Under the pieces are notes generated by a model that ran no database searches, was not told where the DNA came from, and saw only the letters and a list, made by a program, of their open reading frames with translations. From assembly GCF_041146795.1 (NCBI RefSeq), contig NC_135170.1, forward strand, positions 23,926,033 through 23,990,032: a stretch of 64,000 bases of DNA. The letters run 5' to 3'. Shown here piece after piece: positions 1-64,000 of the stretch. The DNA comes from Maylandia zebra. Its lineage: Eukaryota > Chordata > Actinopteri > Cichliformes > Cichlidae. Every line of letters starts with the position of its first letter. Position 1 is the first letter of the stretch. Both the position numbers and the translations under genes were made by a program.

Positions 1-1736
1 TTTGCATCATTTGCACACCTTTTATTCAGTTAGCTTGTAGTACCTTTTGGTCTGCAGAACTTATAATGAAATTTTCTTGTTTATCCACCAGATCACTTCA
101 CTCACTCTGAAATATTTCTCTTATTTTAGGTGATAACCACATTTCTTGAAGGTGATCAGTCACTGACTTTAAGTATAGTTTAGTATAGTAATGCCACATC
201 TTCTACACATTAATAATACCATTTTAGTAGACCTTATAGAAGTAATAATCACAAGACTGCAAAAAATATTTATCTTGTAGTATATTATGTTATGTGTCTT
301 TTCTTCTGGTCTGATACAAAGACATGCAGTCAACACAAAGAGAAAAACAGCAATGTATTTACAATTTACAAAGAATCACTTCTCTGTGAAAATAGCACTT
401 ATAAATATGATTTACATAACAAAATAAATATGTAAATTACCAATGTAGCTTGAGTTTTTTTTTCCTGTTAAAAAATATGTTACAGAATAAAATTACAATT
501 AGTAATACTTTTCCTTTTCTGGTGTGATGCGAAATAGAGGCCCTTTAAAAACATCATTTATAAAGACATCATTACATACAACATTGTCATTATATTAAAA
601 AGTGATCTCTATGAGATAATAATAAGAAGGGAGTTACAATAGTGAACACTTGATAGAGCCTATACATATACTCAAAAAATACAATACACAATATTCGTCT
701 CCCTTTAAATGTTCATTGCATTGATTTGAGGATTGCTGATCTACTGAGGTGACCTAACATGAGTTTTTGAACTGTCTTGTCATGATGATGCGGCCTGTGC
801 GTAAGAGGTATAGCTTAGATGTGATGGCACTGTGGTTTTTGTATAACTATGTATAGACATTAAACCAGATCCACTTTAGCACCACAGTTAGCATTGTAAA
901 ACAACTAAAGGGGACATTCTGACATCTTAAAATATACCAATTTGGTTTAGATGCTATCAAGGGAGTTACAGCTATAGGAACATTGTGTCTTATTGCATTA
1001 CTTTCATTAGCGGTAATAACACATGGTTTGTGCCTGTTTAGTTCAAACAGGGTAATTCTAACTGACAGTCTTTTGCTATGAGTTTATTAGAGCATCAGTG
1101 TCAGTTGTCTTTCTCTGGCTATTGTTTATGCTTTTATTTTTTTTTAGAGGTAAATATAAAATGTCTCCTTTCTGATTCAGCACTTAGCGCACTTATGATA
1201 TTTTCCTATATCTGCCTTGATGTCAGTTATTTTTGCAATGAGAGTTCCAATTACAGAAAAATGCTAGGGCCCAGTTGCACTGATAACAGTCTTATATTGG
1301 CTACTTAACAAAAACAGCATCCCTATGCCACTGTGGCAATGACTAAATTTAAACTATATGGAAGGACAAACATAAAAACAAAACATCAGTGAGCATCCTT
1401 AAAACTGGATTACATTCATGATATTTTCTTTTACAAAACAAAATATAATTTAAATGGTGAGTCGCAAAGATTTGTGCCTTGTCATTGTGGTATGTTGCCA
1501 CAGTACTTGTCACCAGATGGGAGAAAAGGGATTGTGGGACAAGGTCAAAGTCCCTGCACTGACTGAGGTTTGGAGTAAAGTAAACAGGAGGTCAGAGGAA
1601 ATTCATTATAGGTAGAATGGGTTGTGAAGATGGAGGGGTAGTTGGAGGTATCAGGCTTGGGAGACTGGCCAGAGAGACCAGCCAGCCAACTCTGCTTAGT
1701 TTAACGTTGAGATAATGCCTGTGTGTTTGTGTCCTT
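1..1736. other. notum 3' UTR and downstream sequence
   Basis: No exon is supported here. The stretch is AT-rich and lies directly 3' of the notum stop codon, so its right part should be the notum 3' UTR. The ORF at 1078-1308 has no recognisable family, and I see no other conserved protein signal on either strand. Confidence 0.5.
1083..1138 (-). other. candidate notum polyadenylation signals
   Basis: Read on the minus strand, AATAAA hexamers occur at 1083-1088 and 1133-1138, about 600-650 nt 3' of the notum stop. Either could end the transcript. Another hexamer lies at 21-26. No transcript data were available to choose between them. Confidence 0.3.
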
Positions 1737-4700
1737 TTAGCTGCCACTGCTGAGCATGCCCAGTAGCTTGCTGGGGTCCATTCCCTGCTGCTGGGCCATC
1801 TTCTGCACATCAAAGCCCATGTGCATGAGGAACTGAATGACATTCATCTCCTGCCCTGTGAACTGATCTCGGATGGTGGGGCAGGTGGGGTTGCAGTGTG
1901 GCCACGGGCAGCTGTCAATCAGATGCACAGGACAGCCTTTAGGCGGAGCCTTGTTGTTCCTGTTGTCGTTGAGGCTGCGGTCCCAGCAGTGCAGCGCTCT
2001 GGGCAAGGAGGTGCCTTTAACCTGCACATCAATCCAATAGCTAGAACACAACACAAGAGGGCGCTGTCAGCACACAGGTAGAAAATCGTACAGCGGGGAA
2101 GAGGCCTTTTGAAAATGAATAATACCCACTTTCTGGTGATAACTTCATGCGATAAACATGCTGGAGCAAACATAGCCCTAAAGAAAAAACAACAGAAAAA
2201 AAACAGTAATCAGTAAAAGTCTTTGCAATAATTCTTTGTAAATTTTCCACCTGAAATCCAGATGCATGGCCTTACGGGACATCTTTGAGTGTGTTCCTCA
2301 GCTCAGTGCCCAGGTTTTGGATGTAGCGCCACTGGCCCTCCTGCACAGGCTGACCTGTCAGCTGAATGTTGTCTACTGTCAACTGAGCCTCATCAAACAG
2401 CCACTGGACCACAAAGACAGGGCCTGCTCAGGGAAAATGAAAAATATCAGCCAGACAATGTGAGTATTCGTAGATCACATCACAATGCACATTTACTTGT
2501 ATCCACATAGATCATAAACCCACTTTTTATAGACGGGAAGACTCTGTATCCAAAAAAGCAGTTCCACTCTTCTCCTTCATGGGCTTGTTTGCACCGTTCT
2601 GGTACCATCCCTCCCCAGTACCTAATAGAAACAGACACAGATAGGATATGATGGGTATAGTAGCAACCTGGTGATCTCAGTTTAACGACTAGACTTAATG
2701 CTTTTCTTTTTAATAATGCTGGTAGATAAATGCATGAGGTGACACTGAAATATTCCTTAGTTCGGCTGCTTGAGGCTCAGACTGCTTGGGCTCGTGCATG
2801 ATGTGCTTTTTCACTCCCAGTGCCTTTATATGTGACTAATGGATGTCATCATCTCTTTCCAAGAGATTGTGCTTTGTCGCATGTTTTGTTTGTTCTCCCC
2901 AGCCAGCCATAGCAGCCAGCCACATCTAGCAGTGCTTGCTATTATTGTCTTATTGTTGGGACTTCTATCTATAATTTCATAGGAATCTGTATCTTGAGAT
3001 AAATATTGGTATGAAATAAATAAAACTAAACTGAGAGAAATCCCATACTTGATGCCTCTCTTGATGGTCTCAGTGGGGGCACAGCTGGCAGTGTCCACAC
3101 AGTCAGTGCAGTGGTACTGCTTATTGTCCAGGAACCAGCCAGAATCAGAAAGGCCTCGCACTTGTATCGCAGTGTGGCCCAGTCCCTCCAGCATCTCTGC
3201 CACACGGTCAACATTCAGAAGAACGCCAGTACCTCCCGCACTTCATACAAAAACAATATATATTTTCATCAGTACACATACATCAGTAAGAATGACGTGC
3301 AGAAGCTTTCAATATAAAACCCTGGGCAATATTTTTACATGTGAACACACCTGCTTCCTGCTAAGAGGAGGACTTTGGCATTTTCCAGACCTTTTTTCAG
3401 CAGGTCCTTCACAACCTCCTGAATAATGAGTGAGCCCATGAAGGCATAACCACCTGTGTACAACAGAGAGACAAACGAACTAAACAACTCTTCTTTCAGG
3501 GCAAATACATGTCAAGATTTTGAGACTTTAGTGGTGTCTCTTACTTTGATCTGTTTTGGCTGTAGCACCGCTCCAAACATCACTGGAGCAGTAGGGCACA
3601 AACCTACACAACAAACGTAACATTTAAAATGCCACTTGTGATTAAAAATTGGGCATCAACGAGCACAAAAGGCAACTTACACCATGTTGGCGTTCCACCA
3701 GTGAGGGTTTTCCTCAGGGAGTGGAGACAGGATCCCTGTGCCTGCAGAGACAGACCGACGTGTATCATTAGCCATTCTGGCTCCCTGAGACACATCCTCT
3801 TCTTACGCATCATCATTACCACGTGGATTACAGTTATTACAGTGCAACAAGAGAGAGAGGCGTCTCTCTTCCTTTAGTGGTGGGCGCCAGGTAGCCCTAC
3901 ACCGCAGCAACATTATGACCGGGTGTCAGTTTCAATAACACTGTAAATGAGCACAGATGCATCCCATCCTTTTAATTGCTGAGGCATTAAAAGCAGGTAT
4001 GCTTTTCACCTTGTGGTCAGGAGCCCCGGGTGGAGCAACAGGGGGGCTGATGGAAAGGCTCACCTGTTTTAGTCTGGGGCCACTTGGAGGAGCTCATTAA
4101 CCTTCTCATTGTCTCATATCGGCTGTCACAGTTTTCCTTGTTGAAGCAGTACCAGCCACCTGCAGGCAGATATACCAATAACAAAAAATAGGAACAATCA
4201 TGTCACATGTGATTTTTTTGGTATAACTGGACATGAAATGAGAAATGTGTTGAGGTGAATCAGTTTAGTCCAAAATACCAACCTTCTAAAAATATCAACC
4301 ACCGCCTGCTGCCTCGAGATTCTTTTAGGTAGTACCTACAAGAACCAAAGAATGAAGTGAGCACACGATAATAGGCATGGTTGAGTTTAAACAATATGTG
4401 TATATGATTCTAAATTCCTCAAGTTTTGCTTTACGCTGCCTGCATGAACGTCTTGGCCCACAGGTTTGAGACTTTCTTATGGAGAAAGAAATAGACACTG
4501 AAAGATAATGTGGCCATTGTTTCTACATCAGTGCTTGCACCCAAGCGTAAAATACACACATCGCATCATCAGTAATACAAACAAGGATGCCACGAACTTG
4601 ATGCTAATCTCAAAAAGGTGCCACGGATGAAAGCAATGATGCTGTGTGTACACGCTGCACTTCAAACACTGATACAGTGATCGAAAAGGAGATAAACATC

Positions 4701-7039
4701 ATCCTCTACCATATCCTGGTTCCACTGTAGATTCCAGTAGATGGTATTTTTCCATAATAAGCAACATACCATCATCTCTTCACTCTGAACACAATGTAAT
4801 AAAATGTGGATAAAACCAAGGCTGCCATTCAAAGTAATGGCATGATAGGAAGTAAAACTCTTTTGCTCAGGTGCAGTAGGTGCCAACAAACCTGCATAAG
4901 CCCAATTTAACGCCCTTAGAATGCACTTAGACACATGACTCTGAGCTATAGCTGCTCTAAGATTGTAGGAAACCTATCTTGGAATATTGGAGATATGTGC
5001 TGTCTGTGGTCAGTCCAGAAGAGGGCAATGCACCCATGGTTTAGGGTGCAGTCCTAACCAAATCATCCTCATCTTTTATTCAACAAAAACACAGAAACAC
5101 AAGGAAAATTAAATATTTTGGGTGTGTAAAGTAGCTTTCGCTGCAGAAACAAGAGGCTTCTGAATGTGCTTCTGTGATGTTGAAGCGTTTCCCCCCCCCC
5201 CATTTCACTGAATATCTGCTTTATTTTACCAGTGACTCAACTCAGAAGATTGGCAAACACATTTCAGTGACTTTAAGGCAAACAGACTTGGCTGAAGCTC
5301 TGAGCTGCTAACTCAGACACTGAATCACACTTTGGCTGCGCTTAATGTTTTAACTATTATTATTCAGCGATGTAGGCAGCTCACTCTTATTTCCATCAAA
5401 CATACTGAAGCCAGAATTGACAAGCTGAACAAACAAAGGGGGAGGTGTTGTGTCAATCCACCTATTTAAACAAGTTTCCAACAGATGAAAAACCCACTCA
5501 CTTCCTAGTAACTTGCTCTAGTAACTTTTTTCCCTTTTACATTACATACTTATGAATATCCGTGTAGCTATAACAATTGATGGATTAGCATCCCAGCTGA
5601 TAACAGCCACAGTGAATGAAAGGCCTTGTGCCTGTAACTGTTCCCTGCGTGCGCTCGTCCCCACGCTTTACACAGCCAGGAGCCGCCGTGTAATGCACAG
5701 CTCACTCTGCTCAGTCACATATATCAACAAATCAGAACGACAACCAAAGTATTCACGACTACACAACATGCTTTACAGCAGTGAATAATGAGTACGCGTG
5801 TAGTTGTGTGTAACGTTTCAGCCTTCTCTTGTGATGCAGCATAATGCGCGGACAGACATGACACATTAAACCGTCTACAGCTATACACCGATCTGTGTCG
5901 CTGACCTTTAACCTACAATTTGTCTTCTTGTAACTACACTGAAAAAAGAGTCCGTATGCCTTTTCTATTTTAGAGAAGGAGGGACTATATTTGGCGTTTG
6001 CTGTTTTAGCAGCACGATTTATTCCTCTTTAGTAGAGTTGGGGGGGGGGGGGGTTCACAATGAATGTTTTTGCTTCACAATATTATTAACAATAAAAACA
6101 ACTGAAAAAAATCTAATCTAACCTTCTATAAAAAATGTAGTTAAAAATCTACTATATTTTTATGGATATTTTACAGCATCCACCCTGAAAGCCGAACAGG
6201 TCAACCATCCGAGTACTCATCAGAGAAAGACGGACAGAGATGGGCGGGGGTCTAAAAAGTAAAATCGAAACTCTGCAGCGCAAAACCTGCATTCTAATTT
6301 GAAGCAAAGGAAATGAAGCATAGGCCATGCGGCTCTCCGCAAATTTCACGCTTCACTGACGCAAAGCAGCTGTCTATCTTTTACTCTGACTGAGGCATCA
6401 GGACATTGTTTTAATCATTTATTCTCCTTTTATTTGTATATATTCTTTTAATATGTTAAAAAAAAATTTATATGGTTCTTGATCGAAAATGAAAATAAAA
6501 TACGCGATTCAGCACTCCAAATACTGAGAAAATCAACGGAGATGCACTTTCTCCTCAGGCCAGATACATGTGGGTTATTTTAATGGCCAGCAGGACGGAT
6601 GAGTCCTGCTGAAGCACTCTTAAGGCAAAATAACAGCTCCTACTAGCCCAGCTGGCCTCTTTTTGACTTGACAGTAACCTCATACATGTTTATGGTCAGT
6701 TGTTACGTACCCCGCAGGACTGCCGTCGTTGCAGGTGACTGATGTGTTCTCCAAAAAGTTCAGCCTCATGTCGTAGTCAAGCTTTTGCGCCGAACAGGGG
6801 TAAAGGGACTGCGCAAGGTTCTTCACTTGTGTCATGAAGTTATCCATGTTCTCTTCCACCGCGGTGAAATCCAGAGGGAAGCTCTCGGTGGTATCACCCC
6901 GGTCTGCCCGGTAAGTGGGAGGAGGCGGTGAGCGTCGCGGTTGTGGGTTGCGGCCACCCCGAAACCTCCGTGCGCAAAGAGCTCCGGACTGCATCAGTAC
7001 CAGCAGCAGCACTGAAGAAACCACTCTGATCAGTGTCAT
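1737..7039 (-). CDS. notum: Notum, Wnt palmitoleoyl-protein carboxylesterase (11 exons)
   Basis: Secreted alpha/beta hydrolase that removes the palmitoleate lipid from Wnt proteins and so shuts off Wnt signalling outside the cell. Coding exons, 5' to 3': 6711-7039, 4283-4335, 4064-4159, 3681-3741, 3545-3603, 3351-3453, 3049-3240, 2524-2621, 2276-2423, 2130-2177, 1737-2040. All junctions are GT-AG and in phase, giving 496 residues, the length I recall for human NOTUM. An N-terminal signal peptide is followed by [32 protein letters not shown] (a likely N-glycosylation site) and GGWYCFN. The catalytic triad is visible: Ser about 234 in GSSAGG, Asp about 341 in QWLFDEAQ, His about 390 in ACLSHE. 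The C-terminus is LLGMLSSGS. An upstream in-frame ATG at 7069 would add ten residues; I chose 7039 because it has A at -3 and leads straight into the signal peptide. Teleosts have notum1a and notum1b; I cannot tell which this is. Confidence 0.96.
4336..6710 (-). other. notum intron 1
   Basis: A 2.4-kb intron between the signal-peptide exon and exon 2. It starts with gtacgt and ends in tgtag. It contains a short poly-C run near 5190 and a poly-G run near 6042-6054. I see no nested gene. Short ORFs at 4662-4934, 5552-5788 and 6152-6349 have no family resemblance. Confidence 0.7.
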
Positions 7040-7400
7040 CTTTGTGACGTCCTTTCTCCAAATTCTCATTTAAAACAAAAACAAACAAAAAAAAACTTGT
7101 CAGCTTCCAAAAGAGACAAATTAAATGTCAGGTAAAATCAAAAGTCCTCTGAGACCACTTGTAGCCACCCGCTGAAATAACTGGAAATACTTTCAGGCTT
7201 AATTTTGGTTTTCTTTCACGAGTGCGCCTACAACTCTTTCCTCATCTGTCTGGTACAACTCAAGCCCTTCTGGACCAAGCACACAAGCTTGAACGACAAC
7301 ACTGGTGCCATGCGCTTGTTTTTTATTCAAACTTTCCCCCCTTGTGTGACCGTCCAGCCAATCACAGGAGCGGGGCAGGACTCAGGGCATGATCAAGTCT
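7040..7400 (-). promoter_or_regulatory. probable notum 5' UTR and promoter region
   Basis: This is the sequence immediately 5' of the notum start. It contains a CCAAT motif near 7355 (cagccaatcacagg) followed by a GC-box-like gagcggggc. No clear TATA box is placed. The assignment rests on position and these two motifs only. Confidence 0.4.
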
Positions 7401-7416
7401 GGCAGACTAACTCCCT

Positions 7417-7440
7417 CCCCCCCCCCCCCCCCCCCCCCCC
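7417..7440. repeat. poly-C tract (24 nt)
   Basis: An uninterrupted run of 24 C lies about 380 bp upstream of the notum start, next to the CCAAT/GC-box segment. Homopolymers of this length are unstable and prone to sequencing error. Confidence 0.95.
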
Positions 7441-8116
7441 TTTTAATTTATAGAGGGAAAAAAATGTCCATGCGTTGGTTCTTTTGATCCGCAATGTTTT
7501 ATTTGATGTGGTGGCTTTTATTGGCCTTGAAATGCCCATTTCCCATTCCACCACAAATTTATGAAGTGAGAATATGCATCTTGTTACACACTTGCTTGAA
7601 AAAAACAAAACATAAACTGGCAGAGTTGCATCAATATTTAGCCAGGTTATTTTTAAGAGTTTACCTATTATAATTTTTTAAAATTATTTTTCAACACTTT
7701 TAAATGTAACTTAAAAGTAAAAGTTGATCATTTTTCACAGAGCACCGTCTGTTATCGCTACTCCACGCCCCACCTGGGAAAGAAAAGTGCAGACCTCTTA
7801 AAAATAAAAAAAAAATAAAAAATCAGTTCCAGTTCTGACGAGTTGAGTTGCTCACGTTTTGCTTTAGGTTTAGAAAAAGGGACTTAGACACCCCCCGCCC
7901 GCCCCCCCAACCCCTCCTTTTTTATCCAGATGGGGCCTCCAAAAGATCAAAGCAACCATCACTCTTTCTCCCCCTCTTTTCACCTCCTCCCTCCCACTTC
8001 AGTCTCTTCCAAACTTTCCTGCTCTACTGTATATTTTAAGTCGAGCAGAGCATCCTGATGGGAAGCCAGCTTTTTAACACAGGAATGCCTCGTTACAGTT
8101 GAGGTAGGCTTCCCTT
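7441..8116. other. upstream intergenic sequence
   Basis: No gene seen. AT-rich, with a pyrimidine-rich block at 7890-8030. A perfect TCF/LEF-type motif AGATCAAAG lies at 7944-7952, about 0.9 kb upstream of the notum start. Confidence 0.5.
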
Positions 8117-8834
8117 GAACAACCTCTCATTTTAAGGACACATTTAAGTTAAAGTGTAGCCCACAGGGCAAAAGGGATCGTTCATCAAAGTGAGACTTCA
8201 TGATGGTGTTTTGGTGACGTTTGTCGTTTTGACTTGAGCTCATTGGACAGGACATTACAGGGATTTCTAAAGTCAACCGAATATTTTTAACAACACTTAC
8301 ACACACTTTTATATTTATTTTCACAGATAGTATTTTTGTGACGCTACACCACTTTTTGTCATGCCCACAAGAGTTCTGATGTGAACTCTAGCCTTAGATA
8401 GCTTATTGATTAGCGCTGTATCAGCTTTGTGGGAGCAGGATTAGGATAAGCCCGTGTTTTTAATACAATCTCCTCATACCAACTCATCACAATTTTCATA
8501 ACAATCCACGAAGGCAAGAGCTCTGAAATAGAAAACAGAACTCCAAGACTTATTACGACGCATTGCTGAGAGAGGGCTGCAACTGCTTGGAAACTGGCTG
8601 GTCAAATTGTGGTCACACTTTAGCCTCCACGTAGCCAAATAGTTCTTTTTTCACATTATAGACTTTGCAATAGATAGTTTCATTTGTGTAACTTGTAAGA
8701 AAGTACTCTCTGAACAATTAAATTAAACTGCTGAAATAAAGTTAAAATAAAGTGGACAAGTTAGATGGATCAGGTAGACGTAAAACACAGAACACCATCA
8801 GTCTAAAACAGCTTGACATCCTCTCAGAGAGAGC
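8117..8834. repeat. 718-bp direct repeat, left copy
   Basis: Matches 10476-11193 at a constant offset of 2359 bp with no difference found by eye over the full 718 bp. It ends exactly where the LINE-like insert begins. The sequence looks like ordinary unique intergenic DNA, not a transposon. The same 65-codon ORF is carried in both copies and does not look protein-coding. Confidence 0.97.
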
Positions 8835-10331
8835 AGGGTGTATACCTCACCCCTGACGTCGTTGCCCACCTCTCAATTTTAAATACACTTAGTCATTGAG
8901 GGCTAGCAGGAGGGACCATGCGCTTACCTGCTGCTCCTTGGCAGGTAGCTCCATGCCCTCCTGGGTTTTAATTGCACCTTAGAACACATATGCATCAACA
9001 CTACAATGAGCGGGTGGAGGGAGGTTTGGAGTCTTCTCCCACCCCCATTCTCTGCGGCCTGCTGGAGCGGGGGGGCTAGTAGGAGGAGTTGGCCGTCCGA
9101 CTGCGGTCTGGGGTGTGGGGCCTCCCTGCTGCTGCGGAGTCGGGGTGGTCTGCCTCTCCCCACCGCAGGGAAAAGGGTAACACCACCTGGGTCTGGGTGC
9201 AATTCCCCCCTCCAGGGGCAAGGGTACCTAGACCCGGTTTGTAGAGTACGCTTGGGGAGTGTGATTGTGTGTACAGCGTCTCTTTATGTCTGTCTCCACG
9301 TTGGTTGAGTGTGGAGTGAGTGCATATGAGAGCATGAGGGTGGGAATGGATGTTTGTGTCTGTGTGTGCCTGTATGTCTGTGTCTATATGTCAGGTTGGG
9401 TATCAGACGCCACCTCTCTGGGGACACCTCAGGCCCTCCAAGGTTTGGAGGCCTATCTCCACCCACCACCACTTCCCCTGCCGGTGGCGGACTCCCTCAG
9501 GTGTCGGTGTGTTGGTGGTTCTTTGTGTCTGGGGGTGGGCGTCCGGGTACACACCGGCTCACTCCTTGGCGGCCGCTTGTCGGGGCCTGGGGCCTGGGGC
9601 TCGCTCGGGCCCCTTTGGAGGTGGGGTGCCCCCGGCCTCTCGGCCTAGGGCTCGGTCACTCAGGCGCAGCTGGGGGCCGGCGGAGCTCACGGGCGCGTCA
9701 CTGCAACCCCCCCTGGCTTCTGCTCCGCGGCTGCTGAGTGAGCCCTCATCTGGGACTCTCCTCAGCTCTTACTGGAACAGTGGCGCGGCTGCCCCTCTGT
9801 TGGTCTTCCATGGTCTCTTGTGTTCTGGGGTCCTCTGGATGTCTGGAGTTTTGATCTCCTCCATACCCGCTTCACACCCTGGAGGACGGGGCTGTGGCCC
9901 CCCCACACTCCCTAGCAGATCATTACATGGAGAAACCTTTGGAATGCAAGCATGCTGATCCACACAGGTATGCACACATGGGTATTCACAGACGCGGACT
10001 AAAGCTTTCTTGGCTGCTGCCTCAAAGCACACTGTGCACTGTCTATCTTGCGTGCTGCACAATATCGTTTATTACTTAGTAAATACTGATATCTATGACT
10101 AGCTAGTTTATTGTGATGGTGCTTTGTTTTCTCTATTATTATGTTGCTCTTTGTTGTTTGCTGTCTCCTCTGTTTGTTTGTTTGTTTGTTTGTTTTTTCT
10201 CCATACAGGTGACCCAGGAGTTTTTTTTTTTTTTTTGTCTCTCTTCCCCCCCCTTCTCACCGTCTCTTCTCCCCTTGGGTTTTCTTTCTTTCTCTCCCCC
10301 TCTCTCTCTCATTCATTCCCCCTGTCCTATT

Positions 10332-10366
<35 letters not shown>

Positions 10367-10434
10367 ACAAAGGATGAACTGAAGCTCTGCCATCACGTAA
10401 TGTCGCATACTGCTGTTTCTGATGTCATTTAAAG

Positions 10435-10475
<41 letters not shown>
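8835..10475 (+). mobile_element. 5'-truncated poly(A) non-LTR retrotransposon insert (3' region only)
   Basis: A 1,641-bp insert lies between the two copies of the 718-bp repeat. It is GC-rich at 9000-9920, unlike its flanks. It then has a (TTTG)n stretch near 10175-10195 and a pyrimidine-rich segment, and ends in two poly(A) runs at 10336-10364 and 10435-10475. The terminal poly(A) abuts the right repeat, as expected for target-primed reverse transcription of an RNA in plus orientation. No reverse transcriptase or endonuclease motif is present, so I read it as the 3' untranslated part of an L1-like LINE. The family is not identified. ORFs of up to 202 codons in the GC-rich part overlap in several frames and look incidental. 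Confidence 0.7.
10365..10434 (+). other. 70-bp segment between two poly(A) tracts
   Basis: A non-repetitive 70-bp segment separates the 29-A run from the 41-A run at the insert's 3' end. This is the layout of a 3' transduction, in which the element's own polyadenylation site is bypassed and downstream source-locus DNA is carried along. An alternative is a second, tiny insertion. Confidence 0.4.
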
Positions 10476-10479
<4 letters not shown>

Positions 10480-11193
10480 AACCTCTCATTTTAAGGACAC
10501 ATTTAAGTTAAAGTGTAGCCCACAGGGCAAAAGGGATCGTTCATCAAAGTGAGACTTCATGATGGTGTTTTGGTGACGTTTGTCGTTTTGACTTGAGCTC
10601 ATTGGACAGGACATTACAGGGATTTCTAAAGTCAACCGAATATTTTTAACAACACTTACACACACTTTTATATTTATTTTCACAGATAGTATTTTTGTGA
10701 CGCTACACCACTTTTTGTCATGCCCACAAGAGTTCTGATGTGAACTCTAGCCTTAGATAGCTTATTGATTAGCGCTGTATCAGCTTTGTGGGAGCAGGAT
10801 TAGGATAAGCCCGTGTTTTTAATACAATCTCCTCATACCAACTCATCACAATTTTCATAACAATCCACGAAGGCAAGAGCTCTGAAATAGAAAACAGAAC
10901 TCCAAGACTTATTACGACGCATTGCTGAGAGAGGGCTGCAACTGCTTGGAAACTGGCTGGTCAAATTGTGGTCACACTTTAGCCTCCACGTAGCCAAATA
11001 GTTCTTTTTTCACATTATAGACTTTGCAATAGATAGTTTCATTTGTGTAACTTGTAAGAAAGTACTCTCTGAACAATTAAATTAAACTGCTGAAATAAAG
11101 TTAAAATAAAGTGGACAAGTTAGATGGATCAGGTAGACGTAAAACACAGAACACCATCAGTCTAAAACAGCTTGACATCCTCTCAGAGAGAGC
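10476..11193. repeat. 718-bp direct repeat, right copy
   Basis: Second copy of 8117-8834, starting at the base after the terminal poly(A) and ending before the unrelated sequence ctcccgctcactg. Both boundaries coincide with the ends of the insert, so the repeat has the geometry of a target-site duplication. Confidence 0.97.
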
Positions 11194-14100
11194 CTCCCGC
11201 TCACTGTAGCCCCATGGTTAATCAGCGTGCCGAAAGAATGTCAAACTGTTTTGAGCCAGGTAAGATGGATATGAAGTCACCACCAGGATGGATGGTATTA
11301 ATTGGGAACTTCAAACAGAGGCTTGTATAGATTAAAACATGTGGTAGGGTCCAGGAGAAGTGGCTCTGTCACAGACTGAGGCCAGTCACTTTGACCCATA
11401 CTGCCCTGTTTTATCACACGTCATTCTCAAAAATGTAACCCTTAAATCACTCGCAGATGGACGTCGGCCCCTGACACACTCTCTAACGTGAGGAGATGCC
11501 CTGGTGGTGAAGCATCGTCTGACTGAAGAAGTGAGAGCTGCAGATGCTCTCGCTTTGAGGGTAGAAATCTGTAGATTCAAAGAGCGAACATAAAGGCTTT
11601 CTCATTTAATTTGAACAAAACAACTCAAGTGCCGGAGACAAACTTTGAAACACCAGGCAGTCCTGCTACTGTTGGTGCATGGTGGCTTGTTCTCTGCTAA
11701 GTACCTTGTTTGAACTCCAAGTATTAAGCTCTTCTGGCTTTCACTTGTAATTCTCTCTCTCCCCTTTTCCTTGCCTCCCATTCTCTTTGCGTAGCATAGA
11801 CACAAATTTTGAATGGATTAATCCTAGAATTAGGTCATTTGAAAATGACCCAGCTGTTCTGATGGCAGTCCCTCAGAAGTGCCCCCGTAGCCCCCACCCC
11901 AACCCCAGGCCTCCTGTGAAAGTCAAAGCTTGTCTTTCATCTCCGATCAGTTGCATGTGCCCTCACAGATCCACAGGTTTTACTGCTTAAGTCTGGGCTG
12001 GCAGCATTGATCATGTGACCATTGCCTGCCTAGTGTTTATACACATCATAGCCCCGTCTGTCTACACAGCCTGCCAGTTCTGCTCACACATTCCCGTCGT
12101 CCATCTCGCCTTGCCGGGTAGTTTTGATTCGCACATGCTGTTGTCGAGGATCCATCCGCGATCATCAAATCCCGCTAGTTGGAACTGTTAGGTCAGGTTA
12201 CATCAAAGAGATCAGGAGGGATCAGCCTTTTGAAAGGGACATGCTCTGGCTCACATCATCAGAAACAGGTGGAGGTCCTCATCAGGAGAACAAAGGAGAG
12301 ATCGCCATCTATAAAACTTTTATATTTCATAGAAGAGTTTCTTTAAATTCCCACACACAACCTACACAGCACCAGTATAAAACACATGATGGCAGGTTGG
12401 GCATTGTGGGACTGAACCAAAGTACTAAATTCCACCAAGGTCACAACAGCAAATCTTATGTCTTAGTGCTATTAAGCCACAAAGTGTTTATGTGCAGAAA
12501 TCTGCTAATAAAAGATGACAGAAGGAGAACTAGAAATTTGTTCATGTGTTACGAATTAGCTGAAAAGCTGACAGACCCTTCAGCAGATCTGTATATATTG
12601 TAGTAATGACTCTTAATTTTTCATCCTGCCAGTAATATAACACCAGATATGGAAATTTCCTTTAGGTGCTTGTCATTGAGGAGACATGCACTTAAAAAGA
12701 AGACTAATATTGGATGTTTTTTAATGCAAATATATAGATTTCACGACAACTTCACTTATAAGTTGATATGACTGTAACGCTAGAGGGCTTTGACGTTGCG
12801 CCCCTGCGAAAACGCTTTCAGCCTCGGCTTCTGTTCTGTGTCACCTTGAGGCAAACCTCCGGAAGCAGGCCCCCTTAATTTCATGTTGAAGCTATTGTTT
12901 AAAACCCAAAACAAACATGTACAGAGGTTTTTTGGGTGTTAACACACCGTGGAGTTCCTTTCATGTACCCTCACCACATGTTCCTGATATTACCCAGACA
13001 ATCGGTAAACAACCTTGATCTCGACTTAAGTCAAGAGGTGCCATCTAAGATGTGAATGTAAATGGGGAGTAAGAGAGTAAGAGAGGCAGGAGACATCTGT
13101 CGAGCAGGCTCTCATTTTGTAAGAGGAGGCGGTCTATTGGTTACAGATGATGCCCTGTTTGATAAAAATGAACTCTTTCAAGATAGGACAGCTTGCGTTT
13201 GGGGTCTCTCTGGCACTGAGGGGTAATCAAATAGTTCAACTGACAGGTCAGTTGCTTGTTATTCATCTTTCATCTGAGTGACAGTCACAAAGTAGCTGCT
13301 GTTGCCTCTATACATTTCTGTCACGTCATTCGTACTAAGCAAGATGGATGTTTGCGTTTGTCAGGGCGGGTGCACATGCGTGTTTCACGTCTCGGCGTCT
13401 GCATGTGTGTAGGAATGTGTGCTGGAGGATGACTGAGGTGGACCAGGTTGTGTCGGAGGCACCGGTGCGCGAGCGTGCGGCCTTCCTCCTGGAGTTTTCC
13501 ACTCATGCCTCGTGCCTGAATCACCCTTTTCAATGCCCTCTACCTGGTAGTGACGGAGGAGGGAACACAGACCAATTACCATTCGAGACCTGCTATTATT
13601 ATCATCAGAGAGGCGGCAGCCCTCCTGCCCCTGCGCCTATTCTCCTCTCGAGCGAGACAGAAGGAGAATCAGTCCCTTTAGTCTCGGAAATGTTTATTTA
13701 TGCCACAGTTGTGCCAAAGGACATGGAAAAGCCCTTATTACAGGTCATGACAGTAAAGCCACAACACATTATTCACTTTCCGTCCCTTAACCTGGTATTC
13801 TCTATGGGGAAATTCTTTTGAAGTCCACACCCTGTTGTAAAACATGGTCGTTATTCAGTTATGTGAGAGCTGCATTTGTAGCTGGTTTTTTTTTAAGATG
13901 CAGACTTTAAAGCAGCCGGGCAGGAAGACTTGAGAATCCCCATAATTATTTGTTTAATCTTGGTTTTATGAAGAATTAAACATATCAAAGAGAAAGAGCT
14001 GTTGACATGCAACATAAATCTGATTTGTGAAAAACCGGTAATGCCAGTTTGGAGGGCATTGATTAAAAAAAAGTCTTAAGGGTAATTTTGGACCAGATTT

Positions 14101-17100
14101 TCGTGTCTGAGACAATCAGCCCATCTTCTGACTACACAATCCACTGAACCACTGGGACACCATTTGCACATGATACGTGGCTCATTATTTCCGACACTCT
14201 TTTAACACCAAGCAGCCGTTTTCTTTTATCCTCTCGCCACGAAGATGAGGCTACTGTAATCAAAGAAGACAATGATCAGTGCCAGCCTCTTGGCCTGGAC
14301 TGGTACCTGCTTTGATGTCATATTTCGGTGTAAAGCGGGTTGCGGCCGATGCCAAAGAGCACCCCTAGTCGCCAACTGTCTGACAAGCTGCCTTTCATCA
14401 GAATGACATCACTCTGTTACTTGATTACTTTCCATGGACTCTTCCAGGCCTGGGAATGTTCTCCCGGGAATCTGAAATCATCATCCCCGCCTTTACACCC
14501 TTACTTTTAGAATGAAAGAAACACACATCTGAGGCACACATTACTGCGTGTGGCATACATCGAGTATTTATAATCCAAGCTAACAGTACGCTGTTTGTAC
14601 TGTGAGGCACTTCCCTTAAGATTTTTCCCAACCTGGCAGAAAAAAAAAGATGTAAAGTAGTACTACTACTTTGTGATTCTCGCAAAACCAGTGCAGTTTA
14701 TACACGCAGACGGCGCAAAGAGACAAAATGAAACGTGAAAAACAAAAACAATGCGATCATTCAAGTCAACGTTTTCCTGACCGAGATTTTCCCTCAGTGG
14801 CAGAGAGAGTGAGAGAGAGCAGTGATAAATTACAAGGTAGAATCTGAAGTGTTTGCTTTTGGAGGAAACTGAGGAAACTGCTGCACGAGGTGGATATTTA
14901 TACCCTCTTTCTCCACCGGCAAACCAGCAGCATTGCCTCTCTGCCCAGCGTCAGCTTCACAGGACCACTGTCTGTGTTCACCTGTAGGTCTGTGGAGCAG
15001 ACTGGCTCTACTCCCCACATCACAGGAACTCTCCTGTAGATGTCATGAAGATCAAGGTGTGTGAGCTCCTCTGACCATCCTGAGACTGGAAACTAGAGTT
15101 TAGGATTTTCAAAAGGAAAGGGGGGGGGAAAGCATTTCAAAGGATTAGAAAGAGAGAGAGTTTGTTTATTCTCAGCAGAGAGAAAATGGAGAAAATGGCT
15201 GCATATCTTCAAGCGGCTGAAGTGGCACAGACAGCACATAACTAATGAGGCTGCCAAGTCCCCATTACCCTTTGATGTATTCAGATGCAGGAGCATGTAT
15301 CCTCTTACAAACTCTGGTAGGTGTAAGTATCATTGTACGATTTGAATGAGGTCAAGAACCACTTCCTGTAAAAGCAACATGCGTGTCATCCCGAAAATGA
15401 TTTCATCTCTGGTCTCAAGGTCACCTGGGGTTGGATAGTAGAAAAACATCACCTTCCTTTATTCAGAACGTGGTGATGTATCTGTTCAGGAATAGACAAC
15501 ACCCACTTCCCTCTCAAGTTGGTCATTTGTGGGAAGAAGAAAGTGTTACTCAAGCTCTACTCACGCAGTCATCACAAAAACTCATGTTGTTTTCGTGATG
15601 ACTAACGAGAAGATTGCTACCAGCACCATTCACTGCCTCTGTCCATTTTTGATCTTTTCATAATTCAAATTCCTGGAATTAGGAGATGGACTCTCTCTGA
15701 AAAAAACATTTGGGAAGCCGGTAAATGTGAAGACTTTCAGTGATTCCTCTAAAAGTGTTGCCTTTTTCTTCACTGTAGGTCTTCAGACCTGGAAAATAAT
15801 GGAAGTACATAAAAAACAGTAATAATCCTCAAGTGCGGCGTGCGAACATCGGGAAAACAAGGAGCACTTCCATCAAAGCGAATGCCGTCACATCTGGAGG
15901 ACAGGTGTAGTCCTGTTTCTTGTGTTTCAGAAATTTCTCCTTAATTTACTTATTTAAGAGCGCACCAAAGTGAGAGTGAAGCAGTTATGCACCTCTGGAT
16001 TTGATATGGGAAACCATAGCAAATGAAAGCACGGCAGGGCAGGTAGGCAAAGGACAACTGCAACGCGTCTGAAGCGTAACCTGTTCTCCGGCTCTCACTT
16101 TGAAACCAGATGAAGATCGGCTGTGGCCCCGAAGTCATTACACCTTCAAAGGTAATTAACACATGGCTTTTGTTTTGGACGATGAGCCCCAGATTATGTC
16201 GGTACAGATGGTGAGGGGGCAGACGACAGATACCGAGAGCAAGGTGTGCTTGGATGTGCTTTCATGTCAGCAGGAAGTGCTTGACCCTTGGCCCCCTCTT
16301 GACCTCAAATCTAGCCTGTCAACACCACTTCCTTGAGTGCCCTGTAAAGATTAGCATGTGGTCAAAGACAGAAGGCCTTCCGACCTTCGCACGATGAGCA
16401 AGGGGACTCAGCTGGCATCTTTGCCCTGCAACACCTTTTGCCAGTTATGCTAATGTAGGGTTAGGAGATCAAAGGCTTGTTTTTTGGTAAGACTTAAGAA
16501 TTAAACTACAACATTAGTGTGTGGAACATTTGAGCTGGGATCAGTAATGCATTTCTTGATGTTTTTCATCACAAACAGATCTTTTTTCTGATGTGTTTCA
16601 ATGATTTCAGCTTGTGACTCATGCTGTGCTACAAAAACACCACCTGACTTGTCTCTTGAGGTGGTAAATAGCTTTACTTCCTCTGATGCCATCATGGAGA
16701 AATAAAAGTCTTCTCTTGACCTTGAAGATAAGTCACATTTCCCTTTATGGTATCTGATTTGTCTACCAGTACAGATACCACAAGTATCATCATAAAAACA
16801 TATTTTTTTAGTAATCTGTTACCAAAATATTAATCTGTAAAAGATTCTGCTTCATTTAATGAACTGTAAAAGACATGTTAGATTATGGGAAATAGCTCTT
16901 ATCATTTTATTGCTAATAGTCAAATGAGAAGATTGACAGTTCATATGAATGCAATGTATTAAACAAGCTCAAATAAAACTGGAACCAAAGGGGAACAGTT
17001 TGATTGGTCTGTTTCACACGTAACCAAATACCCCTCATCAGCACCTTACTAATTAACACATTATTAATTGCATTTGTCCAATTAGTTTCCAGTGCAAAAG

Positions 17101-20100
17101 GGATTATTTGACATTTAAGTTTATAGTCATTACTTTTCATATTGTATACATCCATTATAACACTTCCATGGATCAACTTGATTGATTTTGCACTTTAAAG
17201 TGTAGCAAGTTGGTTTACAACTGTGCAGCTCAGCAGAGTTACAGTATTGCCAGTGATCGTCACTGCTGGCTGCCATATTTTGCAAACATTTAGGCTATAA
17301 CTGGCCAAGACTTTGCCCACACATTGTACTAAAATATTCTACATTAAAACTGCAGGTTAACTTGCATAAACACCAAATAATATAATAACTTGTGCAGTCT
17401 GGGAACTCACTGGCTAGCTTACTCACTTATCCCGTGGTTGCAATGATATACTTTTTAAGGCTTTATTTAGTTGTCCAGCTCAAGACTTCCAATTTTTGTG
17501 TCCCAGTCATTTAATAAAAATGTAGATGAATTTAAAAAAGCCAGTCAAAGGTAAAGTGTCATCAGATGATAGTTGGTTTTGAGACCACATTTCAGCAAAC
17601 ACAGTCGCTCTTTTGTTCTCAACAAGGACCGTATGCAGCCAACTCCTGCTCACATGGTTTTGTAATTGATGGTTTTTCACGATTAGTCACATGAACTCAA
17701 CCTACAGAGAGATTAAAACCACCAGTATAAAGCCTTTTTTACAGATTCTTGGTATATCTGTTTATAGTTGCAGTTAGCTATCTAGTTATGTAGCATTGGC
17801 GTCACAGTCAGTGCTGGTGGAACTGATCAGATGGATGGAACTGGCTAGAAAATTGGTTGTTGATCCTCCAGATACTCTGCAGATACACCTGTCGGTGTGC
17901 AGAAGTATCTGGCTTGAGTTAAAGTCTTTCAAAATGTCTTTTCTGTTGCTAAAGGGATTACATACAAACACATTATGATGGAGATGGAATTGAGCACTCT
18001 AGGAAGACAACTGGATTCCTTTTTGTTTGAGAAGACCTTTGCCTCTCATCCAAGAGGCTTAAATTCTAAAACAAATGTCAGAGAGTCCAAGTATTTAACC
18101 CATAGTGGGGTGCTCACCCCTTTGGAAGTGGTCCTAAGAGTCACTGGTGCTCCCTGTAAACAGGATGAGGATAACCAGCTGATAAGGTAGATTAATATGA
18201 CTTTTTTAAAGTTTTCTGATGCTATTTAGCTGACCTTTATTTAAATGAAATTACATTTTGTATTGTTTCTGATTTGTTTTTAATTATTCAAAAATGAGAA
18301 ATTCCAACTTAGGACCAGCTAACTTCTTGTCCAGATGGATACACTGTAACCCATTCATGTCTGAGAGCGTATCAGCATAGTATAAAAGTATTGAAAGCAT
18401 TATAATTCAAATAGCAGTGGTAAACTCCACATGTTGTCAGTCAGGGGCATTGGACCACTTCAAATAAACAATGTCTGTGTCCCTGCAAGAATCAAACACA
18501 AAGTGATCCCTACAGTTTAATATGAATTACCTCAAGCAGACATTTGGATCCGTGGGTCAGCAGCCTGTCTCAGGAGAGTGTTTGATGATGCCGTTTTATT
18601 GTTTCAGAAGGTCAAGATCTTCAAAGCTCTCCTTCTGTTCTCCACAGGGCACCCGGGCAGCAGCTGTCAGAATACACTCGGCTTTGTGTTTATGTACGAG
18701 AGAAGAGGTAGGTCAAGCCTCCTCTCATAGAACTGTTTTTACTGGGGGGTGGGCGCTCGGTGGACACCATAATATTGTTGTTCTGCCCTTTTGTGCTGAA
18801 GAGAGGGGAGCGTGTGAATACTGTCACAGTGGACGTCACCGCTCACGGCTCGACGCTGATCAAATAGCCTTTTTGGCATGATTCAGCAGTATGTGCATGC
18901 ATGTCAGTGAATGTGTATGTGTGCGAATTGCTCAAACAAAACACTGCTCCACTTGGGTTTAAGATCAAATGTCTCCTCTGTGGTCCGGTAATGCAGTGTG
19001 TAAGATCTTTTACACAGGGGCCGCGAAAAGTCATGTCCAACCAAAGTTATTTTGACAGGTTTACGCAGCGGACGATCTGATCTGACTTGCTGCCATATTA
19101 TCAGCTCCCATAAAGCATCACTCAGTTCTGCTGTGTAGAATACTTCAGAGATTATATTTTTTTAGGCAACAATATTTCTACAAACACCTTCATGCTATCA
19201 TTGTGATCGATCCTTTTTGGACATACATCCCAGTGGAAAAAGGGTGTAGCTTGAGCTTCTCCAAAAGCACAGTTAAAAGGCAGCTAGCCCAAACCACTTT
19301 CTCCTCATAGTCCTCTAAAAGGATATTATCCAACGTTTGTTCTTAAGATCTTCTGATGAAGACCAAAGAAGGTGATTTAGATCAATAGTAGTTTATTGGT
19401 TGAACAAAAAAGCCAAATGATGTTGTTGTTGGGTTCTTCTTTCACCTCCAATCTGCAGGAGAGGGGGAGGACCTATGACAGTCTAAATGACAGTGGTTTA
19501 CACTGGTCATGAAAATTGTTAGGAAAACTGGTAGGAAGACTGAAGCCACCAAGAATGCAGTGATAAGACAAGGACGATGTGGGTTTTGTGGACTAGTTCC
19601 AACACTATTTCCCTGACCTCTTTGGCTGACCAGCCTGAATTGCTGACTTTTCTTAAGGTCACTCCAATGCTCCTCCACCCTCTCCCTTCCCTCTGTATAG
19701 GAAAGACTCCCTCCTGCCCCTGCTACCTGTTTTCTGGCTGCTTTTCATGCCACTGCTATGCCTTTCAAGTGTTGATTTGCTTAAAACGTACACTTAAGAT
19801 GGTCTGTGGTTTGCGCCTTTGATAACTGGAATGCTGTTTTGGACATACTTACACAGTTACGTGTGAAAAGGCAACAACCGTAAGCCAATTTATTTTCCAG
19901 CTTTGCAGACAAGTAGACATAAGAGTTGCTTTATATGGTTGTTTATCTTTTCCTTTGACTGTTAATTTTTCTAAAATGACTGCAAATAACCATTTGTTGT
20001 CAGAACTGTCAGAGACAATTTTCATCATGATAATTCCTGTTCCCAAGCCTTTTTCCACACATGACGCACATAAAAAAAATTCATTAGTGTGTTAAAGTGA

Positions 20101-22261
20101 TGGCATTTTGTCATTCAGACAGAGGGCACTTTTATGTTGAGTTCATTCAGACATACTGTACCTGCAGTAGAGAAGGAGAGAAAGGAACCACTTGTGCAAT
20201 GTGTGTGCAAAAGACATGTTCTGCAGTGACTTGTGTTGCAGTGGGCATGAAGAGCATACGTAATTTGTACTCATGGTCTTTTGGTTTTTGTATTTTTTTT
20301 TATTATTATTGCTATCGTTACTGAAAGCAAGTCCATGAGTGTGTGTGTATGTGTAGAAGTGTGTTTATATGTGGTGCACGGTGCTGTAGTGTGAGAGAGC
20401 TGCCCTTGCTGCAATCCCTATCCTAATGAGGAGACACATACCATCTTTATCTTAGTATTTTAGCAAAATCACAAAGCCAACAACACAACGCAAAGTTGAA
20501 AACCAGTTGACTGCAGCACAAGTGCAAAAAACCACCTCGATAGGCAAGCGTACTAACAATTGCAAGAAACTGAACCATTGCGAACCGGTTTTCTATGATC
20601 CCATCACCATTTACTAGCTTTGTGCTAACGTGTTGTCTGTGCAGATGCTTGCAAAGTGCTGATGTCATGTTAGCAGTGGACACGGTAACGTCCATATCCA
20701 CACTCCTCAAAAGCTGTAGACTGCTTTTCTATTTTTCTCCTCTCTTGCACACAAACTGTAATCAGCTGATTGTACGGCAAGAAGTTCTCTGGAAGAAAAC
20801 AGCATGTTTCATGTTTTATTTTTCATTCTGTCTTCCTGTCATGCAGATTATTGAAGAACCTTTGTAACAAAAGTAATAACCTAATTGTAATTATAATGTA
20901 ATTACTAAATTCAGTAGAGTAATGTGAAAATGTAATGTGATTGCAGCAATGCATTACTTTGGAATGGGCTATACTCAGCAGTGAGCTGAGGAACTCACAG
21001 ACGCACAAGCGACAAACAACCTAGCTCAACAACCTAGCTTTGTTATGCACCCCCTGTAACCTGATCGTTTTTGAAGAAATAACACAATGCTGATTATGTG
21101 CAGGAAGTTCAGCGCCATATATAAGCCTATCTTCTTTGCAGCACTGGTATAAGATGTTAAACACACACTTTCAGCAAACCAGACTTTTGTCATATCATCA
21201 ATACTGTAGCAAAGCAGCATCAGCAGGAAGGGGTTAGTGCTCAAACAAAATGCTGTCACTTTGATCATTTCCTACTGGTCTTTGATGTCAGTGCTCTTGA
21301 AAGGGCCGATAATGATGTTTAATTGATTATGTAGAATGAACTAGCTTGGTTTGCTCCCATATTATTCATTCTTCCTCCTTTTCGTGTGTTCCTCCAAAAG
21401 AAGATCGCTTGCATGCCATATTGCCCCTTCCCTTTCTTCTTGTAAAACAAATAAAGACGTCAAACATCAAAGCCATTCTTGGTTAATAAAAGAAGACCTC
21501 AAATATTTTCCATTATGTTTAACATGGTTTTGGGTTTCGCCAACCAGAGGAATAACAACAGGACAGAATAAAATTCCGCTTTTTTGTTGTGCTCCATTTC
21601 TGCTTTACAAAGGTTAAGCAGGCCAAACTTGAACCTGCACTTTGATGTTGTTAGGTCTGAGTATTCAAAAGGAGCCTTTCTCTCTTCGACTTCTCTTCAG
21701 AGACCCGAGTCCCCCCTCACTCATCCCTCCACACACTCTTCTGCTCTCTCTCTCTCTCCTTACTGTCCTTTTCCACCCTTGTGATTATGATATCCTGAGT
21801 CCCCGGCTAAAACAACAGTCTGTCAGAGGATCACTTTCCTTTGAAGTCAGCGTCAGTAAGTTGCGTTTCTGTCTTGGGCCAGAGCACTGACCCCTGACCT
21901 GCAGTGATTACTTCCGTGGCGCAGCCAAGCAGAGATAACTGTAAATGCACTCCTTTGATATCTACTTGAGAACAGGAGGCTGAGCCTGAAGGGAAACACA
22001 ATGATGCTCTGGCATCTTAGCATGTGTGTGTGCACATGCTCACAAAGATAGACAGACAAGGCACCATATGGCAGAGGCCAAGAAAACATGGGGATGACGT
22101 CCTGATCAAAGCTGTACCACAACGATATTTGAAGCTCTTTGAATCTGAATCAGAGAAGCTTTGTGAAGAGCTGGGACTAAAATGTAGCACCCAAGCCTTC
22201 CTGTGGTACAAATCTTAGGTGATAATTTAAGAATACGCAATATAATGTGCATAAGTTATAA
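11194..22261. other. intergenic sequence, no gene recognised
   Basis: About 11 kb with no exon that I can tie to a protein family on either strand. The longest ORFs (12124-12603, 13348-13821, 18522-18881) lack family motifs and are not supported by neighbouring splice-compatible ORFs. Short simple repeats are present, for example a CT-rich stretch near 21740. The region may hold regulatory DNA or non-coding RNA, but nothing in the sequence proves it. Confidence 0.5.
16466..16474 (+). promoter_or_regulatory. TCF/LEF-type motif
   Basis: Perfect AGATCAAAG. It is one of several such 9-mers in the region upstream of notum (also 7944, 40048 and 42152). A single motif could occur by chance. Confidence 0.2.
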
Positions 22262-22700
22262 GCCAGAAGTTTGCCTCCAAGGATGCAGACTTTCTTCTAA
22301 TTAAAAAAATTTTTTTTGGACATTTCCAGTCCAATCTTCATACCTGACTATTTTCACAGGAATGTTTTGTTGTTGTTTTTTGTTGACCCACCTGTGAATC
22401 ATCCAATCCAATCATCCTTTTAGAATGTCCTTCAAGAAGCCTAGAGAACTATTCCTGAAGACTACTTAAAGAAATTTCAAGAAAGCTTGCTTAAGAGAGT
22501 TTAGGCTATGTTGAATAATAAAGATGATCATATCAAATATTGACTTTCAAGCTCGATAGGACTGTATAAACTCTGTTTTTGCCTTTTATACTGTATTTTC
22601 ATTTATGTATGCACATTTTAATAAATTGCTGCACCAATTTCCAAATTCTCCACCAAAACATGGAAAAACGATGGGTTCTATTTGTAGCATAGACACGCGA
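22262..22700 (+). repeat. interspersed repeat fragment of unknown family
   Basis: It begins with a segment of about 38 nt (agaagtttgcctccaaggat and following) that recurs in inverted orientation at 30723-30760 with about two mismatches. The stretch that follows looks like a dispersed fish repeat, but I can define neither terminal repeats nor a target-site duplication. Confidence 0.4.
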
Positions 22701-23919
22701 GAGGTATCAATATTCAGACCTGCCATCAGGAATGTTTTCTTGCAACTGAATTAATGAGTTTTGTCTTCTTCTATTCATTTTTGATCCTGATGTCAGGAAA
22801 TCCTCCTATTATCTGATGGTGGCTCCTGCTATTAACTACTTTTCTAGCAGGAACCACATATACAGAAATATTTGACAGAGCATGTGATGCATGAAAGAAT
22901 ACAAATGAAGAATTTAACCACCATCACTCACCATCAGTAATTGTTAGAGCACAAAGAATTTCTTGGTATTCTGCAGTTTTTTCCCCCCTCCTGCAGACAC
23001 CCCCTTTTCTCTAGGATGTCCTTTTATGTTTGAGATGAGTATTTAGTCAGAATGACAGTCCATTTTCATCTGTGTCCAGATGGCAGACTAAAAGTTACAA
23101 CCACAAAAAAAAGAAAAAAAATGCAAGGATAATATTCGTTCTCACATTCTGTGCCGCAACAGCCAAACCCACCGTCGTAGCTGCGTTTCAGAATAGTGTT
23201 GCAAAGCTCTTATAATCACGTATTGTTTAAATCAACCTGATTGAGGGGGTTTAACTCAGAGAATGCCATTTTAAGCCCAACACTCATACAAAGGCATATA
23301 TAGTCATTACTGGAATGACTGTTGACATGTTCTGCTAAACAAGACCAGAGTTAACCGCACTCTCATGTGAGGGACAATAGAAGATGAGCAGATGAGAGCT
23401 CCTGATGGGGACTAACTCGCTCTTCATCTTCAGCTATGATTATAGCCTTTCTTTTTTTTCACTTAGTGCTTCTAGTCGGCTGTGGTATTTTTTTCTACTC
23501 TTTTTTTTTGTTGTTGTTCAGAAGAGAAGAAAGAAGCTGAAAGACTAGCATGCTGTTGGACTAAATGTCATGTTCAAGCTGAAAATAGTAAAGACAAAAC
23601 CTTGTAATTTGCAGAATGCTTTTGTCATCTTTACCTCTATTTTATTTTTTCAGCGCAGAATGAATGCCACATATGAGACGCGGGGAATCAAAAGAAGCTG
23701 TGGAATGCGTCGGGATAAAAAGGAACAAAAAATGGACAGCAGTTGTTACTATATATGTCATTTCACACCCAAATCATATTCAGTTCACATCTTGGAATAA
23801 CATTCTCACAGAGGGCAAAATAAGACGAGCAGTACAAGATGTAGGAAAAGGAAATCAGAATAGTTTTAAAAGAAAATAAAGATGCTTAGGTGGAATCATA
23901 CCACCATAATATGGTGATA
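22701..23919. other. intergenic sequence
   Basis: No gene seen. The overlapping ORFs at 23570-23800 and 23664-23879 show no family similarity. The right end runs into a (TA)n microsatellite. Confidence 0.5.
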
Positions 23920-23929
23920 TATATATATG

Positions 23930-23965
<36 letters not shown>

Positions 23966-24028
23966 AAACCGCCCGCAGGGGCGTGCTGGGTGTTATATAT
24001 ATATATATATATATATATATGATATATA

Positions 24029-24100
<72 letters not shown>
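23920..24100. repeat. (TA)n microsatellite array
   Basis: Nearly pure TA dinucleotides, broken by a 34-nt unique segment at 23963-23996 and a few GATATATG interruptions. It forms the 3' border of the LINE fragment to the right. Confidence 0.95.
23963..23996 (+). repeat. inverted copy of a LINE 3' terminus (arm 1)
   Basis: This 34-nt segment, starting gataaaccgcccgcaggggc, is the exact reverse complement of 24101-24134. Arm 2 is contiguous with the LINE coding end, so arm 1 is a second 3' terminus facing the other way, separated by about 100 bp of (TA)n. Confidence 0.9.
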
Positions 24101-24104
<4 letters not shown>

Positions 24105-24954
24105 CACCCAGCACGCCCCTGCGGGCGGTTTATCCTTCAAGCTCGGGTCCTCTACCAGAGGCCTGGGAGCTTGAGGGTCCTGCGCAGTATCTTAGCTGTT
24201 CCCAGACTGCGCTCTTCTGGACAGAGATCTCCGATGTTATTCCCGGGATCTGCTGGAGCTCCGATTACCACGGGGACCACCGTTACCTTCACCCTCCACA
24301 TCCTCTCGAGCTTTTCTCTGAGCCCTTGGTATTTCTCCAGCTTCTCGTGTTCCTTCTTCCTGATATTGCTGTCATTCGGAACCGCTACATCGATCACTAC
24401 GGCCATCTTCTTCTGTTTGTCTACCACCACTATGTCCGGTTGGTTAGCCACCACCATTTTGTCCGTCTGTATCTGGAAGTCCCACAGGATCTTAGCTCGG
24501 TCATTCTCCACCACCCTTGGGGGCATCTCCCATTTTGACCTCGGGACTTCCAGGTTATACTCGGCACAGATGTTCCTGTACACTATGCCGGCCACTTGGT
24601 TATGGCGTTCCATGTATGCCTTGCCTGCTAGCATCTTGCACCATGTGCTGGATTGTCTCTGGGGCATCTTTACACAGCCTGCACCTGGGGTCTTGCCTGG
24701 TGTGATAGACCCCAGCCTCTATGGATCTTGTACTCAGAGTTTGTTCTTGTGCTGCCATGATTAGTGCCTCTGTGCTGTCTTTCAGTCCAGCTTTGTCCAG
24801 CCACTGGTAGGATTTCTGGATATCAGCCACCTCCTCTATCTGCCGGTGAAGGGGCCTGTCCTTCCATGATGGTTCCTCGTCTCCCTCCTCTTTCTTGGGT
24901 TTCTGCTGCTTGAGGTATTCACTGAGCACTCGGTCAGTTGGGGCCATCTTCCCA

Positions 24955-24957
<3 letters not shown>
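24101..24957 (-). mobile_element. 5'-truncated LINE with restriction-like endonuclease (Dong/R4, Rex6-like)
   Basis: Read on the minus strand, this encodes the C-terminal part of a non-LTR retrotransposon polyprotein. First comes a cysteine/histidine zinc-knuckle-like segment (CRLCKDAPETIQH). Then follows a restriction-like endonuclease region with PDIVVVD, a downstream DVAVP and a lysine-rich stretch, ending in LRRTLKLPGLW and a stop at 24152-24154. A frameshift between about 24600 and 24667 moves the reading frame between the zinc knuckle and the endonuclease, so the copy is broken. The reverse transcriptase is absent. The element is cut off exactly at the (TA)n array at 24958. Fish Rex6 and insect Dong/R4 elements have this C-terminal endonuclease; the exact family needs a database search. 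Confidence 0.85.

Positions 24958-25002
<45 letters not shown>
24958..25002. repeat. (TA)n microsatellite
   Basis: About 45 nt of TA dinucleotides at the truncated 5' end of the LINE fragment. With the array at 23997-24100, it places the element inside a TA tract. Confidence 0.95.
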
Positions 25003-25010
<8 letters not shown>

Positions 25011-27257
25011 ACTAAAAATCACTGAAACAGACTTTTATTGTCCGCTTCAAGAAATAATTTGTGTCGGGAAGATGCAAATCAGGCATGTGGAACAAAGTCT
25101 GGGAATTCTCCATATCCTAAAATACACAAAATAATGCCTTAATAAACACTTCTGCAAGCCCTCCCCCTTTTTTCAAAGTTTGTGCTAATTTCCCAGTCTT
25201 TCATATGATCTCAGCACTACATATGAGCCTCAGCAATTTGAGGTGTCCCCAGAAGCTTATGCTGTTTCAAGCATCTACCTCAGGAGGGAGCTGCAACTGC
25301 TCATGATTCTGCTAATTTCAGTCGCAACCACCAAGTGCAGACTTTGTCACCTCACCTCCACTACATGCTTCTGCACCCTATCCCTTCATGACACATGAGA
25401 AACACGTAAATGAGTCGTGTGGCTACTACTGCTCTCACTGAAGATGACATGACAGTGAGTGTGCCGTTTTCTCATCTGTTCACTATTTCCTCTGCTGACA
25501 GTTAGATGATGATTTGGATGGTGACTTCCTTTCACCTTCTTTTTATTTCATTTATTTTCATCCTCATATTGGTTCTGTGCACGTTGCGTGTAATTTCACC
25601 CCTCTCTGGTATTGTGTTCGTTATTATATTTATCCTGTCAGAGTAAATGAAGAGTTCATGTAATGCGCTTGTTTATTTGGCAGGGCAGGGCAGCTCTTTC
25701 ATCTCCTTTCTGTAATTACTTCAATTAGTCATGTGAGGAGGGAGGGGTTTCAGCTGCTGTCTCTGGGATTATAATTTACTCCCATGTCACTGTTGCAAGT
25801 AGTCAATCAAGTAGCCATTTGAATCTAAGGTAAAGGATGTGAACACCCTTCAAACAAAGAAATAAGATTAGTGATTTATAAGCACTGCCTTTAAAAGTAT
25901 ATGATGTTATCCTATGCCTTTGAAATAAATAATTGTAAATAATTGGACCGCTCCCATGGTAACATCTCCACGCTAACAGCATCAGCGCCACCAGCTCTTT
26001 GCTGATATGAACTTAGTTTAGGGGTAGAATCGGGTCAGAGAGAGGGGACTGCTCGAGGAGACATAACTTTGAAAACTCCTTTCATGTTGTGGACAAGCGA
26101 TGAACTTCTGTTGTAATTTATTGCCGGTGTGATTTTTAAAAGCACCCCTTCCCCAGCTCTTTGAAGTGAGAATGGGTCTGTTTTTCCTCTGCAATGGTGT
26201 CACTGCCTGCCTGGTTCTTGTCTGTTATTGGATCAAATGGAATCCCCTTTCAGTGTCCAAATGTCTGGTCAGGTTTGTCTACAGCAGAGCAGGAGAATTA
26301 CACTTGAAAATGCAGTTCTGTCTAACAGGTGTTTGAACAAATCTGTTGACTTATCCCAGATGACAAGAAGAAGATTACAAGAGATATGTTTGACACTTAC
26401 TGTAAAGTATATTTTATCCTTAGAGGAACTTTAAAGGAAGAGTTAATGAATAAATCTATGTGCATACAGACGTATTCACGTAACAGTGTCTCTGTTCTGA
26501 ATGCTTGCAACGCTTTGAACACTAGTTGTCTTGTATATGTGAAAAATGTGTCGGCTTTAAACCTTCCCTGTTTTTTGGCATAGAATATTCATGTTAGAGT
26601 TGTTTTCTAATTTAGCATGAGCATCAGATATTTTAACTGGCTAACCTCCTGTTGCCTAATGACATAATCTAAAAGGACTGTTAAGCTGCTCCAGACTAGA
26701 ATTTAAAACTCAGAAGATACTTAATTCATCCAGTTCATTGGATGAATTTGCAGCATATCTTTTTTTGGAACCAAGTAAGAATTTTTCAGATGTTTTGGAT
26801 GCGAATGAACAGATCTGACCAATCAGACCAGGGGATTTGGTAACAAATACATCGTAGCTCATAATGCACACCTTTACAGCATATAGAAATAGTAAACTTA
26901 CACTGTTTTACTTCAGAGACACAGCTAGAGGCTGCCCTGGGTCAGTCGGCTCTGTGAAATTATTTCTCAGACTTCTCAAATGTGGTCGCATCTCCGCTAA
27001 CGAGAACTCAAACTGCCCCACACAACATGCTGAAATGCATGCACAAAAGCATTTGTAATACAGCACCAACTCCTGGATGAAACCCAGAAATACACTCAGT
27101 GTGTAATGGCCTTTACCGACAGCTGCTAGCCACTAATTTAACAGCTAATGTGGCATTCGGGTACTTGCTAATCGTTAAACGGCTAACAGTAATGGGCGTG
27201 CCATCGTTGATGAAAGAATTAATAAATGATAAATGAACAGAGTTTTACTGTCGTCTT
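25003..27257. other. intergenic sequence
   Basis: No exon recognised. The block at 25640-25790 contains several ATTA-type homeodomain cores and has the mixed composition often seen in conserved non-coding elements, but I cannot test conservation. Confidence 0.45.
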
Positions 27258-27500
27258 TGTTCCGTCTTCCTTCCCTCAGCCCCAACTGTTCGCAGCAGAT
27301 ATCTGCCCCTCGCTGAGCCTGGTTCTGATGGAGGTTTATTCCTGTTAAAAGGGGTTTTTTCCTTCCCACTGTTGCCAAGTGCTTGTTCAAAGCAGGTCAC
27401 TTGATTGTTGTTTTTCCTCTCTATTATTATAGCGTCTTTACCGTATAAAGCATGTTGAGACAACAGTTGTTGATATTCAGCGCTATGTAAATAATCTGTC
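27258..27500 (+). repeat. L2/Maui-like LINE or SINE 3' tail, copy 1
   Basis: Shares with 28492-28738 the blocks gagcctggttctg, ttccttcccactg, ccaagtgcttg and a closing gcgctatgtaaata-type end. This is a very common fish repeat tail. The copy is diverged and lacks the terminal TTGAAT repeats. Confidence 0.6.
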
Positions 27501-27767
27501 CATCCGTTTATTACCAACTTCTTTTCAGTGTTGTGAAAGTCAGCTACTTCAGCTGCTACTAAGAGGGGGGGGTGGGGGGGGGGCGCTGCCTGTGTGCAGC
27601 TGTGCTGTGTGAAGTTGTATCTCAGCTGGAGAAAGTGAAGACAACACTTTTGAAGATGGTTATCTAATCCAACATGAATTCTTAGCACCGATTTGTATCT
27701 GAGTATCCTTTTTTTGACAACCCTACTCCTGATTCAATGACTGTGTGTGGTGAAAATGGTTTTAGAG

Positions 27768-28250
27768 CAGGGCTAGGCAATTCATTTTCCCAGGGGGGGC
27801 ATATGAGAAACTGGCTGTTGTGGAAGGTTGCAAAAATAAACTGAACTAAAACAGTGAAACAGACATTGTAGAAACACTAACATTTTTATCACTATTTAAT
27901 CAACAATTCCAGTCTGTTCCATTTCAGCCCCAGTCTATCAAAGCATGCACTTACCTCCATGAACAAATCACTCTCTGTCACAGGCCCTTTCACTGAGTGT
28001 ATTACTGCTATGTCCTGCGTAATTTCAAACTATTTTGTTACTCACACAGATGAGTAACTGGGCTGTGTCAAAGGCATCGCAGCTGTTGCCCAGAGCCAAG
28101 GAGAAAAATTCAAAACGATCCCCTTTGTCTTTATACTGAAGGTCCAAATTTCCCACAATGCACTCAATACATCTTGTTACTGTTCACCCGAAGAGGGGCA
28201 CATTCTCAAGTCTTTGTGTGTTTAGTTAATGGTGATAGAAACTGTAATCC
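27768..28250 (+). mobile_element. possible hAT-type non-autonomous element remnant
   Basis: The left edge, cagggctaggcaattcattt, resembles the start of fish hAT-derived repeats. I could not find a matching right terminal repeat or an 8-bp duplication, so both the right boundary and the class are uncertain. Confidence 0.3.
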
Positions 28251-28491
28251 TTAAACACAGAAACTGTATTATGATTTTCCACAAAATGGAAAACAGTAAG
28301 CTATTCCCTGATGAGGACTTTATGAAATAGTGTTTGGTGGGCACTTCAAGTTATAATTGGATTGTTGGATGTTGGATTCCCATGATGCTTTGAGTATTTC
28401 TTCTTCAGTCACCTTTCTCACTCACTATGTGTTAATAGACCTCTGTGCATTGAATCATACCTGTTATTAATCTCTGGCTCTCTTCCACAGC

Positions 28492-28738
28492 ATGTCTTTA
28501 TCCCGTCTTCCTTCTCTCACCCTAACCAGTCACCCCCCCTCCCTGAGCCTGGTTCTGCCGTAGGTTTCTTCCTATTAAAAGGGAGTTTTTCCTTCCCACT
28601 GCTTCCCAAGTGCTTGCTCATAGGGGGTCATATGATTGGTGTCTTTTATTGTAGGGTCTACCTTACAATATAAAGCGCCTTGAGGCGACTGTTGTTGTGA
28701 TTTGACGCTCTCTAAATAAAGTTGAATTGAATTGAATT
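28492..28738 (+). repeat. L2/Maui-like LINE or SINE 3' tail, copy 2
   Basis: A better-preserved copy of the tail seen at 27258-27500. It ends in tandem TTGAAT units at 28722-28738, typical of 3' tails that prime reverse transcription. The body encodes nothing. Confidence 0.7.
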
Positions 28739-30722
28739 AATAAATTCATTCATTGCTCTTACATTTCCAAAGACTTGAAGAAGGAGCCATCATATATACT
28801 TTCCCTTCCTTTCTCTTCTTTAAACTGAGAGTACAGCTAAATTATGCCCAAGACGTCCGAAGCCTCGCACTAACAAAACTGCCCCCTCTTCAAAGTCACT
28901 GACCAGACCATAATCGTTGTATCTTTCTTCACTTTTTACTGATTTTTGTCATGCATGCCTTCATGCTGCTCTAGCCAGTGCTTCATTATGTTTTTATGGC
29001 CTATTCCGGTCAAACTTGCACTGTGGTCGCACATTTCAAATTGTTCTCCTGACAGCTGTCTGCGCCTTTATAATAGCTACTTGAAAAGGAGGAAGGTTTT
29101 TATTTTCCTTCTGAGCATTATTTTTACTGATTCATGTGTCTTTTTTATGATGTTATTTCAGCTCCAAGCTGGTTTAAAAATACACCAAAAGCCCTATTCC
29201 CAAGCATTTATGTACCTAACATTTTTATTGCTCAATTGTAATTTTGTGGGCAGAAATAAGAAGGGAAGACAAAAAAGACTCACATTTTTTGATTTCCTTC
29301 CAATAAATGTTTGGAATTGTAATAACTTCTGGGACAGACAGCCTGTTGCTGTCTCATGTGGCTACAGGATCCGGGTTGCGCTCTCTCTCGCTCTCTCTCT
29401 CTCTGTGGTATGCGTGTCCAAGGGGCTTGTTACTCTTTGAGGTCTTCGTTTGTTTAATGAAGTGGTAATCTGTCTACACAGAGGTTCACCCTCAAATGTG
29501 AAGTTCACTGTGTCAAGTGGCTCAGTTTATAATCTCCTTTGTATCTCTAATAAAAACAGCTTCTACTATGCCCATGTTTAGGAATTGTGTGTCAAACGAT
29601 GTGATGTGTTTCAGCAGCATCGACTTTTCTCTCTCCTCCGTGATGGTACCTCGGTGATGGGTTCGCGTGCATGTGCGTTTGACCTGCTGCTGATACTGAA
29701 CCCTATGTTTGTGGCTCTACTGTGCCGAGGGCCAAATGCAAATTGTATCCTAGAGGGCAGCTGGCAGGGAAGCTCGGGTGTTTGTGCAGCCATTTTTCAA
29801 GGATGCTGAGGACTTTCCAGCTGTGGCACCGCAGTTTGCCCTAGGACCATCACAAAAACAACATCAACATTCAAGTTACTGGGAGGGGGACTGAAAACAT
29901 GATCCACTCCGCAGTGTGTTTGAAATGTTAACTAAAGAAAACAAGCCAGCTAATGGTTTTGTATTTATATATTTTCTTTGGAGGCTTTGAAGTCACGGCC
30001 CAAGTTGCATGTCAGCCCCGGGCAACTCGGAAAAGTAGCCTATACAGGCATGCAATGAAAACAAAAAATAGCTTGATTTCAACCTCTGACTCGGTGGACT
30101 TAGTGATTTCACAAACACAAAAATTTTTTATATTCATGTATTTCTTTCCTCAGAGTATCAAGTTATATAGATTCTAGATTTGTTCATTTTAGAGGTGTTG
30201 CTCTAAATGTCCCATAAGGATCAAATAAAAAGGCAAACTTTATAGAGATACACCACTGACAAACGTTCTGTCCAAAACCACCCATGCGAAAACTCTATCT
30301 CTAAAGTGATTTACTCTTACGTAGTAAAAAAAGGCCTGACTTTATTTCACAGCTCACATATCTGGCTTTTATAATGGGTACATGTGTGTTTAATCCAAAG
30401 AACATAAGGTGGGAGAACACTAAATCTATAAATTAGCCTGAGCAAGTCACTAAAGTTTTTATGTATTATATGTAGCACAGTTTTATGTTCGTAGGTTTGT
30501 TACAACTGATTGTTATTCAAAGTATACAGAAAAGCAAAATATAATGGATTTAAATAGATCCTATGTACAGTCAAAAAGGCAAAAATATAGATCATATTAG
30601 CACCTTTATTCTTCAACACATCCCTTGAGTTAGGTGGGGGAAAATTAGTCAGTGTCCAGCAAAAAACTTTGAAAGACCTTCAGGTTTGAAGGACTGTTGG
30701 TCAAATTCACTTTAAAAACAAT

Positions 30723-30760
30723 TACAAGAAAGTCTGCATCCTTGGAAGCAAACTTCTTCC
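30723..30760 (-). repeat. inverted partner of the 22262 repeat motif
   Basis: The reverse complement of this segment matches 22262-22300 at about 36 of 38 positions. The flanks do not obviously match, so it may be the end of a dispersed element. Confidence 0.6.
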
Positions 30761-33700
30761 AAGGTTTCCGGGTTCGTAAAGAAATGAAGGGTGTTTCAGG
30801 ACAGTTTTTAGCTTAACTTTGAGATATTCTCCTTTATTTCAAATTTCAACATTACTGTTTAGTGATCTCTTCAACATTTATTTAGTTATATTTATTTATT
30901 ATTGAATAAATAAATAATTCCTTAATTTCCTTTTACCCATTTCTGTTGATATTCACACCCTTGATATTTGACAGTTTTAATTGCTTTCTGCAGACGAGGT
31001 AGTCCCTGTGAAAACCTGTTCTGCAGATTACGTGATGTAATGGGGGTGTGTCATATACTACTCAAGTTTCAGTCACCTTTATTGTATTAAAGTGACTTAT
31101 TATTATGAACACCAAACTGTACTTATAGATAAATACCACAACATTTTTATAAAGAAATGCTTTTACTTATCTGCTTTTGTTTTTGTTTTGTTTTTTACCA
31201 AACTTAAAGCCCAGTAGACCCCCGTGTTTCGGAGTATGTGTTTGTTTGCTTGTGTGCATGCTTGTGTGTGTGTATGTGTGCTCCGATTGGAGGTGGGGGG
31301 GGGGGGTTATTACTGCTTCTTGTTGGTTGCGGCACAGTCCTGTCTGTTCTGTGGGACATCTGTGGGTTGCGTGATGGGCTTTGTGGAATGGTGCTCTGTT
31401 AGTGGAGTTAAACAGGCACAGTCACGAGCTCTACCGCACGCCATGGGCACAAGTGGCCTTGTCTCTTTGAGGCTTCATATACACGCACATCTGACAAGTA
31501 CCTACAGCCTAAAAACACACAACGGCACAGATAAACAAACATGAAGCCGGTCTAGCTATGAAGTCAGGCAGATATCCAGATAAAATTTCAGTAATACTGA
31601 ATGCAGGGAAATGTTTCACGAGAGGAAGCCAACCTGGCCAAATCTCAGAAAGCTATGATTGAGTTGTCTCGCAGCTGCCAGTGCTGTATATTTATTTTTT
31701 ATTGGCCTAACAGCATGTTTGATACATTCTGACCACAATAGCACCCAACATTCATTTATTGGTGATGTGTGTGGCCGTTTCTGACTTTGCACAGCAGCCA
31801 ACATCTTAGTTTTATTCCCAATGCGATGCTGTCCAACACTTTAATAGCTGCCTTTTTATAGTTATTGATTTAGTTTATTTGAGGATGGAGTCTGTGTGTA
31901 AGCATTTTATCTCCCTCCTGACCGTTTGTCAAAAAACAAGCCATAAACGTCCCTGGAGGCGGAGAACAGAACAGAGAAGCTACCTAACTGCTCTATTAAA
32001 AGTGACACCGTACCTTAGATAAGATATCCAGTTTGGTGGGAGATGGCTGCTAAATGCTTTGTACTCTGTACAGTTCTCTTTTATTCTATATCTGAAAAGC
32101 TGTGATTACCCATCACACCATATGTCAGACCCAGATAGATTTTAAATGATTTTTAAGGGCATATGAGGATAATGAAGACCAGAGTGTAAACAGGCCAGAG
32201 TGAAGTTAAAAAGGGAGGAAAAACTTGAGATCAAACAGTCAGTCATTTGACTTTGATGTTCATGTCTTTCGTTGTGAGTTGCAGTAGTTTCAGACTTTTT
32301 ATTAGTCTTTCACAAAGACGCTGCACATCTTCTCTCTGCCACCTATTTTTCAGGTGCGCATTTCATGTTTTACTGGCACGAATGCTCACGGTCTTCCCTA
32401 ACTTTTACCCATATATTGCTGCACGTGATGTCACCCGTTGGTTTCTGGACTTCACATTTTGAAGCTTCAGTGTCAGCGTTTTAGCCACTGCCATGTTTTT
32501 CAGAGCCATAACTTACCATACTATGGAAAAAATTATGGTTACACAAAGGTAGTGTGTTAGCAGTTGTTGTTGCTCCATCAGCTAGCCATGAACGGCAAAG
32601 TTAAAGACTACAAAGTGAAACCGAGCGTTAAATACTATCTGTACTTCTCTTTTTTTTTGCATCTGTCCCAATACCACTGTTGGTTAATTTCCTGTTTCAG
32701 CTAATCTGTTATCCAATCAGCATTCGCCAAACAAACAGTAAAACCTACGGTGATCACACTGGATTTTGGAAGACTCTATGTAGCATTTTGCCACGGTCGC
32801 AGTGCCCTAAATTAATCATTAGGGTGGGGTGCTAAGGTAGCTTATCCTGGATAGCATCTACAAATTATATAGATACCATGCCCAGGCACAGTTACCTGCT
32901 ACTTTGTGCTACAACTCTACTAAGTAGAACATTAGCACAAACTTTATGGATGGGCTGTACCACAAGGATGGCTATATTATTTGTAAGTTAATTCCATTAA
33001 AAATGGTGCGGAAGTACAGTGACTTCAATTAGTGGAGGTTAAACCAAACAGTAAGTCGGGGGTGTTATAATGGAAAATCATGGACAATGGTCTATCCGAT
33101 TTTACTTAGGGCACCTCCTCCTTAACATGAGTCTAACATGAGCACCAAACCATCTGAACTATACCCACTTTGGTGCTGAGTATGGGAGGCCCAGCTGGCT
33201 TCGCAGGCAGGTTGTGTCCATCAGAGCTCTCGGCCTTTTATGAGATTACATGAAAGTGTGGGAAATACAACAAGCGTTTGATCAGCGTAGACCATGCTGA
33301 TTTACTGGTGAACCCAACACCTCAGCTTGTACCTGGCAGAGCATCACCTACAGCTGCCTGAGAGAAAGATGAGAGTGAAACACACACAGCCCCCAGCATG
33401 TCTCTTTCACGTTCTGGCAGTTCACTACAATGGCTTTAAGTGGAGTTTTAATGCCAGATCTGCTGTTGCTATCCAACCACAGGGCCTTCTGCTTTATCTT
33501 TAATGCTAGAAACTAGTGAGCTAATGAAGAGGAAATCTTTAACTTGTGCGAGACATTCACATACAACAGTTTTCTTGTCAAACAAAATGGAAAAGTCTGT
33601 TTTTTATTTTTGGGTTATTACATCATGGTATTACACTTCACCTTTGAAGTTGTCTTATTTAAGCACGGTTTTATGACTTCCCACATGTTTGTGCAGAGTA

Positions 33701-36700
33701 AATAGTTGATGGATGATTGCAATACTTGCACTGGCAGTCGGCAACTTAGAGCAGTTTGTAAAGAAGCACCTGGGTAATCACCAGGGTAATATTTGAAAAC
33801 ACCATAGCTTTGTAAGAAAGCCAGCGAAAAGCTAAAAGGGACTCGCCATGCTTTTTGATATTTTCAGTAATGTACTGTCATGCTAAAAGGAAGTAGGAGA
33901 TTTTACATATGAGAGCATTATACAAAAAAATCATCTGGTTCTTACTAGGTCTTAAAATCATTAAATTAAGAGTTTCAGTAGGTTGTAGAATCATTAAATA
34001 ATTGCTAACATGCTAACTGAGCCCTGTAGCCCTGTAGAGATGCAGCTCTTGCAGCTCTGACCTTGGGGGGGGGGGGGGGGGGGATTTTCTGGGACGTCCA
34101 CTCCTGAGAGGATTGACAGCTGTTTTGAATATTTGACACTTTGGATGTCTTACACTGTTGAATGATGGACTTCAAATTGTATGGAAATGGCCAATCAGAA
34201 TATAGCTTAAAGAGAGATTGAAGAGCTAAAATGATTTGTTGTACATGCAGGACACACTGAAGGGCTGCATGAAGGCCAACTGTAAGATAAAGATGATCTA
34301 TTACATTCACTTGAGATTTTTTTTCCCTATACTTCTTCACTCAGTCAATACCAAGGCTACTAAAAAAACTAAAACAGATTCATATGATTGTTTTCCACAA
34401 AAGCAGTTCGTTTTGTTTTGTTTTTTCATTGATTGCTAAAATTTAGCTTCTTTCCAAGTCTGGTGTTAATAATTGATTACATAAAAATGTGCCCAAAAGC
34501 CACATAGTAATTTGTTATATTCGTGCCCTCTGCTTTGTGTCCAAAAGATGTGCCTTTGATGAGTGAATGCCTGACAAAGATGGAGACAGACGAGAAAAGA
34601 CAGAGACCCACTAGAAACCACAGTAGTCAATGGCATGCTTTACAAGAGACAAAACATCGAACAAAAGGAAAATAGGATAAAGGATGTAGTTGCTTCAAAG
34701 GTCTTACTGTAAGTGTAATTTTCAAAAGGGCTGGGTTGCCCCCGTTCTGTAATTAAGTTCTACACACTGGGTTTGTCTGGAATTAAAAGGACTATTGCCA
34801 CTTTTCAACATGGATGTTTTTATGTGTCTATGTTTGTCTGTGGTGAAGGATGAAAGGGAGATGCCGTTCCCTGTCTCCTGAAAACTCTTTACACCAGTGG
34901 AAAGTAGACGAGGAAGAGACTCTGTGGTGTTTGAACTTGTGTCTCGTGCCGTCCTAGTCTTCAACAAGTCAACAGAGGTGGTTTCATTTTTATTGTGTTC
35001 TTGACACTATGATGCTTTTGTTTTCTGTCCGTAATACTGGCCAGATTGCCCTAGATCCCAGCACTGTCGAGAGGTCTTAATATCTTCTCTTCGATCTCAT
35101 GTCCATATAATTTGATCATATTATATCATGGAGAACTCGACTTTCATGTTGCAAGTTAAATAAAGTGTCTTACATGTTCCTATATTGCGCAGTTTCCAAG
35201 CATTTATACATATAATTCATTGTCTTTGCATAAATCTCATGCTCTGGGATGTATGTCTTCACTTTAACAGTAGTGCAGTGTCCTTTGCTCTGGAGGAACC
35301 AAGAATGACAATCTTTTTCAAGTCTCTTACAAAGTGAAAATCTGATGACAGTAGTTGAGACTAGCGGACTGTGAAGCATTATCTGTGGTTCCGTGGTTTC
35401 TTCCTCAAAGTACAGCTCCGGGGCAGATCTCAGAGTTCAATCACAACCCCTGCTCTGCTTCCAGACTAGTCTTGAAATGACAATGATACACTAACGTCAG
35501 ACACGGGTGTTTTGCTTGAAAAACCAAGGAAGAAAAATAATAATGATACAATAAGACGGGGCCTGCTGATTTTCCTGGAAGCCGAGATTCCCTGGAGCCG
35601 ATGGAGGGAAGCTTCGTTGCTTTTCTAAGTCTTTCATACATGCACCAGACATTATGTCTTCCTCGTGAAGGATAGTCTGCAGCATTCTTCAAAGGCGCTT
35701 AAGATGTATAATTAATAACAGAAATCAGTAATTTGAAATTACAGCAGAGGACACTCAGGTTTCTTTGAACCCATCAAAAATTGGATGAGTTGTGGTCCTT
35801 TAATTAGTCAGGACTAAGGAAACTGGGTTGGGTCTGTCTATCCTCTACCCAGCACATACCGCAAGCACCTCCACCCAACACCCCAGACTTAGAGGAAAAT
35901 GAGCGTTACTCCTAATATGCAATCATTTTCCTATTATTTAACCCCATAAAATGTGAAGTGAAGTCATCATTTGACACACTGATCCTTAAAAAGATCTCCT
36001 CAATCAGAGTTGGCCTGTGATGAAAATAACATCACCGGCAATCCTGAACAGCAAAGACTGCTGGTCTGTTGTGGGGTTTTTCTGTCTGTCGGAGCTCTAA
36101 GATGAACCGCAAACCTCAACCAGCAGCTCACGTATCCCCCCCACCCTCACCACCGCCCGTCTCTGATTCCGGCCTTCGTGGTTTGTATATCAGGCAGCAC
36201 AGATCAGCCATCGCATGCTCGTCTGAGCTCTGCCAGCTTTGTTTACATCTCTCCCTTCCAGCTACGACAGTCAGAGGTCTTTCAGAGAGACAAGCACTAA
36301 ATATAGACCAGACCTGTCATTATCAGGATCATTTGAGAGAAAAGCTGCTGTTTTGCTCGGAGCTACTTTTTCCAATTATGCGATAAGCCTGCAACACAAA
36401 CAATGACATGGAGTAGATTGTGGTAGCGTGACCTAAGTATTACGTCGGGCGAATTATCTGTGATGTGGCAGTTAAATTGGGATCTTCGATCCATAAAAAG
36501 AACTAAGAACTTGTACTTGTGGTGCAGATGCTTCCATCACTTAACGCCAAACAAAGCAACACAATGTCAGTCAAGTCAGGGACAGATTTTGAAAGTGAGT
36601 GTCCTTCTTTCATTTCTGTATTTGCTCTTCCTTTGAGTTTTCGCTGAGAAGCAGAACATGCAGCAGAACGTGCGACCAGTCTCACGTTCCTCTCTAGACT

Positions 36701-39700
36701 CTGTGGGTGGTCCTATTGGGTGGGTAAGGGGGGTTGATTATTCTGGGTTAATCTTTTGATTACAATTCAGTATGGTCCTCTTGAGAGAGCTTGAATGAAC
36801 TAATTACACGAGCGAAGGCAGACAACTTCTCAGTACTTGCTTGGCACTGCTTTCTCAACATCTGTGGACATCCCATCGAAAAGATAAAAATACAATTAAA
36901 ACTGTTTTGTCTTGTATTTATGTAACAATGCTTTTAAAATAATATGTAGATGGCAATGAATAACTGTATTCATACTTGGCAAGCCCAGCTGTTTGATTGT
37001 TTGATGTGTGGGTCTGGGAAGAGTCTGCGAAGGGTTAGGGTGATTTATAGAAGAAATGACATAAGAGCTTTGGAAAAAAGTTTAAAAAGATTAATAAAAA
37101 ACCACCATATACGCAAATGTTTGGGCTGTGTGACGCAATCATCTTTTCAGGGAAATCCAAAAAAAGAGAAAAGAATGGAGGGTTGCATATGTATCATTTT
37201 TTGCAGGAGTGTGCAGCCAAGTTGTCGCTCCAACTACGAGCAGCCAAGATGATTTTTACAATTTGGGGGGATTGGAGGGATTCACCGTCTGTTGCTGTTG
37301 ATGTGTGGCGATGAACAGGTGCGCACGGCTGCACGAAAGGCAGGAATGTTGTTTTTCCTGTGAGGATAAGGGTACAATTCATGGGGGATACTTGCTTCCA
37401 AACCCATTTCCATTCTTTTCTCCTCCCTCTTCACTGTCCCCTTTTGTGCCCATTTCCATATGACCTCATCTGTGTTTGATTTTTGCCTACTTGAAATTGG
37501 CCATGGGGTTAACATTGAGTCTTTTGATCAGTCCTGCCAGGAATTAGACTTGTTTATCTTGTTTATCTGATGATGGCCCCTTAATAGGGGGGCACACATT
37601 TGGCAGGGGCATGCCTTGATGTGGGCTTTGATAGCTGCAGGACACAGAGAGAAGAGAGGACCAGGACTCTGTAATGGTCGGAGGTGAACGAAAGACGATT
37701 GCAGATGTGGCTCAAGGGCATCTGAACCTTGTCTCTCTCAGCTTCTTGCCTCCAAAACTTATCTGACCCCTTACAGATGGTCCCTCATCATCATCAAAAG
37801 GCGCAGCTATGCAACGTTCTTCCTCTCCGCTTTTCAACCTAAAGAGCGCCTCTCTGTAGCTCTCAGAGATTGACAGTTATTAATCTGCACCCTGACGGCG
37901 TTTCTAGGCAATCTGTAAGGGCAGGAAATGGCACATAAGCAATGGGCTCCTTAAGCGAGATGTTTCCCTGTTGCTCTGTTCATTGACTTGCTGATGGAGA
38001 TGGTGTGGGTAGATGGTCAGGCCCCATCCTATCACTTGCGTGGCTCGACCTCAGCCCCTTGAAATGAAAGCTTTCCTCTCCTGCACCACAGCTGGGCTCC
38101 AGGGAGCCTGCAGAGGGCCTGTTTATTTGTGCAACAATGTAATCAAGGGGTCTGTCGTTACAAGACCTAGCCTTTGCACCTTTCCTCTCTCCACCAGTTT
38201 CATTCTTCCTTTGGTTTCCCATCAGCTCCCCTCCCCTTCTTTTACCATCTCTCTTTCACCACCCTCAGTCTTTTTCTCTGAGCCTCATCATTATCCAAAT
38301 CCTTTTGCTGACCCTTGTTGACCTTAGGATTTGTTTGATGTGGTCCTGGCAAGGAGAGAGATGAAGTAGTTGGAAGTTTATTGTTTAAAGGGGAGATTTC
38401 CATGATTGCGGTTTATAAAATAAACATATCTTTGCTTAAGAGGCTGTTGAAGTTTGCGTGTTTCTGTGTGTGTGTGGAAGCAGGAGACACATCGCTTGTG
38501 TCCGTCTTCCTGTAGGCGTTCTAGCTGACGCGGGTCGACGCATAGGCACTTTCTCCCGTTCCAATCAAACGCAGAGCGCCTCACATGCCAATAATTTTTC
38601 ATGCCGCTGTTTAGATCACGAGATTCCTGCAGTTAAAAGGCAAGCGTAAGTAAACAAGATTACACATGTGGCCACAACATTGCCGTTCTTCTGTCCACTC
38701 AAGTTCCCTCTGTGGGAAAAGGGCGTGTTATCCATCCTTTTCATGTCGCGTTTCTCACGGATGTACAAGAGAACCTGCGAGGGCATTGAGGTTTTGTCCA
38801 AATACATAGAAATATTAAGCCAAACACAAGGCTTGAGAAGAATTCCGTCTCCTGTTATGCAAAACTATGTACACGAAGCCATTTTTTGCAACATCAACAT
38901 TTTTATATTAAATGCATCAGCACTGAGTGACGGGCAAAAGGTGAAGCTGCTTTTTGAAATGATATTGATATGTCTACATCTAAAATTCTATCAACTGGGT
39001 GTTTTGAGAGAAAGTTCACAAGTTATGGCATGTCCTGATTTAAATTCATGTATGTTTACATCCTTAAGTTTCACTTTGCTTAAAGCCTGTGCTTCGTCCT
39101 GCTCTCTCATTGAGAACAAATTCCTGGTGCTCTGCAAACCTATGCCTCTTATTTCCCTGTTTGTCTCAAAAGACAGACAGGCGGGTTAGTTTTGGGCTGG
39201 GCTGCCTTCTGAACAGCATCTCCAGTCTGCGCTGCTCTGCACTGAAGAAGCAACTTGTTTTTCAACTGGTGGTTTTCTTGAGCCACAATGTTTGATGTGG
39301 GCTTCCCTTAATCACACAACATGCTCTCTAAACATGAACTACATTCATCTTTGCTCCGCGACTTCTGGTTTCCCCCCACCACCACCACCATCCTCGCTCC
39401 CTCCCCTGGTTTTCCGCTGCTTTTGTTCAGTTATTGTGCAACAGAGTAGCGAGACAAGAAGAAGACAGTGGCCTTGATCTCGATGAAGTGATTTTGATCT
39501 GGCCAATCCAGCAATTAGCCTACTGAGGGAAGAGTGAACCTCTAATCCTTGATGGGACACATGTTCTTTGTAGTCCTAATGTCTCCCTTCCTACTATGTC
39601 CTCATCCCTATCTGATGGGACGCAGAGTAAGTATTAAACCAATACCTCAGATTGAAGCCTACCATTAAGATGGAGATGCTGTGCTCTTTGAGGCTAAGGA

Positions 39701-40047
39701 CTTTTAATTATAAGCTGCGGGCCCGATCTAGTTGTGTTTCCTCCATCTTGCTGAATAGAGGGTTTGCTCAGCGCTGACTGAAGACCTGGTGCCAAGCTCT
39801 GGAGTCAGTGTGTCACTGGCGGGCACTATGTGGGTACGAGACAAGGCTTGATGCCACGCCGAGCGAGACTCTACAGGGCTCCCACATGGGGGCAGAGATG
39901 AAAGACTTTTATCTCCCCTTACCCCTCCCACTGTCCCCTTTCCCTTGGAGCTCCGACTGGCAGGGAAGTAGGTGAAGAATCAAACTAGAGTAACCAGACA
40001 GGTTGTTAACATATCATCCCGTGATGAAGCTTCAAGGGCATCCCGCG

Positions 40048-40056
40048 AGATCAAAG
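40048..40056 (+). promoter_or_regulatory. TCF/LEF-type motif
   Basis: Perfect AGATCAAAG, followed at once by a second CAAAG. The spacing suggests nothing further by itself. Confidence 0.2.
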
Positions 40057-42151
40057 CAAAGCATTCAGTCCAAAAGCATGACATTGTCTTGCACAACAAT
40101 CCAACTATCCTCCAATTCAGCTGTCACTGAATGAGGAAGTGGTCACGAACAGCAGTGGAGGCCCTCTCTCTGTCCCCTAATGGGCTTTGATGATCCAACA
40201 CAAAGAAAGTGTCATTAAGGTCTTATGCAAAGTATAATGTCTTTTTTTCATTTGTTTATTGTTGTCATCAAACTGAGAATGACCCAACCCACACCTTTGT
40301 GTATTCACTTAATGATGACGGATATCCGACAGCTTTCTTTCTCTTTCTTTCTTTTTGCTTTCTTTCTTTCTCTCCTGCTGTATATGTAGTTTTCGCTTCC
40401 CTTTCCGGGGTGCTGAATATCTCCATTCCCTCGAGGATTTCTTTAGTTTTTAGTTTAGTTTTGTTTTTCAGTCAGCCAGCAGCTCTTTGATGTTGTTGCC
40501 TGGGTGCTGCTTGACAAAAGAGCCTCCATCAGCTGGACTTAAGGATGGGGAGGTGGGGGTTAAAAGAGGGGATTGGTGAATAAAGAATCAAAGTAACTGG
40601 AATGGGGTCTGAAGGCGGAGGACTCCATGTGAAACTGTGAACCATGTAGCCCTCTAAAATTTGGGCCCAGAGTTCACACTTGTTACTGCTTTTTCTTTCT
40701 TTCTTTCTTTCTTTTTGGCTCTGTTCTCTTTTGTGTAGCATGTCAGTGTCTCCATAAGTCTGTTTGTGCCTGGCACTGTATGTTCTCATTCTTTAATTCT
40801 GCCAATGGGACAAAATGGCCCATATATTTTACTCTTTGGAATCAGGTGTTGTGCACGACCACCAGCTGCTCCTGGACCTCATAAAAGTTTCTTCTCTCCG
40901 TGCGCTGATCGTCTTAATGCCACATCACTCTCTTTTGCTGCTCTCTCTGTCCGCATATCCACGCACAGCAAGGGCTGCTGGTGCCACTGCGGCCGCTGAC
41001 ACCCCCACAATGAAAGGGGGGACAGTCTGTGCTCCCTGAGCCCATCAAATCCCCACAGGACCACTCTGGTCCACTGGAGGCGAATTCAGGCAGCAGCCTT
41101 TGGTGGTGCCGACACAGCAGACCTCATTCACCAAGGGTCTCATTAAACCTGACAACATCCCCGCAGCCTGGGTTTTATTGTTCAGCCAGCTTAATGCTAA
41201 ATGGCAATTAAAGGCATCACCAAGGCGCAGGTATTAATGCCTTTGAGGAGTGTACAATCTTTGGAAGATAAAAATGACAGCTCAACAATAATCAAATGTT
41301 TTCTTTTGCCACTGGAAGAAAAATTCACGAGTATAAGATATTGACCCTGTTTAATCATTATTCAGAATTTACACCCTACATATAATATACACAAACGCAG
41401 ATTTAAAATTCTAGTACTTTATCAGTCTCCTCCTTAGAGTTGCAGCTCTCTGTGTCTGTGCATAGCAGCCCTGCAGCTTATGGATGAACTTTGATAAACA
41501 ATCCTCCCTCTTGCGTACATGTGGCTACTTTTCGGTCCCACAAAAATGTTAACATTGACACTTCAAAAATGAGAGTCCAGAAAGTTTATCTTTTGCAAGG
41601 GAGTCTCAGCTTACTCCTAACTTTTAAACTTGTTATTTGAAGTGATATCAGTAAAGCTGACAGGAAATAAAAAAATTTCCCAAAACACAATCAGTGATAG
41701 CTGGCGCCCACAGCTGAGTCAATAAAAACTAAAGAGCCAGAACCTTCTATCAGCAGTTAGTTAAGGCTAAGAACAGAGCTAAAACTCATTGATTTCTCCG
41801 TACAGTCCTCATGTGGCCAGCAACACTTATCCGTAACTGCTGGATGTGTAATTAAGCCAGCACATTCATTACATGCCAGTATTGCACTCACAGCTTGTTT
41901 GCTGCCCTCGAGTGGCAAAGAAAAATCCACAGTCTTGAAACTGTTAAGGGACGTTTTCAAGAATCATTAATTTGTTTGTGAATCTGTAACTGCTGTAATA
42001 GAAAAATCAAAAAGAACAAAGAGCATAAGCTGCTGAACCTCAACATTTATGTCTTGGATATTTTCAGTGTGTGCAATGTGGAAAATGCAGGTAATGCGGT
42101 CAATCAGATCCCGGCGGCTTTGTTTCCAGGTTGTTTTCTGCTATAATTAGC

Positions 42152-42160
42152 AGATCAAAG
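42152..42160 (+). promoter_or_regulatory. TCF/LEF-type motif
   Basis: Perfect AGATCAAAG in a non-coding block. Listed because the motif recurs upstream of notum, a known Wnt-feedback gene in other animals. Confidence 0.2.
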
Positions 42161-45100
42161 TATAATGTTCTGTGTCACTTGTTTAACTCATTCCACATAT
42201 ACAGTCTTCATAGTCTGTTTAGATCCCATGCCCGCGAGGCCCACTCCTCTGTGGATTACTTTTGAACATACATCTTCACTTAGTATTTATTTGCTCGCGT
42301 GCAGTCACGAAACAAGCAGAGGGTAAAGAGCATGGGCTCCACATGCTGGAGGGGCTCAGCTATGTAAACCACTAAACTTGGGTTTGCAAACAGCTACAAC
42401 TGGGAATGGTCATAGCACAGATGAATGAGAAGCGTGTAAACAGTCTGTGAACCATCAACATGTACCTCGGCAAGGAGCAGGGATGCAACTGTAACATCTG
42501 TCCCAACAATTCCACTGGAGAGTAATTAGGCCATATTTATCGGCAGCACAGGAAACAAGACCCAGAGGTTACCTTATTGCTGTCAGGTTTAACACAGCTG
42601 ATTTGAGATTTGATTTGGACAGTAAGAGATGTTAGAGGCCTGGCTGCCTGTAGACGTATTTGTGAATCTCATGCAGCAGATTTTTATCGCTGGTTTTTGA
42701 TTCAGAGAAAGTGCAGCAATGTACGATTTCACTAACTCTCCCCAGACTTCGAACACACTGCGAAATCACAAAAGGAAGTCTGGCAATCAACCGTGTCTAT
42801 GTTTATATATCCCTTTCATTACCATGTTTTGAGGTTTTTCCATTAAAGAAATCACGTCTGTAGTCATATAAGATAGACTTAAGTAGTTTATTTAGCTGTG
42901 GATGAACAAGGTCTGCTTCCCTTCTCAGCATCAGCAGTGGCTGTGGTTTTACATTGCTGCTAAGCATTTAACCTTCCTTTTCATATTGTGACAATATTTC
43001 TTCAGCTAAGAAAGATGAAGGAAGGAGATACGGGTGCCGTCAGCAAATACAAGGTTTCATAACCTCAGAAGCACAGCGAACGGCACGTCCAGTTCTCTCT
43101 GTGTTTTGACTAGCTGGGTCAGCAGCACCGCACCGTAAGACTCCACTTTCTGTAAACATGTTACCCATGACCTCAGCGGAGTGAAAATGTATCCTATGAG
43201 GGCTACAAGTCGTCTGATTGATGCTAATTTATATCTAGAAGGAGTAGTTTTATCATTATTCACAGGCAACAGTTTTGTACACTCTGCTTTATTTTAATAT
43301 TAAGTCATACAATTGCAGTTTTTTGTAATCTGTAGTCCACTCATTTAAAGTGCAAAAACGGCAAACATTTATCTTCAGTTTTTTTTATCACTGTGGTTCA
43401 TTAACTAAAACAACAAATTGTCGGCTTTCCTTACACATTTGAACAGACATTTCACTTGATCCTCTTGTACTTGGTTTTAAAGATAGTGTAGTAGTTTTGT
43501 AATGATTTATCATTCATGTATTCAATTAAATATCCTATAAGTCTAACATTCAGTAGCATCTAGCTTCAGAAGCTTATGGCAGTAACAACTCTTTGACTGT
43601 TTGATTGCATGCAAAATTAACTTTCTGCTTCATTTTGCTGCCTGTTCAAGTTCAACTTTCACATAGATGCCCTAATATTGTATATTGTCTCTGCAAGATG
43701 TGTTAAACAATGATTGCACAATGCCCAGACCCAGAGACCCCCAAACCCTATGATTTACACCACCATGCTTGGTGTGAATTTCTTCTCAAAGAACTTTAGC
43801 CTGTCCTGATGACCAAAGGATTTTTTCCCGGCCTTTGCAACCTCTTCCTGTTACTGCATCCATTTCAAAAGTCACCTGCAGAGCCTGGCTTTACTGAAGT
43901 GGCCCGTATTGGACAAACTGACCGTTTAAAATTGACGGCACTCAATATATTTCAAATAATTTCGGGATCTTTTTAAATTCATTCTTAGTCTTACTGAAGG
44001 CCTTAGAGAGCTCTTTGACCCTATCCCCCAAAAACACATAACAAAGGCTTTAAAAAAAGAAAGCTTTTAAAGACAGTATCTCTCTCTGCAGCGATCGTAA
44101 TGTTTGGCACCAAATCTGGAGCCTGTGATTCTTTATAGACTTGCACGTGTGATAACAAAGTGGTATATTTACCTTTTTTGCAAGTCTGAGCTGCGTCCGT
44201 TCATTTTTATTTAAATCTTTTAATATAAAATATAAGTTACTATAAATATATTTTTTCTGCTGTGCTTTAATTCCATGTTTCAAAGAGGATCAATCCTCTA
44301 TTTCTTCAAATAAATTAAGTCAACATCTTCCTTGAGATTTGATTTTTCACATTTTAGATTGAGTCAGTCGTTGTGCGCCTCTGCAATTTCATCGGCTAAT
44401 AATTGAATTAGTTATTGATAATAATAACAAAATACTGAATCAGTCAATACCAATTTGCAGAGCTAGTGTTTTAAGTCAACTTGGATCCTATTAATATTGT
44501 AATGGCTTTTTTCTATTTACTTTTCTTTTCTCACTAAAATTTAATAAATTTCATATTATATCATCGACGTCCCTATGTGACACTTTTTCTTTGTCAAAGG
44601 TCTTTACCCAAACCAGAAAACTGAAAAAAAAAAATATATATATATATTTATATATATATCAGCTAACCCAAATCAAAGCACATTCCTGATGAATTGTTGT
44701 TGCTGCACACTGCAGTTCAGCTTATTTAAACATTTAAATGTCAAATGGGAGACAGGCATTAGTGTGCACTGTATAGTTACATGGTTAGAGCCGGAGTGTT
44801 GGGAATCTGGAACATCTAACATCCTGCTGTAACACTGAAATGCCACATTAAAGCGCCTGTTTTCTTCTTTCAGCCTTTTTTTTTCCCTTTTTTTTGTCTT
44901 TTGCCAGGGAGCAATTGAAAGTAATCTAATTCCTCATTTCCACGCAGCTCCACAGCTCAGTGATTCAGGTTCCTGTGCCAGGGGTGGTAGATCCCTGGTG
45001 CTGTTAGTTAGTAAGATCAGCTTTAGATTGGACGAAATGGAAGAGGACCCGGGGACACCTGGCCTTTTCTCTTTGGGCACTCACACATGTCATGGCTGTG

Positions 45101-46061
45101 CCTCTTGACAGAATCAGAATGCAGGATATTGCCCTCCCATTGATGTGCGTCCTGAAACTCCTCCGCCTGTGGAGTGTATCCAACTGCTCCTCCAGGATAT
45201 CTGGTTGCAGTAGTCTATGCTTTTATATGACAGAATCTTAGCTGTTAGAACAAATGGGGAACCTACAGATTTTAAGCATGCAGACAAATAGGGAGCTTTC
45301 TTGGCCACTTCTGTCCTTTGCAGCAAAATATCACCATATTAAGAATGACTGCAAACAAAGTCATATAAAAGAGAAAGGAGTCCTCTAGTCAGAAACCATA
45401 AAAACCTTTACACAGAAAGTCAAATTCAAAGAAATCTCTCTCCTCGTCTCCTTCCACCTCTCTCTGTCTCTCTCAGTGTTTCGCAAGATATTTGTTTCAC
45501 GATGGGCTGAACATTTGAGTGGTTTTTGAACTTGCCGGTGCTTTTGTTTTATGTAAAGAAAAGTTAGAGCACCAGCTCTTTGAAGCCCTTTCAAATTTAT
45601 TGTTGTTTTTCCAGGAGAGCTACTTTTTCTTTTTTTTAATACAGCTCATTGTGAGTGGATCTGCTCTTTTGCTGTTTTTGGAGAGGGCTTATATTTTATG
45701 TCTGGGGAAATAAAAGCATTACCCTGTCTGTCGGATAAAGAGAACATACTTGCCTTCAAAGATGAGGCCACTTAAGTTAGTACCTTATTAGAAATTGCCA
45801 CTGAGCCAAGAAAAGAAAAAGAAAAAAAAACGGGCGATTTGCCGGCATCGCAGAGCCCTACAGTATCAAACATCACTGCACACCCGACAGTTTGAGCTTC
45901 TCTGCAGTCTTACAGAACACGTTCAGAAACAGGTGTCAAAGAAACGCATTTTTAAAAGCAAAGCTTGCAGTTTTGAATTTGCTTGAAGTGAAATGCTGCT
46001 ATATATACACCACGAAGGATATGTAACAGCATATGTAAACATTTCAAGTTGTCTTTTTCAT

Positions 46062-46230
46062 ATATTTTTTGGCTTTATTGGACAGATACAGTGAAGACAA
46101 GACTGACAGAAAGAGAGAGAGGGAGACATGCGCCAAAGGGCCGTGGGTCGGATTCAAACCCAGGCCGGCCGCTCTCAGCCATGCAGCATACGATTGCCTG
46201 CTCATCCAGCTGAGCTAAACCTGCACCCTG
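46062..46230 (-). mobile_element. tRNA-derived SINE
   Basis: On the minus strand the head reads like a tRNA gene. An A-box-like TAGCTCAGCTGG lies at 46206-46217 and a B-box GGTTTGAATCC at 46150-46160. They are followed by a GA-rich body. The left part (aaagagagagagggagaca) is typical of a widespread fish SINE. The anticodon arm is too diverged for a working tRNA. Confidence 0.75.
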
Positions 46231-49200
46231 CTTTTTGTTTTTTTAATATGTGACAACAATAAAGACTACAATATGTATTTAATCTATTTTATTTTAGGAG
46301 TGTATCATGATTTATCTGTACCTATAAACAGTAACCACCAGCAGTAACTGTCCTGAGTTGGGATTTCAAGTTTTTTCACCTTTAGGACCCATATTTATGT
46401 GAGCACTTGTACTTTAACATTTGCAGTCTGCAAATGTTAGCAGCACTAGCACTCCTCAACTGATCGAGTCAGATTGTTGATGCCCAGTTCCAATCTAACA
46501 CCCTTTTTTTTTTTTACAGCTTTAAGCTGACAAGCATTATTCTTACACTTACACTAGAACTAGTTACACTAGTCAATCACAGAGTTTTACTACTGTGTGA
46601 TTCTTCTTCTTGGGGTGCTCTTTTAAATCATGTGACTAAAATTAATGTTGTTGCCAGCATGCTGTGTTACAGCAGCCTGATAAAGAATAAAAATAGAACC
46701 GTCTACAATAAACAACACATTTAAAATAAAAGTGCCACACACCTGGTAAAGGCCTTATACAATGAATATAAAATTAAAATGTATGAAATTTTATGCAACT
46801 CTATCTATAAGTTAGTCACTTACTAAGACTCACTCCACTGTTAATGCAGAAAAAACTACCTGGGCGTCAGTGTAATACCAAGATAGATCTCCCTACTTTG
46901 AACCTGTATCAAGGGATTACTGCCCAAGTTTGCACAACATGGCAGACAGGAAGCTGTTAAAGACAGGGACCAACACTGCATCCTGACCTCTAACCCTTAG
47001 ATCCTGACCTCTCCTGCAATCTGACATGATCCCTTGTCTACATGAAAGCTGTCCTGTTGACTCACCAGGGCTAATTTAGAGTTCCGGTGCCCCCGACCAC
47101 TGTGAGGACAGACAGTCGACACGCTGGCCTCTGGAGGAAACTTTAGACGGACTATTTTGACCCAACACAAACACACACACACACAAAAAGCTAACGTACG
47201 CTTGACTTTTCGTTACGCTGTCCTCTCTCAATTTTGAGCTTTTTGAGAGCCAGGCGCATGTGAAGAAGCGCAATGCTAACACCGTCAGTTCGACTGTCTG
47301 TTATTCGTCTTTGTTTTAATTTGGACGTCAGAGTCGGGCAGCGGTTCACCAGTTTTGCCCACATTTTTGGTGTTATCGTAGCGAATATTAGCCCTTTGCC
47401 AAGGGCTTCACATGTCAGCTGATGAAGTCTTTTAACAAGTCTAACAAAGGCCAACCTCACACTGTGCCACCTGCCACCAGCTGGTCATTACTTGGCTTCT
47501 TTTTAAATATCATCAAACATCGGCCCTTTCATCATTCCAAGTGCGTGACCTTCAGGTTTACTGCTTCTCTAAGCATGACTGACACATATTGTGAAGCTCA
47601 GTTCTGGAGTATTTTTATATCACCACTTTTGATGGGACCTAAAAATAGAGTTCTCTGCTGACCTCTGCTCCTCAGCAGCTCATTTGGGGTATGAGTCCAC
47701 CTCCCGCATGTCACCTCAAACGAACTGCTTCTTTATTTTTAGATGCTCCCAAAATTAATTAAATGGTCTTGTTTCGCTGAGTTTGTGCAGTGTTATGTAA
47801 GGGGATTACTTTGTTGTTATTTCATATCCAGAGACCAAATAGGCCACCACACAGAGGAGGGAGGTGGACACAGACAGTAAAGGACTTAGGGTGGAAGAGG
47901 AGGGTGATGTAGTTAAGGTAGTAGCGCAGGGCTCCAGAAATAACCCTGCCGCCGGCCTAATTGTACATCTCTCTTGCTCCCTATTCCCTGTCCAGCTGCG
48001 TGCCAAGGTCTTTGACCTCATCATCCACCTCACTGGTTCCGGAAGAATCCTTTCCGTCCCCTAGGGCCCCTGTGGCTACCAAAGCTCCAGCCGATACACG
48101 GAGCACAGCAGCAAACCATCTTCTGCCTCAGACTAACAGCCAAGCGCCACAACCATTTAGGAGTGATCCCAGCAGAGCGCCCAAGTGGCTCAACCCGCCA
48201 GGTATGTTCTTATCATCCCCAGCACGGGCCCGTGGCCGCTTAGTGGGGCCCGGGGCCTCCCAGAAACCCACATGTCACAGCAGTATGTACAGTCAGCAGA
48301 GCTGCTGCCTCAAAACACACATGAGTTTCCTGTAAAACACACACGCAGTAATCGTCTGCTACCATATTTTGTCTTTTTCAGACAGCACCATAAACACTGG
48401 TAACTTTTCACGAGTGTGAGAGTTACCCATGGGGTATCTGAAAGGAATGCTCCCACTCTGTCCTCTGAAGCATTCCTCCATGGTTAGGCAGTTTCATGCC
48501 CACGAGGGGGCCACAAGGGCCTCTTGTCTCCTAATTTATCACAGCCTCCGATGAAGCACAACATCCATGCAAGCACATAGAATAAACGAACGCACAGACA
48601 TCTAGGAACAGACGCCATGCGTTACATGTTTATTTATGCAAGTGCCTCCCAACATGCATAGATTAAATAAAATGGCAACAGGCCGATAACACCTGTCGCC
48701 ACATTTGGATTATGATTCTCGACTTTCAGAATGGCTTTTTTCAGAACTAAATGTTTAAAGAAGCTGAAGGACTGCTGCCTGAAAAGGGTTCAGACTTGCA
48801 GCATTAGTAATGGCAATGTTCTACTTGGCACTTTAAATGGTTTTTAACACATAATCATGGTAAAGCTAAATATTTTATGGGCCATGTAAGCCCTTGACTT
48901 TGATGTAAGCTCATACTCTTTGACTGGTTGAATGTTGCCATTGCAAAAAAGCCAGCAATCAGGGAGAAAAGGGCGTATTATGATGACATGTCATAGCCTT
49001 TTGCTTTGGGCCTCAGAGGAAAGGAGCTTTGAGATGTCAGAAATTTGGAGACAGAGACTCTAACAGAAGAAAAACACCACCGAGTTGTAAATGGAGAATT
49101 AAGGAGAAAAATCTGACATAATCCTGACATACTCTCGCAGGGACACTTTAGACAAATGCAGACAACTCCACCCCAGACAAACATTACCATGAACCACAAA

Positions 49201-50933
49201 CTTATCAGAGCTATGTAAACATCCAGCTCTCTTTAAAGTAGACAGCCACATAGATCAGGCATTCCTAGAATGACAATAACCTCAGTTATATTTAATCATA
49301 ATGGGTCAGTTTTGTCATTGACAGTCCCACTGATTATTAATTAATTTGCCAAATTTAACAAAAAAGATGAAGATCCATCATGGCAGTCACAGGTGCTTCT
49401 ACTGACATTGACTGTGGATGTATTGAAGCCATGCCGAGTGCCCGATCCCACGTGCGGCGCTGTCCAAAGACCAGGCAGGAGCTGGAGACAGATCAGTCTC
49501 CGTCTCCTGGGAAAAGCTTCTCACTGCGGAGCTTCTCCAAAGCGTCTGGACTGGCTGTCGACACTCCCTGCCTTTAATGTATGATCAAGAAAAGCTTTAA
49601 CTCATTACTCTCTACAATGCCCCTCCCCATTCTTGTCCTAACTGCTTTCGTATGTTTAATAATACCGACTTCAGATGAATTTTCTCCACTAACACGCATA
49701 AGGAGGGGAGGAAAAAAAAACAGTGACAGATCCAAGATAATAATCTTTTTTATTTTGTGCACAAGAATCAACTGTTGGGAAAGATCCATTTCAATTTGAG
49801 TTAATCTCCACAAAGGCTACGCACAAAACGAAACCCTTTACAATTTTTTTTCTTCCTCTGGTGATGACTTAAGCTGTGCTCAAGTTTTTTTTCTTTTTTT
49901 ACAAGAAAGTGTGGTCTGGAAGTTACCCCTGGGAAACAACAAATCCAGCGTGAGCCTTACTAAAAAGATGCTGGGTCAAATTCCAGGTGTCGTGTCCTTG
50001 AACACCTATTCAGGGCTGGATTCTTGGTTTTAGCCTAAGTTGGTTCCAGGTGTAAACGTGAGTAGCATTCGTAAGTCACCCAAGAGCCCCACAAATAAGT
50101 ACTGCGAGGTGTTGCACAGCGATGCTGACTCACAGCGAGGACGCGTTGGTCAAACACACCGCTGGTGGAAAACCATCAGAGCCGCTCAGGTTAGAAAACC
50201 CCACATTACCCTCTTCCTTGTAGGCCCAGCTTCACCCCCCGCCCTCTCCCTCCCTGTGCTGTGATGAAAGTAGAGAGAGCACCTCCACTACTCGCCTCTT
50301 TTGTTTATTTACCTTCAGAATTACAGCCTGCTCTTCTTGGACCATGTTCCAATGTGTTTTGTTATGTTTCCCTTCAAATAGAATATCTACGCGTGTGGTC
50401 TCTGGCCGTGTTTGGCTAACACACGCACACATACGTGCACACACACTCCCATTCAACTTTCCCTCTGTGCCAGAGGTCCCCTTTGCCCTCCCCCCCTCCT
50501 CTAACTAAACATCGCAGGACAGCAAAAGGGAACTTCAAAGTGGCCAGAGGGGGTACTCCTTTTTTCCTGGCACTTGTCATCATCTAAGGGACTGGCTGCT
50601 CCCCTTATTACTCTAATTGCTTCCAACTGCTCCGGGAGGCTTTGATGAAGGGCGCCACGGAGCATGCTGGAAGCACCTGTTGTTGCACACAGGAGCACAG
50701 GTGGCCCTTATTGGTGGTGGCGTGGTAGCGTGCGGATTGCAATGGGGCTTCCTGCTAAAATCGTGCAGCTCCAATAAAAACATAATCTCAACGTTATCTC
50801 AGATTTGGGGATTTATGAAACTGCAGTCATACTAAAAAATGAAAAGTTTTAGCTGGTGGAACTGTGGAAGGGGGGACTGTTGATCGTGAGACATCTCAGC
50901 AGCACTCTGGCTCCATCTTGTGGTATCACTGTG
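46231..50933. other. intergenic sequence and cenpx 3' flank
   Basis: No supported exon. The minus-strand ORF at 47191-47460 (89 codons) and the plus-strand ORF at 47961-48335 have no recognised family. The rightmost part must include the cenpx 3' UTR, but I found no clear minus-strand AATAAA close to the stop. Confidence 0.45.
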
Positions 50934-53900
50934 CTAGAAGTCCAGAAGCTGTGTTGGAGAAAATTGAAGAAATTTGAGATTGTCAGACAGCAGACATAAA
51001 AGTCTTTTGCAGAAAGGTTAAATACATTTGAGATTAATGATAGCTCTCATAGCATCTACACATTTAAGGTTTTCGTTTACGTATCCCCAGAAAAAATTTG
51101 CATTACCACTCCATTTCAAATCATCACATTTTCTACTCAACCATCTCCAATGTGCCTAAAAGTGTGAACATATATAATGAGTGCTGCAACATTTCAGCTT
51201 CATATATCAAATATCTTTCCGGATTTTTTTCTTTTCTAAAAGGCCATTCCACCTACTTTCAGGCCTTTTTTTTAATGGATTAAAATCAGAAGCAGTCATT
51301 GAGCATAAAGACCTCAAAACCTATTAAAGATAAAAGCTAGAATTTTTCACCGCCTTCTTTAACCATCAAAACAAAGCAGGATCTGTAATTTGGGACTGAT
51401 ACATGAAGAAAATCTCAGAGTATTTGGCTGTTAAAACATCAACAAAAAAAATCAAGCTCTCCTATAAAGTTCCATATTTGAGCACACGCTAATAACAAAT
51501 GCACATTGCAAAAGATTAGTATACAGATGTTTTTATCAATACTGCAAAAACACTTTATAACATTCTACGTCTTAAAAATGGCATTTGATAAAAAAGCTTT
51601 GTTGGATTGAGAAAAATAAGTTAAAAACATCAGCAGATAGTCTGCTCTGAACAGAACACAGTTTTGTAATTTACAGATGGTACAGAGATTAGATTAGAAA
51701 ATGATTTGTCAAATATGTGCATATCTTTCATTTTAAAGGCCTACTCTAGCTACTGTTTCAAGACTTGCTACCCTGGAAGAGTTTTATAATTCAGTTTAAT
51801 TACAAGACACCAAGTTTAAAATATACTTAGAGTTACTGAAAGCTAAACAATGTAGGATTTTCATATATATTACAATTCTTGTAGCATTCATTCTGGTAGT
51901 CAGTACCAGAATACTACCCATGTGACATGAGCTACTAATCCCTTTTTAATTAATCTTAATTGTTTTACTATAAATACTTAAGAATGATATTACAATACTT
52001 GTTGAGCTTTTCATAACTTAGTGTATTTTAAACTCCAGGGCAAAGTGCATGCTTACAAAGTTATTTTCTCAGTTATAATTAGATTACCATCTGGAAATTA
52101 CAGAATGTTCTTGCATTCGGATGAGGCCATTTACTGATATTTTTGTTTTTGTTGTACAATATTGCCATATTGGATCATTACTGCATGAAAGGTGAATGAA
52201 AACAGCATTTTTGCAACTAAAAATTTTATGTTAAAAAGTACTCTAAATACTGTGCTTTGCATCACTGTGAAATATGCCTAAATACCAGTCAGACATAGTC
52301 ACTAGCTGTCTATTGCAGTGTCTACTGCCTTAGATTTCAAAGTGAGAAACAAAAAGCATGAAGGAAGTGAGTAGATGGACCATTTAAATATAGATAATAT
52401 TAGATAGTTCAGCAGAAGACCCATGATGATTTTGATTTGTAGAAGCTGTTCCCGAACCATACACAAAGTGCAAAAGCTAATGCAACAAATATATTTTACT
52501 GCAAAGAAAAATAAAAACTTGCCCAGTAATCCCATTATTTTTAAGTATTAGCTGTAATCTGGGCTAAAGATAAGACTATGCAAACAAGCGGAAATAAGTG
52601 AAACGAAAACATTTCTTGAGCCTGTTGAGCCACATACCAGCTGAGGCAGGATCTTTTCAAAATGTTCAATGTCTACTTGGTCACAGTCCTCAGATTCGGC
52701 TTGTTTCTGTGATCTCACAGCAGCCTCTGAAAAAGGAGATAACAGCTTCAGAGTGTTATCATTAGCCAGTCTGTTATTGTGTCTCAAATGTTGTGCAACT
52801 GTGTCAAAGCTCCTTACCTTGCACGAACACTTTAAGCATCTCTACCATGAGCAGTGTGGCATCTCCGCTTACTGCAACACAGTGGCATTTCATCAGCACG
52901 GTCACATAGAGAGCAAGACGACACTGATAACAGCATAGTTATCCCACTCACGTTTTGTTTTGTCTTCTTTGAAGAAACTAGACAAAAGTTTGCTTACTGT
53001 ATCCTGTGTGCAGAACAGAGCACATAAAGTGGGAGAGTGTATTAGTCATAAGGTTTTCCACTGAGTAGCTGGCCAAAGAAAGTACACTCAACAAAAATAT
53101 AAACGCAACACCTTTGTTACTGCTCCCATTCCCCATGGGATGGACGTAGAGACCTAAAATTCATCCCAGATACACAATATAACCATCCCTCCCAAACAGT
53201 GGTCACCAATAGCGCAAAAAACTGCACATTCCAGGGTGGCCTTTTGTTGTGGGCAGTCTGAGGTACACCTGTGCACTACTCATGATGTCAGATCAGCATC
53301 CTGATGTGGCACACCTGTGAGGTGGGATGGATTATCTCAATATTGCAGATGTGCCCACTACCACACATTTGGACTGATTTGTGACCACTGTTTGGGAGGG
53401 ATGGTTATATTGTGTATCTGGAATGAATTTTAGGTCTCTACGTCCATCCCATGGGGAATGGGAGCAGTAACAAAGGTGTTGCGTTTATATTTTTGTTGAG
53501 TGTATTAGTAAAGCACTAACAAAGCAAAACAGACACGATTTAGTAAAAATAACAAATGAACGCAACACAGACACAACAAAACCTGCCTGCGTATCCACTT
53601 TTGAAAAAACCCGTATTTGGCTTTCAAGCTAAGTTTGTCCGTCGAATTCCTTCTCGAGTTTTCGCCAACCAAACGTCTTTGGTGAATTTGGCGATTTAAA
53701 GGGCTCTCCGCTGTCCGCGCAAAAAACGGAAGTTGTCCTGGAAAGTGTGGTCTTAAAGCAATCGCTAGGACCCAGTCTTTTATTCGGCGTGGTAGTTACA
53801 ATGTTATTCCCCGCAATATCTGAATATCTTAACAAGATGTAAAGTGTTAGCTGTCGTCTGACAAAACATGTTGTGTTTATATGGTGGGCGTGGAAACACA

Positions 53901-54031
53901 CAAGTCGGCGACAAAGAAGTTCGCTTTTTTTATTAAAACACGAGGGGGGACAAGCAGGCATAAACACTTAAAAACAAACGGCTGATTGCTCCTACCTTTT
54001 TAAAGGAAATTTCTACGTCCTTTTCCGCCAT
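50934..54031 (-). CDS. cenpx: Centromere protein X / MHF2 (5 coding exons)
   Basis: Small histone-fold protein. With CENP-S (MHF1) it forms a DNA-binding heterotetramer that works at the kinetochore (CENP-T-W-S-X) and with FANCM in the Fanconi anaemia pathway. Coding exons 5' to 3': 53996-54031 (MAEKDVEISFKK), 52952-53003 (DTVSKLLSSFFKEDKTK), 52818-52871 (SGDATLLMVEMLKVFVQ), 52638-52726 (EAAVRSQKQAE to KILPQL) and 50934-50948 (LLDF and stop). All junctions are GT-AG and phases agree. The total is 81 residues, the same length as human CENPX, which also ends in LPQLLLDF. The final 15-nt coding exon lies 1.7 kb from exon 4. Intron 1 carries a MITE. The start ATG sits in a gccATGGCGG-like strong context (aacATGGCG). 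Confidence 0.93.
53083..53504. mobile_element. MITE with ~140-bp terminal inverted repeats
   Basis: The left end cactcaacaaaaatataaac and the right end are near-perfect reverse complements for about 140 bp (one C/T difference noticed). A short unique centre separates them, and the element is bounded by TA on both sides as in Tc1/mariner-type insertions. It has no coding capacity. It lies in cenpx intron 1, where a transcript could fold into a long hairpin. Confidence 0.9.
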
Positions 54032-54054
54032 GTTGTTTTTACGCTGTAGAAGAA

Positions 54055-54100
54055 ACTTGGCGCTCTACGTAGCGATTGGCTGTTGACCCGTGACGCAAAA
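54055..54100 (-). promoter_or_regulatory. probable cenpx promoter elements
   Basis: Just upstream of the cenpx start there is an E2F-like ttggcgc at 54057-54063, an inverted CCAAT box at 54075-54079 and a CRE-like tgacgcaa near 54091. CCAAT plus E2F-like sites suit a cell-cycle gene. Motif evidence only. Confidence 0.4.
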
Positions 54101-54145
54101 CTCATGTAGACGGTACAGTACACAGGACTTTCACAGAAAGATTTG

Positions 54146-54149
<4 letters not shown>

Positions 54150-54229
<80 letters not shown>
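54150..54229. repeat. (TA)n microsatellite
   Basis: About 80 nt of uninterrupted TA between the cenpx promoter and the 3' end of the next gene. The IYIYIY ORF seen in it is an artefact of the repeat. Confidence 0.97.
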
Positions 54230-54232
<3 letters not shown>

Positions 54233-54400
54233 TGTATTTATAAATATTTTTCTTGCTATATATAATACACAACAAAATAATATAAACGAACAAAAATATT
54301 TTGGTTTTCGCAAATAGTATTTCAAATAAAACATTTACCATGGGAGGAAAAACAGAAAAACAGCAACACAGAAGAGCACGAATCCTTTGACTTCTTTGTA

Positions 54401-54406
54401 TTTATT
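54401..54406 (-). other. candidate polyadenylation signal of the RRM gene
   Basis: A minus-strand AATAAA lies about 400 nt 3' of the RRM-gene stop codon, a reasonable 3' UTR length. The closer AATAAA overlapping the stop codon is unlikely to be used. Confidence 0.35.
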
Positions 54407-54802
54407 CCTGAGCAAAGAAAACCAACAATAACTAATATTTTCTTACAACTTCACAATTTTGTCTTGTTACCATAAAGTCAACAATCATGTCACATTCACC
54501 AACAGTGGCTGGACAAAGGAATACATGACTAACTTCACTTATAGTGTGACATCTGTAGGTCCTTTACAAACATTTAACTAAAATGTCATAAACACAATAC
54601 ATTTACAAAATATACAATAAACAAAAAAATATTGTTTAGCCAGAAATTCACAGTTATGGGTAAGTAAGTAAAACTTATTAGTAAAACTAAGAGAAATACA
54701 TACATAAATACATGTGCATTAGGTTGTATGTTCTCGTGTATGGTACTGACATAACAACCAATGCCCTCAAGCTGGTCAACTTTGGATCAAAGCTTTGTTT
54801 AT

Positions 54803-55958
54803 TCATTCATCTTCGTCTAACCACTGAGCATCTTCGAGTAGGTAGCCAAGACCCATTGAAGGCCGTGGTCGAGGTTTAACTGTGGCTCCATCAACCCCTT
54901 GCTCTGAATCCTCCTCACCCTGCAAGACATTTTTAAAAAAATATTATTTAATTATGATAGGCTGTGATTGGAAAAGTCCCTAACATAAAATAGTTGTCAT
55001 TTGCTCACCTTGAAAGTAACAAAGCGCCTCACTTTAACTTCTGTTCCACCGATATTGTGAGGACCGACCCAGTCTGCCATGTCTGCTTCTTCCTCACAAG
55101 AAAACTTCACAAAGGCCAACGATTTTTGTTTCCCAGAGTTGGGATTCTTCCTAATCTAAGATCCAGTATAAAACAGAAAGTATTTATCGCAGGTCTCTTG
55201 TAGGAAAAAAAAGCAAACCAATAGTTTTTTTCTTTAGTCTTTACTTTGCATGATTTGACGGTGCCCCATTCTCGGAAGTAAGCTTGTATATATCCTTCAT
55301 TTATATAGGGATTCAGATCTTCTACAAGCAGTCCATGTTCCTGTTAAATAGCAGAAATTCAAGAGCTTCATGAAACATTTAAACATAAAAAGATAAAAGG
55401 AAATAAAATGATAGCTTTGCTCAAAGATATGGGAATGAGAAAAGTTGTTTACAAGTTCATATTGCTCGGCCAAAAGATCTATGAGTTTTTTCGGAATACA
55501 GATGTACGGCCTTTTGTTAGGCGCTGTCTTCATGCCGCCTGGGGGAAAGATGAGCAAGAAAATTATAACATAGAAGGGTGATGCATCTAAAGCAGTCGCA
55601 CAACAATTTGTAATTTCATTTTCTTTAAAGATGAGACATGAAATCAAGAAAGCCCTTACTTACCAGAAGTCATTGTTGAGAGTCGGATGTGAGACAAACC
55701 TGCACTTCAGATTAGACCAAGGTAAAGAATGAAATAACCTGCTGCAAAGTGGGTTAATATGTAAGGTAGGAAAACTCCTCCCACTTTCATTCTTGTGTTT
55801 TCATGAAGGAAAGTCAGGAAGAATTTTTGAATAACTGTTCAGAGTTACCTAACTTGTTTAGCAGCTAGGGGGAAACTGTATGGTGGCTAGGGACGGCTGG
55901 CATTACTGAAAACTTGTTAATGTAGCAATGTGCTAGTTAACTTACTGTATTTGGACAT
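54803..55958 (-). CDS. Small single-RRM RNA-binding protein (6 coding exons), unnamed
   Basis: A 164-residue protein assembled from coding exons 55946-55958, 55664-55699, 55453-55538, 55245-55340, 55009-55155 and 54803-54919. All are joined by GT-AG introns with consistent phases. An RNA recognition motif fills about residues 46-126: RNP2-like LLVEDLN at about 49-55 and RNP1-like KSLAFVKF at about 88-95. The N-terminal 45 residues include KRPYICIPKKLIDLLAEQYE, probably helical. The C-terminus is acidic and ends YLLEDAQWLDEDE. These features indicate an RNA-binding adaptor, but I do not recognise an orthologue and give no symbol. A second possible start is the ATG in exon 2 (MTSGGMK). The gene is head-to-tail with cenpx, about 0.8 kb apart. 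Confidence 0.85.
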
Positions 55959-57123
55959 GGTGGTACGCAGGAGCAAGTTGTCATATTTTTAGACCGTTGG
56001 TTCGTCCAGCTGGACTTTTCTCATTGAAACAGTAAAAAAAATGTAAATAAAATAATTATAATATTTTTATTTCTTGTGATGAAACATATTCCTTCAGATT
56101 TGGCAAATGTTCTTCAATTGTTCACTTGAACTCAAGGATGAACTGACTAGAACTTGGTGGTCTATACCATGAATATGACTCAATTTGTTTGTACTGGAAA
56201 AGAAGAACAACAAAAGGATCAAAGAACAACTTCAAGTCAGCTCAGGTAAGTTTTTACTCACATAACCTTTATGTGTTCTCAAAAGGTTTTACAGTCAGGC
56301 AAAAGTCGTTCTTCACTGACAACATATCCAACAGGACCCCACTTTACTTTTTCTTTCGCACTTCTGCATATTTTACCGGTTAAACAATGTCACGTGGAAT
56401 GTGTTCTTAAGAAATCCATTGTGAAGGTATTCATGATGACTGATTTTAAAGAATCTTGGGTTGTGTGTTGTGTGCTAAGGTCTCCATATCCGGATATGTA
56501 AAATAAAGATCATTTTTTAAAGTAAAAAGACCACTTTTGAGCCGTGTCTTTTTGGCCGTAAAGAATCCGAAAGAACCGGAATTTAACACTTGCCATCAGA
56601 TAAAAGAAACAACAGGGACAAAAACAAAGAAGAAATTTTATTTTGTCTTGTCATAAAATACATTGAAGATCATTGTACACTGTGATAATAAAAGCCTATA
56701 AATAAATATTAATAACCCTGCTGAGGTGCCAACTGTCAGTGATTCAGTTTTCAGAGATGACCAAGATTAACATATATTTAAAAACAGCAAACTTCACGGT
56801 TACTGATTTTACTTTTATTTTGTTCATGTTTGTAGCATGTTTTAGACGTTCCTGTTTATCTGGACAATCAACTCAGCTTTGAGATAATATCGAAGCCAAA
56901 ATACTTCTCAGTGAGCCAAACTGCTGCGTAGTGAGAGATGTGTAGTGAGAGAGTGCACTTTGTTCACAGTGTTCAGCCAGAGACTGGGGAAGAAAAGAAA
57001 GTTCATCTTTTGACTTGAAATACCAGTGCAAAGCAAAAAAAACCTAAACAAAACAAAAATTATGTAGCCTCAGTGAAGAGCTGCAGTATTGAGAATACTC
57101 ACCCTTGAGGGGAAGTGGGATGA
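55959..57123. other. intergenic spacer and TMC-gene 3' UTR
   Basis: Between the RRM-gene start and the TMC stop. No exon seen. A minus-strand AATAAA at 56637-56642, about 480 nt past the TMC stop, is a good candidate for its polyadenylation signal. A donor-like GTGAGT at about 57104, just past the TMC stop, could allow a spliced 3' UTR. Confidence 0.5.
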
Positions 57124-60100
57124 TTATTTGCATAAATCCTGTAATTTGGCGATGAGGAACTTTTTGTCCTTACCCTCCTTTGAACAGCATTAAAACAAAA
57201 CACAATGCATTGACATTAATAATGACAAAAACTTGATTTCAGCAGTTATTAAAAAATAAATTGATTCAATAAATTAAAAACTGTAATAAAATACTGACTG
57301 AGCCAACCAGATGAGCTGAGAAAGGCTGTTTCAAAGTTTTAGAGCTACTGCGTGAAAAGCGTGGTCACCTCTGGTTATAAATAGTGTGGAACTATAAACC
57401 GACGATCAGAGAAGCTGACTGCTGTTATAAGCTCTGCTATGTAGGCAGGAGCCTACCCACGTCGGGTCTTTTTGATAGGTTTATGTTTGTGGCTAGCTTG
57501 ATGTTGGTTGTTAACTCTGACTGATCTGTCCTGTTCTCAACCAAACACTAGATAGTGAAAGTTATATGTTATGTTTCTTATCTTATCTTATGTTTTTGGT
57601 GACTGTTAACAGGACTGAGTATGGCAGCTGTTGCTTCTGACTTAAGTTTCTGAAGGAAGCTTCATGGACGGAATTGTATTTGTGTAGAAAAGATGATTTG
57701 TCGTCCATAGCATAACACTTTGAATTAAATGTGAGCAAGCAAATGCTTATGAGAGATCTGAGAAATGTGGTCTCAAACAAACTTTTGGGCTCGGTTCATC
57801 TTGTCCTCCAGTTTTACCTAATAGATCTACACAAGCAAAATTTGCTCTGCCAGTGGATGATGGGGAATTGGCTGCTATCAAGACACACCCAAAATTGCAA
57901 AAATAACCACTTGACCTAGCTCAATTAGTTCTTTTCACTTCCTGGAATAAAGGAAGAAGCATTTCTCAAGGAATGTTTAGCAGGATTACAGTTGGAGGCT
58001 CAGGATAAAGCCCAAACCGACAGACAGAGTTTGAACTTTGGAAGTTGGAGCCGGGGTGGGGTTAATTAAAACAATTCAAACCCAGAGCCTGATCCATGTT
58101 TTGAACAATTTATCTTTCAGGGATCTTTGCCTTTAACAAGCAAACCAGAGGTTGAGCAAACTATAAAAGTCCTGAGGGATACTGGTAGATCTCGGTCACT
58201 GATAGTCACTGATTTGTTGCCCTTGAGTGAGTCAGCTCCTCTAATCATAAAGGCTTTTTTACCATCTTTGGCCTCCCAAAATCCAAAGTAGTTCAGACAG
58301 ACAAAGGCATAAATTTTCTATCAAAACACACTCAAAAAGATGAAATTGGGTGGTTGTTACATGTACAACTTGTAATTTGAACTAAATAATTTCACGTTTC
58401 TATGGTGAACGTAATTAAATCATGTAGCATCTGCATGAAATTCAGCAACTTAATTTGTTCTTGTTGAGATGACATGATACAATCTAGTAAGAGTGGTTCG
58501 TTGCCTGGACTCACGAAAATCACATTAGATGTCAAACTGCAGGAAAATCGCTGGAGTTTTAAGAGGCAGACAACTACACCCACACCACGTGTATGGCATT
58601 GCTATTTATTGCGGTTTAACCTGTCAAGGACAAAAACGTACAGAAAATGCTGCATCAAGCCTTGTAATCATAGCTTTCCTAGTTTGTTAAGCCTGGGTTG
58701 ACAGCTTGGTGGTGTGATGGTTAATGCTGTTACCTCAAAGCAAGAAGGACCTGGGTTCAAATCCACAATCTGGCTAGTTTGCTGTGTGTAATTAGAGTTA
58801 GGTTAATTGGTGATTCTGCATTACCCATGAATCTAAGTGTAAATGGTTGTTTTTCTCTATAAAATCATCAACCCCTGTATTGGTTCATTACGCAAGACTA
58901 GCAGTAATTGTCTTGCTTAACAAAGTAGTTATTCAAGCAACAAGATTTCTTTGCGTTTTCCTTAACTTGTGTAGAATGAATTAAAACAGATTTCATACTT
59001 AAATAAATCACTTCAACTCAATGTAAGTATACTACGTTGATCCAATGTAATCTGATTACGTTAAACCACCAAATGCCAAATGTGTTGGTTTGACATGGTC
59101 AAAAATTGGTTATTGTACTTGGTTAAATCACGTGGAAATAGGTGCCATGATTAAATTGTGTTCATCCAACAACAGATTCTTTTGAGTGCTCTTTAACTAG
59201 GTCATGCAGACTATTAGTAGTTAAACATGTGGTCTCTAGTGCCTGTCATCCTGAGTCCTAGGGAGCTCTGGAAAGGTGGCACCAGACTATTAAATCTATG
59301 CTGCAGAAGTGCTGTTTGGCTATTGGTAATGACTGGGATGAAGGAGTTCCACTAATGGTATGTGCAATACGGGAAGCTAAACAAGGATCCCTGTGTCTTA
59401 GCCCAGCTGAAGTTGTTTTTGGTTATTCAGTGCAGGGGTCTTTTAAAACTATTTAAATAACAACTTCTGCACAATCCAATAAAACTAATGTTTTGGACTA
59501 TGTTTCACAGATCTTTGAACGCTTGTAGCAAGCCCTTTCAGTAGCACTGGAAGCTCTTTTGTCTGTTCAGATCACCATGAAGCGGCATTATAAAAAGCAC
59601 ATGAAAAGTCAGTTACAATGATCAAGACAGGAAAAGAATTAAAGCGTGTATTAAATGTCCAAATGATTGGGTGTCGGTAAAACGGGAGGAAGAGAGAGTG
59701 GAAATCTGGAGGCATGCATTGGAGAGAAGAGAAAGGAAAATCAGTACAAGTAAGACAGAGTATATGTGTATGAATGAGACGGAAGCAGGTGGAAAGGTGA
59801 AGATGAGGGGAGTAGAAGTGCTGAAGATGGATGAGTTTAAATACCTGGGTCAACCATCCAAAGCAAAGGACAGTATAAAAGGGAGGTGAAGAAGAGACCG
59901 TAGGCTGCAAGCTTTAGAGATGATGTCACAGACAAAAAGACAGGAGGAAGAAGTGAAAACCAGGAGGGAAGAGACGAAAGAAGAATTTTAACATAACCAT
60001 ATATACTCAGATGATGAATTCAAACTAGGATGCTGAATTCGTTTTTGTCATTTCTGTCTCTCAACTCAGAAGGAATTTTCACATCTTTAGCGATGCCTTT

Positions 60101-63100
60101 TTTTTCTCCGCTGCCATCATCAGGGGAAATGCTAAAAGCGGTTCAAATGCTACTTGTACATTTTAAAAGTACGCCATCAGTGTCAGCCTTAACATGGTGC
60201 GAGTGTTAGCGCTTAAACTCACAAATGCCGCTAACATAGACAAACTCATGCATACATTTTCAATCTGCTTTTCTAACCGGCTGATGATTTTCCTCTGGCC
60301 ATCAACAACTTGAGCCTGAAAGTATATCACCATTCTGCAAAAACAAAAGCAAAAATAGCAATGGATCATTTCAAAATTTTAAGAGCGTAAAACCATTTCT
60401 GTAAGTCACGAACATTAAATGTTTCAATGGAGGAGATGCTTGCTGCTACGAATTGCTACCAACAAACAACGCTGACTTGCTAATTAATGAAATGAAATAC
60501 ATAGCGGAAACAGGAGCGTAATCATTACCACTCACAGAAAGACTCCACTGGCGAGGAATAGAAACACTGGATTCTCTACCAAACAGTCGTAGACCCAACT
60601 GAGCCACTTCAGGATTGGATGAGCATCCTCCAGGTGCCTGGTCGACATCTGCCCTCCCTCAAACATTGTTGTGAGATTCCTGAAAGGGCCGCACTTTTCC
60701 GAGGGTTTGATTCTGTGCATGACAGGCAGATGCATTTAAGGGGATACAGTAAAGAGTGTGTGTATATATATATATATCATCTTTTTTTAGCCTGATCCTT
60801 TATGTCTCGTGTTTTTTTGTTTACTCTGATCTGAATCAGTTGATGAGTTTGTAAACTCATTGTCTTTTCCTGTAGTTTTGAATTCACAGAGAGAAAACTC
60901 CAAGTGAACTCAAGATGAATCACGTGGGAACCTTCAGCCTGCTTATCTACCAGATGTCTCTTGTCCTACTCTTATTTCCTGTTTTTGTTTTCTTCCTGTG
61001 TGATTACAGCTCAGTGTTGATTCATTACAGCAGGTCTGAAGGCAAAAGAGTGTCTAGCCTGTTACTTCACAGTAGCAAGTGAATATAGAAAGATTTGAAT
61101 ACATAGATTGTAATCGTTAAGTTGAAACTATTGGTTTTGGTCTTTCTTGAGAAAATGTCATTTCCAGGCCATTTACCTTCAGGGTAAAAATATTCCAGTT
61201 GTAGTTTTAGTTTGTACTTAAGAGATTGTTGTTTTACTTAAGGTTTGTTTTTAGCGAGCTGCGTGTTTGTGGTTTTGAAACGCTCACAAGCATTTTCACG
61301 CTATAAGCATGAAAACGCTTACGTGCATTCCAAGAAGATTGTTATACTTACGTCCATACTGTATAAATGATAGTCACGACAGTGCCAAGAAATGAGGGGA
61401 ACCACAGTATGCAAATGAACAGCGTTGTCATTTGAGTGGCCCTCCAGGGCTTTCTCGAGGCCTGACAGTTGAGAATGAGACTTCTCTGGAAAACAAAGAG
61501 GAAGAGTCATGTTTGCAATGCAGTCTTGGCATACGGTACTACAGCCCCACTGCATACACACTCTACCAACCTTCTTCATGTAAAACAACACAATCAGTTT
61601 TATTAGTTGGACTCCAGGAAGAAGTGGTGCAAACAGAACTCCGATCCTACAAGAAGAAATGCAACACATGACCACTGATTTTCCTTTTTATCGCTGATAT
61701 TAAAGCTGTGTTTTTACTGAATAATCACCATGTAAGAGTTTGCCCATATATGAGCTCCAACACATTACGAGCAATGTCGAACACTGGCTTTCTTTTCTTT
61801 TGCAGGATTGTCTGGGAAAAGACCCTAGAAGGGAAGAATTAGGTTTTGGCTTAAAACAGAAGTAAAACCAATCACCCGATCTTGCTCTAACTGGTAAACT
61901 TGCCTCCATAGGAACTCTCCCAAAAAAGTGTAAAGCACCGTAACGATGAAGTCCATCACAAGGAGCCGGTACAGTTCTTGGCCAACTGAACTCTCCCAAC
62001 ACTGAAAAAATGTAAAAATGTGGATGTTAAATGCTTTCAGATTCCAAAACTGTAGCTATAATATCGCATGTGTTAAACATCTGCGTGCAAAAAGCTTTCT
62101 TTAAGGAATAAAAACGATTGCATACAGTAACTGAGTGCTGAATCATGTAAGAGCGTGAGGATGTTACTAACCTCCAGACCATTGGCTGGAATGCTCTCCA
62201 GCCAGCGATAACATAGAACTCCAATAACACTGACCTTCAACAGCAGGTTCCTGAAAAATAAATGATCAAATACTTTATTATAAATATTTAAACCTTATAA
62301 AAATCAAATCACATAACAAAGACAATAATTTTACATCGTGTTGAACTATGTTATTCATTTGAAAACTTCTTTTGCGTGTTTTCCTTTTTTTTTTCCTTAC
62401 CTGAAGACAGAGACATAGACACGTGTGCCAGGTGATTCATATTGCTCTGCCCAAACGCACAGGTTGAAGAAGCCAGGGAGTAACAGGTTAATGCCCGACA
62501 CCACTGCTGACAAGACCAGCAACTCAGTGTCTTTGGGCAGATTTAAAGTGGTCTAAATCACAATGAAAAATGCAGACCGACAAGTTATAATCAAAACAGG
62601 AAATGAAGTTCCGCTTAAACATTATATGCAACTGAAGTGAGATCGTCTTGACAACCATGATATTTAAAAATGAAGTATTGCTATAGTATCAGTAATCCTC
62701 TTACACCATCTACCTGCAGTTGTGTTTGACATCATGGGGACGTGTCCAGGTTATACTGGAAGTCAATCTGCAGTTCTCTAACGTTGACTGATTCTGCGTT
62801 ATTACTAAAGAACTGTCTTTAGACTTATTCAGAAAGAGAAGAGTGAAATTGGCGACACCGCTTTGAGTATGTACAGTGCTGTGAAAAAGTAGTTGCCCTG
62901 TCTTGTTAAATCGTGAATTAACTGTGATGAACCGAATGTTTTAGAAAGCTGAGCCAAGGGTGATATGATCAGCTGTTAGGTTTAGGGGCAATTACTTTTT
63001 CACACATTGTCAGGTAGGTTTTGGCAGCTTTTTTCCCCTAATAAATGAAATAATGTCAAAACTGCATGTTGCATTTACTTTGAAGGTCTGAAACGTGTGC

Positions 63101-63305
63101 AATATGCAAAAATCTACGAAATAAGGAAGAGGGCAAGTACTTTTTCACCGCGCTGTATATGCAGGTTTTCAGGACCATCTTGAGCCTTGTGAGTCGTGAG
63201 ATGATAACACAAAAGTTTATTACTTCTATATTATTCCTGTTATTTCTATTATTATTTGTCCTTGCACAGAAAAGCTTTGAAACACCAGTATCTTTTTGGG
63301 GGGGG

Positions 63306-63353
<48 letters not shown>

Positions 63354-63684
63354 GGGGTGGGGGGCGCTTATTATCACACAAAGTAGACAGACAAAGATAT
63401 CAAAAGGTCTAGCAGAAAAGAAGAAGTAGCTAACCACAGTGGGTGGGGAATTAAAATTTACATACTTAAAGTGGTGCTTGACTGTGCATGAATGCTACCA
63501 TTTCCTTTTCCCAACAATGTACCTTGATGTCGATTTTTTTTCCTGACAGGTTGTGCACTCCTATGGTGCCCAAGAAAATGCTTATTAAGCATGCGGTCCA
63601 CGCCAACAGATGAACAATAAGGCGGTGAAGTTGTTGCATGCAGGTCTTTTTGTCTTCTCCCTTGATCATCTCAGACAGCTGCTC
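57124..63684 (-). CDS. tmc8: Transmembrane channel-like protein, TMC6/TMC8 group (3' part, 10 exons)
   Basis: Multi-pass membrane protein of the TMC family. Mammalian TMC6/TMC8 sit in the endoplasmic reticulum and interact with zinc transporter ZnT1. Exons in the window, 5' to 3': 63523-63684, 62401-62552, 62172-62250, 61904-62001, 61729-61824, 61571-61646, 61352-61485, 60536-60712, 60256-60334, 57124-57177. They encode 368 residues, about half the usual length; earlier exons lie off the right edge. The TMC signature [18 protein letters not shown] is in exon 61904-62001. Hydrophobic spans include [38 protein letters not shown] and [19 protein letters not shown]. The [14 protein letters not shown] and CGPFRNL segments and the tail [13 protein letters not shown] fit TMC8 best, but TMC6 is not excluded. 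The intron after 61904 has a GC donor. The last intron (3.1 kb) is filled with mobile-element debris. Confidence 0.85.
58090..59680 (+). mobile_element. degenerate Ty3/gypsy retrotransposon remnant
   Basis: A protease-like stretch with the DTG active-site triad lies at 58178-58186 ([11 protein letters not shown]). It is followed almost at once by an integrase core piece at about 58245-58345 with FGLPK and [12 protein letters not shown], in a different frame, so the reverse transcriptase and RNase H are missing. After about 800 bp of other sequence the integrase resumes at 59268-59455 ([31 protein letters not shown]) and fades out near 59680 with in-frame stops. No LTRs were found. It is antisense to the TMC gene, inside its last intron. 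Confidence 0.8.
58703..58870 (+). mobile_element. tRNA-like-headed SINE/repeat fragment
   Basis: A B-box GGTTCAAATCC at 58754-58764 is preceded by an A-box-like gtgatggttaatgctg. It is followed by ggttaattggtgattct and aatggttgtttttctct, blocks of a common fish repeat. It interrupts the gypsy integrase, so it is either a later insertion or part of a rearrangement. Confidence 0.6.
59690..59889 (+). mobile_element. LINE reverse-transcriptase fragment
   Basis: The ORF encodes [15 protein letters not shown], then [10 protein letters not shown] and MDEFKYLG, a pattern seen in the thumb-proximal part of many vertebrate LINE reverse transcriptases. Only about 65 codons remain, ending in a stop at 59887-59889. 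Family not assigned. It abuts the decayed gypsy end. Confidence 0.7.
62872..63157. mobile_element. MITE with ~26-bp terminal inverted repeats
   Basis: The left end (tacagtgctgtgaaaaagta) and the right end, read in reverse complement, match over about 26 nt with a few mismatches. TA lies at both borders. Length about 286 bp with no coding capacity. It lies in the TMC intron between exons 62401-62552 and 63523-63684. Confidence 0.85.
63306..63349. repeat. (GT)n microsatellite
   Basis: About 44 nt of GT dinucleotides flanked by G-rich runs, in a TMC intron. Confidence 0.97.
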
Positions 63685-64000
63685 CTGTTGGAAAAGCACC
63701 ATTTGTAAACTAAGCCTTTCAAATAGGGTGCTTGTTCTTTTTAAACTAAGGACATGGCCCCGAGGGTGACATAACACGTGAACATGTGATCAGGTTCCTG
63801 TGAGCAAACGATAACCACAAACACTACTATGTGTGATGTCAAACTGACAAAGACTGCTGCAAAAACTGAAATACTTGTTGCTAAGAATCATCAAGAGAGC
63901 ATTCAGTGTAAAGAAACCCTTTTTAAATAACTTGGTTGGTTTGGTCTATTTTAAAAATAATTTCAACAAAACAAGAACCAAAAGAAACGTTTCACGCTTC
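63685..64000. other. TMC gene intron at window edge
   Basis: Upstream of the first TMC exon in the window. I see no clear additional exon before the right border, so the 5' half of the gene lies beyond it. Confidence 0.5.

Follow-up and report, generated by a model that had tools for sequence, protein, structure and literature searches.

A truncated LINE upstream of notum lies between 718-bp direct repeats that are probably an exceptionally long target-site duplication

How does a LINE come to lie between two perfect direct repeats of 718 bp? The question is raised by an insert upstream of notum in the window, which is the whole 64,000-nt stretch of DNA analyzed here and corresponds to C4:23926033-23990032 of the searched assembly. 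The two repeats match at 718 of 718 bases and exact extension meets a mismatch directly outside each end, so the identical repeats described in the initial annotation are confirmed to the base. The geometry given there, in which the repeats end at the boundaries of the insert and its poly(A) lies against the right copy, is likewise correct (table 1). A perfect repeat of this length is far beyond what chance could give. A search of the whole assembly (962,127,851 bases in 63 contigs) with the 718-bp segment found exactly two matches, both at the focal locus. With zero differences in the pair, substitutions per site per copy have a 95% upper bound of 0.0021. There are no runs of N in the 64,000 nt. 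An Rfam search of the window gave no match at gathering scores, and neither exact-pattern scans of viral and prokaryote contigs nor a phage search gave any.

Table 1. Features at the notum locus, in window coordinates; nick and strand-end positions are putative.
Feature	Position	Strand	Basis
Another notum exon	2829-3242	-	NOTUM chains, E 7.9e-31; Pfam PAE
notum first coding exon	6683..7069	-	NOTUM chains, E 8.4e-28
Putative first-strand nick, bottom strand GTTC/AA; duplicated segment starts GAAC	8116..8117	-	Matrix scores
Left copy of probable 718-bp target-site duplication	8117..8834	+	718/718 identical to 10476-11193; two assembly matches
5′ junction of insert, 1-nt microhomology (C)	8834..8835	.	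Upstream family sequence and 718-bp segment both end in C
LINE insert, taken as L1-type; 5′-truncated, 3′ untranslated part only, 1641 bp	8835..10475	+	Family copies 98-100% identical
Internal run of 29 A, a family feature	10336..10364	+	Present in sister copies too
70-nt 3′-terminal family segment, between two A runs	10365..10434	+	884 first-look candidates; full identity over 69-70 nt in all 40 scored
Poly(A) tail, 41 A, abutting right copy	10435..10475	+	Read from sequence
Right copy of probable 718-bp target-site duplication	10476..11193	+	Identity to left copy; two assembly matches
Putative second-strand end (nick or break) in empty target	11193..11194	+	End of duplication

Judged by its sequences, the inserted LINE family is young, high in copy number, and recently active. 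A search with the whole insert yielded 4,152 first-look candidates, and the 40 that were scored gave 43 match rows: 40 are long copies (covering at least query positions 1-1530) with 98-100% identity, the focal copy included, and three are short pieces. Many family copies continue upstream of the first base of the focal insert, which is therefore 5′-truncated. The upstream part of one such copy, L004, has an open frame of 158 codons that begins at the edge of the retrieved sequence and is closed by a stop. The encoded sequence matches Pfam zf-RVT (E 1.6e-4) at 22.7 bits, which is below the 27.5-bit gathering score, and at E values up to 1 the only chains matched in PDB are those of human LINE-1 ORF2p (best E 0.003), with the alignment at about positions 1100-1183 of the chain. 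We take the family to be L1-type, an assignment made from the matches to the C-terminus of ORF2. These matches, together with the nearly identical family copies, back the earlier description of the insert as LINE-like.

Two other readings of the insert were rejected. Its 5′ end, with 20 codons before a stop, could be taken for the last codons of ORF2, but longer copies place this stretch within an extended 3′ untranslated part, and the end of ORF2 lies about 1 kb upstream of it. The double A run could be taken for the mark of a private 3′ transduction, but the internal A run and the 70-nt segment also occur in sister copies and so are not private to the focal one. Moreover, because the segment is fully identical in the scored copies, the internal A run, the segment, and the A tail together make up the normal 3′ end of the family. 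In sister copies whose ends were examined, an internal A run that differs in length between copies precedes about 70 nt and the A tail, an arrangement that may be an old 3′ transduction turned into a family end. With its final G, the segment is fully matched in 11 of the 40 scored copies (L033-L043, of which L039 is the focal copy) and to 69 nt in the other 29; the group of 11 is a possible source subgroup of the family.

Duplication lengths in sister copies provide the background for the focal one. The survey comprised 83 unique copies, the focal copy included, after copies that repeat a 3′ flank already present were dropped. The 32 places labeled L064-L095 were taken in listing order from 230 matches to a GAA pattern, skipping copies already in the set. 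In the resolved set, 32 of the 83 copies, the 5′ junction lies at least 100 bp inside the sequence examined. In 28 of these, a target-site duplication could be called with an anchor at each end; its length is 9-21 bp in 25 copies, 51 bp in L071, 176 bp in L054, and 718 bp in the focal copy. Called lengths can take in a few A of the tail, and the usual duplication of the family is about 15 bp. No duplication was called in the remaining four resolved copies (L024, L034, L046, and L074). In L034, a 22-bp repeat is set off by a run of C, with ∼38 C near position 1388 between the 22-bp duplication and the truncated element; the run consists of either added bases or an assembly fault. The other 51 of the 83 copies have less than 100 bp upstream before the 5′ junction or have the junction out of view, and full-length and long copies are thus under-represented.

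One of these 51 copies, L015, provided a further long case. Its upstream sequence was at first 88 bp, all of which matched its 3′ flank, and 251 further bases revealed an exact duplication of 165 bp. The stretch duplicated in L015 resembles sequence at other places in the genome, making it the least clean of the four long cases. L037 and L056 have only 23 and 10 bp of upstream sequence, with matches of 18 and 11 bp, respectively. Excluding the focal copy, duplications longer than 100 bp are present in one of 31 resolved copies, or in two of 42 when L015 and ten searched copies are added; both rates are approximate and set a minimum for very long duplications, the survey detecting duplications only up to the length of upstream sequence examined. 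When the joined 3′ flanks of 11 copies (10 unresolved and L015) were searched, a nearby second place was found for L015 only, among the 40 scored of 2,773 candidates. The matches of a joined-flank search with 13 flanks were taken up by one repetitive flank. Copy L030 has a 14-bp duplication of its own and is flanked by ∼1.3 kb of related sequence (95%), which is probably an older tandem repeat rather than a target-site duplication.

The junctions of the copies with long duplications resemble those of the others. In 50 nonfocal copies selected without the GAA pattern, the first base beyond the tail is G in 34, T in 9, and C in 7; it can never be A, since any A is assigned to the tail. The trinucleotide that most often follows the tail is GAA (12 of 51 unique copies, with the focal copy counted), and it is present in all four copies with long duplications, of which L071 was picked by the GAA pattern while the focal copy, L015, and L054 were not. 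At the 5′ junction, microhomology is 1 nt in the focal copy, 2 nt in both L054 and L071, and 3 nt in L015, and at least 1 nt is present in 16 of 25 copies with short duplications. Scored with a matrix built from 67 published tailed L1 sites, the putative focal nick site GTTC/A falls among the top 5.4% of window positions and below 63 of those 67 sites. A second matrix, derived from 25 sister sites, places it in the top 5.3% of positions (L071 and L054 reach only the top 9% and 12%). The scores agree with an endonuclease cut, though not strongly. No endonuclease-like motif was seen at the second-strand end. Long copies thus resemble short ones at both ends, and mainly the distance between the strand ends sets them apart.

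The family-type 3′ junction, the microhomology, and the long duplications of sister copies make a genuine target-site duplication the most likely origin of the repeats. We consider it very probable that target-primed reverse transcription, using a second-strand end far from the first nick, generated the 718-bp repeats, known from one assembly. Of the three origins proposed in the initial annotation, the exceptionally long duplication from widely staggered nicks is the best fit to the sister copies, which share the kind of 3′ junction and have duplications mostly of 9-21 bp with a few of 51, 165, and 176 bp; the other two named there are a tandem duplication tied to the insertion and an assembly artefact. 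Counting against this, the focal duplication is about 50-fold longer than is normal for the family, and the remaining long cases, taken from that one assembly as well, would share in any systematic fault of it. Under target-primed reverse transcription, duplication length is taken to equal the spacing between the first nick and the site of second-strand cleavage (PMC4245944 and PMC2666801), which at this locus is 718 bp. At this locus, an L1-type endonuclease would have nicked the bottom strand immediately before the duplicated segment, and the poly(A) RNA would have been reverse transcribed from the nicked end. An early stop of synthesis would account for the 5′ truncation. Through a 1-nt microhomology, the end of the cDNA would then have been joined to a 3′ end of the top strand, 718 bp downstream rather than the usual 9-21 bp, and fill-in of both single-stranded tails would have duplicated the 718 bp. 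We infer the nicks themselves as well as the source of the distant end, which could be another nick made in that molecule, a nick or break that arose independently, or an end on the sister chromatid.

Published work on human L1 bears on how far apart the two ends can be. In PMC5223499, human L1 in NER-deficient cells is described as producing duplications of 5 bp to 5.3 kb (median 1,495 bp), duplications of more than 100 bp are given for at most 10% of events in HeLa cells, and a distant, unrelated nick is proposed to serve as the second-strand end. Germline events in humans are tighter: according to a preprint (PMC12633430), every one of 51 de novo Alu insertions from sperm, driven by the L1 enzyme, had a duplication of 8-18 nt.

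Could the second copy have been produced by the assembly rather than by the insertion? A heterozygous LINE insertion with a short duplication might have been mis-joined such that the 718 bp of the empty allele were placed before the insert. Zero differences over 718 bp would suit one sequence used twice, and so young an insertion may be polymorphic. However, the insert abuts the 718-bp segment on either side, and a spurious second copy would require one of the two junctions, 3′ or 5′, to be a mis-join; since the 3′ junction is of the kind common in the family, the mis-join would be at the 5′ side, where 1 nt of shared sequence would have been available to guide it. The microhomology of 1, 2, 2, and 3 nt in the four long cases, as in 16 of 25 short ones, is not expected of random contig ends, an N gap is absent, and the assembly is large-scale, with 962 Mb in 63 contigs. 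The assembly artefact considered in the initial annotation is thus weakened by the common-type 3′ junction, the 5′ microhomology, and the lack of an N gap, and we regard it as improbable. The identical order of parts would also result if a plain 718-bp tandem duplication had formed and a LINE had later hit the exact junction of its units. Such an order of events demands a hit at one precise position and is very unlikely: the LINE would be expected to have made its own duplication, as in most sisters (9-21 bp), and there is none at the insert, although the four of 32 copies without a called duplication offer a parallel.

Identical direct repeats that flank an internal part are also what the long terminal repeats of an LTR-type element would present. 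We reject this reading and give it next to no weight, as the repeats have the ends GA...GC and not TG...CA, a 4-6 bp outer duplication is absent, the 718-bp segment has no dispersed copies in the assembly beyond its two focal matches, and the internal part is the 3′ end of a LINE. An alternative that overlaps with the best explanation is that repair or replication, through a sister-chromatid end or template switching, supplied the distant end in place of a second nick. Its product would have the same form at any length, and PMC7058536 proposes that L1 cDNA was joined to a sister-chromatid break in a 22.6-Mb tumor duplication. Such a source is unneeded at 718 bp and cannot be separated from two nicks by sequence alone; we hold it to be possible but rather unlikely.

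A long target-site duplication, the reading we prefer, can be set beside known systems. One is human L1 in culture (PMC5223499), where, as at the focal locus, 5′-truncated L1 copies, most with poly(A), are flanked by duplications of hundreds of bp to kb. That element was engineered and introduced into repair-deficient cultured cells, whereas the focal insertion is endogenous. In light of the same work, duplication length is typical of the class and not defining. Ordinary L1 and L2 duplications in DT40 cells are about 15 bp for human L1 and about 5 bp for zebrafish ZfL2-1 (PMC4245944); the mechanism class is the same and sisters of the focal copy mostly have 9-21 bp, but the focal copy differs with its 718 bp. 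The L1-linked tandem duplication in a tumor (PMC7058536) also has an L1 where two host-DNA copies meet, but it is somatic and spans 22.6 Mb. Unconventionally long duplications, of 111 and 250 bp, flank natural insertions of HERV-K (HML-2), which, unlike the focal LINE, is an LTR element that does not use target-primed reverse transcription (PMC5488345). A retrotransposable element with a long duplication is rDNA-specific according to the title of its report, whereas long duplications are the exception in the focal family. Our literature search, which covered few subscription papers, found no natural germline insertion of L1 type with a duplication of several hundred bp, and we make no claim of priority.

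The insertion is ∼1.05 kb upstream of the first coding exon of notum, with the LINE in the opposite orientation to the gene. Sites of the form CTTTGATS, which we take to be a TCF/LEF-type motif, appear unusually frequent across the notum locus (window positions 1-64000). By post hoc counts, there are 25 in the window versus 7.85 expected and 0 of 100 shuffles reach 25, with one of the 25 sites being the second copy from the 718-bp duplication. In further post hoc counts, SCTTTGATS occurs 13 times versus 3.78 expected, and CTTTGAT with C or G after it comes out on top when compared with the 210 rearrangements of its letters (25 found and 6.3 expected). The 718-bp duplication copied one TCF/LEF-type site (8183 and 10542). 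NOTUM is termed a Wnt inhibitor in the abstract of one paper.

The insertion is probably a rare but real duplication of near-gene DNA by a jumping gene. For a broader proposal, we see about even chances: an active L1 family uses a distant end for second-strand joining in a few of every hundred germline insertions (51, 165, 176, and 718 bp) and is thus a continuing source of LINE-separated micro-duplications of putative regulatory DNA, here ∼1 kb upstream of notum with one TCF/LEF-type site. Which nuclease cuts the second strand in LINE integration was not definitively determined according to a 2015 review (PMC4760211). Second-strand cleavage at +7, +11, and +19 nt is cited in a 2025 preprint (PMC12633430) and would not account for 718 bp. 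Where a young family has thousands of candidate copies in one genome and a tail of long duplications that can be measured, the length distribution could be read from nature rather than culture. Two surveys restricted their collection to duplications of 5-30 bp or 10-30 bp, or gave preference to these (PMC2912911 and PMC13174262), and cases with long duplications would be filtered out by such restrictions. With a long duplication, flanking DNA is copied and the insert gains homologous borders through which it could be lost; the identical 718-bp repeats could recombine and remove the LINE, an expectation stated in PMC5223499.

The window has two other repeats. At 53083-53504, two inverted arms of 128 bp are 98% identical and 166 bp apart, possibly a short inverted-repeat (MITE-like) element. 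At 23963-24134, there is a near-perfect palindrome of ∼172 bp with a TA repeat inside.
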